Below are positions 1 to 64,000 of a stretch of 64,000 bases of DNA, piece after piece. This DNA is from Bolinopsis microptera (lineage: Eukaryota; Ctenophora; Tentaculata; Lobata; Bolinopsidae). Location of the stretch: assembly GCF_026151205.1 (NCBI RefSeq), contig NC_087082.1, forward strand, positions 9,804,901 through 9,868,900, written 5' to 3'. Each line of letters begins with the position of its first letter. Positions within the stretch are counted from its first letter, which is position 1. The translations under genes were made by a program, and so were the position numbers. The notes beneath the pieces were generated by a model. It was not told where the DNA came from and did no database searches. It worked only from the letters and a program-made list of their open reading frames with translations.

Positions 1-232
1 TACCAATAAAGCTGAGAAGTAGCAACTGTTTTCTGTGAGCCACCACTTCAGGCACCCTTACCAATAAAGCTGAGAAGTAGCAACTGTTTTCTGTGAGCCA
101 CCACTTCAGGCACCCTTACCAATAAAGCTGAGAAGTAGCAACTGTTTTCTGTGAGCCACCACTTCAGGCACCCTTACCAATAAAGCTGAGAAGTAGCAAC
201 TGTTTTCTGTGAGCCACCACTTCTGGACACAA
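1..232. repeat. 58-bp tandem repeat, four copies
   Basis: Four near-identical 58-bp units begin at about 1, 59, 117 and 175. On the minus strand each unit contains the 3' end of a RIOK3-like exon together with its GTAAGG splice donor. The array is therefore a local duplication of an exon-intron junction, not an unrelated satellite. Only the unit nearest 232 joins the rest of the exon. The other three lie downstream in the intron. Confidence 0.9.
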
Positions 233-2945
233 TATCCCCGCTCTCCTCAACCTGTTCAGATTGTTAACTTCCTTCATAGCCCATACCTCTATTAGTTTCT
301 TTGTTCTGTTGTTAACCACTTTAGTGTACCTTAATAATATGTACTGTTTAAATTATCTTAGAAATATTGCTTTTGACAGAGCAAATTGACGCAAGCTTTG
401 TGATTCTGTTTTTTAGAGAAAGATAAGATATCAGCGTTTACACTATCTGTTATTTAGAACTTTATAATAAGTGTACCTGTCATCCAAGTACTCTCTCCTC
501 CTCCGGAACTCGTTTAAACTGGTCTTGTGGATCTTGAATACACACTCAGCTGGTACGGGTATTGACTCGTTACCCAGCCCTGGCAGCCTGAAACAGACTG
601 GATTAGTTGTGGATCAATACAAATAATTGGATGTGATAAGCTGAACATGTTGAAGGCTATGCATACTGAAACTGTGTGATGATCTCATTTTTGCTTCAGG
701 AGAGTAAACGAAAGACTCGATAAAATTTATCAATGATCTAATTGATGATTTAAAAGGGAATTTTAAATCCTAAGAGTAAGAGCAAATAGTTGACCGTTGA
801 AAAAGTCAGCCCACCGTATCTTCAGATAAAAAGATAAAATAAACTGAAAAAGTTAAAAACTGAAAAATGTAAAGTACCTGCCACCGTTACAGTGTATAAT
901 AACACTCTCCTTGCCAGTGCTGATAATACCGTTTATCTTATTAACTATCCCACTGTTCAACATTTTCAACATCACTACCCTCGTTCTCTTGTCCAACACT
1001 TTCTCCTATCAACATTGCAATTTAAAATTAATTGAAATTTAATTAATTGCAATTTAATTAATTGCAATTTAATTAATTGCAATTTAATTAATTGCAATTT
1101 AAGTAATTGCAATTTAATTAATTGCAATTTAATTAATTGCAATTTAATTAATAATTGAAATTTAATTGTAATTACAATCCTGCTTCAGAGGAGGGGTATC
1201 GAGCATTAAACTCAAGTTATCAAATGTGATTTTGTTTGGCATATAGGCTACCCAACGAAGGAAAAAAACAAATCAGGTTCACTCTTAATGATTATTATTT
1301 GTTACATTTTATTTGAAAAGTTATCAACGATTAAGCTATAAAATTAAAAAGAAAAGGTGAAAAGCCTCACATGAGTAGAGATATCCCTCCTATCCTTCAC
1401 CCTAACACCATCAAACTTAGACTTATGCGCCTCAACTTGCAGCTCGTTGTAAACTTTATGGGGCACCTTGATCCCTGTAAAATCACCAGTGTTGAACTCA
1501 ATGTTGAAGGTGTCTGTTATCTTCTTCTGGTTGCGGGCCATGTTAGCCGCCTTGTCGTGCTTAGTACGACTCGGGTCTGACACTACTTCCGGTACTTCTG
1601 TAAATACATAAATTATCTCATCTAATTCTTGACGAAAATATTTATACAGACTTTATATTAAGTTAAACCTCAAACAAGCTTTTGGTACTGTCGCTAGAAA
1701 ACGATTATAATTCCGTTTTGAAAATCAGTACAAAAGAAGATAAGCTCAATGCACTACAGTGTAGTACTAGTGCTATACAGTGTAGATAATACACAGGTCT
1801 CTTACCGTAGAAACTCTCTTCCTCATCCTCAGAGAACTCATCCATATCCTGATCACGGTACTGGGTACCTCTGAAGGAACTCATGGTTACCTTAGCATTC
1901 CCGTTCCTGTGCTTCTCCTCAGCCATTCTCTCAGTGTCTATTTGGTTTTGTAACATGGCTGCTAGTAGCGCGTCGTTTGCTGTATTCTCGTCATCTTCTG
2001 TCATAAGAATACTCAACATCTTACTTAGAATTATACCAAGTAAAGTTAAACTACTTTCGTAACTACAAATAAATACATTTATTGAGTATTATGTTATGAG
2101 ATGGAAATGTTTTATATAAAGCTTTGTTTCACTTCTAAATGAAAAGCTCGTTATTATTTCACTAATGTATCCTTGTTACATGTCGAGGGTAGGTTATTAT
2201 TTCCTTGTTAAATGTTGAGGGAATTAATAAAGCGTTAATAACAAACCTCTGTTAAGTTCCTCCTGTAATCTCCGTGCCATTTCCTCGTCTGTTTCCGTGC
2301 TAGTTGAAGAAGATGGGGTGACCTCACTTGGGGTTACTATTGGAGAGCCTGTGACAGTGAAACGTAGGTTAATTGCTTTTATACCACCTTCGTAAATATA
2401 AGTTAGTGTTCAATGTTCATTATAAACTGAAATTAAATCGGTTTAATTACCTCTATTAAGTTGCTCCTGTAGTCTTCTGGCCATCTCTTCATCTGACTCA
2501 GCAGCAGCACCAGTGGAGGAGGAAGCACGTGCACCTGTTGAGTTGTCAACTAGGTTCAACTTTCTGTGTATCTCTCTAGCTAGTCTCTCATCTTTCTCTT
2601 CGCCTGGAGGATAAAGATAATGTTACACGTACATCAAGTGTTATTGTGTCGGTAGTTCTTTTAGGTACTTCACGGTAGGAGAATTCATTTATCTATTTAA
2701 ATTAAAACTAATGGTATGTAAACTTTTACCTTCTTGTTGCATTATAGAATCTAGACTCTGAAACTGATTGTTATTGAGGCTTTCGCCCAAATTGTGACGT
2801 CATAACACGTGGTGTGTTGTCATAACACGTGTTATGACGTCACACCACGTGTTATGACGTCACTGTTACCTTCTTGTTGCATTATAGAATCTAGACTCTG
2901 GAACTGATTGTTATTGAGGCTTTCACCCCAAGGTTTTTCTGCCAT
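178..2945 (-). CDS. RIOK3: RIO-type serine/threonine kinase RIOK3-like, 5' eight exons
   Basis: Atypical RIO-family protein kinase; RIOK3 members act in cytoplasmic small-subunit (pre-40S) maturation and innate signalling. Exons read on the minus strand: 2945-2870, 2603-2451, 2348-2247, 1997-1806, 1597-1371, 1005-878, 587-477, 329-178. All junctions are GT-AG and all phases agree, giving about 380 residues. The N-terminus carries repeated acidic helices (DEEMARRLQEQLNR, then DEEMARRLQEELNR) like the ubiquitin-interacting motif of RIOK3. Next come an acidic stretch and the family-typical TKHDKAANMARNQ block. The kinase lobe opens with NSGIVNKINGIISTGKESV, the RIO nucleotide loop, then VFKIHKTSLNEF with the ATP lysine. 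The catalytic loop is outside the window to the left. Start chosen at the ATG reading MAEKPWGESL. Odd points: a 58-bp duplication at the last splice donor and a partial duplicate of exon 1 in intron 1. The match to human RIOK3 was made from memory and not by search. Confidence 0.88.
1017..1170. repeat. 15-bp AT-rich tandem repeat
   Basis: About nine units of AATTTAATTAATTGC with small variants, inside a RIOK3-like intron just upstream (in minus-strand terms) of the exon at 1005-878. Confidence 0.85.
2726..2932 (-). repeat. Partial duplication of RIOK3-like exon 1
   Basis: About 63 bp covering the 3' part of exon 1 and its splice donor (2866-2928) recur at 2726-2788, 140 bp downstream in intron 1, with only a few differences. 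The downstream copy keeps its donor but has no evident acceptor or ATG, so it is probably not used unless transcription starts within it. Confidence 0.8.
2795..2864. promoter_or_regulatory. 70-bp near-palindrome of CRE-like and E-box motifs
   Basis: Between the two exon-1 copies lies a nearly perfect palindrome. It contains three GACGTCA cores (ATF/CREB-type) and three CACGTG E-boxes joined by TAA/TTA. The motifs are visible in the sequence. A regulatory role just downstream of the first coding exon is inference; it could equally be a palindromic repeat insertion. Confidence 0.4.
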
Positions 2946-3374
2946 TTCCTAAACGAGTTATATTGATTGGAATTCTAAAAGTTGTTTATTAATCTACTTT
3001 TCAACTTTGATGTGTCAGTTATAAAACGTGTAAGTAGTGGGTATAATTTAATTATTAAAATTATTAAAATTAAAGGTATTGTCATATTAGAATTAATCAT
3101 GATTTTATTATAGCTCTTTAATGCTAAAACGACAAAAAATTGAAACGATATCAAATAATAGTATAACTTAAAAACGATGTAATTCAATAATTTTATTGGA
3201 ATAACAATTTAACTTTAAAATAATGTCGATATTAACACAAATTGTAACATATTGTCAAAGACTCAGTGTTTGAATTTATTATTCGGGTCATCATAACTAA
3301 TACTTTACTATTTTCTTAGAAAAACAAACAAACAAACTGGAGGATCACCAACATCCAACATGTTAGCATTTTCA
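2946..3374. other. AT-rich intergenic stretch
   Basis: No convincing ORF, RNA gene or repeat was seen. It probably contains the RIOK3-like promoter and 5' UTR, but no clear core promoter element can be named. Confidence 0.5.
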
Positions 3375-4941
3375 CTAAAGGACATCTTCAACAAGACGTT
3401 GTCTCACGTTTTGACTGCCACATGCTCGAATTTTGACTGCCAAACCATGTGATAGTTATTACTCGGCCAATTTTAAACCAATTACCACAAAAATTTGTAG
3501 TTTGGTCAACAAGGATACAATAATCACTCATTCATCAACATGAAACAGATAAATTTGTTATTTGTACACTTTATGATAAGAATATCACAGGGAAACTTGT
3601 TTATGGCTGTGTAAAATCGAATTTACATGATTTGAGTGAGTTATCGTGATAGATGTGACCATCAAACCTTTCTGAAGCATGTGGGTGTTATATGTACCGC
3701 GATTAATGGTTAAATATACGAAATATGGTACGATTATCACACATCACTTAGGGTAGGCTCTAATGACAACCAGTGAGGACTATTTTGATGTTTTGAATGC
3801 TATTCAAGGTGCTTTAGGCTGTAAAATAATGTTGTAATGATTGACACTCAATAAATAACCTGTAAATGATACAAATATCACATTAAATTCAATATTTTTC
3901 ACGAATCAATGTCAATAATGTGTGAATGTTGTTTTTGAAGATCAATTCATCCAATATTATTAAACATAGTCAATAAGTAATAGGCATTTCATTAAATAAG
4001 CACTTTTCAGATACAAATATCACTTGATTAAAAAAAAATTTTAAAAAATAAAAAATTATTTAAATTGAAATTGTGATATTCGTATCCTATTTTGGTTCCT
4101 AGATGTGCTGTGTAAGATGTTCAGGGAGTAATAATGTTTAAATATTTTACATGTATCAAAAAGAATCTCGTTCTATAGACCCATATTGATACATTTATCA
4201 CGAATGTTACACTTGTAAAATTTGGTTCACAAAAAATGTGATATTTGTATCCTTCAAGTGGTTGGAACAATTTTTCATCCTTGTATCCATACTGAGTTAC
4301 CATTTTGTAGGTGTGAATGAAGTTTCATCTTTATTAATGAATTATGTACCCTTCAAACAGCCACCCAGAGAACTGGACCCGAAAAATAGCTATATTTCGT
4401 TGTTTTAAAATACAATGTGATAATTGTAGTACATCTAACGGGAGGTTGATTTTTGTATCATACTTTTCACTAATTCTGTTTGGAATTGCCTCTGGTACAG
4501 TTTGAGTTCAAAGAAACAGAAAAAAGAGGTCAAGGGGATTCAATAATCACATCATAAAACGGACAATTTTGAAACGAAAATGTGTGATATTTGTATCATA
4601 ACGAGCCTAAATAACGATTTCCTTTTGTACACTGCTTCCTTAGGAGACAGGCATCATGTTACGAAATTTTCATAAAAAACTGATAGCATTCGGTCTCTCC
4701 AGACCCATTTGTATCATTATCACATCTCAGAAAATGTGATATTTGTATCATTGGACTTTAACGTGGTCTAGCTCTGTCAATTTATGTGATAGCATGATTT
4801 TGATTTCATAGTCATAAAGCTATGAAGATTCTGCAACCAATCAATCGAGTCTATCATAGCCAATAGACTATATAAGACTCTAAAAATCAATTTAGAAAAA
4901 GTCAAAACGTGAGACAACGTCTTGTTGAAGGTGTCCTAAAG
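3375..4941. mobile_element. 1.57-kb inverted-repeat DNA element with iterated internal motif
   Basis: The ends form an inverted repeat of about 40 bp. The left end starts CTAAAGGACATCTTCAAC; the right end read on the minus strand starts CTTTAGGACACCTTCAAC, and both continue through ACAAGACGTTGTCTCACG. No transposase ORF is present, so the element is non-autonomous. The interior repeats a short motif close to TGTGATATTTGTATCAT in both orientations, for example near 3867, 4010, 4068, 4235, 4584, 4710 and 4734. No target duplication was clear. Confidence 0.75.
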
Positions 4942-4981
4942 GCCCTTCAGGTTTCACCTAATGTTACCCTCATCAGAGATA

Positions 4982-6466
4982 TCAACTGCCAATTCTAAAT
5001 CGTGTTGAATTATCCCTTTCAATATAAGCACACTGTTTGAAGAAGATGGTAGCTGGTATGACTTTCTTGCCTTCTTGTATACGTTTGAAGCAAAAAGAGG
5101 AGCACACATATCCAGAGATGAAAGGTGCTGAACCACTTAAGGATGAGAATGTTCTAGCAAACTTTTTTAGTTCAGCCTCGTAATAGTATAAGATTGAGTT
5201 CTCCATCACCAACCTTTGACACCAATTGCAGTACTGGCGAGAATGAACATAGTTAATTAAAGATTGAGGAAGGACATATCGAAGTCTAGAAAATCGCACC
5301 CCATGGCGTATAACGGATTTTACACAGCATGCCTGCAGACTAGGTACTAAACTCCACGATTTTTCATGCTTCCCCTTGTATATTGCATTTTCTTCAATTT
5401 TAGGGGGAAAGGGGTTTCCATCCAACAGCAGATCATTCAGACTAAAACTTATCAAGCATGCAGGAAGATTCTTTAAGTTACATCGATCAATGTCTAATAC
5501 TCTGAGAGAGGAGGAGCAGGCTTTAAGATAATTTGGGACATAGTTTATCTGATTTCCAGCAATTCTTAATGTGTTCAACCACTTGCAGTGTCTCAAGAAT
5601 TCTGGAAAGTGATCAAGCTTGTTGTTTGAAATTATAAGGCATTGGATGTTTTTGCAAACATTAGAGTCTGCAGGAATAAAGGAAGGTATTTCAGATATTT
5701 GATTGTTTTCAACATTTAGATGTATCAAACTTTTCATATCCCATAGTCCTCTTGGTAGCTTTGTTAAACGGTTGCCAGATAAATCAAGCTTTTTCAGGGA
5801 CTCTAAAGCCATGATCCTATTCTCCAGATGGCGGTAATTCAATCTTGAAATTGTAAGTTCAGTGAGTGTCTTAGGAAACCCAACTCCAGATATGGCAGGA
5901 TACTGGGACAGAAGTCCAATTGTCATGGTTTTCACATCTTCCTTTGGTTGAAATTTAGGACGAATCGTCTTTGCCTTTATAGATTCTGGATCTAATTGAA
6001 TGAAATAACTTGGTTTCTTTATTGTTTCTATCAATATTTGAAGTTCATTAGGTTGGGCATCACTAATCATCATAAGATGTGGCGGGTTTTTGAATGTTAT
6101 GCTCATCTTCCCTTCCTGCAGCAACCGACTGTGTACTGCTTCAATGTTGCTGGGTGATATTGATTATTGAATTGACAGAAGTCATTCAAAAAACTGATTC
6201 ATGAAAGACTAGGAAGGGAGGTAATTTAGTAATTTATTACATATTAACCAAAACATTACCAGCAAAACATTGAAATCTGTATATAAATAACCAAACCTCT
6301 TTGAGATGATATAAGCTGCTCCATTAGGATTCTTAGATGTCTGAACATCCATGCTGACGGTGCCATTTTGTAGTTTTAATCCCACATAAGACTTGCGAGG
6401 TTGACTCCTATTACTTTGACCCAAAGTGGTAACTATGTTTGTCTTGCAGGAAAAGTTAAATTTCAT
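4982..6466 (-). CDS. LRR1: Leucine-rich repeat protein 1 (LRR1/PPIL5-like)
   Basis: LRR1 is the substrate-recognition subunit of a Cul2 ubiquitin ligase that unloads the replicative helicase from chromatin at replication termination. Two exons: 6466-6297 and 6149-4982, joined in phase as ...YIISK-S-NIEAVHS..., for about 445 residues (human about 414). The N-terminal beta-rich domain starts MKFNFSCKTNIV. A central block of leucine-rich repeats includes LKKLDLSGNRLTKLPRGL and LIHLNVENNQISEIPSF. The C-terminal region has the ACCVKSVIRHGVRFSRLRY segment and a cysteine-rich end (CNWCQR, CSSFCFKR) matching the layout of the LRR1 Cul2-box and C-terminal domain. The intron is 147 bp with GTTTGG donor and CCCAG acceptor. 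It lies about 2 kb from the RIOK3-like gene on the same strand. Identification is from remembered family features. Confidence 0.85.
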
Positions 6467-6599
6467 AACCCTGGATGAAGATAAAAGACTACATTGAGTA
6501 AAATATCCTTGGTTAACTTAGCTAATTGATCAGGTAAACTTAGCTTGAATGATTGGGTAAATTAAAATTGTAGTGCATCATTCACCGGTAAATTTTCTT

Positions 6600-7312
6600 A
6601 TGTATCTGGAGGATCACGTGATGCTGAGAGGTGCAACCTTTATATTCACAAATCCAGAACACACAAAACCTTTACATATTTAGGTGCAAAATGTTGGAAT
6701 ACAATTCCAGAGAACATAAGGACTATAGAATGTAGTGTAAATTTCTCACAATGTATGAAATCTAAATTTATGTCAGATGTAATTCAAGGAGTCTCATCCT
6801 ATGAAATAAACAATAGTTTCGACTATTTCTACACTCTAGCTATGTGACAACTGAAACAATTTTTAAGGTGCTGGAGTTTTTGTCGGGTGGAAAGGCCCCC
6901 TGCGTTATATGACCTATTTTCAGAAGTATAGAACTTTAAACATCTCCTTTATTCGTTCCCATTTGTTATCATTGCCATTCTAATGTTGTTCTATACTTCT
7001 CTGTGTATAACTGTAAATAATATTACTTACGAAATTCCAAAGTGGGCATCTATGTAATTTTCAACATTAATTGTTACCTCCATGCCCACAGTTCACTGTT
7101 AAATCATATCTTATTTTACCACTCATTAATTTATTACTTATTTTGTTTTACAATTTACATGCTATATCCTTATGTCCCTAGAAGGGTGTTCTGCTAACAG
7201 TTTTTGACTGACTTGAATGTCCTGCACAGCAGATTGAAGCTTCTTAAATTATTTTTTATTCTTATTGTATTGCTGTGTAAATTTGATTCTAATTCTAATT
7301 CTAATTCTAGTG
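6600..7312 (+). mobile_element. 3' end of a CR1/L2-like non-LTR retrotransposon
   Basis: Positions 6605-6847 encode the last part of a reverse-transcriptase polyprotein (NLYIHKSRTHKTFTYLGAKC, ending FDYFYTLAM-stop). It resembles the fragment at 28489-29191. A 3' UTR follows, ending in three to four ATTCTA units at 7285-7312, the kind of short 3' microsatellite found on CR1/L2-group LINEs. It is 5'-truncated. Confidence 0.75.
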
Positions 7313-7984
7313 ATTGACCTTTTAAATAACTTGTAAATTTAAAAGGAGAAGCATTATGGCACTGTTTAACTACTCAGACGCCCAAAATATGAAGCATAGT
7401 GGGTCTGTTAAGACCTGACCAGGTAGTAAGGAATCCTGATCAGACTACATCATCATATAGTTGTTGTGACACTATAATCTAAAAGTTTAAATTATTATTA
7501 TTATTTATTATTCATACACTATTTAGAGAACTTAATCAATGGCTTGCTTGCTGTATTGTATCACATGATCTGATAACCCACAGAGCATACAAAACAATAA
7601 CTAAAAGCCATCATGAATTGGGATGTCTAACACATTTCAAAGACTAATATAAGAATTTTAATCACACATTTGAGTGTTTACATTTCGCGTGTCGTTTGCA
7701 AAGTCACAAGACTCAACTATAATGAAAAATAGCTATGTTGTGAGCCTAAAGGTATTGTATATTATATTAAAATATACATATTGTATATGCATATAACATG
7801 ACTTATGGCTTGACAATCAAATAAATTCGAATCTGATGTGTGGCGAAAACTGAAGCAATTATTAAATTTGTATCTCTATCATATATGCTATAGTTGTGTA
7901 AACAGACATAAGTTAAACATTAACAAAATTTAAGTAAAACAAAATTAAAATACAAATAATAATTTGCTAGATGTGGTTAACACG
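7313..7984. other. AT-rich unannotated stretch
   Basis: No gene or clear repeat boundary was recognised between the LINE tail and the TTAA-flanked element. Confidence 0.5.
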
Positions 7985-7988
7985 TTAA

Positions 7989-8787
7989 GGCCACAGGGGG
8001 GGGGGGGTCGAGGCTTCAAAAAATGCAAAAACATATTATGCTTTAAATCAATATATATTTTTGTGGTGGATACTTTGCCACCACTTCTTCAAATAACCTC
8101 ATTTTTTTGATAAATCGATAATGGAGGGCAGAAATATTGATGCCATTACAACTGAAAACTATGATAAGCTTTGTTTTTAATGTTTTTGTGTTATTTCAGC
8201 AGTTAAACTTTGAAAAATATACACATAAAGGCAAAATACTCAAAAATCACATAAACATAAAAAACAGTTTTTTGCCTCTCCTGAAAACCTCGAATTTTTG
8301 ACTTCAAAATCTATCTTCTCCTAGAGTTTTTATCCATTTCACCTCAAATTTGGAACTTATGTTCCTGACATAAATTTAAAAGTTTGTTATGTAACGATTG
8401 TTGTAATTTTGCTCCTAACTCTTTTTATGAGGTTAACCATTTTAAATTTTGTAACCCGCACTCATGGTTAACCTCATATCTCAGCTTTGGAGCAAGATAT
8501 CATAAATCGTTACATAACAAAAACTCAAAATACCTTGAAGAACATTGTTGCCAAGTTACAAAGTTCTAAGTCATAAACTGAAAAAGAAGATAGATTTTGA
8601 ACACGATTTCATTTAAAGTTTTCATTTACAATAGAATTACAGGTAAACCTCAAAATTCAACGCGCGATATCTTCAAATAGGAAACTTTGTTTTCGGTAAG
8701 GACAAAAGCATTTGAAAATTTAGATCGAGCTCTACAACATATCTCAAAATCTCAAAATCGACCTCGGACCCCCCCCCCCCTGTGGCC
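7989..8787. mobile_element. TTAA-flanked inverted-repeat element (piggyBac-type target site)
   Basis: An 800-bp element bounded by TTAA on both sides (7985-7988 and 8788-8791). Its ends are GGCCACAGGGGGGGGGG and the reverse complement, so each terminal repeat contains an 11-12 base G run. Further inverted segments occur inside, such as GTTATGTAACGATT near 8387 and its complement near 8505. No transposase is encoded. TTAA duplication is characteristic of piggyBac-like transposition, but the terminal sequence is not the canonical piggyBac end. Confidence 0.8.
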
Positions 8788-8791
8788 TTAA

Positions 8792-9633
8792 TGACAATAA
8801 TTATTAAAATCGATTTAATGTTTGTTTTAATACAATTAAAATGTACATGTCACAGTAAAATGTACATGTCACAGTCCATGTGCTGTGTGCGCGGCGCTCT
8901 TTTTAAGCTTCCTGAACGTGAGAGAAGCGAGCAATTGACTAGCAAGCTAGCATAACTTCGTTATTTATGGCATTGTGGTGTGGTGTTCACAGCCCTACAT
9001 CGTGAATCAATGCGCAAACAACCAAATTTTTCCCCAACAAAATTATAAAGCTTTTGAAATTTTAACCTTGGTAACTAATGAATGTGACATTGCTCTATCC
9101 AGAGCTAGCCCTTCATGCGCTTTTGTTATACGTTGTATGACCCGCCTGTATCGTCAGGACTATCTAGTGAAACGACCGTGGGGGTCACAACGCGCCCGCC
9201 TCTCGCAGTGGCGCGAAAGCACATGGTTAGATGAAAATGTGACATGATATTGTAATTGCACTATCCAGAGCACTTTCGCTTGCAGTAGCGCGACCGCAGT
9301 ACACGTAAACTCATGGCTAGGTGAATAATTGTAAAGTGAATATGCATTGCACTTACACCCGCATCTAGAGATTATCTCAACAATGTGTGGCTATGCGCGC
9401 GGCGGGCTGCGTCGTTGTGTCGATGGTTGAATTTGCTATACTTTAAGTTTATTTATGGATGACGATTAATCGCTCTACACATAGACTCGATTGTCACGTG
9501 ATTTTTCAACCCGTTCTCTAGCTGGCCCTGAACGACTATTCGAAACCCTAACCCTTTTATCTGATCAAGGTTCCAGAGAGCAAAGTGAAGCATTACAACA
9601 GTTTTTAACATAAATTATAGACACTTATACTGC
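8792..9633. other. Mixed repeat debris with a degenerate hairpin module
   Basis: A 19-bp direct duplication occurs around 8839-8876. Positions 9118-9195 are a degenerate minus-strand copy of the hairpin module seen intact at 16491-16612 (GTATGACCCGCC, then AGTGAAACGACCGTGGGGGT). No credible gene was seen. Confidence 0.5.
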
Positions 9634-9641
9634 TGCAGTGG

Positions 9642-10346
9642 CCCAGTGACATAAAGTGAGGAATCTAAGAATCTAATTCCTAGCCATATTAATTTCCATA
9701 GCCACGCCGACTAATTTTTTTCAACAAAATTATTAAATCAACTTTAAAATAGTCGCTCTCGGTTGTTACACACTGTAACGCCGCGCACTGTACTTTAATT
9801 CTATATTTATCCGAGAAGATGTTCGAATCGAGCGCAAATGCCAGATTCCTGCAGATTCCTAGTTCTTGCGCTTAACTTGGGCGTTACCAAATAATCCAAG
9901 ATATTCCTGTCAGGATCCAAGATTTTCCTACTACCTATACCAGTATGGTAGTATGGACTGTTTGGTAGTATGGTAGTATGGTAGTTGCAGGAACGCGCGA
10001 AGGGCTATATATGTAAATATTACAAAAGCGTACATGGAATCGTGGCCTAGTTGGTTAAATGGTTAATCCGTCGATACCACATTAGCAGATCGCGAGTTCG
10101 AGACCCGGAACACGGAAAGGAATTCTTTCACAATCTTTTGGCAATTATGAATAACTATACTAATGAATTAATAACTATACTAATGAATAACTAAACCTAT
10201 GTAATATAACTAGCAAAGTAAAATGAAATCGTTATCCGGCCGTGGAGCGGCCGAAAAATTTATGGTAGTCGTTTTAAAAATATATGGTAGCCGTTTTTTC
10301 TTTCCAGACTGGATTCCTAGTCCCTTTTTAAATTTATGTCACTGGG
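9642..10346. mobile_element. hAT-like non-autonomous element with 8-bp target duplication
   Basis: The terminal inverted repeat is CCCAGTGACATAAA, present at 9642 and in reverse at 10333-10346. The element is flanked by a perfect 8-bp direct repeat TGCAGTGG (9634-9641 and 10347-10354). Eight-base duplication is typical of the hAT superfamily. Inside are short GTATGGTA repeats (9943-9982) and a tRNA-like SINE head at about 10040. No transposase ORF was seen. Confidence 0.8.
10040..10112 (+). mobile_element. tRNA-derived SINE head
   Basis: An internal RNA polymerase III promoter is visible: box A TGGCCTAGTTGG at about 10043 and box B GAGTTCGAGACC about 50 bases later. Acceptor-stem pairing is poor and there is no clean cloverleaf, so this is a SINE or tRNA pseudogene and not a functional tRNA. 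It sits inside the hAT-like element. Confidence 0.6.
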
Positions 10347-10365
10347 TGCAGTGGAATTGTCAATT

Positions 10366-11560
10366 CTAAATTGACAGAAGTAGCAAACAACATACTTATG
10401 AAGTAGCAGAAATTAAAGCTAAAGTTAACTATGAAAAGAAAATTACGTCTAATCTGAAGCAGAATTGTAAGTCTTTTTACTCTTATTTACGAAATAAACG
10501 TCAAGTTAAATCAAGTGTGGTTTCTTTAGATAGAAGAGATGGTACACGCACAGATAGTTCGACTGAGTCAGCTGAGGTACTCGCAAGTGCCTTTAGCTCT
10601 GTTTTTGTGAGTGAACCACCTGATCCTCTCCCTAAAACTGAAAATTTAAGACCTGACAATGAGAGTATTGATGATATTGATGATATGGAAGTCAGCAGTT
10701 CTGATATAAAAAAGCAATTTTTAAAGCTTAACATTTTTAAGAGTTCTGGTCCGGATGGTGTTCATCCGAAGTTGTTGAAATCGCTAGCTTATGACAACAA
10801 TTTTGTTGAAGCAGTAACTAAATTATTTCAAAAGTGTTCAGATACAGGATCTTTACCTGCAGTGTGGAAATCTGCATCTGGTGTAGCATTGTTTAAAAAG
10901 GGTATTAAATCGGACCCCTTAAATTATAGACCAGTTTCATTAACTTGTATTTTGTGCAAAGTGTATGAAAAGTTGGTGAGAGCACATGTATTAAATTTTC
11001 TAGAACATCGAATTTCGGAGCATCAGCATGGATTTGTTAAGGGTAAATCGTGTTTATCTAATCTTTTAGAGACATTTGATGACATTCTTGACATTTTAGA
11101 TGAAGGTGCCCCGGTTGATCTTCTATACTTTGATTTTAGTGAGGCGTTCGACACAGTCCCGCACTTTAGACTTCTGTCTAAATTGGAAGGCTTTGGTGTC
11201 AAAGGAAAGGTTTTAGATGTTATTAAAGATTTTCTGACAGACAGGACTTATGAAGGACAATGGTCCGATGTTAAACATGTTTTATCTGGTGTTCCTCAGG
11301 GGTTCTAGGCCCTTTCCTATTCATTCTGTATATTAATGATTTGCCTGACCTTGTAAAAAATAAGATTCAGTTATTTGCTGATGATCTTAAATTAATTGGT
11401 ATCATGCAGCTAACCACGGTAGTGTTGCTGAAGATATTGAAGAATTAGAAGTTTGAGAAAGTATTTGGCTTTTACAATTTAATCCTGCCAAGTGCAAAGT
11501 AGTGCATATTAATTTTAAGAACAATCCTAATTTAAATTATAAGAAACATAACAATTATCT
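10366..11560 (+). pseudogene. CR1/L2-like LINE reverse transcriptase fragment
   Basis: Reverse transcriptase of a non-LTR retrotransposon. Recognisable blocks include FKSSGPDGVHPKLLKSLA, NYRPVSLTCILCKVYEKLV, QHGFVKGKSCLSNLLE, the first catalytic aspartate block YFDFSEAFDTVPH and LSGVPQG. The frame breaks at about 11307. In the next frame the catalytic FADD box continues (LYINDLPD...IQLFADDLKLI), with a further break and stop near 11400-11460. The upstream part (EIKAKVNYEKKI...) is linker between endonuclease and RT. The element is dead: both ends truncated and frames broken. Its clade is inferred from the RT motifs. Confidence 0.85.
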
Positions 11561-11635
11561 TTGGTTCCATCCTTATGTGGCAAAGAAGCTTCTTTGCCAC
11601 ATAAGGATGGAACCAAAGATAATTGTTATGTTTCT
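11542..11635. repeat. 94-bp perfect palindrome without spacer
   Basis: The sequence is exactly symmetric about 11588/11589 (centre GAAGCTTC), with 47-bp arms and no loop. A partial relative of one arm (CATCCTTATG followed by GGCAAAGAAG) occurs near 11731. Spacerless palindromes of this length are unstable in cells, so it may be recent or an assembly artefact. Confidence 0.95.
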
Positions 11636-11929
11636 CTTTATTACTGACATAACTGGCTCCCTAAATTCTTACTAAGACTTCATTAGAAACATTCCAAAAA
11701 AAGCAATCATTTGTAATACTTTTAGAAATCATCATCCTTATGCGGCAAAGAAGTGTTTTATAAATCTTTATTCCACTGGAAAGTTTTTAAAATATAGGAT
11801 AATGTTTTTGATAAAATTGTTTTTAAATATAATTGTATTTGATAAATAATTAATGTTGGTGGGGAAATATTTATTATATATTTTTTCACATAGTGCGATG
11901 ATATTTTGTAGACATGTGTGATGATTTAC

Positions 11930-12680
11930 CTGGGGACCCCAGGCTATTATGTTCCCAGGCTATTATGACCCCAGGCTATTATGTTCATAAAGATTCGGCG
12001 GAATGACAGGCTGAGCGCCGCCCAGTAAGAGAGATCATGCAATAAATGCCACCGAGGTTTATGATTCATAAACTCGGCTCAATTTTACTACGTATGTGGT
12101 TTATCGGGTCATGAATATCAAAGAAAACATTTACGGACACGTCCAATTGAGTTTGAGGATATTGGTAAACAAAAATAATAGCGTTTTCGACGATAGTGGC
12201 TTAATTTTTGCATCTATTAACCTAACACGTTCAGAAGTTCTGATCATTAGCCAGTTAGCCACGTGACCCATACTCCCGTCTACCATTTGACGGATGTTAC
12301 TCGTCTAAATTTCTTCGAAGTAGCGCGCCGCTTTCTTTTCGAAATGGCCCGATGGCAAATGCTACGAAGTAGCGCACGCCGGGCCAGACCATTATATAGA
12401 TACCATTATATTATATTAACAATGGTCAAGTCTACCATATGCACTGCTCAGAAATAAAATTTATTGTTGTTTGGCACTATAATGTTTAAAATGTCACATT
12501 TTTGTGACTTACTGACTTAGTTAACTGTAGCTGCTCAATTAACATTCCTTGGTCTGAAATATAGTAGATTATGTCAATCTCACAATTATAATACGCCATT
12601 AGTTAAAGGGTCCTCATGATCCAACGGTTATACGGCAATATTTGGTTAAATTTGTCACACTTATAATACGATACCTCTTT
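11930..12680. repeat. Dispersed repeat, paired with 15000-15310 and 16815-16905
   Basis: Positions 11930-12035 (GGGGACC(C/T)CAGGCTAT, then GATTCGGCGGAATGACA) recur at 16815-16905. Positions 12170-12680 (start GGTAAACAAAAATAATAGCG, later ACTGCTCAGAAATAAAA and CCAACGGTTATACGGCAATA) recur at 15003-15310 with deletions. These look like parts of one or two old dispersed elements. No coding sequence was found. Confidence 0.7.
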
Positions 12681-13544
12681 TTTACTGTATCATGGTGTCC
12701 ACAAGAACCTTTTAACTCACTACGTGATATTTATTCTATCGATTGCAGCCCTTAAATATATATTAGTTCCCTAATACACGCACTTGATTATTGATATTTG
12801 GTTAATGAGGTTAATTCTGTCACATTTTATGGCACTTTAAATTTTGGATGCATTGCCGAAATCATTTATATCTGATTTTGGTTTGAAAAGCGGTAAAACT
12901 CCATATAAGGAGTATGGATGATTCAAGATAGGGCAGTTGATGTTAAAATTGTCACAAAAATGATGTGACGAAGTCAACATTTCTTGTCCCTATTTTTAAG
13001 AACTATGCCTCTATTAGAATTCAATTATCTTTCAGAAATAATTGGTAGATTATTGGGTATTAGCGTAGTATTTATTTTAGAATATTCTAGTTAAGTGGAA
13101 AATAACGTGTTAGTCAGGTTCTTTAGGTTAGGTTAGTTATTAAACAGACTGCGCCGCGCGGTACCACGTGGTTTGCCATGTGGTACCACGTGACACAGTG
13201 TTGTAAGATGCTCGCTTGCCCCGTTAGAGGTAGTTCTTGAAGTAGCAAGTTAGGTTACGGTTAAAAAAGTTTACCGCTGCTCGAGAACACTGTGACGTGG
13301 CCGACGAGCTACTAGTTTTATTTGTTCGTCAAAGTTTATATATTTTTACTTTCGGAACTTATTGTTCGAATTTTCTGTTTATTTTTTGCATCCCTAACTT
13401 AGGATTCAAATTATAGTCATTCGATCGAATTGAAAGTAACTTCTTGTGTATAAGAGCACTTCTTGTGTATAAGAGTTTAGAGTGATACCCGTTTTATCGT
13501 ATTTATAATCCTGTTATAGTGTTACAGCAATGACTGCTTGTGAA
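12681..13544. other. Unannotated AT-rich stretch
   Basis: No gene was recognised. There is a short palindromic cluster of GGTACCACGTG motifs near 13160-13190. Confidence 0.4.
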
Positions 13545-13554
13545 GGTTTGTGGT

Positions 13555-13700
13555 TCCATTATTGTACGATACTAATTATCGTACCTCCGTATTTAACTCA
13601 TTATACGATACTACATATATCGTATCTTCCTATTTAACTAATCATACGATAATAAATATCGTATCCACCGTGTTGAACTAGTGTATGATACTGTTTACCG
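13555..13700. repeat. About 41-bp tandem repeat, each unit a small hairpin
   Basis: Four units, starting near 13562, 13601, 13643 and 13683. Each contains an inverted pair such as TACGATA...TATCGTA with a 4-6 base loop, followed by a spacer like CCTATTTAACTAATC. The fourth copy is degenerate. Confidence 0.75.
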
Positions 13701-13724
13701 TAGGTTCGTTATTGTGATTATTGT

Positions 13725-13965
13725 GGTTCTGCCCGAGGTGTGCCCGAGGTGTGCTTTCTGCGGTGCCCACCTGGGTGTGCCCCGGGTGTGCCCACCTGTT
13801 CTTTTCCCAAGGTTTCCCAATTACCATGCCCGAATTTTGCCCGAGATGTGCCCGAGGTGTGCCCCAGGTGGTTCTGCCCGAGGTGTGCTTTCTGCCCGAG
13901 ATGTGCCCAAGTTTGTGCCCCAGGTGTGCCCGAGGTGTGCCCCAGATGTGCATCGGCAGATTACC
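13725..13965. repeat. GC-rich minisatellite, roughly 12-bp unit
   Basis: Imperfect tandem copies of CCCGAGGTGTGC / CCCGAGATGTGC / CCCAGGTGTGC. All six frames over it stay open because of the unit length, so the apparent ORFs are not genes. Confidence 0.8.
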
Positions 13966-13989
13966 GAGTTACCCAAAAAATCATAAAAT

Positions 13990-15000
13990 AATAAATATCA
14001 ATGCAACACAGACCCCTTGAGTCTTGAAGCTGTCACTGCCTGGCTCAGCGCAAACCTGTTATGTAATTATTGGACTCCAGCAAACGCCAAACCTGTCTCC
14101 ACTTTTGCCGCTAAAAACATAATCATAACAGGTTACGATAACCTGTATTTAGTTAAACCACCTCATGTTCCAAATTCATTTGTGCTACTTTTATCCGGGT
14201 TCTGCAAGCGACTTGAAGAATCTAGACGGATCACCTTTGAGTTCCAGGAATCCAGCCTTCTAAAAACAACATTGCACCAATTAGGAGTGTCCTCTTACTT
14301 GTGAAAATAGTTGCCCCGGACGTGGCCGCGACCACCTCCCAATTACCTAGGTGACCGCATTCCGCGGGTGGGCGATTGAGATTCAATATGTACCAGATAT
14401 TTTGTTAAGAGTTCAGTTATTGTATTCACGATTTACTATACGCATCTCTTAAAGACTTTATCATCAATCATGATCGTGTCTCTATTGGTTATTATGTAAG
14501 TAAAGTACTTCAAGCTATTACAAACCCACTTCCGTTGTAGTACTTCTGCGGGCAAACAAGGGACTTCCGAGCAAGGCCAAAGCATGGGAGATATGTCTCT
14601 ATGCGGGGATGGGCCTAGGTTGAGTTCCTAGTGTGGGATTTAGCGAAAGTTCCTGTTGAAGAATCCTAGGAGGTTACCCAAAAAGGTTGTCCCTATCTAT
14701 AAGTCTTGTCGACTGTTACACAAATTTGAAGATATGGTTGAGTTTACTGTTGTTAAGATCCTCCATACGCGTCATGATCTGGATGCACTTGCAGAGGAGG
14801 TGCTGGGATGTTTCTGGAACATCTAAGTTCTACTCGATATGAATATTGAATACCTAGTAAGTTGAGTTAATCTGAGATGTTCAGAACGAACCGTGAGTTA
14901 AAACTGGTGTTGTTAAGCGCTTTAAATGAATCTGAGAGGAATTAATGATTGATGGAGATCTTAAGTTATCATTCTACAAGCCTTTTTCGAGCCCAATAAA
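13990..15000. other. Stretch without recognised features
   Basis: Short ORFs here show no family resemblance or exon signals that I can support. Confidence 0.4.
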
Positions 15001-15489
15001 ATAGGTAAACAAAAATAATAGCGTTTTAGACGGTTAGTGGCTTAATTTTGGCATATATTAACCTAACATGTTCAGAAGTTCTGAACATTAGCATCTGAAC
15101 ATTAACCACGTAACCCATACTCCTATATGCACTGCTCAGAAATAAAACTTATTGTTGTTTGGCACTAATGTCACATTTTTGTGACTACATGTAGGTGCCC
15201 AATTAAAATTCCTTGGTCTGAAATTTAGTAGATTAGGTCAATCATTTAACAATTATAATACACCATTAGTTAAAGGCCAGGGTACTGACCCAACGGTTAT
15301 ACGGCAATATTTAAGGATAACTTCGTACTGGTCAAAAGGCCATAAAAGCATTCGACCCAGTCAAAAAAGGTTTAATGATATATCCCTCATACCACGGCTT
15401 TCGTGGAAAGTCATGTTACTAAGTTGATGACTTGGTGTCAGTAAAATGGCAATATATATCGTCTCGCTTCATATATCTATATATATATA

Positions 15490-15606
15490 TTATCGGACAT
15501 AATTACCGCAGACATTACTTTCACGCTGAAGACCTTAGCGTGAACAATTATGTCCGTGAAAAATTTGGGTCGTGAAAAACTTGTCCGCGACAATTATGTC
15601 CGATAA
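15490..15606. mobile_element. 117-bp inverted-repeat element
   Basis: The ends are TTATCGGACATAATT and its exact reverse complement. Internal inverted pieces (TTCACGCTGAAG...CTTAGCGTGAA) make the unit fold back on itself. It sits at the end of an AT dinucleotide run. It is a MITE-like unit with no coding capacity. Confidence 0.75.
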
Positions 15607-16129
15607 CTATAAGGTAGTAAGTTAATGAGCCATCTCGAGTTTTCTTTTTTAAATACAGCTCATTACACTGCATTCTGATTTCTGGTTGATAGCGGTTCAG
15701 AGGAAGCTCCGCAGTTGATCATCTCTCAACGGATTCTGGGTATTAGGTTAGCAGCATGTATGATGTTACCATCCCTCGAGCTATTTCGTTTTATTTTACT
15801 GGTACGCATTTCCTTTTTCCTGGAATTATGTGAATATTTTAACTATATTCTGATCGAGTTTGTAGAATGTAGATGCTTCATTATATTAGTCTCTATGTTT
15901 TCTGCATTCTGCACAGTTGCATTAGAATCTATAAATATATGGGCTGTCTAATAAATATCTTGCTCAGCTAATCGCAACATTGAACACAAAGTGAGCCCCC
16001 TCACTCCTCAGTCGTTGATCTTGATCATGACTTCATTAACTAGATCACACAATCTTAATCAATAATCTCAGGCCGAAGGCCGGCTTACACTAGTCACACT
16101 CACAGGAGGACCAAAGTGCCAAGAAACTG
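15607..16129. other. Stretch without recognised features
   Basis: No gene is supported. A small GGCC-GAA-GGCC hairpin lies near 16071. Confidence 0.4.
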
Positions 16130-16325
16130 CTGCTAAGTGCTAACTGCTGCTCACTGCTGCTAACTGCTGCTCACTGCTGTTAACCGCTGCTAACTGCTGC
16201 TATTTGCTGCTAACTGCTGCTAACTGCTGCCAACTGCTGCTCACTGCTGCTAACTGCTGCTCACTGCTGCTAACTGCTGCTAACTGCTGCTCACTGCTGA
16301 TCACTGTTGCTCACTTCTGCTGTCG
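16130..16325. repeat. CTGCTAACTG/CTGCTCACTG minisatellite
   Basis: Tandem copies of 7-10 bp CTGCTAA and CTGCTCA units over about 200 bp, becoming degenerate towards 16320. Confidence 0.9.
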
Positions 16326-16490
16326 CGCGCCCCATTTGCACTTGGCCCTTAAACTATAGTGATGTCATAAATTTTACCTGTACTTTTACTTTTACTTGAT
16401 CATAACCCTAACCCAAACCTTTACAATAACAAAAGCATATGCGTTTGAAAATACATCGATTCAAGTTGGTTTCAACTGTCGGGACTCGGG

Positions 16491-16612
16491 CCCTTTTTGT
16501 ATCACGTGGTGACCCCCACGGTCGTTTCACTATAGCGTCTTCGACGCTACAGGGGGAGCCGCGCACTTCGTGCGCGGCGGGTCATACAACGTATGACAAG
16601 GCCCTTTTAGAA
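16491..16612. repeat. Three-hairpin GC-rich repeat module, intact copy
   Basis: The left part reads GTATCACGTGGTGACCCCC then ACGGTCGTTTCACTATAG. Three consecutive perfect hairpins with 3-base loops follow: TAGCGTC-TTC-GACGCTA (16533-16549), CCGCGCAC-TTC-GTGCGCGG (16559-16577) and CATAC-AAC-GTATG (16583-16595). The module is bounded by GGGCCC-like sequence on both sides. Other copies or pieces: 9118-9195, 17458-17535, 17690-17735, 31290-31372 and 37034-37070. Confidence 0.85.
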
Positions 16613-16814
16613 CAATCTCGAAGATCGATATATTCGACTGTATAGATATTCGACTGTATAGAGTGATTTAGCACACTAAAGTGATTTAGCACGCTTGCAT
16701 CGCGCCACAAGTTTTTCTTAACATGTAACACTATAACAACTACTATATATACTTATAGCATATAAAAACTCGCAAGACTTCGATAGTATGCAGTGGCGCA
16801 GTGCATGTTACGAA

Positions 16815-16905
16815 TTACCTCAACCTGGGGACCTCAGGCTATCACAAATCATGTTCAAAGAGATTCGGCGGAATGACAAGCTGAGCGCGGCCCAGTAAGC
16901 TACGA
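16815..16905. repeat. Second copy of the GATTCGGCGGAATGACA repeat
   Basis: Matches 11930-12035, including GGGGACCTCAGGCTATCA and GATTCGGCGGAATGACAAG. A weaker relative lies near 47815-47880. Confidence 0.7.
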
Positions 16906-17030
16906 ATACATAATATTAATTACTGTTAAAAACCCGCCGTTTAGCCGTCGACGACACAATTTATTTTTACTGTTTTAGAATTTGTTATGTTAATGGTTAA
17001 TAATGCCAAACATTAATCTTTCTCCTTAAG

Positions 17031-17464
17031 CAAGGGGTCGTTCACATATACGTAATCAGCCGAGGGTAGAGGGGGTTCCCGAATACTTAAAGGAGGGGGA
17101 GGGGGGTTGGCTGTTGATTACGTAATCAAAGTTTTACCGTCTAGAATGATAACGATTTGACAATAATAATATTTCAATGCAAATTCCACTCAATTTCACC
17201 TTGATAGTGATAAAATTTAGGAATGGATCGGCAATCGGGTATCCGGCTGCTATTATATACTAAAGTAGTTTGGAACTGGAAGGTAAGTAGTAGTAACTGT
17301 AAGGTGCTTGGCCGGGTATCATAACAATGATTACGTAATTTTGCTGCCAGGAGGGGGGGGGGGTGGGTCTTGATTACGCCTACGGTTGATTACCGAGGGG
17401 GGGGGGGGGGGGTAAAAATTGCTAAAATATTGATTACGTAATATAATTATATGAACGACCCTTG
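17031..17464. mobile_element. 434-bp MITE with ATTACGTAATCA termini
   Basis: The left end is CAAGGGGTCGTTCACATA and the right end read in reverse is CAAGGGTCGTTCATATA. Both are followed within a few bases by TACGTAATCA. The interior has several further ATTACGTAATC palindromes and three long G runs. The right end abuts a hairpin module, suggesting nested insertion. Confidence 0.8.
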
Positions 17465-17535
17465 TCATACGTTGTATGACCCGCCGCGCACGAAGTGCGC
17501 GACTCCCCCTGTAGCGTCGAAGACGCTACTATAGT
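17458..17535. repeat. Hairpin module, minus-strand copy
   Basis: Contains the three triloop hairpins in reverse order: CATACGTTGTATG, then GCGCACGAAGTGCGC, then TAGCGTCGAAGACGCTA. The left part of the module reappears in the other orientation at 17690-17735. Confidence 0.8.
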
Positions 17536-18065
17536 AGGTAGTGCGCCATCGACAGTGAGCCGCGCGTGCCGACTGTAGGATGGTTTTTTAGCGCTAATTT
17601 CGGCCAGCACAATTTTCTTCAAACAAATAGATATTGAGTATCTTTCCCGACCTCCAATTGCAACAAAAATTGGTCACCGCGCCAGAAGTTGTATCACGCG
17701 GTGACCCCCACTGCCGCTTCACTATAGTGGGTGTCATCCGAATTGCGAGATTCGCGAGAAATCTCAGGTGCAACTGTACGAGAAGAACTCGCGTGCGCGA
17801 GATGATAGATTCAATACTTAATTGTTACCGCGTGTACGGTAGAGTCACATTTAGAAGGTTCTAGACTATTTGACGTTGTATGTTGACTTCTTCGATGATG
17901 TGATCACAATTAACAGAAAAGCTTAACCCTCAACTATTCACAATTTTTGAACTTGCAGCTCTCCCTCTATCTTATTCTTACTTGCTTACTTGGGGACCCC
18001 GGGCTTTGGTGTTTAGTGTCTGATCACGTAAGTCCCGGTATTGAATTTGAGACAGGAAAGCATTT

Positions 18066-18175
18066 TACAAATTAGAATTAGAATAAGAGTCAAATTTAAA
18101 CAGCAATATAATAGAAATAGTAAATAAATTAAAAATGCTTCGATCTGCTGTGCAGGACATCAAAATTAGTATTTT
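18066..18175 (-). mobile_element. LINE 3' tail, same family as 7210-7312
   Basis: On the minus strand GATGTCCTGCACAGCAGATC is followed by an AT-rich segment and ends in ATTCTAATTCTAATT, matching the end of the LINE fragment at 6600-7312. Only the extreme 3' end is present. Confidence 0.75.
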
Positions 18176-18555
18176 AATCAGAAAACATATTCCAAATTAA
18201 ATCAGTAAAGCCATAATTTTAGTCACAATCAACAATATTTACAGAATGGACCACATATAATTAAAACTTGTACAATTGGTATCCTGGAGATGATAGATAA
18301 CACAACTAAAATTCATCTGCATCATAAATTAATGAAAATATACGGATGCCTCAGCGCTTCAAATGTCAAAGAACTAAATTTTGCAGTAATTTTAAAGTAA
18401 ATATTTGGTTCCATATCAGGTATCAACTATTAAAGGGCATGCTAACAGGAAAATATACTGATATCAGACTGTTTCCGGTTCAACAGCCAAATCTCTAGAC
18501 GGGTACTCAGATTACTAGTCGTTTGTGATAAAATAAAGTGTGGTATGTGGTAGTA

Positions 18556-21500
18556 CTCTAGTAGCAGGGAATAGTTGAGTGTGCACTTCGATGTACACGA
18601 TTTCTGACAACACAGGGTTGTTTGTTAGATCATTCTTAACCAAAATCGTTTAGGTACGCAATTTGTGTCGCTAGACATAACCCTACAGGGCAACTTTTCT
18701 AAATTACCCTCAGTCGCGTATACGGGATTTTTGTATTTCAGCTCCTGAAGGTCATACAGACTTCAATTTTAGCTTAAAATTACCGCAATGGCCATATTTA
18801 TATACAAGTTATGAAGCAACATAAGGTCTCCAGTGCTTTGTTTTATAGATATTGACAAAAAACTGTTTTTTGGCTCAGCAAACCAAAAATGGGACTGAAT
18901 TTTGGTAACTTGAACTAGGAAGATCGTAGAGACTTGAATTTTAGCTTAAAATGAGCGCAAACATCACATTTATATACAACTTATAAAGCAATATAAGCCC
19001 TTTAATGCTTATTTGTTAAGATATTGACAAAAATCGGTCATTTTGGCTACACGCGTGAGGAAAAATACCAAATTGGGCAACAACTTTGGTCTTTTTTTGA
19101 CCAGTTTTGTGCTCAAGTTATTAAAATGTGCTTTGATGTTGTAGATCGGGTGTTTTCTTCCAATATGGGTTTCGGTATAAATCCAGAAGCACCCGGTTCA
19201 TGGGTGATAGGGGTTAAAAACCCTAAAATGTCAGGCGATGGGCGAGACAATTGTCTGAATTTGGTTATAAAAACACTTGCACTCTTTGCTAGGGTTTGCT
19301 TTTTTCTGCTACATTGATCCGATTTCTAACTACTAATCATCCCCCACTACATCATTCTCTTTTAGATACATGATTTCTATAAGTTCTTAAAGGTACATCC
19401 GGCATGATGTAAAGTCTATATCAAAGCATTTTAATGTGGTCTTAACAAGTTGCAAGATATTCAAGTTCACTAATAAAATAAAGATTGTAGTAAATCCTTC
19501 TTTTACATAATATTGAGCAATTGTGGGCTTTTTGAGGGGGAGGCTATAAAATGGCCAAATATAACTTTAAAGTAAACGACCCAATAATAATATTAAACGT
19601 AGAATGAAACTACTTAAAACTTATACAGATTCATGGTATCCTGTTTCAAGACGCTTGCTCCTGATTTTTAGCAACAATATCAACTGACCCCACGACGTTG
19701 TAATATAATTGTGGGTAGGCAATCACTTGATCTATAAATTTTGAACGGTAGTTTGTAAAAATAATTACATTCTACAAACATTATACGCTCCTACTATGCA
19801 ATTACTAGTCCTGGACTAACTCCCAATCATCTGTCCATATAATGGTGTTTCTGGGCAGATAGATGGTGTATGATGCCCTCATGCTAATTTCAGCGATCTT
19901 CGTGCAGGCCTTTTTCTCTTTAGTGTTTACGATCAGGTGCAGTGGTTCATAAATGTTTGGAGGATGCAGTTGTAAATGCCTCGAACTGCTACTGTCTGGA
20001 GCTTGCAATCTCTTCTGTCAATTTTACGGCCAGGTAGCGCAGTTGGTTAGCCAGCTTTGCAATCGTGAGGTTGCGGGTTCAAATCCCACTGCCTGCCTGG
20101 TCGTGGGGTGAGTGTCGTTGACATTCAGCTAAGGATCGTGAGTGGTCTATGCAGCCCCCGGTCTACTCAGCCGAATACTCGAGAAATCGGGTGTGAGGGT
20201 TAAATGAGGAGCTGCACATTGCAGCAAAGTCTCGGGCGAAGAAAGTATGGTACACACTACCTTAACCGTCACTGGCTAAAAACAAATCCTTCGGCTTCCT
20301 GTAATTGGCTGGTTGCACTTGTGTAACAATATGGCTGTTGGAATACTCCGAAGTAAAATAAGTGTCTAGATTTTTAAAAAAAATTGCTGATATCTCTTCA
20401 TATTCTTTTCTCTTGATCAGAAAATTTCTCTTCATTCAGATGCACATTCTTCGCTTTATCTGAATAGATCACTACATCTGGTCTCAGTGGTATTACACTA
20501 GTTAATGTAATGTCTAACAATAACGTTTATAAGTGCTAAAATTTCGAACTAGCGGACCATATTCGGAGGAGAAATTTGGGACAGTTTTTTGCTTGGAAAT
20601 ACTGATTTAATCGAATTTTAACCACAAAAATGACTCCCAATAATATTCTTATGGAGAGTGTGGATAAATATTAAATATTTAAAATAATACAGCTTTGACT
20701 ATGAAGTTGCGTCAATAATCATGTAAAGAATAATAGATAACCTACAATCTTCGTTTGGTAAACCGATTTGGTATCTTTCCTCAAATGTGTAGCCAAAATT
20801 ACTCGATATGTAAAAGAACGATAACCTACAATCTTTGTTTTATTAGCGAACTTGAATATCTTGCAACTTGTTAAGACCACATTTAAATGCTTTGATATAG
20901 ACTTTACATCATGCCGGATGTACCTTTAAGAACTTATAGAAATCATGTATCTAAAAGAGAATGATGTAGAGGGGGATGATTAGTAGTTAGAAATCGGATC
21001 AATGTAGCAGAAAAAAGCAAACCCTAGCAAAGAGTGCAAGTGTTTTTATAACCAAATTCAGACAATTGTCTCGCCCATTGCCTGACATTTTAGGGTTTTT
21101 AACCCTTATCACCCATGAACCGGGTGCATCCGGATTTATACCGAAACCCATATTGGAAGAAAACACCCGATCTACAACATCAAAGCACATTTTAAAAACT
21201 TGAGCACAAAACTGGTCAAAAAAAGACCAAAGTTGTTGCCCAATTTGGTATTTTTCCTCACGCGTGTAGCCAAAATGACCGATTTTTGTCAATATCTTAA
21301 CAAATAAGCATTAAAGGGCTTATATTGCTTTATAAATTGTACATAAATGTGATGTTTGCGCTCATTTTAAGCTAAAATTCAAGTCTCTACGATCTTCCTA
21401 GTTCAAGTTACCAAAATTCAGTCCCATTTTTGGTTCGCTGAGCCAAAAAACAGTTTTTTGTCAATATCTATAAAACAAAGCACTGGAGACCTTATGTTGC

Positions 21501-21760
21501 TTCATAACTTGTATATAAATATGGCCGTTGCGGTAATTTTAAGCTAAAATTGAAGTCTGTATGACCTTCAGGAGCTGAAATACAAAAATCCCGTATACGC
21601 GACTGAGGGTAATTTAGAAAAGTTGCCCTGTAGGGTTATGTCTAGCGACACAAATTGCGTACCTAAACGATTTTGGTTAAGAATGATCTAACAAACAACC
21701 CTGTGTTGTCAGAAATCGTGTACATCGAAGTGCACACTCAACTATTCCCTGCTACTGGAG
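18556..21760. mobile_element. 3.2-kb element with about 940-bp terminal inverted arms
   Basis: The left arm (18556-about 19495) and right arm (about 20822-21760) are near-identical inverted copies. The termini CTCTAGTAGCAGGGAATAG (left) and CTCCAGTAGCAGGGAATAG (right, minus strand) are each flanked by TA, compatible with a TA target duplication. Arms contain internal repeats of about 120 bp (ATTTTAGCTTAAAAT, then TATATACAA, then GATATTGACAAAAA). Each arm carries the same 97-codon ORF (19024-19317 plus, 20999-21292 minus) starting MTKIGHFGYTREEKY. It has only a few substitutions and no recognised domain. No transposase was seen. A third arm lies at 63347-64000. The central part holds a SINE. 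Confidence 0.85.
20027..20370 (+). mobile_element. tRNA-derived SINE
   Basis: The tRNA-like head (20029-20101) has box A TAGCGCAGTTGG and box B GGTTCAAATCC, plus a plausible acceptor pairing (GCCAGG with CCTGGC-like ends). It is followed by a body that continues to about 20370 with ATACTCCGAAGTA near the 3' end. A headless relative is at 57290-57450. It lies between the arms of the long-inverted-repeat element. Confidence 0.8.
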
Positions 21761-22470
21761 TATAGATATTTATCTATATAGCATACTGTAAATCTAGATC
21801 TTTAAAACGAAGTAAGAGTTACCACGTTAGTCTTTTATCTCTCAGTTAAGTCTAAAATTCTGCTAATAATTGACCTTTTTTACCGACACGTTCTTACCAA
21901 AACAATTTAAATATACCCAACTACCATCTAGCTTACTCATAGAACACAACTCTGTATACTTTAAGTGGCCCTAACATTCAACCAAGGCAGAACATAGCTT
22001 AAGGACAAAACATCTGATACTCTTAACTTCAGACATCTTCTCTATAGCCTCTTTTCTAATAACAGAACAATCGTCAGGTAACATGGCAATTAGAATGTTA
22101 TGGGAATGTGCAAAGTAAGAATTATTTCCTAAAACAAATTTCCCTGTGAACTTTACCCGAAACGTGTTTCCTGACCAATGTTACTTCCTCAAACAAGCTA
22201 ACTATACCATAAATAACTGAGCTTTTATACTTGAAATTCAAATGAAGCGGTAAGTAAATATTGATAATATAACTAACTAATTTCCTTAGTTTAGGAGCAT
22301 CTCCTTACACACACAGTCATAGGTCCCAACCCAGCTTCTTCACGGTGTTTCTATCCAGGGGCTTGAATGTATGTCCCTAGAGAAGACATAAATGTCTCGT
22401 TGACTTAACGGTTGTCCTGAGAAGATTTCCGATATCGTGGGTAAACGAGTTGGGGCCGGATTTCTCTCCA
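21761..22470. other. Stretch without recognised features
   Basis: AT-rich. No gene or repeat boundary was found. Confidence 0.4.
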
Positions 22471-23215
22471 TCAAATGCAATGAATAAGTGTCTGAATGGC
22501 AGCTCTACCCTGCGAAGGCAGCAAATACATCTTTGCAATTCCCGTCCAATATTCTTCTCCAAGAAGGCAGTCATCAAGGTAACGACCAGATGGCTGCGCT
22601 ACAAGGGTCGTGAGTTCCTCAGTAACCTTCTGTCTAATCTTGTGTTGATCCAAGGCTAACGTACCTGGTTAGATAAACATTTTTACATCATTTACCTTTT
22701 TATATCAAGCAACTAAAAAAGTAATGAGTTATCAAAATCTTATACCTAAAATCCCATTTAATCGATAGGCTTGGATATTCGACTCGAAATCCCATATTTA
22801 TTTTAAAAGCGTTTAGTTGCCAAAAAAGAAAGATCTATGAAGTCAATAAAAAAAGCATTATACCTTTATCCTTTTTCCTGTCAAAGTAGAGCGACTCCAC
22901 TGTCAGATTCCAAGGCTATTCTAACGCATTCTCTTTAGATCGCTGCACAATTCCTCTCACCTTCTTTACTGTAAACTGCTTGTCAAACTCCATAAACTCG
23001 TTATATTTACAGGTAAGTCTAGCGCATACTTTGTTATTTACCCTGTGCACAGCTATCAAGGGTGCCAACCCGTCAAGATTGTCTATATTGTATCTTCTCT
23101 TCTTAGCAGAAGGGGTTCTAAAAGGAGTTCGAAGGAGTTCTTTTCGAGGTGGAGGTTCAGACGAGGGTTGAGGTTATGCTGGATGTTGAGGTTCTGCTGT
23201 AGGTTCAAATGGGAA
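22471..23215 (-). pseudogene. Decayed two-exon gene fragment, family unrecognised
   Basis: Minus-strand open segment about 23160-22864 reads SAKKRRYNIDNLDGLAPLIA, then VHRVNNKVCARLTCKY, then VKKVRGIVQRSKENALE. It meets an in-frame TAG at about 22915 and continues WNLTVESLYFDRKKDKG to a GTATAA donor. A 199-bp intron leads in matching phase to 22664-22471 (TLALDQHKIRQKVTEELTTL, then SGRYLDDCLLGEEYWTGIAK). The in-phase splice and protein-like composition indicate a real former gene. A second in-frame stop lies upstream near 23178. I do not recognise the family. Possible explanations are a pseudogene or a gene whose exon borders I have misplaced. Confidence 0.5.
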
Positions 23216-23689
23216 TACTTTTATGAAGTTAGATCCAGGAAACAATCATCGGATTTCTACAGTCTCCTGAAATATGTTATGTCACATTAGATGATACGGA
23301 AAGACACTGTAACGGGCAATCTATGATTTGTTCAAGCATACCCAAAAGGATTTCTTTCATAATAGCAGCTTATTAAAAACACAACATTAAGATTTATTTT
23401 AAAATCAACCTAAAACCACATGGCTCAGCAACAATTTCACCAAGTGCAGATCGATCAACATAGCATGTGATGATGTGACAAGTCGCCCCACGAAAAACCT
23501 CACCGAAAATCCACGCGGTGTTGGGTGGGTGGCTCGAACGAGAGGTGCATGGGTGTTTCTAACCTATGCATAGGAAGGGACTAGCCATCTCTACAACAAA
23601 GGAAAGGCTCTAATAGCCTCTACTAACCTCAGAACCGCAGCATAACCGCTTTTACCACAGGCAAATAACACCTTCCGCAGGAAACTAAC

Positions 23690-24450
23690 AGGCTCACAAG
23701 CTCCCACATGACGTGTAACCCCGGCCCAGCATTTGGTTTTGGATCGGACACTCAAAACAACGATAGAGGAGCGGTCTACACGCTCACAGGCTACTACGTC
23801 TCGTGTAACCCCAGGATTTAACACGCTCACAGGGTACCACGTCTCGTGTAACCCTAGGACTCTAACACTTGACAGACTCTAACACGCTCACAGGCTTCCA
23901 CGTCTCGTGTACCCTAGGATTCGGTTTTGGATCGGACACTCAAAACAACGATAGAGGAGCGGTCTACACGCTCACAGGCTACCATGTCTCGTGTAACCCC
24001 AGGATTTAGCACGCTCACAGGCTACCACGTCTCGTGTAACTCTAGGACTCTAACACTTAACAGACTCTAACACGCTCACAGGCTTCCACGTCTCGTGTAC
24101 CCTAGGATTCGGTTTTGGATCGGACACTCAAAACAACGATAGAGGAGCGGTCTACACGCTCACAGGCTACCATGTCTCGTGTAACCCCAGGATTTAACAC
24201 GCTCACAGGCTACCACGTCTCGTGTAACTCTAGGACTCTAACACTTAACAGACTCTAACACGCTCACAGGCTTCCACGTCTCGTGTACCCTAGGATTCGG
24301 TTTTGGATCGGATACTCAAAACAACGATAGAGGAGCGGTCTACACGCTCACAGGCTACCATGTCTCGTGTAACCCCAGGATTTGACTCGCTCACAGGCTT
24401 CCAAGTCTTGTGTAACTCCAGGATTTAGTTTAGATTTGTCACTCAAAAAT
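23690..24450. repeat. 188-bp satellite with about 44-bp subrepeats
   Basis: The landmark TTTTGGATCGGACACTCAAA starts at 23737, 23925, 24113 and 24301, exactly 188 bp apart. Within each unit the block ACACGCTCACAGGCT(A/T)CCA with CGTCTCGTGTAACCC recurs three times, so the satellite arose by amplification of a shorter unit. Looser copies extend to the edges. Confidence 0.9.
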
Positions 24451-24639
24451 CGAAAGAGGAGCGGTCTACAGTGACGTTACATGAGCATTGCATACTCCTA
24501 CGAGTTGCACGTAGCAGGCCATGACCTCCCCTGGAAGTCCCTGTCTCTCTGTCGTTAACCCGGCGGGGTTGCACCAAGGGCGGTGGTAACAAAACTTCAA
24601 GACTCTCGGAGTATGTTGTCGATATCTATGTTTAATATA

Positions 24640-25999
24640 GGGGGGGGGGGGGGGGGGTTGACATGTCTCCGTTGTCTTTTGTCTTTTTTGAAACGATAGG
24701 GTGCAGAGACATGTCCTGGAGACATTGGAGACATTGGAGACAAAGCTTTTGGAGACATTGGAGACACTGGAGACTTAGATGTATGATTGGAAAAGGAGGA
24801 GGATCTAGGAGGAGGATGACCCAGGAGGAGGACTCAGGAGGAGAAGGAGGAGGATGAGGACTCAGTGCAGGAGGAGGACTCAGGAAGAGGACTGAGGAGG
24901 ACTGAGAAGGAGGAGGACTGAGGAGTACTGAGGAGTACTGAGGAGGATGGCTGAGCTGGAGGAGGAGGACCTAGGAGGAGGAAGACCCGGAAGGAGGACT
25001 CAGGAGGAGGAGGAGAACTCAGGAAGAGGACTGAGGAGGACTGAGGAGGAGGAGGAGGAGGATTGAATAGGAGGAGGAGGAGGAGGGGGACTGGGGAGGA
25101 CTGAGGAGGAGGAGGACTGACGAGAAGGATGAGGAGGAGAACTGAGGACTAAGGAGGAAGAGGAGGAGGATGAAGAGGAGGAAGAGGACCCAGGAGGAGG
25201 AGGACTGAAGAGGAGGATGAGGATAAGGACTGAGGAAGAGGACTCAGGAGGAGGAGGAGGAGGACTCAGGAGGAGGACTCAGGATAACTGAGGAGAAGGA
25301 GGAGTGAATATGAGGAGAAGGAGGGGGACTGGGGAGGACTGAGGAGGATGGCTGAGGAGGATGGCTGAGGAGGATGACTGAGGAGGATGACTGAGGAGGA
25401 TGACTGAGAGGAGGGGGAGGAGGAGGAGGAGAAGGACTGAGGAGAAGGAGGACCTAGGAGTAGGAGGACTCAGGAAGAGGACTCAGGAAGAGGACTCAGG
25501 AGGAGGAATGAGAAGGAGGAGGACTGAGGAGAACTGAATAGGAGGAGGAGGGGGACTGGGGGAGACTGAGGAGGAGGGGGACTTGGGGAGGACTGAGGAG
25601 GAGGACTGACGAGAAGGATGAGGAGGAGGACTGAGGAGGAGGACTGATGATTGAGGAGGAAGAGGAGGAGGATGAAGAGGAAGAGGAGGACCCAGGAGGA
25701 GGACCCAGGAGGAGGAGGAGAATGACTGAGGAGGACTGGAAGGAGAAAGAGGAGGAGGAGTCTCCAAAAGCTGTGTCTCCAATGTCTCCAATGCCCCTAA
25801 TATCCATTTTATGTCCCTAATGTTCCCAATGTCCCCAATGTCCCCAATGTCTCCAATGTCTCCAAAAGCTGTGTCTCTAATGTCCCCAATGTCTCCAATG
25901 TCTCCAAAAGCTGTGTCTCCAATGTCTTTGTCTTTTTCGAAAAGATAAGGTGCGGGAGACATTGGAGACATGTCACCCCCCCCCCCCCCCCCCCCCCCC
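24640..25999. mobile_element. Inverted-repeat element filled with a 1-kb polypurine minisatellite
   Basis: Both flanks carry AATATA (24634-24639 and 26000-26005), a likely 6-bp target duplication. The ends are a G run (18-19 bases) followed by TGACATGTCTCC, inverted at the right. Inside come inverted blocks of GGAGACATT repeats (24710-24775; 25760-25975 in reverse). About 24795-25760 is almost pure GA-rich GAGGAGGACTGAGGA sequence. Minus-strand proline/serine-rich ORFs across it are compositional artefacts. Confidence 0.8.
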
Positions 26000-26005
26000 A
26001 ATATA

Positions 26006-27229
26006 TCTATGGTATATAATTTGGGAGTCTCTCTCTCCAGCAGCAGGAGTTGGAGAATGGGGACGCGTTGTGAAAGCCACCGACCAATCAAAAGATTCAC
26101 CAGATCATGACTGTAAATCACAAGGCTTCGACAAGGCTATAGTAAATAAAAGGTAATGCTTTAGACGATGATAGAAAGTCAAAATTTTGAAACAGTTGCT
26201 AGGGGACCCGTTGCGGTTGCTATGGAGTATGATGGGCAATGCAAATGGTGACGTAAAAACTTGAAAGAACACGGTGTTCTTTCAAGTTCTTAGAACACCT
26301 TTAAACCTTAGAAGTTAGAACTACCAATAACTTTTTACAGAGTGAAGTTTAGACAAATGGATAAAAAGTTATCCAAAAAAAACATCGGCCTCGCTATAAT
26401 TCATATTTTTGTCGACAAAATAATATGTAAATGTAATGTACGCGCACAGATTGAGATAGTGCTCACGAAAGTTACACTTTGTACAAATTTACTTCGAAAA
26501 TTACGCGGGAATCCGCCCACGTGTGAGCCCCGCGACGGCCAACCGCACCCTAAGGTATGTGTGTAGAATAAGATAATGTATATAGATTGACATCCTATCG
26601 TAGTAATTAAGTAGTGACCTAATTGCGATCATCATGTGTACATCTTGTGATAACATATTTTTTGGTTTTACTAAAAGCGTTGTTAGCTGATCAGATCGCA
26701 AATAACTTATCAATAAAATTCACTTACATGGTAGATTGCAGAGTGCAGACCAAGAACTAGAACATGGACTGCATGTGCGAAGTCTTTTTTTTTCATTATG
26801 GTCAGATATCATACCGATGAGTCAAGTGAGTGGATACTTCGACAATATCTTCCTCTCAGTCTCCATTATGGATACCGAACTTTAACCCTTATTCTCGGCT
26901 CATTATTAAGTTATTACCGGGCCAAGAGTCAACACGTTACCTGAGTATTGAATTATATAAGCGCATTGTACTGATTGTAACTCTAGTGATAATTTGTGAT
27001 AACATACAATATAAACCTTCAAATGCAAAAATTCAACCGTCTGCGACCTTGAAAATGACCTATAGTCAATTTAAATAGACACTTAAAGTCAAATAACTTG
27101 CCTGCATATACAGTTTAGAGAATACTGATGTTATCTTGTTACATATTACACTTGATTAGTCCTTGCTATGGAAAATTATAATTAAAAGCAACATTACTAA
27201 TTGGGTTTAAAAATACCTAATTCAAATAA
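26006..27229. other. Mostly featureless stretch with a 31-bp palindrome
   Basis: At about 26258-26290 AACTTGAAAGAACAC and its reverse complement are separated by a single G. No gene was supported elsewhere here. Confidence 0.5.
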
Positions 27230-27575
27230 AATTTAATACAAACTGAGCTCTTTGTTTTAATATCAATATTCGAGGGCTTAAATGGTAAAGGTACGATCAA
27301 ATGTTAATTCCACACAAATGGTTTACTGTTATAATAAAGCAAATCGTCGAGTAAACACAGTGTGTAAACAAATATATGAGACATAGTAGAAACACTTAAT
27401 AACTGGTTTCCTAGCAGCGATGTGATGTAGGTATAATAAGCCCTCACATTCTGTCGGGCCTATTATTATGGCAATTCGTCCGGGAGTGGTTAAACAATTT
27501 AAAGGGCAGGCATGAGGGGCCTTCACAAAAGTCACGTATTCAACGTCCCACTTGATGTTTAAATCTATAAATGAT
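27230..27575. repeat. About 340-bp repeat family, copy 1
   Basis: Starts ATACAAACTGAGCTCTTTG and includes AAGCAAATCGTCGAGTAAAC, CTCACATTCTGTCGGGCC and CACGTATTCAACGTCC. Further copies lie at 29185-29545, 29546-29830 and, starting mid-unit, 30113-30350. No domain was recognised in any frame. Confidence 0.8.
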
Positions 27576-28488
27576 CGAAATAAATTTTCGTGCACATACA
27601 GAATGAATGGTTATTGGTTAATAATTTAATATATATGTAGACCAAGCTCTGTGCACGGGATGCTTCCTGGAAGAATCCAGTTCTTTTAGCTTTTTAGCGG
27701 GGCACCCTACCTGAAGCCAAATTGAGATATAATAATCATATTCCTAGGAAAATAATCAGAAATCGAATACCAATCAAATAATATGATATATAGGAGTAGT
27801 AACCATATTTACTATGCAAAATGCCCCAACCACACAGTGTAAATTAATATATAATATTCAAATTCCATATCATCATTAAACCTCAATAGTCAATATAATA
27901 GCCCAAGCAAAATTCAATAACTTCTTATATACGATACCTTACTGTCATACTACAAATTAATTATACATTTGAATCTGTTAACTAGAGAATAAATTTCTAA
28001 ACCTAATGCAAGTGAAATAATTTAGATGCAATAATGAATGCCTAATGTGAGTATCATCTGTCAATGTCCTTGTAAAACAGTCTGTACAAGAGATATGAGT
28101 AACTAATATAGAAAAGAAAAAACAGGAAGATGTCGTCTGTTGAAAAATAAATAAAATATCTAGAATATAAATTAAAATATAAAATAACATTCAGTCAATG
28201 TGTCGTCAATAAACTGTACAATTATCAAATGTTAAAACTGGGTGATACAGTCACCAAAAATAAATATTAAGTATAATAAGTTAATAAATTAAATTTGGTC
28301 TATAAAACTACCACTAGGTATAATAGGTCAATAAATTAAAAGTGGTTTATAAAACTACCACTGTGCGAACCCCTTCTCCAGTTAAAACATGTCAGTCATG
28401 TGCAAAATCAATCAGAATGGTAAGGTGGTAAAAAAAGGGAATATCCTTCAATTATATATGCCTCAGATTTAAAAGAATTAGAAGATAC
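27576..28488. other. AT-rich stretch between repeat copy and LINE fragment
   Basis: A short direct repeat (ATTAAATTTGGTCTATAAAAC and ATTAAAAGTGGTTTATAAAAC) lies near 28285-28360. No gene was seen. Confidence 0.4.
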
Positions 28489-29191
28489 TTAGTTATCGTC
28501 GACTATGATTGCAGTGTAAAATTTGTCATATGAATTGTCGACGGTATAATTAGGGTCTGTTGTTATAGATGAGAGTAGCTGTTTCTTATACGAATCACTA
28601 AAGCTTTTAACATCGGGCAGATTTCGTAGATCTGTTGGAACATTATTCCAACATTTTGCCCCCAAGTATTGAAAGTTTTTATGTGATGTTGATCTATTAA
28701 CATATAAGTTGCAGCTTTCGCCGCTACTACTACCTCCTGATATGTAACTAAATTTGTTCATAAAGTTTGTAGGACAATTGTCATGGATGATTCTAAACAT
28801 ATAATTTGACAGATGGAGTTGTCGTCTAAGATGGAGTGGTAACCATTTCATGTCTCTATAAACATTAAGGCTGCTCTCTGTTTGTGGAACGTTGAGAGCT
28901 ATTTTGGCTACCTTTTTGTACAGAGTGTCAAGTTCAGCAAGTTTTGTCTTGCCAGCTCTACAATAGATCGTGTCTAAATCGAATTGTGGTAACATGAGTG
29001 CATTGGCAAACATTTTCCTATATTTAATGGGTAGCAGTGCTTTACTTCTATACATGGCACCAATTCTCTTCATGACCTTCCTAATAATATAATCTACATG
29101 GCTTTTGAAGTTTAATTTACTATCTAGAATGAGGCCAAGATATTTTGTCTCTTTGCACTCTTTGATTGTGAAAGTTACCTCATTACATTCA
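28489..29191 (-). pseudogene. CR1/L2-like LINE reverse transcriptase C-terminal fragment
   Basis: Open on the minus strand from about 29191 to the stop at 28489. Reads ETKYLGLILDSKLNFKSHVD (RT thumb), KRIGAMYRSKALLPIKYR, FDLDTIYCRAGKTKLAELD, then NLYVNRSTSHKNFQYLGAKC and the end FYTAIIVDDN. The C-terminus is clearly related to 6605-6847. It lacks the catalytic core, so it is 5'-truncated, but this part has no frame breaks, which suggests a fairly recent insertion. It is flanked by copies of the 340-bp repeat. Confidence 0.85.
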
Positions 29192-30350
29192 ATACAAACT
29201 GAGCTCTTTGTTTTAATATCATTATCAATGTTCGAGGGATATTTGAGGGCCTAAATAGTAAAGGTACGATCAAATGTTATTTCCACACATATGGTTTACT
29301 GTTATAATATTAAGCAAATCGTCGAGTAAACACAGAGTGTAAACAAATATATGAGACATATTAGAAACACTTAATAACTGGTTTCCTAACAGCGATGTGA
29401 TGTAGGTATAATAAGCCCTCACATTCTGTCGGGCCTATTATTATGGCAATTCGTCCGGGAGTGGTTAAACAATTTAAAGGGCAGGCAGGAGCCTCCACAA
29501 AAGTCACGTATTCAACGTCCTACTTGATGTTCAAATCTATAATACAAACTGAGCTCTTTGTTTTAATATCATTATCAATGTTCGAGGGATATTTGAGGGC
29601 TTAAATAGTAAAGGTACGATCAAATGTTATTTCCACACAAATGGTTAACTGTTATAATTAAGCAAATCGTCGAGTAAACACAGAGTGTAAACAAATATAT
29701 GAGACATATTAGAAACACTTAATAACTGGTTTCCTAGCAGCGATGTGATGTAGGTATAATAAGCCCTCACATTCTGTCGGGCCTATTATAATGGCAATTC
29801 GTCCGGGAGTGGTTAAACAATTTACACGATTTTACACGATTAAAAAATGTATTTGTTATACTGGAATAATAACAATTTTAAAATATAAAATAAATCACTT
29901 CCCTCTGAAGTAGAACAGATGATGGGAGAGCTTCAAACATGGCGATGGAGGGAAGCGGTGTCTCACCGCTGGGAGGTAAATTAATACCCGTATTGCGATG
30001 GTAAAATTTTATGATATGAGATCCCAAGTAAAAAATAACACAAAAAATAAAAAGTGAATGTTGTCAGTGTAGTGAAATCGGAGGCAACATTAATAAAGAC
30101 GTATACACTTAAACCGTTGATTTAAAGGGCAGGCAGGAGCCTCCACACAAGTCACGTATTCAACGTCCCACTTGATGTTTAAATCTATAATACAAACTGA
30201 GCTCTTTGTTTTAATATCAATGTTCGAGGGCTTAAATGGTAAAGGTACGATCTAATATTAATTCCACACAAATGGTTTACTGTTATAATTAAGCAAATCG
30301 TCGAGTAAACACAGAGTGTAAAAAAAACATATGAGACATATTAGAAACAC
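29185..30350. repeat. 340-bp repeat family, copies 2 to 4
   Basis: Copies at 29185-29545 and 29546-29830 are in direct tandem. Copy 4 (30113-30350) begins mid-unit at AAAGGGCAGGCAGGAGCC and then runs into the unit start. This permutation implies an originally tandem array. Positions 29831-30112 hold unrelated AT-rich sequence. Confidence 0.8.
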
Positions 30351-31289
30351 CTGTGATGTGATCGACAGCTTGTTAGTGTACGGCTAGCACGATCCTGTCC
30401 GCAACTGGTCAATCACGTATCGATTGATCAGATCTCAACGGATCACATCAGCATTAGAACAATGGGAGCAACGTCACGAGATTACCTGTGAGCTTGTGAA
30501 ATACGAATGTGAACCGAAGTTACAATATATAATGATCCGAAATTCGGACAGATGTCGCCAAAAACTGCTCCTGTCCGACAGCGAAATCTGTCCGAAATCC
30601 CCAATTCGGCTGTCGGACAGATGTCGCTGCCGGACAGCTGTCGCCCAATAAGAAATTATGCAGGTTAAACCAGTCACAATTGTCGATTATAGATTACTAA
30701 AACGTCTGACCTGTTGAACATACTGATATGATAAAACTGATAATATTTCTGGGATCAGGATAGGCATGAGCAGGTTACAGTAAAGTTAAATATCTACAGA
30801 AACCGAACACTGTGTTTTCAAGGTTCAAAATATTATGTGCCTTTATACTTATACACAAACAGGTCCGACCGGTATACCTTTCAATTAAATGATATGAAAT
30901 GCTTAAACAAGACCAAATCCCCTAAAATATACATTCATTCAACTTGCATTAACAATACTAGTATACAGTGCAGATGGCTCTAAAAGCGAAAGCTATCCTA
31001 TAATCCTACCTAAACAGCAGCAATCAAGGATCGAAATAACTAACGGTAGATCGAGTAGATAAACTAGAATAATTCAAGTTCAAAACCATTACGAATAAAA
31101 TAGCAATAAAGGTCGATCGAATTTATAATTAATAAAGCTGGATCCAAGTCAAAAGCCACAAACATGTTCTCCGCAAGCATTTCGTATTGGCGACACACAA
31201 ATATTCAGTACAATCACGTATGGCGCGGCGCTTTATTATGGAGGGAACTGACTGAGTTCCCTTTTGGTTTGTTATTGTTTGCAAAACGG
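30351..31289. other. Stretch with CGGACAG inverted repeats, no gene
   Basis: Positions 30540-30655 contain at least five copies of CGGACAG or CTGTCCG in both orientations, able to fold extensively. The rest is featureless. Confidence 0.5.
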
Positions 31290-31372
31290 CTATGACCCCC
31301 TGTAGCGTCTTCGACGCTACAGGGGGAGCCGCGCACTTCGTGCGCGGCGGGTCATACAACGTATGACAAGCC
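31290..31372. repeat. Hairpin module, right part
   Basis: The three triloop hairpins of the 16491 module occur in the same order and almost unchanged: TAGCGTC-TTC-GACGCTA, CCGCGCAC-TTC-GTGCGCGG, CATAC-AAC-GTATG. The left part is absent here; a reversed left part lies at 37034-37070. Just after the module, 31374-31400 is an inverted match of 36536-36562 (AGGAGTAGGGACCTTTTC). Confidence 0.8.
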
Positions 31373-31400
31373 AGAAGGAGTAGGGACCTTTTCCGCGTAC

Positions 31401-32171
31401 AATTGGCAAAATTCGGGGTTTGCGATAGCAAAATAAGTTTTTGGAAACACTTATGAAAGTTTCGGCAAAAGTGGAATGTAAAACATGAAATAAAATGTTT
31501 AAATAAATGAATAGTGAAGGTTTGATAAAAATTGAAGAAAACTGTAAAAAATGGTACGTGTCAGAGCAAAAAAAGTTGGGAAAAATCGCAAAAATATGAG
31601 CCAAAAAAGGTGTATAAAATTGTTCATAACTTTTTTTTTGATCATGATAGGAAAAAAATTTTTTTAAGTGCAAAAAGCTGTAAATTTTGTGCGCGTCATA
31701 AATACAATCTTACGCCGCGCAAGACATTGGGATATGAAATATAAGTGCCAACGCAATTTTGTTTCGTCATTCGCGTTGGATCATGACACGTATGATTTGT
31801 ATCATTCCTGCGACTTTTGAATCTTTGCAACGCTTACTTTCTTATCACTGTCAATTGCACTGTTTTTCTTTGTACTTAAACGATCACATTACCGTATTCA
31901 GTTGTTGCTGGCCCGCTCAAGATTTAACTTAGCTAAGAAATATAAATTAGGCTAAAACATATAAGATTGTAATGAATTTGTACATGACGTACAGGGTCTT
32001 GGACGTCGTTCGGATATAAGGTTTAAATTTCTTGGTCTGTTGAACCACAGTTTTGTGAGACATAACAGATTTTGGATTTACATGTTTCATTTTCAAACAA
32101 CCCCACCTAAGAAAAATAACACTTTACTGTGTAACTTGTACATTGTAAGGTAGATCCACATATTTTTAGCT
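31401..32171. other. Stretch without recognised features
   Basis: AT-rich. No supported gene. Confidence 0.4.
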
Positions 32172-32243
32172 ATTTGACACTGGGATTCGAACCCTTGACC
32201 GTCTATTCAAATGGTGACAGCTTAGCCCAATCGGCCATCTAGT
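32172..32243 (-). mobile_element. tRNA-like SINE head
   Basis: Minus strand: box-A-like TGGCCGATTGGGCTAAGC and box B GGGTTCGAATCCC at tRNA-like spacing. Terminal pairing is weak, so a SINE or tRNA pseudogene is more likely than a functional tRNA. Confidence 0.55.
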
Positions 32244-32373
32244 TTTGTTACATAGTGTCTCTTCGTTTTCAACCACAACTAGAATGGTAGCTTAGGATGT
32301 TAGTTTTGACTTCTGATCACGCCTTTCTTACCTTTTGTGACAGATTACATTTAACCGGGTTTACCCTTTCTAG

Positions 32374-32450
32374 CAAAATGTCAAGCACACCAGATTAACC
32401 GATTGGAGCGGAGAGTTGCGGATCAGTGGCAGCAGACTATCGTCCAATCA
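32374..32450 (+). other. Candidate short exon, unassigned
   Basis: A pyrimidine-rich acceptor (CCCTTTCTAG) precedes 77 bp open in one frame, read as KCQAHQINRLERRVADQWQQ followed by TIVQS. It ends at a perfect GTAAGT donor. The 113-bp satellite begins about 40 bp after the donor, so it would lie in the following intron. No partner exon could be proven; a weak acceptor at about 35765 would add only two codons. It may be chance. Confidence 0.25.
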
Positions 32451-32490
32451 GTAAGTATTTATTTTTGTTATTTATTAAGTATTTATTTGC

Positions 32491-35045
32491 AAGTGTAATT
32501 GAACTGAAGTGATAGCTTAGGAACCATAATTCACAACATTCTGCCGACTCAAAACTTTGAAATAGTGACCAGAATTGATCGGTGATTCAGTTTTGAAGTT
32601 TAAAAGTGTAATTGAACTGGAGTGATAGCTTAGGAACCACAATTCACAACATTCTGCCGTATCAAAACTTTAAAATAGTGACCAGGATTGATTGGTGATT
32701 CAGTTTTGAAGTTTAAAAGTGTAATTGAACTGGAGTGATAGCTTAGGAACCATAATTAACAACATTCTGCCGACTCAAAACTTTGAAATAGTGACCAGGA
32801 TTGATTGGTGATTCAGTTTTGAAGTTTAAAAGTGTAATTGAACTGGAGTGATAGCTTAGGAACCATAATTCACAACATTCTGCCGTATCAAAACTTTGAA
32901 ATAGTGACCAGGATTGATTGGTGATTCAGTTTTGAAGTTTAAAAGTGTAATTGAACTGGAGTGATAGCTTAGGAACCATAATTAACAACATTCTGCCGAC
33001 TCAAAACTTTGAAATAGTGACCAGGATTGATTGGTGATTCAGTTTTGAAGTAAGAAAGTGTAATTGAACTGGAGTGATAGCTTATGAGCTATAATTCACA
33101 ACATTCTGCCGTCTCAAAACTTTGAAGTAGTGACAAGAATTGATTGGTGATTCAGTTTTGAAGTTTTGAAGTGTAATTGAACTGGTGTGATAGCTTAGGA
33201 ACCACAATTCACAACATTCTGCCGTCTCAAAACTTTGAAGTAGTGACAAGAATTGATTGGTGATTCAGTTGTGAAGTTTAAAAGTGCAATTGTGGTAATT
33301 TCTAACAACTATATAGTAGCTAACTTTATGCTCAAGTTTTATTAACTTACCATGACCACGTTATTAGCTCAGGAACCATAATTCACAACATTCTGCCGAC
33401 TCAAAACTTTGAAATAGTGATCAGAATTAATTGGTGATTCAGTTTTGAAGTTTAAAAGTGTAATTGAACTGGAGTGATAGCTTAGGAACCATAATTCACA
33501 ACATTCTGCCGACTCAAAACTTTGAAATAGTGACCAGAATTGATCGGTGATTCAGTTTTGAAGTTTAAAAGTGTAATTGAACTGGAGTGATAGCTTAGGA
33601 ACCATAATTCACAACATTCTGCCGTATCAAAACTTTGAAATAGTGACCAGGATTGATTGGTGATTCAGTTTTGAAGTTTAAAAGTGTAATTGAACTGGAG
33701 TGATAGCTTAGGAACCATAATTAACAACATTCTGCCGACTCAAAACTTTGAAATAGTGACCAGGATTGATTGGTGATTCAGTTTTGAAGTAAGAAAATGT
33801 AATTGAACTGGAGTGATAGCTTATGAGCTATAATTCACAACATTCTGCCGTCTCAAAACTTTGAAGTAGTGACAAGAATTGATTGGTGATTCAGTTTTGA
33901 AGTTTTGAAGTGTAATTGAACTGGTGTGATAGCTTAGGAACCATAATTAACAACATTCTGCCGACTCAAAACTTTGAAATAGTGACCAGGATTGATTGGT
34001 GATTCAGTTTTGAAGTTTAAAAGTGTAATTGAACTGGAGTGATAGCTTAGGAACCATAATTCACAACATTCTGCCGTATCAAAACTTTGAAATAGTGACC
34101 AGGATTGATCGGTGATTCAGTTTTGAAGTTTAAAAGTGTAATTGAACTGGAGTGATAGCTTAGGAACCATAATTCACAACATTCTGCCGTATCAAAACTT
34201 TGAAATAGTGACCAGGATTGATTGGTGATTCAGTTTTGAAGTTTAAAAGTGTAATTGAACTGGAGTGATAGCTTAGGAACCATAATTAACAACATTCTGC
34301 CGACTCAAAACTTTGAAATAGTGACCAGGATTGATTGGTGATTCAGTTTTGAAGTTTAAAAGTGTAATTGAACTGGAGTGATAGCTTAGGAACCATAATT
34401 CACAACATTCTGCCGTATCAAAACTTTGAAATAGTGACCAGGATTGATTGGTGATTCAGTTTTGAAGTTTAAAAGTGTAATTGAACTGGAGTGATAGCTT
34501 AGGAACCATAATTAACAACATTCTGCCGACTCAAAACTTTGAAATAGTGACCAGGATTGATTGGTGATTCAGTTTTGAAGTAAGAAAATGTAATTGAACT
34601 GGAGTGATAGCTTAGGAACCATAATTCACAACATTCTGCCGACTCAAAACTTTGAAATAGTGACCAGAATTGATCGGTGATTCAGTTTTGAAGTTTAAAA
34701 GTGTAATTGAACTGGAGTGATAGCTTAGGAACCATAATTCACAACATTCTGCCGTATCAAAACTTTGAAATAGTGACCAGATTGATTGGTGATTCAGTTT
34801 TGAAGTTTAAAAGTGTAATTGAACTGGAGTGATAGCTTAGGAACCATAATTAACAACATTCTGCCGACTCAAAACTTTGAAATAGTGACCAGATTGATTG
34901 GTGATTCAGTTTTGAAGTTTAAAAGTGTAATTGAACTGGAGTGATAGCTTAGGAACCATAATTCACAACATTCTGCCGACTCAAAACTTTGAAATAGTGA
35001 CCAGAATTGATTGGTGATTCAGTTTTAAAGTTTAAAAGTGCAATT
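32491..35045. repeat. 113-bp satellite with 226-bp higher-order dimers
   Basis: About 22 head-to-tail units, for example GTGTAATTGAACTGGAGTG at 32606 and 32719. Two variants often alternate (CCGACTCAAAAC versus CCGTATCAAAAC, and ATTCACAAC versus ATTAACAAC), giving a dimeric higher-order unit. The array is interrupted at 33290-33360 by AATTGTGGTAATTTCTAACA with following sequence. That sequence reappears at the array's right end (35040-35120), so part of the array plus its flank was duplicated. Confidence 0.95.
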
Positions 35046-35120
35046 GTGGTAATTTCTAACAATAATATAGTAGCTAACTTTATGCTCAAGTTTTGTTTAC
35101 TTACCATGACCACGTCATTA

Positions 35121-37968
35121 TATCTACCTACTAGGATTAGAAAAATGTGCTTGAATGTGCTAGAATTCAGCCGAATCTACACGCATTTCATTCGATTTGT
35201 CACCGAATTATCTTTGACCAGCAAATCTGATTAAGTATAGGATTGGAGGTACCTACAGCCTTATAATCAAATCATCTTACTGATATAATACGTTAAAGCT
35301 TTTGCCAAATTTTGCCCCATTTTGCGTTTCATGCTCCGACCGAAAACAAGAAATACGGTATTTCTGCAATAGATTATCAATATATGAACAACTTGCTGTG
35401 ACTTTGGATGATTGTTTAAGTTTAAAAATTATGAACAAATATGATAACGTAGTTTCAACAAAATTAATGTTAGTTAGTAAATTTCTCTACGGTCAAATTC
35501 TACTATGAGATCGACTACCATTTTGGTTGGCTGGAAAAGGGACCTTTTGAAGTTTGCGCGCGCGATTTCTTGCATCTTGGAGTAGGGACCTCAGTGCTGT
35601 GTACACAATTTTTCCCGCCTAATTTCAATGCAAGCCCAACGGTCATAAAACCATTACTATTCTACACTTTACTCCATCTTGACATACTAATTGGATACCA
35701 GTTTAACTGTTTATACTCTGACTTCTCTTGTTTACACTTTTAACTAATGTCGTACATATTTTCAGTTCCTCTAGTCGTCAACCGTGTGACACTACAGACA
35801 GTCAATGGGTGATAATTGAAACCGGAATATCCCACATTGTATTCCATCAGCAAGCATGGTAAAGCACCAAACGATGATGAATGATGACATGGAAATAATG
35901 TTTCTAATTCAGTGAATAACCCACAATGAAGATACATCGGACAAATCACTTCTTATAGTTCTCTGCCGAAAAAACTAAACTTTATCTTTTCGTATCAACC
36001 AAAGAAACATTTCTTATTACTAAAATGTCAAAACTGCCAATATTAATTGTATAATAGAATATTATGCTCATTTGGAGAAATAAAGACTTTATTTGTAGAA
36101 ATTTGTGTTAAAAACCGACAACGATTAAGTGAGATATATTTGCGCCAGATATGTAATATTTTTATCGGCGGACTGATTTCAATATGGTATCTATTGTGAT
36201 TTAAGACATCAATTTTGAGGAAAAATTTTAATATGTACGGTTAGAAAATCATTTCAGCTTTCTACACTTAACTGCACAATTTTTGTATTGTGTCTATCAG
36301 CCAAGAAATTGTTTAATGAAGACAAAAATTATGGGCGCAAATTCGTTCAATATTACCAAATGCGCGGAGGTTTCTTTTTACCATTTTAACAGATTTTATC
36401 CGATTTTTAAAATTCTTTCTATGTGATCATGTGTAAACCTTTATGAATACATTGGTGTACTTCATTTGTCAAATGAAAACGAATAAACACACTAATCAAG
36501 CTGTCTAAGAGCGAGATGGCCGTATTTTCCCAATCTGCGCGTGAAAAGGTCCCTACTCCTTCTGCCGCGGTGTTGGTAGGCTTACTTAAAGACTTACAAG
36601 GAAAGTGTCCGAAAAATTTAAAGCATATCCAACCATCAGACATTATGTTACAGCTAAAAGTAGCGTATTTTGCCCCATTTTGATCACTATATCAACTCCG
36701 ATATCCACCAAATTTTTCGGACAGTTGTGAAAGCCCTATTGGAAGGTCGTCGCCAATTTCCAGAATGATCTCATTTAAGGAACTGAAGATAAATCCGAAT
36801 AATACGACAAAAATGGTCAAATTTGGACGAATTTGGTCAAATTACGCGACTTTTACAGCTACTTTTGCTCCAAAAGCCGCGCACCATCAAATATGGCACC
36901 TAGGCGAAACTCACTGATCTTTCCAAAAGGGTATGACAAATTTGGTATTGGGGAAATTCTCACAATCTCTAGAAAACAGTGGTACAAAAATTTTTAAAAT
37001 CCGAGCAAGTTTATTTTTATCGTGCACCTCCTAACTATAGTGAAACGACCGTGGGGGTCACCACGTGATACAAAACGACCCCTGAATTGTAAATTTATAG
37101 ACCTTTTTAAATATTCTAGAAAGCTCCTAGCACCTCGGCACAACTGTCGCAGCCTTTATAACCCCAGGAAACCTTATTTGCTTTTCCAAAGGAAAAGAAA
37201 TAAAAAATTCTGGTTTTTGCAATATGTTCGCCTCGTAAAATTAACGTCCCCCTCCCCTAAGAAATTTGAGACAATGTGGATTTTGAGTTTAATTCCAAAA
37301 ACTCTTATTTTGGGCCGAATAAAAGTTCTAGAAATATCTAATAAATTATAACTTACACTTCCTCACAGTAGAGGATGAACAGCTTTTGTACATATTTACA
37401 TCTGATACAAAACGAAAAACATAAAGTTAAACAAAACTCTTTGACCCTACCATTTAAAATTCTGTTTGTTCATTGTAGTTAATTCTGAATGAGCGTTAAT
37501 CTCTATAAATCATAATTTCTGGAATATTCATTATAAAAGTTTACGAACTAAAAGTACAAACATTAGCTTTATTGTACGCTCTGCAACTTTCTTATACACT
37601 GTACACTTTTATATCATGAGAAAGTTAATCGAATGTTTGATTAACACGGAAAAAGTTTTTCTGGAAGCTGGAGTTTGAGATTCGGGAAGATGGACTTTAC
37701 AGGCCGCTAAACCTCATCAACGTGAACTTTTCGAAGCTTCTTCAAATCTTTTGTTATCTGAAATTTTAAAACATCCACGTTAGACACATCGATTATACTA
37801 TACGACATGCGACAATTTTGTTTGAAATTGTCGCATGTAAATTGGCTCAAGTAAATCAAAGTTACGGCGCGGATTTTATCGCAGTTTTCATCGCAATGCA
37901 GTTTCCATCACAATGTAGTATGCATGTAAGACGGCTTTAATTAACGGTAGGATTAAAGAAATAATTAC
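35121..37968. other. Stretch without recognised genes
   Basis: Contains two AGTAGGGACC repeats (35582 and, reversed, 36545) and the left part of the hairpin module reversed (37034-37070). No coding region could be supported, including the expected further exons of the DUF4515 gene. Confidence 0.4.
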
Positions 37969-40900
37969 TTGATGTTCCCTGACAAGTCCCTTCCTTTGAC
38001 CTTGCAGCTCCAGTTTGTGTTCCGTGAGAGCTTGGGATCTTCGGATGAGCGTCAACAATTCCTGTCAAATCCGGATTAGAATGTTGTTTATGAGTCGCAT
38101 GGTTGCAATGTATTCTTGTGTCAATTATTATTGATCCCGTTTGATGCGACAAGGAAAAATGATCTGATCAAGAAAGGAATTATTCAACGTTTCAATGTTG
38201 CAACATCGTATTCTTGATCTCAAATTATTTGTTATATAGTAGTGTTGAAAACTCTTTTAATACTTTCAACACTAGTATATAACAAATAATTTGAGATCAT
38301 GAATACGATGTTGTATTGATTGACGATGTCAATCCGTCGAGATCGTTGCTCTGCGAAGCAGAGCAACGATCGATGCGAAGCAAGAATGTTAGTTTGCGCG
38401 GCGCGTCGAAGCGGCGAAGTCCTCCAAGATGTTGTAACATTGAAACGTTGAATAATTCCTTTCCTGATCAGATCATTTTTCCTTGTCGCATCAAACGGGA
38501 TCTATACAAATTTACACAAGAATACATCAACAATTCCTGTTATATAAAAACTATCAAAAGTTCGTATGAAATCGATCCAGCCGGATAAACAGACATGGAT
38601 TTGATTGGAGATCCACTTTGCAGTTGAATCTCCATCATTCCAAATGGAAATTATCAAGAAATGAGACGAATACCTTGCGAAGAAGTTTGTTTTCAGCACT
38701 TATTTTCTGAGTGTGCTCAACTAGACACTGCACTGCTTCGTCATTAGCTTTCTGCTTCATCTGTAAACCATGGCATTAACTCACCGGACTTTATTTGGAC
38801 GGACACTAATTGGACACAGGAGTGAGGATGCTCTAGCGTTCATTTAAATGTCCGTTTAAATAAGGTCTGTCTAAGTCAAAATTTGTTGAAAATTTTTTGT
38901 ATTACACTACGAACTTATTGTCCAGGATATATGTACTATGAGTATGACTACTTTTATCACTACTTTTTAATTTTGGTAAATTTCAATTTCTATCATCGAT
39001 TCAGCGGACTAGATAGGTTATTCTACTAGCTTGCTTTGTTGGCACTATCGCGGCAGGAAATCACAGTGCTGGCAAGCACGACCGTTGCATTTATTGTGGG
39101 TATACTATGTACCCCCTTTACTATCATACCCCCTTTACTATCATACCCCCTTTGGTACACGTTACACGCCTCTTTCGTGCACGCGAAGCGTGCACTCCGG
39201 CCGGAGGCGGCGGCCGAAGGCCGCCGCCTCCGGCAGGAGTTTTTCAGGCATTAAGACTCATCGGAAGTCGTTCAGCAGATTTATTTTTAGTTGAAAACAT
39301 TCTAATTTAATGTCAAAGATGACAGGAATAAAAAATAGTTATGTTGAGATTTTTAAGAAATTTGCATAAAATACTCGCCAGCACTGTTATACGAAATTCG
39401 GTAAAAAACCCAAAATCGCCATATTCAGGTGCCTTAAAAACCATGTTAAAATTGAGTTAAATATCTGAAATTTTTCAGAGCGTTTAGACGTTGACCAAAT
39501 CGACTGCAAAAAAAGTTTCAGGTTTCAGGAGCATCGGGAAATGGGTTTTCTAGAACCCCTGTTTTACGACAGATTGTCGTGATCACAGTGCTGACAAGCA
39601 CGACCGGTGCATTTATTGTGGGTATACTATGTACCCCCTTTACTATTATACCCCCTTTACTATTATACCCCCTTTGGTACACGTTACAAGCCTCTTTCGT
39701 GCACGCGAAGCGTGCACTCCGGCCGGAGGCGGCGGCCGAAGGCCGCCGCCTCCGGCAGGAGTTTTTCAGGCATTAAGACTCATCGGAAGTCGTTCAGCAG
39801 ATTTATTTTTAGTTCAAAACATTCTAATTTGATGTCAAAGATGACAGGAATAAAAAATAGTTATGTTGAGATTTTTAAGAAATTTGCATAAAATACTCGC
39901 CAGCACTGTTATACGAAATTCGGTAAAAAACCCAAAATCGCCATATTCAGGTGCCTTAAAAACCATGTTAAAATTGAGTTAGAGATCTGAAATTTTTCAG
40001 GGCGTCTAGACGTTGATCAAATCGACTGCAAAAAAAGTTTCAGGTTTCAGGAGCATCGGAAAGTGGGTTTTCTAGAACCCCTGTTTTACGACAGATTGTC
40101 GTGATATCTATCTATACATTATATATATATATTTGACCAAAACCCATAATCATGGGTAGAGTGGACCGCTGCCAGTGTCTCTCTTTCCCAAACAAAAGGA
40201 AATGATATTAATTTGATTGACCGTTCTCAAATGCAAAATGATACCGAAAATGAAATCGGTCGCTCGCTCTACCCATGATTATGGGTTTTGGTCAAATATC
40301 ATCTATTTTTGATTATAATGTCAGGGTACTTTGAAATACAAAATATAAACTGATATCTTCATCAATAAGGAAGAAGTTTCAACGATTTCGAAATTTTTCC
40401 TTTAAAAACATTTTCTTGTGTTTAGGTAAGCATATCAGTCGATCACTGACTGAATATGCCACTTTATACTCATTCAAGTTGGCATTAAATTCATATATAA
40501 TGACATTAAACTGTCGTGGCAAAGCAGAATTTGTTGGAAATCACGAATGAGCAAAATTCTCACCTTTCGCACGTGCAAACTTTGAGCGGTCGTTGCGTGC
40601 GCATCCAATACTGAATCGCCGTAAATTTTTTCATGTTGGTGTTTTATATATAGTTTGATGAGCATGCAAAGTTTCAAAGTATTTCAAAAAGAACTGTAAT
40701 CACAACGGCACTCTATAGTTGACAGAAAATGACGAAAACAGCAATTTTCAGTGATTTTAGCAATTTTGCATAGCGGTATTTTATATATAGTTTGATAAGC
40801 GTGCAAAGTTTCAAAAGATTTCAAATAGAACTTGGATCACAACGGGACTCCAAAGTTGATAAAAATCGTGAAAACACAAATTTTCAGTGATTTTAGCAAT

Positions 40901-43900
40901 TTTTAATCAATTGCCATACATACAGATATACATATATATTCAGGGATAGACGCTTTGCCAGTCAATTGTAGCCTGTATTTAATTGTCCATAGATTCAAAA
41001 GTATAAAAGATACAACCATTTCCGACCACAGGTCATGAAAATAATTGTTTACACTTTAGTTTACATTGTATAAACAAATTATTTGACGTCATGAACACCC
41101 CTTGATGACGTCATCAAGTTAACCGTTTTTAAAACTTGATTTTTGACAAAGTAATCACTTTTAAAATCGATTTTACACCATTAAGAATTAATTTTATTCA
41201 AGATTTGAGGACATATTGAAGTTAGATAATTGTTTAAGCATTCTGAAAATCTACCGGAAAGTTTTTCTACCTTGCTCCTTCATAAAGATATTCGTCATTG
41301 AAGTTTGTACTTTTTTGAAGAATTATTTTATAAAAACGTCAATTTTGCGATTTAGTATTCTCTGGTGTTGGGCCATGCCTTGGGTTGTGGAGCTCAGTTC
41401 TGCTTCCTATAGGTATAAATTGTGCATTAGGCTAGTTTTAAAGTTGAAAATCGAAAAGTTGCACACGTGGGGACACGCCCAAATTGATTAAAAATTGCTA
41501 AAATCACCGAAAATTTGTGTTTTCACGATTTTTATCAACTTTGGAGTCCCGTTGTGATCCAAGTTCTATTTGAAATCTTTTGAAACTTTGCACGCTTATC
41601 AAACTATATATAAAATACCGCTATACAAAATTGCTAAAATTGATTAAAAATTACCCTGACATTATAATCAAAAATAGATGATATTTGACCAAAACCCATA
41701 ATCATGGGTAGAGTGGACCGCTGCCAGTGTCTCTCTTTGCATGCTTATCAAGCTATATATAAAACAATTACATGCAAAAAGTTACGGCGATTCAATATTG
41801 GATGCGCACGCAACGTCCGCTCAAAGTTTGCACGTGCGAAAGGTGAGAATTTTGCTCATTCGTGATTTCCAACAAATTCTGCTTTGCCACGACAGTTTAA
41901 TGTCATTATAAATGAATTTAATGCCAACTTGAATGAGTATCAAGTGGCATATTCAGTCAGTGATCGACCGATATGCTTACCTAAACACAAGGAAATGTTT
42001 TTAAAGGAAAAATTTCGAAATTGTTGAAACTTCCTCCTTATTTATGAAGATATCAGTTTATATTTCGACTTTATAAATAAAGTACCCTGACATTATAATC
42101 AAAAAGAGATGATATTTGACCAAAACCCATAATCATGGGTAGAGTGGACCGCTGCCAGTGTCTCTCTTTCCCAAACAAAAGGAAATGATATTAATTTGAT
42201 TGACCGTTCTCAAATGCAAAATGATACCGAAAATGAAATATGTCGCTCGCTTTTCCCATTCATTTACAATTGTAATAGATTAAGAAGAACTACCCAAAGG
42301 CAGCTGTACTCGGCAATAAAGATTCAATAAACGTCAGCTAATTCAATAAGTAATAACTACCACCCTTACCCCGAAATACTAGGTATCGACCCGAACGCAA
42401 CCCAAAGAGATTTTTACAGCATCTGATTGATGTACCTAATCAATCGAAACTTATTACAATTCGTAAGCCGTGAATGAATGGGAAAAGCGAGCGACCGATT
42501 TCATTTTCGGTATCATTTTGCATTTGAGAACGGTCAACCAAATTGATATCATTTCCTTTTGTTTGGGAAAGAGAGACACTGGCAGCGGTCCACTCTACCC
42601 ATGATTATGGGTTTTGGTCAAATACATATATACATATTCAGGGATAGACGCTTTGACAGTCAAATGTAGTCAATTGTATCCTAAATTTAAGTTTCCATAG
42701 ATTCAAAAGTATAAAAGATACAGCCATTTCCGACCACAGATCTTGAAAATAATTGTTTACATTTTAGTTTATATTGTATAAAAAAATTATTTGACGTCAT
42801 AAACACCCCTTGATGACGTCATCAAGTTAACCGTTTTTAAAACTTGATTTTCGACAAAGTAATAACTTTTAAAATTGATTTTACACCATTTAAAAGTAAT
42901 TTTTTTCAACATCTGAGGAAATTTTATCTTAGATAATTGTTCAAGCATTCTGAAAATCTACCGGAAAGTTTTCTTATCTTACTCCTTCATAAAGATATTT
43001 GCCTTTGAAGTTAGTGCTTTTTTGAAAAATTATTTTATAAAAACGTCAATTTTGCGATTTAGTATTCTCTGGTGTTGGGCTATCCCTTGGGTTGTGGAGC
43101 TCAGTTCTGCTTCCTATAGGTATAAATTGTGCATTAGGCTAGTTTTAAAGTTAAAAATCGAAAAGTTGCACACGTGGGGACACGCCGAAATTGATTAAAA
43201 ATTGCTAAAATCACTGAAAATTTGTGTTTTCACGATTTTTATCAACTTTGGAGTCCCGTTGTGATCCAAGTTCTATTTGAAATCTTTTGAAACTTTGCAC
43301 GCTTATCAAACTATATATAAAATACCGCTATGCAAAAATTTACGGCGATTCAGTATTGGATGCGCACGCAACAACCGCTCAAAGTTTGCACGTGCGAACG
43401 GTGAGAATTTTGCTCATTCGTGGTTTCGAACAAATTCTGCTTTACCACGACAGTTCAATGTCATTATATATGAATTTAATGGCAACTTGAATGATTATAA
43501 TGTTTTATGTTCAGTCAGTGATAGACCGATATGCTTACCTAAACACAAGGAAATGTTTTTAAAGGAAAAATTTCGAAATCGTTAAAACTTCCTCCTTATT
43601 AATGAAGACATCAGTTTATATTTCGACTTTATAAAGTACCCTGACATTATAATCAAAAAGAGGTGATATTTTACCAAAACCCATAATCATGGGTAGAGTG
43701 GACCGCTGCCAGTGTCTCTCTTTCCCAAACAAAAGGAAATGATATTAATTTGATTGACCGTTCTCAAATGCAAGATGATACCGAGAATGAAATCGGTCGC
43801 TCGCTTTTCCCATTAATTTACAATTGTAAATGTAATAGATTAAGAAGAACTACCCGAAGGCAGCTGTACTCAGCAATAAAGAATCAATAAACTTCAGCTA

Positions 43901-46900
43901 ATTCACTAACTACCAGTACCACCCTTATCCCGAAGGGGGGGGGGGGGGGGGGGGGGGGGGGGTGGGGGGGGGGGGAACCAACGGGCATTAATGGGCATTT
44001 ATGGGCATTAATGGGCATTAATGGGCATTAATGGGCATTAATGGCAGTGGCAGTCTGTGCAAAATTTTAAAATACTGCCATTAATGCCCATACTTTTTTA
44101 TTCGCTTTTGAAACTTTCAGGTCACGTCTATTTCATACCTACAATAAATATCCTGTCTACAGACCTTATTAAAGGTTCATGACGCCCAAAAATAACCCAC
44201 CCTTATATTTTAATATATTGTTGTTATGTAACATATAACTGAGATTAGTCAAAACCGGACCTTTTTATCTGCTTCCTATCCCGAGATATTGGGAGATCTA
44301 ATTATGCTCCCCACTAGGTCAGGATCCTAGGTCAGGGTCCTAGGTCAGGGTCCTAGGTCAGGATCCTAGGTCAGGGTCCTGGGTCAGGGTCCTAGGTACG
44401 GTCAGGGTCCTGGGTTAGGGTCAGGGTCAGGGTCAGGGTTAGGGTCAGGGTCAGGATAAAGGTCAGGGTCAGGGTCAGGGTCAGGGTCAGGGTCAGGGTC
44501 AGGGTCAGGGTCAGGGTCAGGGTCAGGGTCAGGGTCAGAATCAGGGTCAGGGTCCTGGGTCAGGGTCAGGGTACGGTCAGGGTCCTGGGTCCTAGGCTAG
44601 GGTCAGGGTCCTGGGTCAGGGTCCTGGGTCAGGGTTAGGGTTAGGGTCAGGGTTAGGGTTAGGACTTAGGGTTAGGGTTAGGGTCAGGGTTAGGGTCAAT
44701 TGTCGGGAGGTCAATTGTCGCCCACCCGAGCCAGCAAGGCTACGGATCATGCGATACTGATACAGGATCCTAGGTCAGGGTCCTAGGTCAGGATCCTAGG
44801 TCAGGGTCCTGGGTCAGGGTCCTAGGTACGGTCAGGGTCCTGGGTTAGGGTCAGGGTCAGGGTCCGGGTCAGGGTCAGGGTTAGGGTTAGGGTTAGGGTT
44901 AGGGTGAGGGTCCTGGGCCAGGGTCAGGATAAAGGTCAGGGTCAGGGTCAGGGTCAGGGTCAGGGTCAGGGTCAGGGTCAGGGTCAGGGTCAGGGTCAGG
45001 GTCAGGGTCAGGGTACGGTCAGGGTCCTGGGTCCTAGGCTAGGGTCAGGGTCCTGGGTCAGGGTTAGGGTAAGGGTTAGGGTTAGGGTTAGGATTAGGGT
45101 TAGGGTTAGGACTTAGGGTTAGGGTTAGGGTTAGGGTCAATTGTCGGGGGTCAATTGTCGCCCACCCGAGCCAGCAAGGCTATGGATCATGCGATACTGA
45201 TACAGACGAAGAAGGATCATACATCCCGGAAGGATCTCTCCTCAGTGCTCTAGTACCGATTGAAAGCTGGTGCTCATGTGGTCTGTGTATTAGACTGCCA
45301 TCTGAGATAGAGAACTACTACTGTCGAGAAAGCACGTGTCTCATGGTTTCGATTTTTCTATTAAATATGGGCATTAATGTGCATTAATGTGCATTAATGG
45401 GCATTAATGGGCATTAATGGCAGTGGCAGTCTGAGCAAAATTTTAAAATACTGCCATTAATGCCCGTTGGTTCCCCCCCATCCCGAAATACTAGGTATAT
45501 CGACCCGAACGCAACCCAAAGAGATTTTTACAGCATGTGATTGATTGTAAGCCGTGAATGAATGGGAAAAGCGAGCGACCGATTTCATTCTCGGTATCAT
45601 CTTGCATTTGAGAACGGTCAATCAAATTAATATCATTTCCTTTTGTTTGGGAAAGAGAGACACTGGCAGCGGTCCACTCTACCCATGATTATGGGTTTTG
45701 GTAAAATTCACTATACAAGTTTACATCGTTAAAACATAACAAAATATTGCATCCGAATTATTTTATTATCTTTACAAAGATGCCTATTAAACAATTATAT
45801 GCCAAAATTGAATAACAAAACGACAAAAAAAGATGAAAACATTTTAGATTTTTATTAGTTTTGGATGCCTCTGAGCGTTTTAATTACTATTTCATCGAAT
45901 ATTATCATCAATAACTTGCACTTTGTGCTAGGGCAAAGGGCTCTTTCTAATTCGCTCGCCCAAAAATTATCACGTGACTTTGGTTTTTATTGTTTTGCAG
46001 CCGAACAATACAGTTTTACATAAAACCTAATCCCAATTCCCAACTCTAACCCCGAAGCTATCCATAACCCTAACCACAACCCCAACCCTAACCCGAGTCC
46101 TAAACAATCGAATTAGTGTTTTACTAGCCTGTCAAGTGTCACGTGACCAAAATGAAAATGGTGTGGTGCCCATAACTCTCCAGGGAAGCATTTTTACCCT
46201 ACGTCATGGGGTATGATTCGAAATCAGCGTCCAAAAATACGCTGATCTAAAGTAGTTTTATACATACCTTCATAGTCTTTACAAAAGAATTTTTTTTAAA
46301 TTGTGGCGAGCGATTTAGTGGGAGCGAGGGTAAAGTTATGGTTAGGGTGGGTCACAGTAGAGGGTTAGGGATTTGAAACGTCAGGTCGTCAGAGCCATCT
46401 ACTTCTAGTTCTAGAGAAAGTGTTAAACATAGTCACGTGATTCCCTAAAATTCGCAAGTTTTCACCTCCATTTGCGAGCTAGAATTGTTTTGTATTTGCT
46501 AATAACATTTAATGATACCTTGAACAACTTCCGTATTCTCCATCTAACAAGACAAATTACAATTCCAGCAATGACTAGGAGAGAATCTGCTGCCCCCCTC
46601 ACTATTGAGGGATATGCGAGAACATTCGCCGTGCTGGTAGCTAACAGCACTGAATACGATCTTATGGCTCGTATCTCCAGGAGGGTCATTCTAGAGAACA
46701 ACTTCGACAAGGAGCCGGTGCGAATGTTAAGCATTGGAGCCGGAAGAGGACAATTTGAGACAAGGCTGGTGAGGGAACAGGGGCTAAAGTTGGGGTATAT
46801 CTACGCTATCGAGCCGAATCCCGCCCATATTCCGCTGTTGGAGACTGAACTGAAAAGTCTTGATATTACAAAGTACGATATCGACACATCATTCTTCAAC

Positions 46901-49900
46901 AAAGAGTTTGAGTTCGATGAGAAATACGAGAGTCCTCTATTCGACCTCATAATGCTATCACACTGCTTGTACACATTTGAGGACCCGTTTGAGGCAGTTT
47001 CGCACGCGGTCAAATTTCTGAAACCTCATGGTAAAATTCTCATATTCAACCAAGGAGAATCTGCATGTTCGGAGATGTACACATACTTGATAAACCAAAG
47101 TGATTAAAACATCTTTAACACCAGTCTAACCCACGCAAATCACGCACTCACCGCACCAAAAATAGCGTCTTTCATCCGAGCTAAGCACCCAGAATTGATA
47201 GTTTCTGTCCAGGAGGATATCACTCATATAGGCGTGGACGAGTTTGTTCGGGAGGAGAATGGGTCGAGAAACGATGAGGTCGTCTCCTTCTTCTTACAAG
47301 CTGAGTTCCAGGATTTAAGCGAGGAGGCTAGAGAACATGTTAAAGAGACTGTGAGGAAAAACTGTGATGTAGTTGATGATAAATATCTTATTAGACACGC
47401 TTGTGCAGGGATAATTGTTTCGCTGTCCAGTGAGGAGTAGGAAGCAAAACTTATCCGCTCTTTCTCCTGGAAGTTTCCGCTTTCTTCGCCAGTTTTATGT
47501 TTTCTTATTTCACCGGGAAATACTTAAAATATGTGAATGGCACAGATGGTGATGACTGATGATCATCCCAGATTTTTTTCAGTCATATGTAATATGTATA
47601 ATTTTAACATTTAGGTGCGAGTAAATTACATTTTTTTAAATCATAGTCAATATATAAAGTTATGTGCGAGTAAATTACATTTTTTTCAAATTATCAATTA
47701 GTTTCAGTCCACTGTCTTTTTATCCTCTACTTTCTCCAATCAGAGACAGAGATATCTTGTAATAATTGTGGTAATTGCTACTCACGAGAGCGCAAAAAAT
47801 CTTAGATAGACTTCAGGCTTAAGCGTTCTTGAAGATATGGCGGAGTGAGAGGTTGGCGCCGTCCAGTGAGGACAGAACCATATTTACCCTACCGGATTTT
47901 ATTCGAATAGAAATTAATTGGACGCTGGCCCAGAGGCTCTACCGTTAATATTAATGTCTGCTCAAATATAGTCTGTCCGTTTACCGTTACGTCCGTCCAA
48001 GTCAAAGTCCGTTGAAATTTTTTTTCAAAAGTATTCCACTGCGAACTTATTGTCCAGTATATTACCACTTTTTAATTTCTATTATAGGACCTGGAGCCAG
48101 AATATAAATTATATCAGGCTATCAGCCGTAAGCTCGTGCCTTGTATCGGTTTGCCTTCTAGTTCTAGTCGTTTAGATGCAGATTCGACGTAATCCTATAC
48201 TGATATCTTCCTCCTCTCCGACTCTATTGTACATCAGGTTAGGTAATCTTTCCTTATTTACAATTACTTATGTTCCAGAAATTTCTTAAATAATATTCCC
48301 GAGAAAAACAAATACCTCAGTCAATGACCATCAAGTTATCTCGTATTTTACTAACTTACAGTATTAGCGTTTTAAAACGTTACGCTTCACTTGCGCTGCG
48401 CAGCTCGATGTGCATGCGAATTTTAATTGTTTACAAATACAAGGGGCTGCGCAAACGAACCGAACTAAAAATAGAACCTGCACTAAAATTGAACACAGTT
48501 TGAAGCTGAAGTATAGTAATAGTATGCAGTATGACAGTTGGTACGTGGCATGGTAGTCGCCATGTATATACGAATGAAATGGTGATATGATTAAACCTGT
48601 TTAATTTTATGGTCGGCGTCATATTCGTGATTTGCTTTTTCCTTCAAAAAGTTGCTCTTCATTTGTTGGAGGGTCTCCGCGTGTTCTATCTTCAATCTCT
48701 CCACTTCTGTCTCCAGATGACCGATCTCCGCCTCCTACAAAAAAAAGGATCTCAAATCTGAAATAGTTACTAGAAATTTTCGTATCATGTTATCTAACTT
48801 AATTTTTATATTGTTCCTCACAATCTTAAACCGTAAAGAATACATCAAAATCGTACAATGCTATGTGGTGATATAAAAATGTACGTTTTTCTCTGGAAAG
48901 TTATTTTGAGTGTACGTGTTGTTGCGTGGGGGCCGGGGGCCTTGCGTGCAGGTATAATTATGTGTACAATTGCGTGTATTATGTGTATAATTGCGTGCAG
49001 GTATAAATATTCCGAAAATAACCTGTTCGAGTCTGATGTGCTGATACTCAGCAAGGTCCTGAAGATCCCTCATAACCTGAGCGTGTTCTCCTTCTTTCTG
49101 TTCTAACAAACTCTTTAACTCTTGCTTCCTTTTCTAAGGCGAGTGAGTTTAAGCCAACATATTGCTTCATGCTTAGATGAGAAATCACATCGTAATAATT
49201 ACAATTATATATGTATAACTAAAATAAATATGAAGTGCAAAAATGATTTTTCCAGACTCACAGTTTAAAAATGATCAGAATCTCTATTAGTATAACTAAC
49301 CTCATACTGCTCAACAATCGCTTCTCTCTCTGTATTTATTTGTTCCAGCTCCTTTTCGTTTTTCTCATTGAGCATGGCTATCGTGCTCTGCCTCTTCTGG
49401 GTCTTTCGAGACATGTACTAAAAATAGTACCTCATAAATACAGCTCTGAACTGGTCGAGTTCGTGGATAATTCTAATTGAAGATTACCGGAATTATGCCA
49501 AGAGCTGAGGTATAAACAGCAGTGGCGTCATTCAGTAAGAAATTAACTTAAAATTAAATTAACTTGACAAAAATGACAATACTAGATTTATCTTGGTGTG
49601 CGCATTTTTGAGTATCTTTCATTTTACAATTGTATGAAATATGAATTACGAAATTCGGAAATCAATAACTCGAGAACTGTAGTTTTCATACCTGTAAATA
49701 TTCGTGACTTTCCATCTTCGTTCTATTAGCTTCATCTTTCAACCATTCGTTCTCCTTTCGTAGTCTTTCCACCTGTACGGTTAAAATCGCATCATGCCTG
49801 TGAAGTCATTCCCCCACCAGAATAGAATTACAATCATGTATAATTTTGTATAGGCATAACGGAAAGGTATTAAAAATCTAGATATAAAAACTGTAATATT

Positions 49901-50134
49901 AGTGTTATAACTATGTGAATCAATAGTGGCTAAAGCGGGCAGCACTTCATCTACCGCAGCACTTCTTGTACGGGAATGAAGAGAAATTACCCAACTCACC
50001 TCACTCTTTACCGACGCCAGTTCGTCGTTCAGTTTCTCCAGCTCAATCCTCGCCACAACCTCTCGTTCTGATGGCTGATCGGCCCCTTTCTTGTCCCCAT
50101 CTGATTTAGCCTTTTTACCCTTCTTTCCTGCCAT
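37969..50134 (-). CDS. Coiled-coil protein with DUF4515-type domain (CCDC166/BBOF1-like)
   Basis: Members of this family are ciliary or basal-body coiled coils. Minus-strand exons: 50134-50000, 49772-49692, 49417-49301, 49133-49023, 48734-about 48598, 38760-38674, 38061-37969. All are phase 0 with GT-AG borders. The start MAGKKGKKAKSDGDKKG is lysine-rich, then continuous heptad-like coiled coil. The domain signature is ENEWLKDEANRTKMESHEYL with YMSRKTQKRQSTIAML. Later exons give EAVQCLVEHTQKISAENKLL and ELLTLIRRSQALTEHKLELQ, which fit the C-terminal half of DUF4515. If the fifth exon is not spliced, the protein stops at once (KQV-stop, 48591) with 195 residues. The last exon found ends at a donor, so the true end lies further left. 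The 9.8-kb intron (48597-38761) contains nested transposons and an opposite-strand gene. Linking the last two exons is inference from phase and family fit. Confidence 0.7.
38127..38500. mobile_element. 374-bp fold-back element
   Basis: Outer arms 38128-38200 and 38428-38500 are inverted copies (GATCCCGTTTGATGCGACAA at the left end). Inside is a second inverted pair, 38219-38251 with 38265-38302 (CTCAAATTATTTGTTATATA). There is also a perfect 14-bp hairpin with GAA loop at 38341-38371. It lies in a DUF4515-gene intron. Confidence 0.8.
39060..40103. repeat. 522-bp tandem duplication carrying GAA-loop hairpins
   Basis: Two copies (39060-39581 and 39582-about 40103) differ at few positions. Each has a short CCCCTTTACTATCATA repeat, a GTGCACGC-GAA-GCGTGCAC hairpin (39177-39195), and a 16-bp GC-only stem with GAA loop (39200-39234; equivalents in copy 2 near 39699-39756). 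The apparent ORFs in three frames across the hairpins are not supported as genes. Confidence 0.85.
40132..40296. mobile_element. TA-flanked MITE, short copy
   Basis: The ends are TTTGACCAAAACCCATAATC and its reverse complement, flanked by TA on both sides (Tc1/mariner-like target). It is an internally deleted relative of the copies at 42115-42622 and 43669-45706. A lone left end lies at 41687-41735. Confidence 0.85.
40297..42114. mobile_element. Complex of nested inverted repeats with CAGGGTA ends
   Basis: CAGGGTA at 40322 and TACCCTG at 41652-41658 bound a 1.3-kb unit. Its arms (40320-40920 against 41490-42090) are inverted copies in rearranged order. The same segments recur at 42640-43650. 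Shared landmarks are GCACGTGCAAACTTTGAGC and ATCACAACGGGACTCC. No transposase was found; short ORFs in both arms are shadows of the repeat. Confidence 0.7.
42115..42622. mobile_element. TA-flanked MITE, full copy with empty insertion site
   Basis: 508 bp with TTTGACCAAAACCC terminal inverted repeats and TA flanks. Position 42368-42375 (ACCCCGAA) is the unoccupied equivalent of the site where the telomere-repeat element inserted in the sister copy at 43669-45706. Confidence 0.85.
42623..43668. repeat. Second copy of the 41-42 kb repeat segment
   Basis: Direct copy of about 40925-41640 plus 41750-42110: GGGATAGACGCTTTG, GACGTCATCAAGTTAACCG, GGTGTTGGGC, GCACACGTGGGGACACGCC. It ends in the CTGACATTATAATCAAAAAG junction before the next MITE. 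Confidence 0.8.
43669..45706. mobile_element. TA-flanked MITE, copy split by a nested element
   Basis: The left part (43669-43934) and right part (45480-45706) together equal the 508-bp MITE at 42115-42622. The TIRs read TTTTACCAAAACCC here. The right flanking dinucleotide has changed from TA to TT. Confidence 0.85.
43935..45479. mobile_element. Telomere-repeat-carrying DNA element with 8-bp target duplication
   Basis: Flanked by a perfect 8-bp duplication ATCCCGAA (43927-43934 and 45480-45487). Ends: a G run then GGAACCAACGGGCATTAATG at left and the complement at right. Both ends carry 10-bp GGGCATTAAT tandem units and GGCAGTGGCAGTCTG with a following fold-back. The interior is two direct copies (44310-44757, 44763-45197) of TCAGGG and TTAGGG arrays plus AATTGTCGCCCACCCGAGCC. 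It has no transposase. The 8-bp duplication points to hAT-like mobilisation. Confidence 0.9.
45707..46570. other. Stretch with degenerate CCCTAA-like repeats
   Basis: Positions 46010-46110 contain scattered CCCTAACC-type motifs (degenerate telomere-like). No gene was seen before the methyltransferase-like ORF. Confidence 0.5.
46571..47440 (+). pseudogene. Histamine N-methyltransferase-like ORF with one internal stop
   Basis: A Rossmann-fold SAM-dependent methyltransferase resembling HNMT, which methylates the imidazole ring of histamine. The likely start is the ATG at 46571 (MTRRESAAPLTIEGYARTF). Visible features are motif I VRMLSIGAGRGQFETRL, the acidic post-I site YAIEPNPAHIPLLE, and the motif IV region FDLIMLSHCLYTFEDP followed by FLKPHGKILIF. 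A TAA at 47105-47107 interrupts the frame. The same frame then stays open for 110 codons (SFIRAKHPELIVSVQEDITH, ending IIVSLSSEE) to a TAG at 47440, about the family's full length (~290 codons). There is no intron, which suggests a retrocopy or an intronless gene. It lies inside the large intron of the DUF4515 gene on the opposite strand. It could be a recent pseudogene, a null allele or a sequencing error. Confidence 0.75.
47441..48590. other. Intronic stretch without recognised features
   Basis: A weak relative of the GATTCGGCGG repeat lies at 47815-47880, and there is a short direct repeat GTGCGAGTAAATTACATTTT (two copies, about 47615 and 47665). No coding sequence was supported. Confidence 0.4.
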
Positions 50135-50149
50135 CTATCGGGCGCTTAA

Positions 50150-50947
50150 AGAATTAATTCGATTGATAAAGTCTTACTTACTACAAATTACTATGCGTGA
50201 CATATAGAGTAAAGTAAAGTAAATAAATAAAACTAAATAAGCAAATTTGATCTGCTCGATCACGTAGCTGGTAAGAATTTATCAGTTTTTCTAATTATTT
50301 TTTATAATTAATGTTTTTTTCCGTTCATTGCGGTCAGTATTAATCAGGGTATGAATTAATACCAATGAGTAGAATATATTCTCAATAAGCTAATAAAACA
50401 GGGTCACAGTTTTCAGTAATAAATTAAATCATTAAGTCAGTGGCAAATGTAAAACTCGTCATAGCCCTAAAACTGGTATTTAAACATAAAACGAACTTTA
50501 AAAATCTTCGTATACCCCAGCTAAAATAAGCACATTCATATGTGTTAAGATAGAAGAACCATTTGTATCACCCTGAAAGTTATCCGACAGTTCATCATGG
50601 GACTCAAGTCTCACCGTGGCTATCATTACTGAAGGACCTTCAGTGAAGGTCAACAAGTAATAAAAAACCAGTTTGTGAAGAAGCTTGATTTAGGTCGGGG
50701 AAGCTTGATTTACTGGGGTAACTTGATTTACCGGGGTAACTTGATTTACCGGGGTAACTTGCAAAACATGGCATACAAAGAGAATCATTAGTTGTGGTCT
50801 AACTATATTTATTCAATATAAGAATCAGAAATATAGGAAGAGGAAGAGTATCCAGCTCTACAGATTTTGGCATTGCGCCAATTCTGAGCAACAAAGAGCG
50901 GAGGCTGTTACCAGATGTTTGCAGCATGGATCAGCAATGCTCTACCG
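50150..50947. other. Intergenic stretch with a 20-bp tandem repeat
   Basis: About three copies of GGGGTAACTTGATTTACC lie at 50684-50762. The DUF4515 gene promoter is presumably just above 50134, but no element can be named. Confidence 0.5.
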
Positions 50948-52033
50948 TCAAGATGGGGCAACTACTAAATCAGATGATTCGGGTGATGAATCGGGAGATT
51001 TAAAAAATTCATCGTTAGGATAACTCATATCGTGGTCTTTTAGAACCACGTATGCTATCTTCTTATGAGTGTTTGTGTGCGTTTTGATTCCTAATTCGGG
51101 AACTTGGAACTTGAATCGTTCCCCGTCCACAACCTGCAGGAGGAACATTTTCATGAGCGATCATACAAAACTCATGTTAAAAGCAGTTACTTCAGGAGTT
51201 AAGAACCGTCCAACAACAGGTCATGAGGTCATTAGATTATAAAATACACAGCATTTGAGTATGTAATCAGGGGGTTCAAAGAGCTAGAGGTCAGGGATAT
51301 TTTAAAATGTGTGAGTATAAGCAGTGGCGTAACGTTGCCTGTTGGCGCCCCCCCCCGAAAATGCGCCCCCCCCCCCCCCCCCCTGTTGATGCCCTCCCCC
51401 CTTTAAACGCCGGTAAAAACTCTAAAAAAGTGTGTTTCTAGAGCAAAACGCGCAGTTTTGCTAAGTACCTCAGTTTTGCTAAGTACCTCAGTTAAGTTTT
51501 TCAAAATTGTCACACATTTGAACGACGATTTTGCGCCCCCCTAAGATGCCCCCCCCCCCCCCCCCCCGCACAGCGGGGTCATTGGGGCCCTTCGTTACGG
51601 CACTGAATACAAGCATGACTGCATACCTCTGTATTGACTTGCTGCGTCTCCAAATTGTAAATATCTTTGAGGTAGTCCTTAATCTCTGTCTTATTCATCT
51701 GGAAACTACATTCGAACATGACGGTGTTGGTAGGTATCCCATCTCGAGGAGGTATAACTCGCATCCAGTACTGTGTGAATACGATCGGAGGCCTGCAAGG
51801 TGGAGGAATTGTAATTTGATTTGATAATAATCATATATATTTACGGGAAAGTAAAATGATCGAAGCAAACTCATCTCTCTAATGGGAACGAATGGGGTAC
51901 AAAACAAGCAATTATGTTTGAGTTTCTACGCTGGCAGGACGTACCGTTTTCTTTGGATGTTGCTTTGTTTTGTATGGTATTTCCAGAGAGTGGCAGAGAT
52001 GCCCTGACGTCCAAATAGGAGAGACCTTGTCAT
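50948..52033 (-). CDS. MRPL23: Mitochondrial ribosomal protein uL23m (MRPL23)
   Basis: Structural protein of the mitochondrial large ribosomal subunit, near the exit tunnel. Three exons: 52033-51945, 51792-51627, 51133-50948, phase-consistent, 146 residues. It opens MTRSLLFGRQGISATLWKYH, a basic, arginine-containing leader suited to mitochondrial import. The core follows: TQYWMRVIPPRDGIPTNTVM, then FQMNKTEIKDYLKDIYNLET, matching the L23 fold in which the hydrophobic EIKDYLKDIYN helix is diagnostic. The third exon has KKIAYVVLKD, equivalent to the KVAYVQL strand of human MRPL23. The acidic tail is lineage-specific. An hAT-like MITE sits in intron 2 only 21 bp from the exon 2 border. Assignment from memory of the family. 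Confidence 0.87.
51322..51605. mobile_element. hAT-like MITE in MRPL23 intron 2
   Basis: The ends CAGTGGCGTAACG and (reverse) CAGTGCCGTAACG are typical of hAT elements. Imperfect 8-bp flanks AGTATAAG and AATACAAG are a probable decayed target duplication. The interior is dominated by long C runs. Confidence 0.75.
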
Positions 52034-52401
52034 TCTATTAAACAATTCGGGGGTGATTTATCAGTGAATCAAATTTCAGCCTCTAATATGTAAACTATTG
52101 TATACGAAAATAACAATTACGGCCGGCATGCATCCTATTCTTCTCATAATTTAAAATTTCAAGTGGATATTCAGCGCGCACGCGCGTGACATTTAACATG
52201 CTGAAATATCGTGCTTTTAACATTCTGAAGTCACTTGGAGATAGCGCTCGATACCATTTACACGCGGACAGTCTCATTAAAGCTTACCTTGGCAACGGGG
52301 AAAAGGAGATTTAAGTGGTAAAAATAAGGAAATTAAGAAGTTTCGTCAACAATTACAATATAAAATGTCAGATTAATAGATAAGAGGTCACATGAGAGAA
52401 A

Positions 52402-53737
52402 TCAGCTCCCAGTTTTCTTCTCCATAACATACGCGACCATGTTCTTAACCCCCTTGTTACTAAAACTTTTCAAACACTCCAAATGCTTATCCAAACTACC
52501 ATTACAAAGTGTTTTTAATGCTAGAACAAAATCCCTGGTTTCATTATAAACAGTTGTGTTTTCATCAGAATGAGACTCTGCCACGACGTTCACGCAACAC
52601 ATCAGAATATCAATGGAATGAGTACAAATCCTTGGCCAACCGTGAACTAGCAAAAGTTTCAGACATTTTAGACAGGACAATCTGACTTCTTCAACATCCC
52701 TCACTTTCATGTAGTCTATTAGTAGGGTTACGATCGATTTGAGATGTTTGATGATGGCTTGTCTGCAAGTCTGAATAATCCTCTCTAAATATTTCACATA
52801 CAAGTGTTTTCTGTTGCTTTTTGTTTCGTACGCAGCGTACTCAAGATACGATAAGAGATACATATCAAAACTGTTCGGTCTCCACAATTCTTGTAGTTTA
52901 TGCGGTGGATCAGTCATCAAGTTCATTAGTGATAAGCTGCACGGTATGGAAAGTTCAAGAACTTCGAAACTTGGGTGGTTGATCAGTTTCATGATCTCAT
53001 CACAAATCACGTGATCAAAATTGTTAACTTTCATCTCGCTTCTGCCGATGTTTTCAATGATGAGGTTGAAACATTTGAGAGCTAGTATTTTGTTTTCGTC
53101 GTGAGAACTTGAAATGAGTTGGAGACAAGGTGGAGCTAACTTCGTTAAGTGTATCCCAATATAAGGGAACTTCGTGTGCGACATTAACCTGACAAATTCA
53201 AACCATCAGTTTATCAACCAAATAACTAATTAAATTACTGGAGACCAAATTAACTTTCGCATAATGGCAGTAAAATTTTCATCGAATAAATTAATCAATA
53301 TAGCATGTGCAATGCGAGAACTACGTTATAGCTATCAATAGTTCTCATGCATCAAATCCTAACAAGTTACTGTAACTATTGGCTCTATATTTTATAAGCT
53401 GTTTAATATCATGTCTCAAAGCAGCCTCAGGCTCACAAATCCAATTCTGATAATCTTCAAAAAACGGCCTCACCTCGTTGATCAATGTATTGAAACATAA
53501 ACACAATAAACCTGGTCTAACTGTACATTATAATAGCGATAACACCACAACTCACCATTTGAAAGCGAAACGAGGTGTGTGTAGTTTGTTGATATTATCT
53601 CCTAGGGGCAGGATAATATCTACCAGTATCTTCTCCAGTAGGGATCCCGTGTGGAGTTCCGGGTCGAACAAGAGTGATCGTACCATCTCGTTCCTTTTCT
53701 CTTGTTTCCACTTTAACCGGTAATCTTTACCTGTCAT
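52402..53737 (-). CDS. TTI2: TELO2-interacting protein 2-like HEAT-repeat protein
   Basis: TTI2 is part of the TTT complex (TELO2-TTI1-TTI2) that, with HSP90, matures PIKK kinases such as mTOR, ATM and ATR. Exons 53737-53556 and 53188-52402 join in phase (...TPRFAFKW-LMSHTKFPYIG...), giving about 322 residues. The family pattern is seen in FAFKW (human-like HAFTW), PCLQLISSSHDENKILALK (helical repeat), YLLSYLEYAAYETKSNRKHL and CLKCLKLLLVHGWPRICTH, where the WPR helix is typical. Human TTI2 has about 510 residues, so N-terminal exons are missing here. None was found between 53737 and the pseudogene at 53925, so the 5' end may be displaced, lost or unrecognised. An unexplained protein-like minus-strand segment (VRPFFEDYQNWICEPEAALR, 53476-53345) lies in the intron but does not fit the splice phase. 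Confidence 0.72.
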
Positions 53738-53924
53738 TTGAAGTTAAGGTCAACGTGAAGTTTTAATGTGCCAGCAGCAGTCAGTAAGTATCCGATTATT
53801 GTTGAAAGCTTCAGAAAACGCAGAAATGTTAATTTTTTAGCTTTTCGAAAATAATGAAAATGATCGTTAAACGGGGAAATCTTTTCCGCTATTTGTGGCA
53901 TCAATCAGTGGGTTATTACTAATA

Positions 53925-55105
53925 ATATGACAATCGAGCAGAAGTTATTGTGGATAAGCGGGCCTGCGGGTTCAGGGAAATCTGTTATCATGTGTGGAAA
54001 AATATAAAAACTAGCACTTTCAGATGCTAGCACTATTAGAACTAGCACTTTCAGATGATCAGAACAAAATCTCAGTATTCTTCTTCCCTGGTCCGGGTAA
54101 TCCTGTTAACATATATGAGAGTGCATTAGAAAAGGCAGGGGTTGCAGCTGAAATTGTTGTGTTTGATGGGTGGGAAAACGGTTGCGAGGAGGAACTATGT
54201 GAGCGGGAACTTGAAATGATGTCGTTGTACAAAGAAAATAACCAAGTTGTCATCATAAAGCTGCAGCAGTACCTCAATTTTCATAATAGATTCGAAAAAC
54301 TCATTCAGGTGGTAAAAACTCAAAAAGGCAGTAACATATTCATAGATGATGCCCAACTCGTAGCATTCCATAACTCTACTGAGAAATCTAAAGAGTTTTC
54401 TAAGACCCTGGTAGAATTTTCTCGAAGTAACTTTGTTTGGGTGGCTTGTGACATAGCACAAAGTCCAACAGACCCAATGGTTTTTAATGGCGGAAAAGAC
54501 GCTATTCAGAGTACATTTGTGGGTCAAGTCTATGATGAGTGGCAAGTAGGAACTCTCCATAAAAACCTGAGAAACACAAGTGAACTGGCGGGAATACTTG
54601 CTCTTATAAGAAACATACAATGTTGAACGCTAACCTTAAGACACGAAATAAGAGTAAATGAGCTTCTTCCAGAACAGGTGCATGGACATTTTATTCACGG
54701 GCCAAGAACGAAAATATATGTTTCCGTGTATCGAAATCACGATTTGCTGGGTGAACTGTTATCACAAGAACTAACTGGATTATTGGAAGAGAGCGATTTG
54801 AAAGTGTCTGATATAGGAGTAGTGTATACGAATTATCGAATGTTGGACTTAATTCAAGTTCCAAGTAATCATAACACTGAAGAAATGGGGTTATGCTGCA
54901 ATAAAGATAGTCCTTCAGCTGAGTGGTCTGCTGTAATTGGGATATTCGGAGTAGATAAAGTAGACGGAGATGTGGATGAAAAAGATTCTTTGTCTCAACT
55001 TTATCTCTACTTTATCTCTACTCATGATATCTAGGGCGAGGGTGAAGTGCAATATTATATTTATGTATCTAGAGAAAGATGAATTCTATTATGGACCGGG
55101 GACCC
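53925..55105 (+). pseudogene. Decayed copy of the NERD-NTPase gene (NTPase half)
   Basis: Nearly identical to 59675-60820 of the intact gene downstream, same orientation. It begins just before the Walker A motif (ISGPAGSGKSVIMCGK), with about 24-27 bp missing between the first nucleotides and that motif. It then contains a local duplication of CTAGCACTTTCAGATG that breaks the frame at 54005-54050, a TGA after ...RNIQC at about 54624, and a small duplication near 55005 at the 3' end. The NERD half is absent. High identity implies a recent segmental duplication followed by inactivation. Confidence 0.88.
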
Positions 55106-55564
55106 ATACAATATAAATAGTATTGTGAACAATGAACATGAGGTAATGATCAAGTTACATACAATATAGCTTCCATGTCATGGAACATAGTAACACAGAT
55201 AATTAGATAAGAAAGCCGCCACGCCGGTAATATAGTCACTACATTACTAGCTCTTTTCTACGCTAGCTACAGTCGTTTGTCACAATAAGGAAGTTGAGTA
55301 GTTCGTTGTTGTACATTTGTTATACATTTACTGACTTGGTGTTTATGAGCTAGTATGGCAGCCCCATGCTATAGTCTAGTAGTAAAACTTAATTCTATTT
55401 ACAGTTTGGCAATTTTAAATTAATGCCCACGATTTGACTCTGATATCATTTGCGTTGTATTGCCGCATATTGCTCTTGAACCGTTCAATTTAGCAACAAT
55501 TTCATGAGTATCTAGGACTACAACCTATTGAAAACATCTGCAGTGTTAGTTTCATCTCATTATC

Positions 55565-58500
55565 ATGAATAAGCACAAGAAAGATGTGGCATCAAGCAGT
55601 GGAAAACATAAGAAAACACCAGGTGGGTTAATTAGCTGTATACGATATTTAGAGATTGTTCACATATTATATCGTAATTTAAGCTCCTGAAGCACCACTG
55701 TAAATAAGTACCTTCTCTGGCCCCCTCGGCCTCCTTACGTTAAAATTTCAAAGCCATGTTAAATTTTGAAAAAGTTCAAGTGAACAGATTAACCTGAAGG
55801 AGATTTAACTTGAGATAAGTTAATTTACCCTGGTTGAAAGTCCCAGACCCAGGTCAAGATTAATGCAAGATTGCAAGTTAGACTCATCACACAAAATTTG
55901 TAAATAAATAAGAAAACAGAAAACTGACTTACTGATTTAGGGCGGCTTCAACGTCCGAACAGTTTTTTTCCAAATCTGTCTATCCAGCATGAGTTTGTTA
56001 ATCTCTTTGCTGTCGTCAAGCCCCGTGTCCTTCCGAAGGATGTCAATATATGTGAGGTGTGGTCTTCCCCTTCGACGATGTCCTTGAAGGGGTTCCCAGA
56101 AGAGAAGTTGATGACTCAGAAGTTCTTCATGCCTGGCTAGATGACCTGCAAGTCTCATCCTCCGTTCAGCTATCTTATCAGATGCTCTGATGAGGTGTCC
56201 ATAAACCTTGGCGTAAGTCTGCCACTCTTTCCAGTTTATGTTTTAAAGTGCCATCCTCAGCATTCTCGTATTACATCCATCAATACGTTTTGCGAGGGTC
56301 TGGCTGACATTCCATGTTTCAGAGCCATACAGAAGGATGGACTCAACTGTAGCCAGGAACAGCCGTATCTTGAGATCTCTACGCATATCCGACTTCCATA
56401 CAAGCTTCATCTGGTGACACGGTCCCCATGCCTTAGCTTTCCTCAACTCGAAGTTCTTCTCGGAACTCTTCATTCTACTACCCAAATATACAAAGTCATC
56501 GACTTTCTCAATGGTCTTCCCGCTCCCAGCAACCAGAGTCGGGTTATCATCATCTCTTATGTTGATTCCCATGTACTTAGTTTTCCTCTTGTTGAGGTGG
56601 AGTCCAAAGGAGTTCCAGACTCCTGAGGAAATCCTGTGCCTCCGCAACACTATCTGTCGTAAGAGCAAGGTCGTCAGCAAAGTCCGCATCAGTAACCTTG
56701 ACAGCCGGATAGCGTCGGCTTCTTCTAGGGTGTAGAGTAAACCCAAAGTCCCTACCCTCTAGGGACACCCTCATAATGTAGTCAATTACGATTATGAATA
56801 GATAGGGCGCCAAGGTGTCTCCCTGCATCACTCCTGCTAGAATAAAGAATGCTTCACTCAGCCCATCCTTGGTAATCACACGAGCAAAAGTGTCTGCATA
56901 CATTCTTTGTATCAATCCTACAATCTCCTTGGGAATGCCATATGCCTGGAGGATCTTCATGAGGAGTCCACGGTGCACGTTGTCGAATGCCTTCTTGAAA
57001 TCAATGAAGAGCATTACCGCGGTCAGATCTTTATACCTTTATCCCGGGCTCCTCGAATACCCTTCTTATGCCAAGAATATGACTAGTTGTTGACCTACTC
57101 TCTCTAAATCCGTTCTGATTGATCCTTAAGATGTCTTCCATGGCAGGTTTGATCCTGTTCAATATCATCTTATTGAGAGTCTTACTCATTATAGATGTAA
57201 GTTTAACTTAAAAGTTGAGAGCACAATAATTAGGAACTTAACATGGCGTGCGATCACGTGTATTTTATCACTTGTTTATAGTGTCACCTAGTCTATAATG
57301 GAGTAGCTAAGGATCCATTGAATCTATGCAATCCCCCCGTTGACTCAGCCGAATAATAGGAAACTTAATTTACGGTTAAATGAGGAGGGCCAGGGGTACC
57401 TGTTCAAAGTTCAAGAACCTTCCTAGGATACCCCGAAGTATTATTTGTTACATATATAATCGTGTTCATGCTAATTGCTCGACTCTAAAAAATGCTCAAA
57501 GATTCCCGGGACCGGGATACAAAATGTGACTTGACCGGGACCGGGACCGGGATAGCTCAAAATTGAGATTATCAATTTACCAGGACCGGGACCGGGACCG
57601 GTATGAAAAATGTGACTTGACCGGGACCGGGACCGGGACCGGGATAGCTCAAAATTGCCAATCCCGGTACCGGGATTCCCGGTACTGGGATTCCCGGTAC
57701 CGGGAATTCCGGTTGATTACTGGTTAATTCATGATCATAATTTATTACTCAAACTTGTTTAGCAATTTTAAACATTGTTGTATTTGGCTCAGAGGATGTT
57801 TAAAGATGAAATTCACAATGAATGAAAGGAAAAACTTAAAATCACAGTGAATGAAATTATGTAAAAGATCCCGGTCAAAATCCCGGCAAATTTGAGTGAT
57901 TGACCGGGACCGGGACCAAGAATCCCGAATTAACCGGGACCGGGATCATAATTAAATAAATCAGCATTTGACCGGGACCGGGACCGGGATAGCTCAAAAT
58001 TGCCAATCCCGGTCACCTCCTGAATAATAGATAGTAGTCAATAGTTCTATGTTTATTGTTTACAGTATGGCGTATGCACTGACGTGTCAGTGCATTCCTG
58101 GAAATTCTCGGGAATGTTTGAGTATTTTTTAGAGTCGAGCATTAACGTGCGATTATATATATAATATAATATATAATACAAATATTACTTCGCATACTAA
58201 TTTCGTGGCGCAATCGGTAAGCCGTAATTAATTCATGCTGTACGCAGATAGTTCGAAACCAACGGCAACGAAGATAGTTTTACTCTTATTTATTTTTGCG
58301 ATGAAAAATTTGGCAATAGAGATAATTATCAAACACAGTTTCAAATCAAATAATAATAACTTTAACTGATGTGGCAAACACCTTTGGAAATTCAGCGACA
58401 GCCCTAGCCGCAAAGGTAATAATCTCTCTCAAACAAATATCAGCTCAAGTTAAGGTTCCACCTTTCGAACTTCTTTTCAAATTTCACCTATGCAGTCCTG

Positions 58501-60796
58501 ACATTAAACTCTGCAAATTTCAGAACAAAAGAGAATAGAAAAACTGGAAGAGGACGGAAAAGAAGTTTACAAGAATCTCGGTACCTATAGTCCACCTCTT
58601 ATGATACCTCAAGCGCCGAACCTTTCCAATTACATTGATAAATACGATAAGGACTCTCAGCTCAGTAAGAGTAACCTCGCCAGTCAACAACGTCAGCAGG
58701 ATTATGAAGCAGAGGTTGAGGTATATCGAGGATTAGAGAGAGTAAATGGGGATTTTATTGTCATTCAAGGTTTGAAGTACACGCACGGAGATTATACGAT
58801 GTTCGTCGGAGAGCATTTGTCTAAAAGGAAGGCTGGTGAAGTATGCAAGATGAAGAATAAGGAGACAGAGGAGGAATGTGATTTTGTCGTGATTGGGGAG
58901 AACTATGCGATAGTTATCGAGGTTAAAAATGTAGGGTGTAAAGATCGCGCGCAAGGTGTCGAAAAAGCCGAAATTTATTTAAACAAGACATTTAAGGATT
59001 CAGTAGACCAGCGAAGTAGAACGGTCAAACTAATCACAGGCATAAGCAAAGAAGCTGCTGTACTCCAATTTACGGCTTATCCATATTTAAGCCACCAATT
59101 CAAAAACCACTTTCAGGTAACTGAAAGTGAATTATCATCAATTATCTTCCAAGAGGACATTAAAAATATTCGCCAATGGTGGAAAGACAATGTTAAATTC
59201 AGTTTGCATTTGCCACGCTCATTGTCTCCGATCAAGCCACAACAATTTCACATGGATCGTGTTGATAAAGCCGCTGAAATTTTGTCGTCTGTTTATTGGT
59301 TTGTAGATTGGCAGGAGTTGTGGGAACTATCCGGACCAGCTGATTTCCCGATGCTCTTCACTCTCGTTCTTTTGCAAATAAAAGAAATCATCCATCAAGA
59401 GGGAATATCTAGGCTCACAAAAAGCAGCAATGTTGTGCGTCCTTGGATTATCTCGCAAATTTATAGACGTGTGGAGCAGATTTTAGTTGCCTTGTGGTGC
59501 ACGGAAAAAAATAAATGTGACACACGAAAATGCACTTTAGGGAGAACTATTAATGCAATCGATAAAGGGCTAAAAGATGGGGACTTTACGTTTCACAGTA
59601 AAAACCGTGATCCTAATCCAGCAATAGCCTCAGAGACTCCAGATACGATCAAAAACTCCATCGGAGTTAATAATCTGACAATCGAACAACTTGCCATCCT
59701 GAAATCTGAGCAGAAGTTAATGTGGATAAACGGGCCTGCGGGTTCAGGGAAATCTGTTATCATGTGTGGAAAAATATTAGAACTAGCACTTTCAGATGAT
59801 CAGAACAAAATCTCAGTATTCTTCTTCCCTGGTCCGGGTAATCCTGTTAACATATATGAGAGTGCATTAGAAAAGGCAGGGGTTGCAGCTGAAACTGTTG
59901 TGTTCGATGGGTGGAAAAACGGTTGCGAGGAGAAACTATGTGAGCGGGAACTTGAAATGATGTCATTGTACAAAGAAAATAACCAAGTTGTCATCATAAA
60001 GCTGCAGCAGTACCTCAATTTTCATAATAGATTCGAAAAACTCATTCAGTTGGTAAAAACTCAAAAAGGCAGTAACATATTCATAGATGATGCCCAACTC
60101 GTAGCATTCCATAACTCTACTGAGAAATCTAAAGAGTTTTCTAAGACCCTGGTAGAATTTTCTCGAAGTAACTTTGTTTGGGTGGCTTGTGACATAGCAC
60201 AAAGTCCAACAGACCCAATGGTTTTTAATGGCGGAAAAGACGCTATTCAGAGTACATTTGTGGGTCAAGTCTATGATGAGTGGCAAGTAGGAACTCTCCA
60301 TAAAAACCTGAGAAACACAAGTGAACTGGCGGGAATGCTTGCTCTTATAAGAGACATACAATGTAGAACGCTATTAAGACACGAAATAAGAGTAAATGAG
60401 CTTCTTCCAGAACAGGCGCATGGACATTTCATTCACGGGCCACGAACGAAAATATATGTTTTCGTGTATCGAAATCACGATTTGCTTGGTAAACTGATAT
60501 CACAAGAACTAACTGGATTATTGGAAGAGAGCGATTTGAAAGTGTCTGATATAGGAGTAGTGTATACGAATTATCGAATGTTGGACTTAATTAAAGTTCC
60601 AAGTAATCATGACACTGAAGAAATGGGGTTATGCTGCAATAAAGATAGTCCTTCAGCTGAGTGGTCTGCTGTAATTGGGATATTCGGAGTAGATAAAGTA
60701 GACGGAGATGTGAAGGAAATAGATTCGTTGTCTCAACTTTATCTCATGATATCTAGGGCGAGGGTAAAGTGTACTATCTTTATGTATCTATACTAG
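55565..60796 (+). CDS. NERD-domain plus superfamily-1 P-loop NTPase fusion protein
   Basis: Two exons: 55565-55622 (MNKHKKDVASSSGKHKKTP) and 58524-60796, joined in phase, 776 residues. Residues ~75-160 form a NERD (nuclease-related) domain, with ECDFVVIGENYAIVIEVKN showing the D...EVK restriction-nuclease-like signature. Residues ~415-776 are a superfamily-1 helicase-type NTPase like DUF2075/Schlafen C-termini: Walker A INGPAGSGKS (~422), Walker B SNIFIDDAQLV (~538), motif III-like WVACDIAQSP (~572), motif VI-like LMISRARVKC (~763). The middle is helical and unassigned. NERD and SF1 domains are joined in bacterial defence-like proteins. A role in nucleic-acid surveillance here is inference. 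The 2.9-kb intron holds an RTE LINE, a SINE and a CCGGGA-rich MITE. If the first exon is wrong, translation could start at 58601 (731 residues). Confidence 0.82.
55937..57190 (-). pseudogene. RTE-like LINE reverse transcriptase remnant
   Basis: On the minus strand from 57190: KMILNRIKPAMEDILRINQN, GFRESRSTTSHILGIRRVF, then after a frame break MLFIDFKKAFDNVHRGLLMK, GVMQGDTLAPYLFIIVIDYI and the catalytic box FADDLAL. Further breaks lead to KTIEKVDDFVYLGSRMKS, LLYGSETWNVSQTLAKRIDG and the C-terminal GHRRRGRPHLTYIDILRKDT typical of RTE-clade elements. It is 5'-truncated with several frameshifts. It lies antisense in the intron of the NERD-NTPase gene. Confidence 0.88.
57290..57450 (+). mobile_element. 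SINE body, headless
   Basis: Shares TCTATGCA(A/G)(T/C)CCCCC, GACTCAGCCGAATA, GGTTAAATGAGGAG and ATAC(C/T)CCGAAGTA with the SINE at 20027-20370. The tRNA-like head is missing or unrecognisable. Confidence 0.7.
57475..58145. mobile_element. 670-bp MITE rich in CCGGGA repeats
   Basis: Terminal inverted repeats start TGCTCGACTCTAAAAAAT on both sides and continue with ACTCAAA and ATTCCCG (about 32 bp, few mismatches). The interior contains (CCGGGA)n tracts, ATAGCTCAAAATTG spacers and GGTACCGGGATTCC palindromes. It lies in the intron of the NERD-NTPase gene. Confidence 0.82.
58203..58262 (+). mobile_element. tRNA-like remnant
   Basis: Box A TGGCGCAATCGG and box B AGTTCGAAACC are present, but the arms do not pair well and there is no clean anticodon arm. 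It is a SINE head or tRNA pseudogene. Confidence 0.45.
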
Positions 60797-61067
60797 AGAA
60801 GGATGGATTCTATTATGGTCCCATCATGTCTGAATTGTTGTTTAGCTCCATGTTTAGCTCCCTGGCTAAAGTAACAAGATGTGGACCATCTGGTTCGCTT
60901 GTTAAAAGTCGTATTGACCTCCCATTTTTTCATTAGTCGTACACATATTATCGACGGTTAAAAAAGAATTGAGTCATAAGATTACAACTTGTAATGTTTT
61001 GTTCTTTTGATGAAGTAGATTCATAGATTGCTTGAACACGTGTTTAATAATAATTTCATAATTATTG

Positions 61068-62714
61068 TTATAATACTATTTTACCTATCTCAAGAAAGAT
61101 ACAGGAGTCTATTTCATATGGCTCGAGAAATATAATCAACTTGATGTTTGTCTTACCTAGTTCCAGCAAGATATTGAAGTCTATCTTGGGATAGGCTTGT
61201 GTAATTGTCTTTACAATCTGTTTCAGAGTCACTTCAGAGTTGGAAAGGTTGAGTTGAGAGTGTGCAGCTATAAGGTACACTAGCTGCTTCTCAATCATGT
61301 AGAAGTTTATATTCCACCTGTTGGTTACTGATATCAGTTTAAGGATTTATATAAATGTTATCATTTTTCAGTGAAACTTGATTCAATAATTTAACTTTAA
61401 ATATAATATAACAGTGTTTACTTTCAATTTGAGGCACTTTTAAGGAAATAATGTAATTTAGAAGCCAAATTAAAATGATCTAACTTCTTTTTCAAGAGCT
61501 CCCAGTCCTGTTCCAGAGTTATGTAGAAAATGTTTAAGAGATAATCTTGCAGCTTTATATTCGTTATCTGGGAATGTTAAATATGAAATGTGAACCACAA
61601 ATATATCAGTGGGGGTTTAGAATACCGATATTATATTTATTGTACAGTTTATACCCAAAAATTGAGTACTGAAATTGGACGAGGCCCATTCTATAAAATC
61701 TATTGTGAATTCTAAACAGTTTCTACTCTTTTACCTCTTCATCTATCTTGTAGCTGTTCAAGTCCTCGATTATCTTATCCAGTAAGACTCCTAAGAACTC
61801 TAACACGTCGTAATCGTATGCAAAATTCTGATTTTTGAGTGGGGGTTAACTTTTGATAGGAATTCAAGATGGATTAATAACTTTTAAATTCATGACATCA
61901 CCTCGAATTAAAGCTCAGGGATTTTCAAACTTAAGTTAATATTCACAACCTTTTCACAACTGTGAGCATATATTTTATAATGTCATGCCACTAGCATGAA
62001 TTAAATAAATAATGTTTATTCACGAAATAAATATATACAATATTCAAATTACCTCTCTGAAGCTCTCAAAAGTGGGCAGTATTTCAAAGAACTTGTCCAG
62101 AAGCTTGACACGGTCAATACCAGGGGTGTTCCACAGGTCAGAAAACGTTATCGTTAGCGTCTTCAGTGGAATCACTGTTGGGTCTATCCTGCAAATGTAC
62201 AATCAATACTTATTATACAGTAGATGTAAAGCACACAATATTCACTTCTCAAATGTCCAAGTATGTTTAAATTTCTATTCAATATTTGTCATCCTATCAG
62301 AAATAGGCAGGTGTCACTGTCAGAACCGATTATCTTGCCTAGTTAAAATTCATTGCTAGATAGAGTACCTGTTGAATGTCAATAAAGGTACTTGTATTGC
62401 CTCCCTGCTGACAGTGTCCTCATAGAACTGGAGTAACAGCTGTTTCATACTTGTGAGTAGGTCCTGCGAATTAAATTGAATTAAAAATCAATAACATAAA
62501 AAGAGAAGATGTACCGATCAAATTGTTATTGGAGTTCAGCTATAGCGAAGATAATAGTAGTTTAAAAACAAACCTGTATGTCCATATCAGAGGCAATATC
62601 GAGGAGAGGTGCCACAGCAAGAGATTGCATCACACAAGATAGAACTTCATCGTCCTCAAGGCCTTGTGGAGTTGTCAACGTCACTATGGGCCTTGAGCCT
62701 AGATCATCACCCAT
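61068..62714 (-). CDS. Six-exon predicted helical protein, family unknown
   Basis: Minus-strand exons: 62714-62574, 62463-62369, 62188-62053, 61827-61735, 61567-61485, 61317-61068. All junctions are GT-AG and the reading phase is continuous throughout, giving 265 residues if the last exon runs to its stop at 61068. Start MGDDLGSRPIVTLTTPQGLE. It continues VLSCVMQSLAVAPLLDIASD, LLTSMKQLLLQFYEDTVSRE, LLDKFFEILPTFESFRE, VLEFLGVLLDKIIEDLNSY, LQDYLLNIFYITLEQDWELL and KQLVYLIAAHSQLNLSNSEV. The regular amphipathic helices suggest an armadillo/HEAT-like or other all-helical fold. I do not recognise the family. An acceptor directly precedes the ATG, so a 5' UTR or further coding exon may lie above 62715. 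A donor at 61156 could alternatively splice out the last 30 codons. Confidence 0.65.
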
Positions 62715-62799
62715 TCTGAAGTAAAACAAAATTTAAGTAAAACAAAATTTAAATTTTATTGCCATATTACAGTGAATAATAATATCATAATAATCATAC

Positions 62800-62840
62800 A
62801 GGGTGGGCCAAAAGTCAGTGGGCATACGTTGGCCTTAATA
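62800..62840. mobile_element. Possible mariner-like terminus
   Basis: ACAGGGTGGGCCAAAAGTC resembles the ends of Tc1/mariner-type elements. No matching inverted end or transposase was found nearby, so this is a remnant at best. Confidence 0.3.
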
Positions 62841-63346
62841 GCTCAGTCACTGATTGCCCAATTGAAATAATTCTTTCTGGTATGACTTACTACCACCACT
62901 GGTTCGAGGAGTTTGTCAAATCGAAAAATATTCGAGATAATTTTTTTCGAATGAGAGTTCATTTTTGCATTTATTTGATAGTTTGGATAGTCGGATCGAA
63001 CTAAATTTTATTGAATTGTGTTTGGCCATTCGAATTACGTTTGTCCTTAAAAAATTAGAACTGTAGCTTCTCAGATGACCGAGATATGAAGCATAACGAG
63101 TTTATTCATTCATGTGATCAGGTGATTGGTTTACCTAATCACGTGATAAGGTGCCCCCCGTTAACCACCCCGTTAAACATTATGGGAATTGTTAAGGGTG
63201 CCCAATTAAGGTGTTGTGTCACGGTGTCACATAATCACCCAGTCAATTTTGTTAACGAGATACAGAAAATGCTTGATAACTTCGTCATTTCTAATCTGTT
63301 TTGCCTCATCTTTTCAGATCATATGCAACATTTAATACTCTTACTC
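62841..63346. other. Stretch without recognised features
   Basis: No gene was supported. A short ORF at 63086-63349 has no recognisable domain. Confidence 0.4.
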
Positions 63347-64000
63347 TAGTAGCAGGGCATAGTTGAGTGTGCACTTCGATGTATACGATTTCTGACAACA
63401 CAGGGTTGTTTGTTAGGTCATTCTAAACCAGAATCGTTTTAGGTGGACAATTTGTTTCGCTAGAGACAACCCTACAGGGCAAATTTTCTAAATTACCCTC
63501 AGTCGCGTATACGGGATTTTTGTATTTCGGCTCCTGAAAGTCATAGAGACTTCATTTTTGGCGTAAAATTACCGCAGTGGCTACATTTATATACAACTTA
63601 TTAATCAATGTATGGTCTAAAATTGTTTGTTTCCGAGATATCTGCAAAAAACTAATTTAAGCTCAAGTGTAGGCACAAATTTCATCAAATTTGTATCTCA
63701 GCTTCTGAAGGTCTTAGAGACTCAAACTTTGGCTTAAAATGACCGCAATGCACATGTTTATATTAACACTATAAAGGTCATAAAGGTCCAAAATGCTTGC
63801 TTTTGGAAAAAATTCAGAAAAACTGATTTTCACTGGGGCGAGTGAAAAAATCTACTCTAGAAGCTAACTGAAATCGAGTATGCAGTTTGGTGTCTACTTA
63901 CCTTTTCTAGAAACCAGGTCCTTTGTAAGATCATTCTGGATCAGAATTGATAAGGTACGCAATTTCTATCAGTAGTTCCAACCCTAGGGGGGGATTTATT
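63347..64000. mobile_element. Third arm of the long-inverted-repeat element, truncated by the window edge
   Basis: Begins TA then CTCTAGTAGCAGGGCATAG and follows the 18556 arm closely for about 300 bp (ACACAGGGTTGTTTGTTAG, ACCCTCAGTCGCGTATACGG). It then diverges while keeping the about 120-bp internal repeat landmarks. The 97-codon ORF is not conserved in this copy within the window. Confidence 0.8.

Follow-up and report, generated by a model that had tools for sequence, protein, structure and literature searches.

Internal TTAGGG arrays, as revealed by FISH with a telomere probe, are commonly interpreted as traces of ancient chromosome fusion or of break repair. For large heterochromatic arrays, transposition by mobile elements is named as a possible mechanism (PMC6410037). 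MITEs with hitchhiking microsatellites are also known, including the (GTCY)n MITEs of Coates et al. 2011 and a Xenopus MITE with the Xstir repeat described by Hikosaka and Kawahara 2004, both as cited in a later paper (PMC6947457). Among DNA transposons, the Merlin signature consists of GG termini and target duplications of 8 or 9 bp, with inverted repeats of 24-462 bp (PMC8101967).

The DNA analysed here, which we call the window, is a stretch of 64,000 nucleotides of Bolinopsis microptera (C11:9804901-9868900) from an assembly of 264.65 Mb in 232 contigs, in which C1-C13 reach chromosome size (15.2-26.2 Mb) and C14 measures only 198 kb. The window holds a telomere-like array, and we consider it very probable that this array is the core of a non-autonomous DNA transposon, D, which sits in an element C, which in turn sits in an element B, that B(C(D)) has moved as a unit, and that D and a further element, T, have spread separately. 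We observe the boundaries of these elements, their target duplications and junctions, paralogous empty sites, and the numbers of their ends. At the locus itself, D lies in C, C in B, and B in an outer host MITE, A, and the array belongs to D (Table 1).

Table 1. Features of the nested locus and its surroundings, in window positions.
Feature	Position	Strand	Remarks
A, outer host MITE with inverted arms of 154 bp	43668..45707; arms 43668-43821 and 45554-45707	.	arms 99% complementary
Sister copy of A without B	42113..42624; arms 42113-42267 and 42470-42624	.	97% (arm comparison)
Paralogous empty target AGTTTATA, corresponding to the D insertion of L043 (C1:16.24 Mb)	42055..42062	+	
Second paralogous empty target AGTTTATA, corresponding to the D insertion of L043	43613..43620	+	
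B, non-autonomous transposon	43935..45479	+	TIR GGGGAACCAACGGGCATTAATGG; subterminal GGGCATTAAT repeats (43983-44044, 45367-45420)
B left target-site duplication ATCCCGAA	43927..43934	.	8 bp, perfect
B right target-site duplication ATCCCGAA	45480..45487	.	
Expanded G run at B left end	43935..43975	+	41 bp including one T; right end is 7 C
C, 3'-truncated copy of a TTAAAGG-ended element	44169..45356	+	
D remnant: telomere-like (TCAGGG/TTAGGG/TCCTGGG) array and D right terminus	44317..45167	+	left terminus GGTACCGCGACAATTG missing
D right terminus GTCAATTGTCGCCCACCC, first copy	44710..44727	+	duplicated along with the array
D right terminus, second copy, then GAG	45150..45167	+	

The first-pass annotation of this DNA had described an inverted-repeat element flanked by a perfect 8-bp duplication, and both parts of that description hold for B. 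Its TIR is present as an exact GGGGAACCAACGGGCATTAATGG at 43972-43994 (+) and 45454-45476 (-), and the duplication is perfect. The same annotation had placed an unoccupied B site in the sister copy of A; the site is there (ACCCCGAA at 42368-42375), but it matches ATCCCGAA at 7 of 8 positions and is near-empty only. The length of the G run at B ends differs widely among copies and ends, with the maximum of 41 at the left end in the window, and the duplication lies outside the run. Elsewhere in the window, the opposite strand has a short, degenerate CCCTAA/CCCAA-like tract (46023-46103), outside A and B, that is partly complementary to the array, and a satellite array with a 113-bp unit occupies 32491-35046 in two blocks whose matches are 93-95%.

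A search of the genome with the B-end pattern, allowing up to one mismatch, found 36 ends at 21 loci, while the reversed control pattern gave 0 matches. Nineteen of the 21 loci, the window included, were fetched, and after removal of the one-ended L006, L011 and L015, 16 two-ended copies were left. That other copies would carry 8-bp duplications too, as the first-pass annotation implied, is borne out: with variable G/C runs allowed for, an exact 8-bp duplication was computed for 10 of the 16, against 0 of 240 control pairings of the left flank of one copy with the right flank of another. The copies short of an exact duplication are L023 (7/8), L004 (6/8), L022 (5/8) and L014 (4/8), together with L007 and L017, which are counted among the six although interrupted C runs put both beyond the reach of the test.

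Six B copies, the window copy included, contain long cargo, and the junction of B with this cargo is common to the copies, the left one in 5/5 and the right one in 6/6. Each of the five two-ended B+C copies has an 8-bp duplication of its own (ATCCCGAA, GTGACGGT, GTTACTAA, TATGTGAT and GAAATGAG). Since the junctions are the same and the duplications differ, the simplest history is a single acquisition of the cargo, which B then moved as a unit. The spread of B+C also looks recent, to judge from the 97.95-100% identity of the non-array segments. A B-family copy at L018 (C11:4776700-4778900), with the duplication GTCGCGCT, holds an open frame that by eye resembles reverse transcriptase; on this evidence, B may have carried other cargo as well.

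The left part of C starts with TTAAAGGTTCATGACG, and the full copies outside B (L009 and L008) finish with CGTCATGACCCTTTAA, so that by eye both have ends of the form TTAAAGG...CCTTTAA. With a TTAA target and AGGG-type inverted ends, C may be a T2/Kolobok- or piggyBac-like element. Inside B, the 3' truncation of C falls at the identical base in all six copies. The GAGCTTAG duplication of D is found on both sides of D inside C at L001, L002, L003, L005, L009 and L008, and thus D has its own 8-bp duplication in 4/5 complete B+C copies, the exception being the window copy. In L010, a third C copy, the left junction of D has diverged and there is no right-end match. Two observations concern the surroundings and coding content of C: in L009 (positions 1-840) C directly adjoins a FLYWCH-MULE transposase frame (Pfam MULE E 2e-15, FLYWCH 1e-10), and a short frame in C that had been likened to a P2X7-type domain was rejected as such, with 0 Pfam families for the 92-aa stretch.

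The array had been read in the first-pass annotation as the cargo of B, and it has indeed moved inside B, but it is the core of D, with D's own GAGCTTAG duplication. Our own earlier reading of B as the sole carrier was dropped once D's own ends and duplications were recognised. In the window D is a remnant. Its GGTCAG/TTAGGG array runs over 44330-45139, no D left end GGTACCGCG was found between 41.5 and 46.5 kb of the window, and both the array and the right end are present twice, through a tandem duplication of about 430 bp (44330-44765 / 44760-45205). The GAG after the second right terminus is interpreted as what is left of the GAGCTTAG duplication. Elsewhere, the order in D is left end GGTACCGCGACAATTGACCCC, CGACAATTGACCCC repeats, telomere-like array, GGGTCAATTGTCGGGG repeats and right end GTCAATTGTCGCCCACCC, which read inward is GGGTGGGCGACAATTGACCCC. 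The two ends are unlike at positions 3-6 (GGTACCGCG / GGGTGGGCG) and then have GCGACAATTGACCCC in common, and the TIR is therefore imperfect.

D is a family in its own right. Its ends, with up to one mismatch, number 313 on the left and 308 on the right, and on C1-C6, where the search for exact ends is complete, a right end lies within 5 kb of 57 of the 98 left ends at spacings of 60-3034 bp. From the 47 unseen pairs shorter than 1.5 kb (pairs of at least 1.5 kb and loci already seen were left out), we drew a seeded random sample of 20. At the fixed boundary, computation gave an exact 8-bp duplication in 13/20 and an exact 9-bp duplication in 3/20 (L070, L079 and L080), while 0 of 380 control pairings reached 8. 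Among the remaining four, L078 has a duplication with an indel, L067 has none, and L065 and L082, which match at 6/8, represent a single insertion that was duplicated. At least nine TTAGGG/TCAGGG units are present in 14 of the 20 copies and 0-3 units in the other 6. In the five longer copies that were fetched (1.6-3.0 kb), the array makes up 66-87% of the element; L103 and L107 have an exact 8-bp duplication, L105 an exact 9-bp one, L106 matches at 7/8, and L104 repeats the insertion of L065 and L082. These long copies were also looked at as a possible autonomous partner, and their open frames are repeat-derived only.

The D insertion of L043 can be compared with DNA that lacks it. When its two flanks are joined, they match window 41997-42126 with 3 mismatches and two gaps and window 43555-43680 with 3 mismatches and one gap, a single copy of AGTTTATA spanning the join in each alignment; the two stretches are paralogous empty sites of the L043 element, in the repeat around MITE A. 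Some D copies share an insertion. L065, L082 and L104 (C2:402352, 210395 and 126321) are one D insertion in near-identical flanks with lengths of 1261, 1302 and 1963 bp, the outcome of segmental duplication and a later change of array length. L041 and L068 (C1:14.60 and 9.47 Mb) have common flanking bases and the same duplication, CTATCCGA; they are not independent insertions and are probably one insertion that was duplicated later.

The history that we propose would begin with the insertion of D into C, the TTAAAGG-ended element, with the 8-bp target duplication GAGCTTAG; the target duplications of D in general are of 8 or 9 bp. C, truncated at its 3' side, would have come to sit inside B, and B(C(D)) would then have relocated as a unit, generating 8-bp duplications at no fewer than five sites, among them MITE A in the window. 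D, and T with its different ends, would have dispersed on their own. We infer that the elements moved by cut and paste, and that after insertion the arrays lengthen, shorten and change their motif in place through slippage.

To see how far this pattern extends among interstitial arrays, we used two samples taken in contig order, the first 100 matches listed for each motif; both fall on contig C1, and the shares given here are thus estimates. The motif (TTAGGG)4 has 4273 overlapping matches, and the first 100 listed form 17 clusters, all of which were fetched. Six of the 17 are D: L029, L035, L037, L041 and L043, with duplications read by eye, and L032, with the right end only. Another six are T (L028, L031, L034, L036, L042 and L044, the last with one end), and three (L033, L038 and L040) are copies, 95-98% alike, of a long inverted repeat whose arms measure about 1 kb. 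The other two, L030 and L039, fit neither D, T nor this hairpin repeat. The motif (TCAGGG)4 has 15396 matches and its reversed control 46; the first 100 listed form 9 clusters, and 9/9 are D, five by listed ends and four by reading (L124-L127), where L124 shows the D left end only. L029 belongs to both samples. Dispersed repeats thus hold 15/17 of the TTAGGG clusters and 9/9 of the TCAGGG clusters on C1, and at least one D or T end adjoins 12/17 and 9/9, respectively, so that most of the sampled TTAGGG clusters (12/17) and all 9 TCAGGG clusters are transposon cores.

T has the ends GGGGTCCGGACTCTAGGGCG, and its right-end pattern, with up to two mismatches, gives 102 matches. We sampled every fifth of the listed matches from the seventh on, 19 loci in all. 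The left end lies within 440 bp at 11/19; at least nine TTAGGG units are present at 8/19, and 11/19 are without such an array. Duplications were counted over the 11 two-ended loci of this sample and the five two-ended T copies of the TTAGGG sample, with the 8/19 that have no left end within 440 bp left out. An exact 8-bp duplication is present in 10 of these 16 and in 0 of 240 controls; the one in L028 sits in a CA microsatellite and is weak. This count, like those for B, the D sample and the longer D copies, was computed, whereas the duplications of D in the TTAGGG sample were read by eye.

The longest pure runs were searched with 33 consecutive TTAGGG units, which gave 604 matches; the 100 listed come from three loci, L122, L121 and L123, none at a contig end. 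L122 (C2:17.218 Mb) has 77 pure TTAGGG units beside a D left end, with the right end past the stretch that was read. D or T ends were looked for at L121 and L123 and were not there. L121 is one more of the long inverted repeats seen at L033, L038 and L040; these have a pure TTAGGG run close to the centre and arms of about 1 kb. L123 (C3:21176300-21178300) holds a pure 103-unit run about 107 kb from the contig end, beside CAGTTCCACGGCT-type repeats.

Next, we considered where the arrays themselves come from. Within D, the array has a fixed strand relative to the ends, with 704 hexamers one way and 3 the other over 20 D loci, and at these loci TCAGGG outnumbers TTAGGG by 533 to 171. The core of L077 (C1:7458905-7459495) is mainly (TTGGGG)n with some TTCGGG, and those of L106 and L127 are mainly TCCTGGG. 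This variation of the core hexamer between copies points to local slippage. A birth and turnover of the arrays by slippage in place is favoured because the motif varies, because GGGTCA is already contained in D's repeated subterminal word GGGGTCAATTG, and because the lengths of L065, L082 and L104 differ. What speaks against slippage is that some cores are long and pure TTAGGG, as the 77 units of L122 are. Together with the 28 TTAGGG units that adjoin the T right end in L044, such cores would be expected if real telomeric or telomerase-made DNA had been captured between transposon ends and then spread. We regard such a capture as unlikely: the cores are unlike one another between D copies, TCAGGG being in the majority, the GGGTCA word is D's own, L074 and L076 have cores of few units or none, and the length differences within the shared insertion indicate that arrays change in place. 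The species telomere motif was sought at 23 contig ends, and none of them is telomeric. The cargo had been called telomere-type in the first-pass annotation; the TTAGGG/TCAGGG array is indeed there, but the core motif differs between D copies, and for the array the term is a description only.

We then asked which enzyme moves the elements. B, D and T each occur in many copies with TIR and target duplication and without transposase, as MITEs do. D pairs span 60-3034 bp, and the long D copies that were read owe their length to array expansion; reading of the D copies showed no transposase frame. The termini are GGGG[A/T]ACC in B, GGTACC / GGGTGG in D and GGGGTCC in T, and all three start with GG. 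Inverted ends are present in B and T, and the ends of D differ at positions 3-6 ahead of their common part. We infer that the mover of B, D and T is a Merlin-type transposase. The Merlin transposase domain DDE_Tnp_IS1595 has 58 matches in the genome, with several open frames of 318-337 codons, and we fetched 13 of these, which represent 12 distinct loci, L119 being the same place as L113. GG inverted ends with an 8-bp duplication are present at 3 of the 12 (L110, L112 and L117), and none of the 12 distinct loci read has D, B or T ends. In four of the fetched stretches with Merlin transposase matches, L116-L119, the inverted arms consist of short tandem repeats (about 11 bp in most) and are reminiscent of B, D and T.

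The first-pass annotation had instead looked to a hAT partner, and 8-bp duplications do suit a hAT-type transposase. Also in favour of such an enzyme is the A at position 7 in 13 of 23 typed D duplications. However, hAT termini are of the C/T-A-G type. Those of B, D and T are GG, T stands at position 2 in only 7 of the 23 typed duplications, and some duplications are 9 bp long, as published for Merlin (PMC8101967). A hAT mover is thus decidedly unlikely in our view, and Merlin fits the GG ends and the 8-9-bp duplications better.

A different question is whether the G-rich tract is a passive microsatellite at all. It could instead be kept because it benefits the element that carries it, for example through the binding of telomere proteins, the formation of quadruplexes or protection from silencing. 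Such mimicry of telomeres is suggested by the telomere-like cores that D, T and the long hairpin, with their different ends, each have in one genome; we rate it as improbable and offer it as speculation.

We return to the transposon cores with the interpretation that such arrays usually receive, that they are scars of chromosome fusion or break repair and that the inverted ends beside them are coincidental. Most short human arrays are attributed to break repair (PMC6410037), and in our data 2/17 TTAGGG clusters and L123 are unassigned. Against this account stand the exact duplications of 8 or 9 bp, which lie at fixed termini and had 0 matches among the controls, the identical junctions at distant loci, the fixed strand orientation and the paralogous empty sites, and we consider it very improbable for the elements described here. 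The first-pass annotation had concluded that transposition, and not fusion or repair, brought the array to this locus; the insertion with target duplication supports it here, but fusion or repair is contradicted only for the D, T and B loci with intact duplications, not across all such arrays of the genome. To a nesting produced by collapsed or mis-joined repeats we give almost no credence, for although assembled array lengths are unreliable and the left G run of B is 41 against 7 on the right, the B-C junctions recur at six loci on the right and five on the left, and the C-D junction at six, all with different flanks.

Transposition can thus disperse telomere-like arrays, which are not necessarily scars of fusion or repair, and where internal telomere-like signals are seen, transposon ends should be checked for before conclusions on the karyotype are drawn. 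The scattering of telomere-like repeats by mobile elements is no longer just a suggestion, as there is now a case in which boundaries, target duplications and empty sites are documented. By title and abstract opening, among the matches listed in openly accessible literature, we found no description of telomere-like arrays as MITE or transposon cores with duplications and empty sites, which is not proof of absence.

The comparison with known systems shows what is shared and what is not. Like Merlin elements, the elements here have GG termini and 8- or 9-bp duplications (PMC8101967), but unlike them D has a GGGTNN array for a core, and the D copies were read without a transposase frame. Like the microsatellite MITEs (PMC6947457), they are short, non-autonomous and both bear and spread a tandem repeat; here, however, the repeat is telomere-like, it makes up 66-87% of five copies, and it occurs in several families of one genome. 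The minisatellite-bearing MITE of Porphyromonas gingivalis also has a tandem repeat within a MITE, but it is bacterial, and its short description does not term the repeat telomere-like (PMC4596501). With interstitial telomeric sequences (PMC6410037), the arrays have in common that they are internal and built of TTAGGG, whereas here single arrays are bounded by transposon ends and target duplications, and one of them has paralogous empty sites as well.
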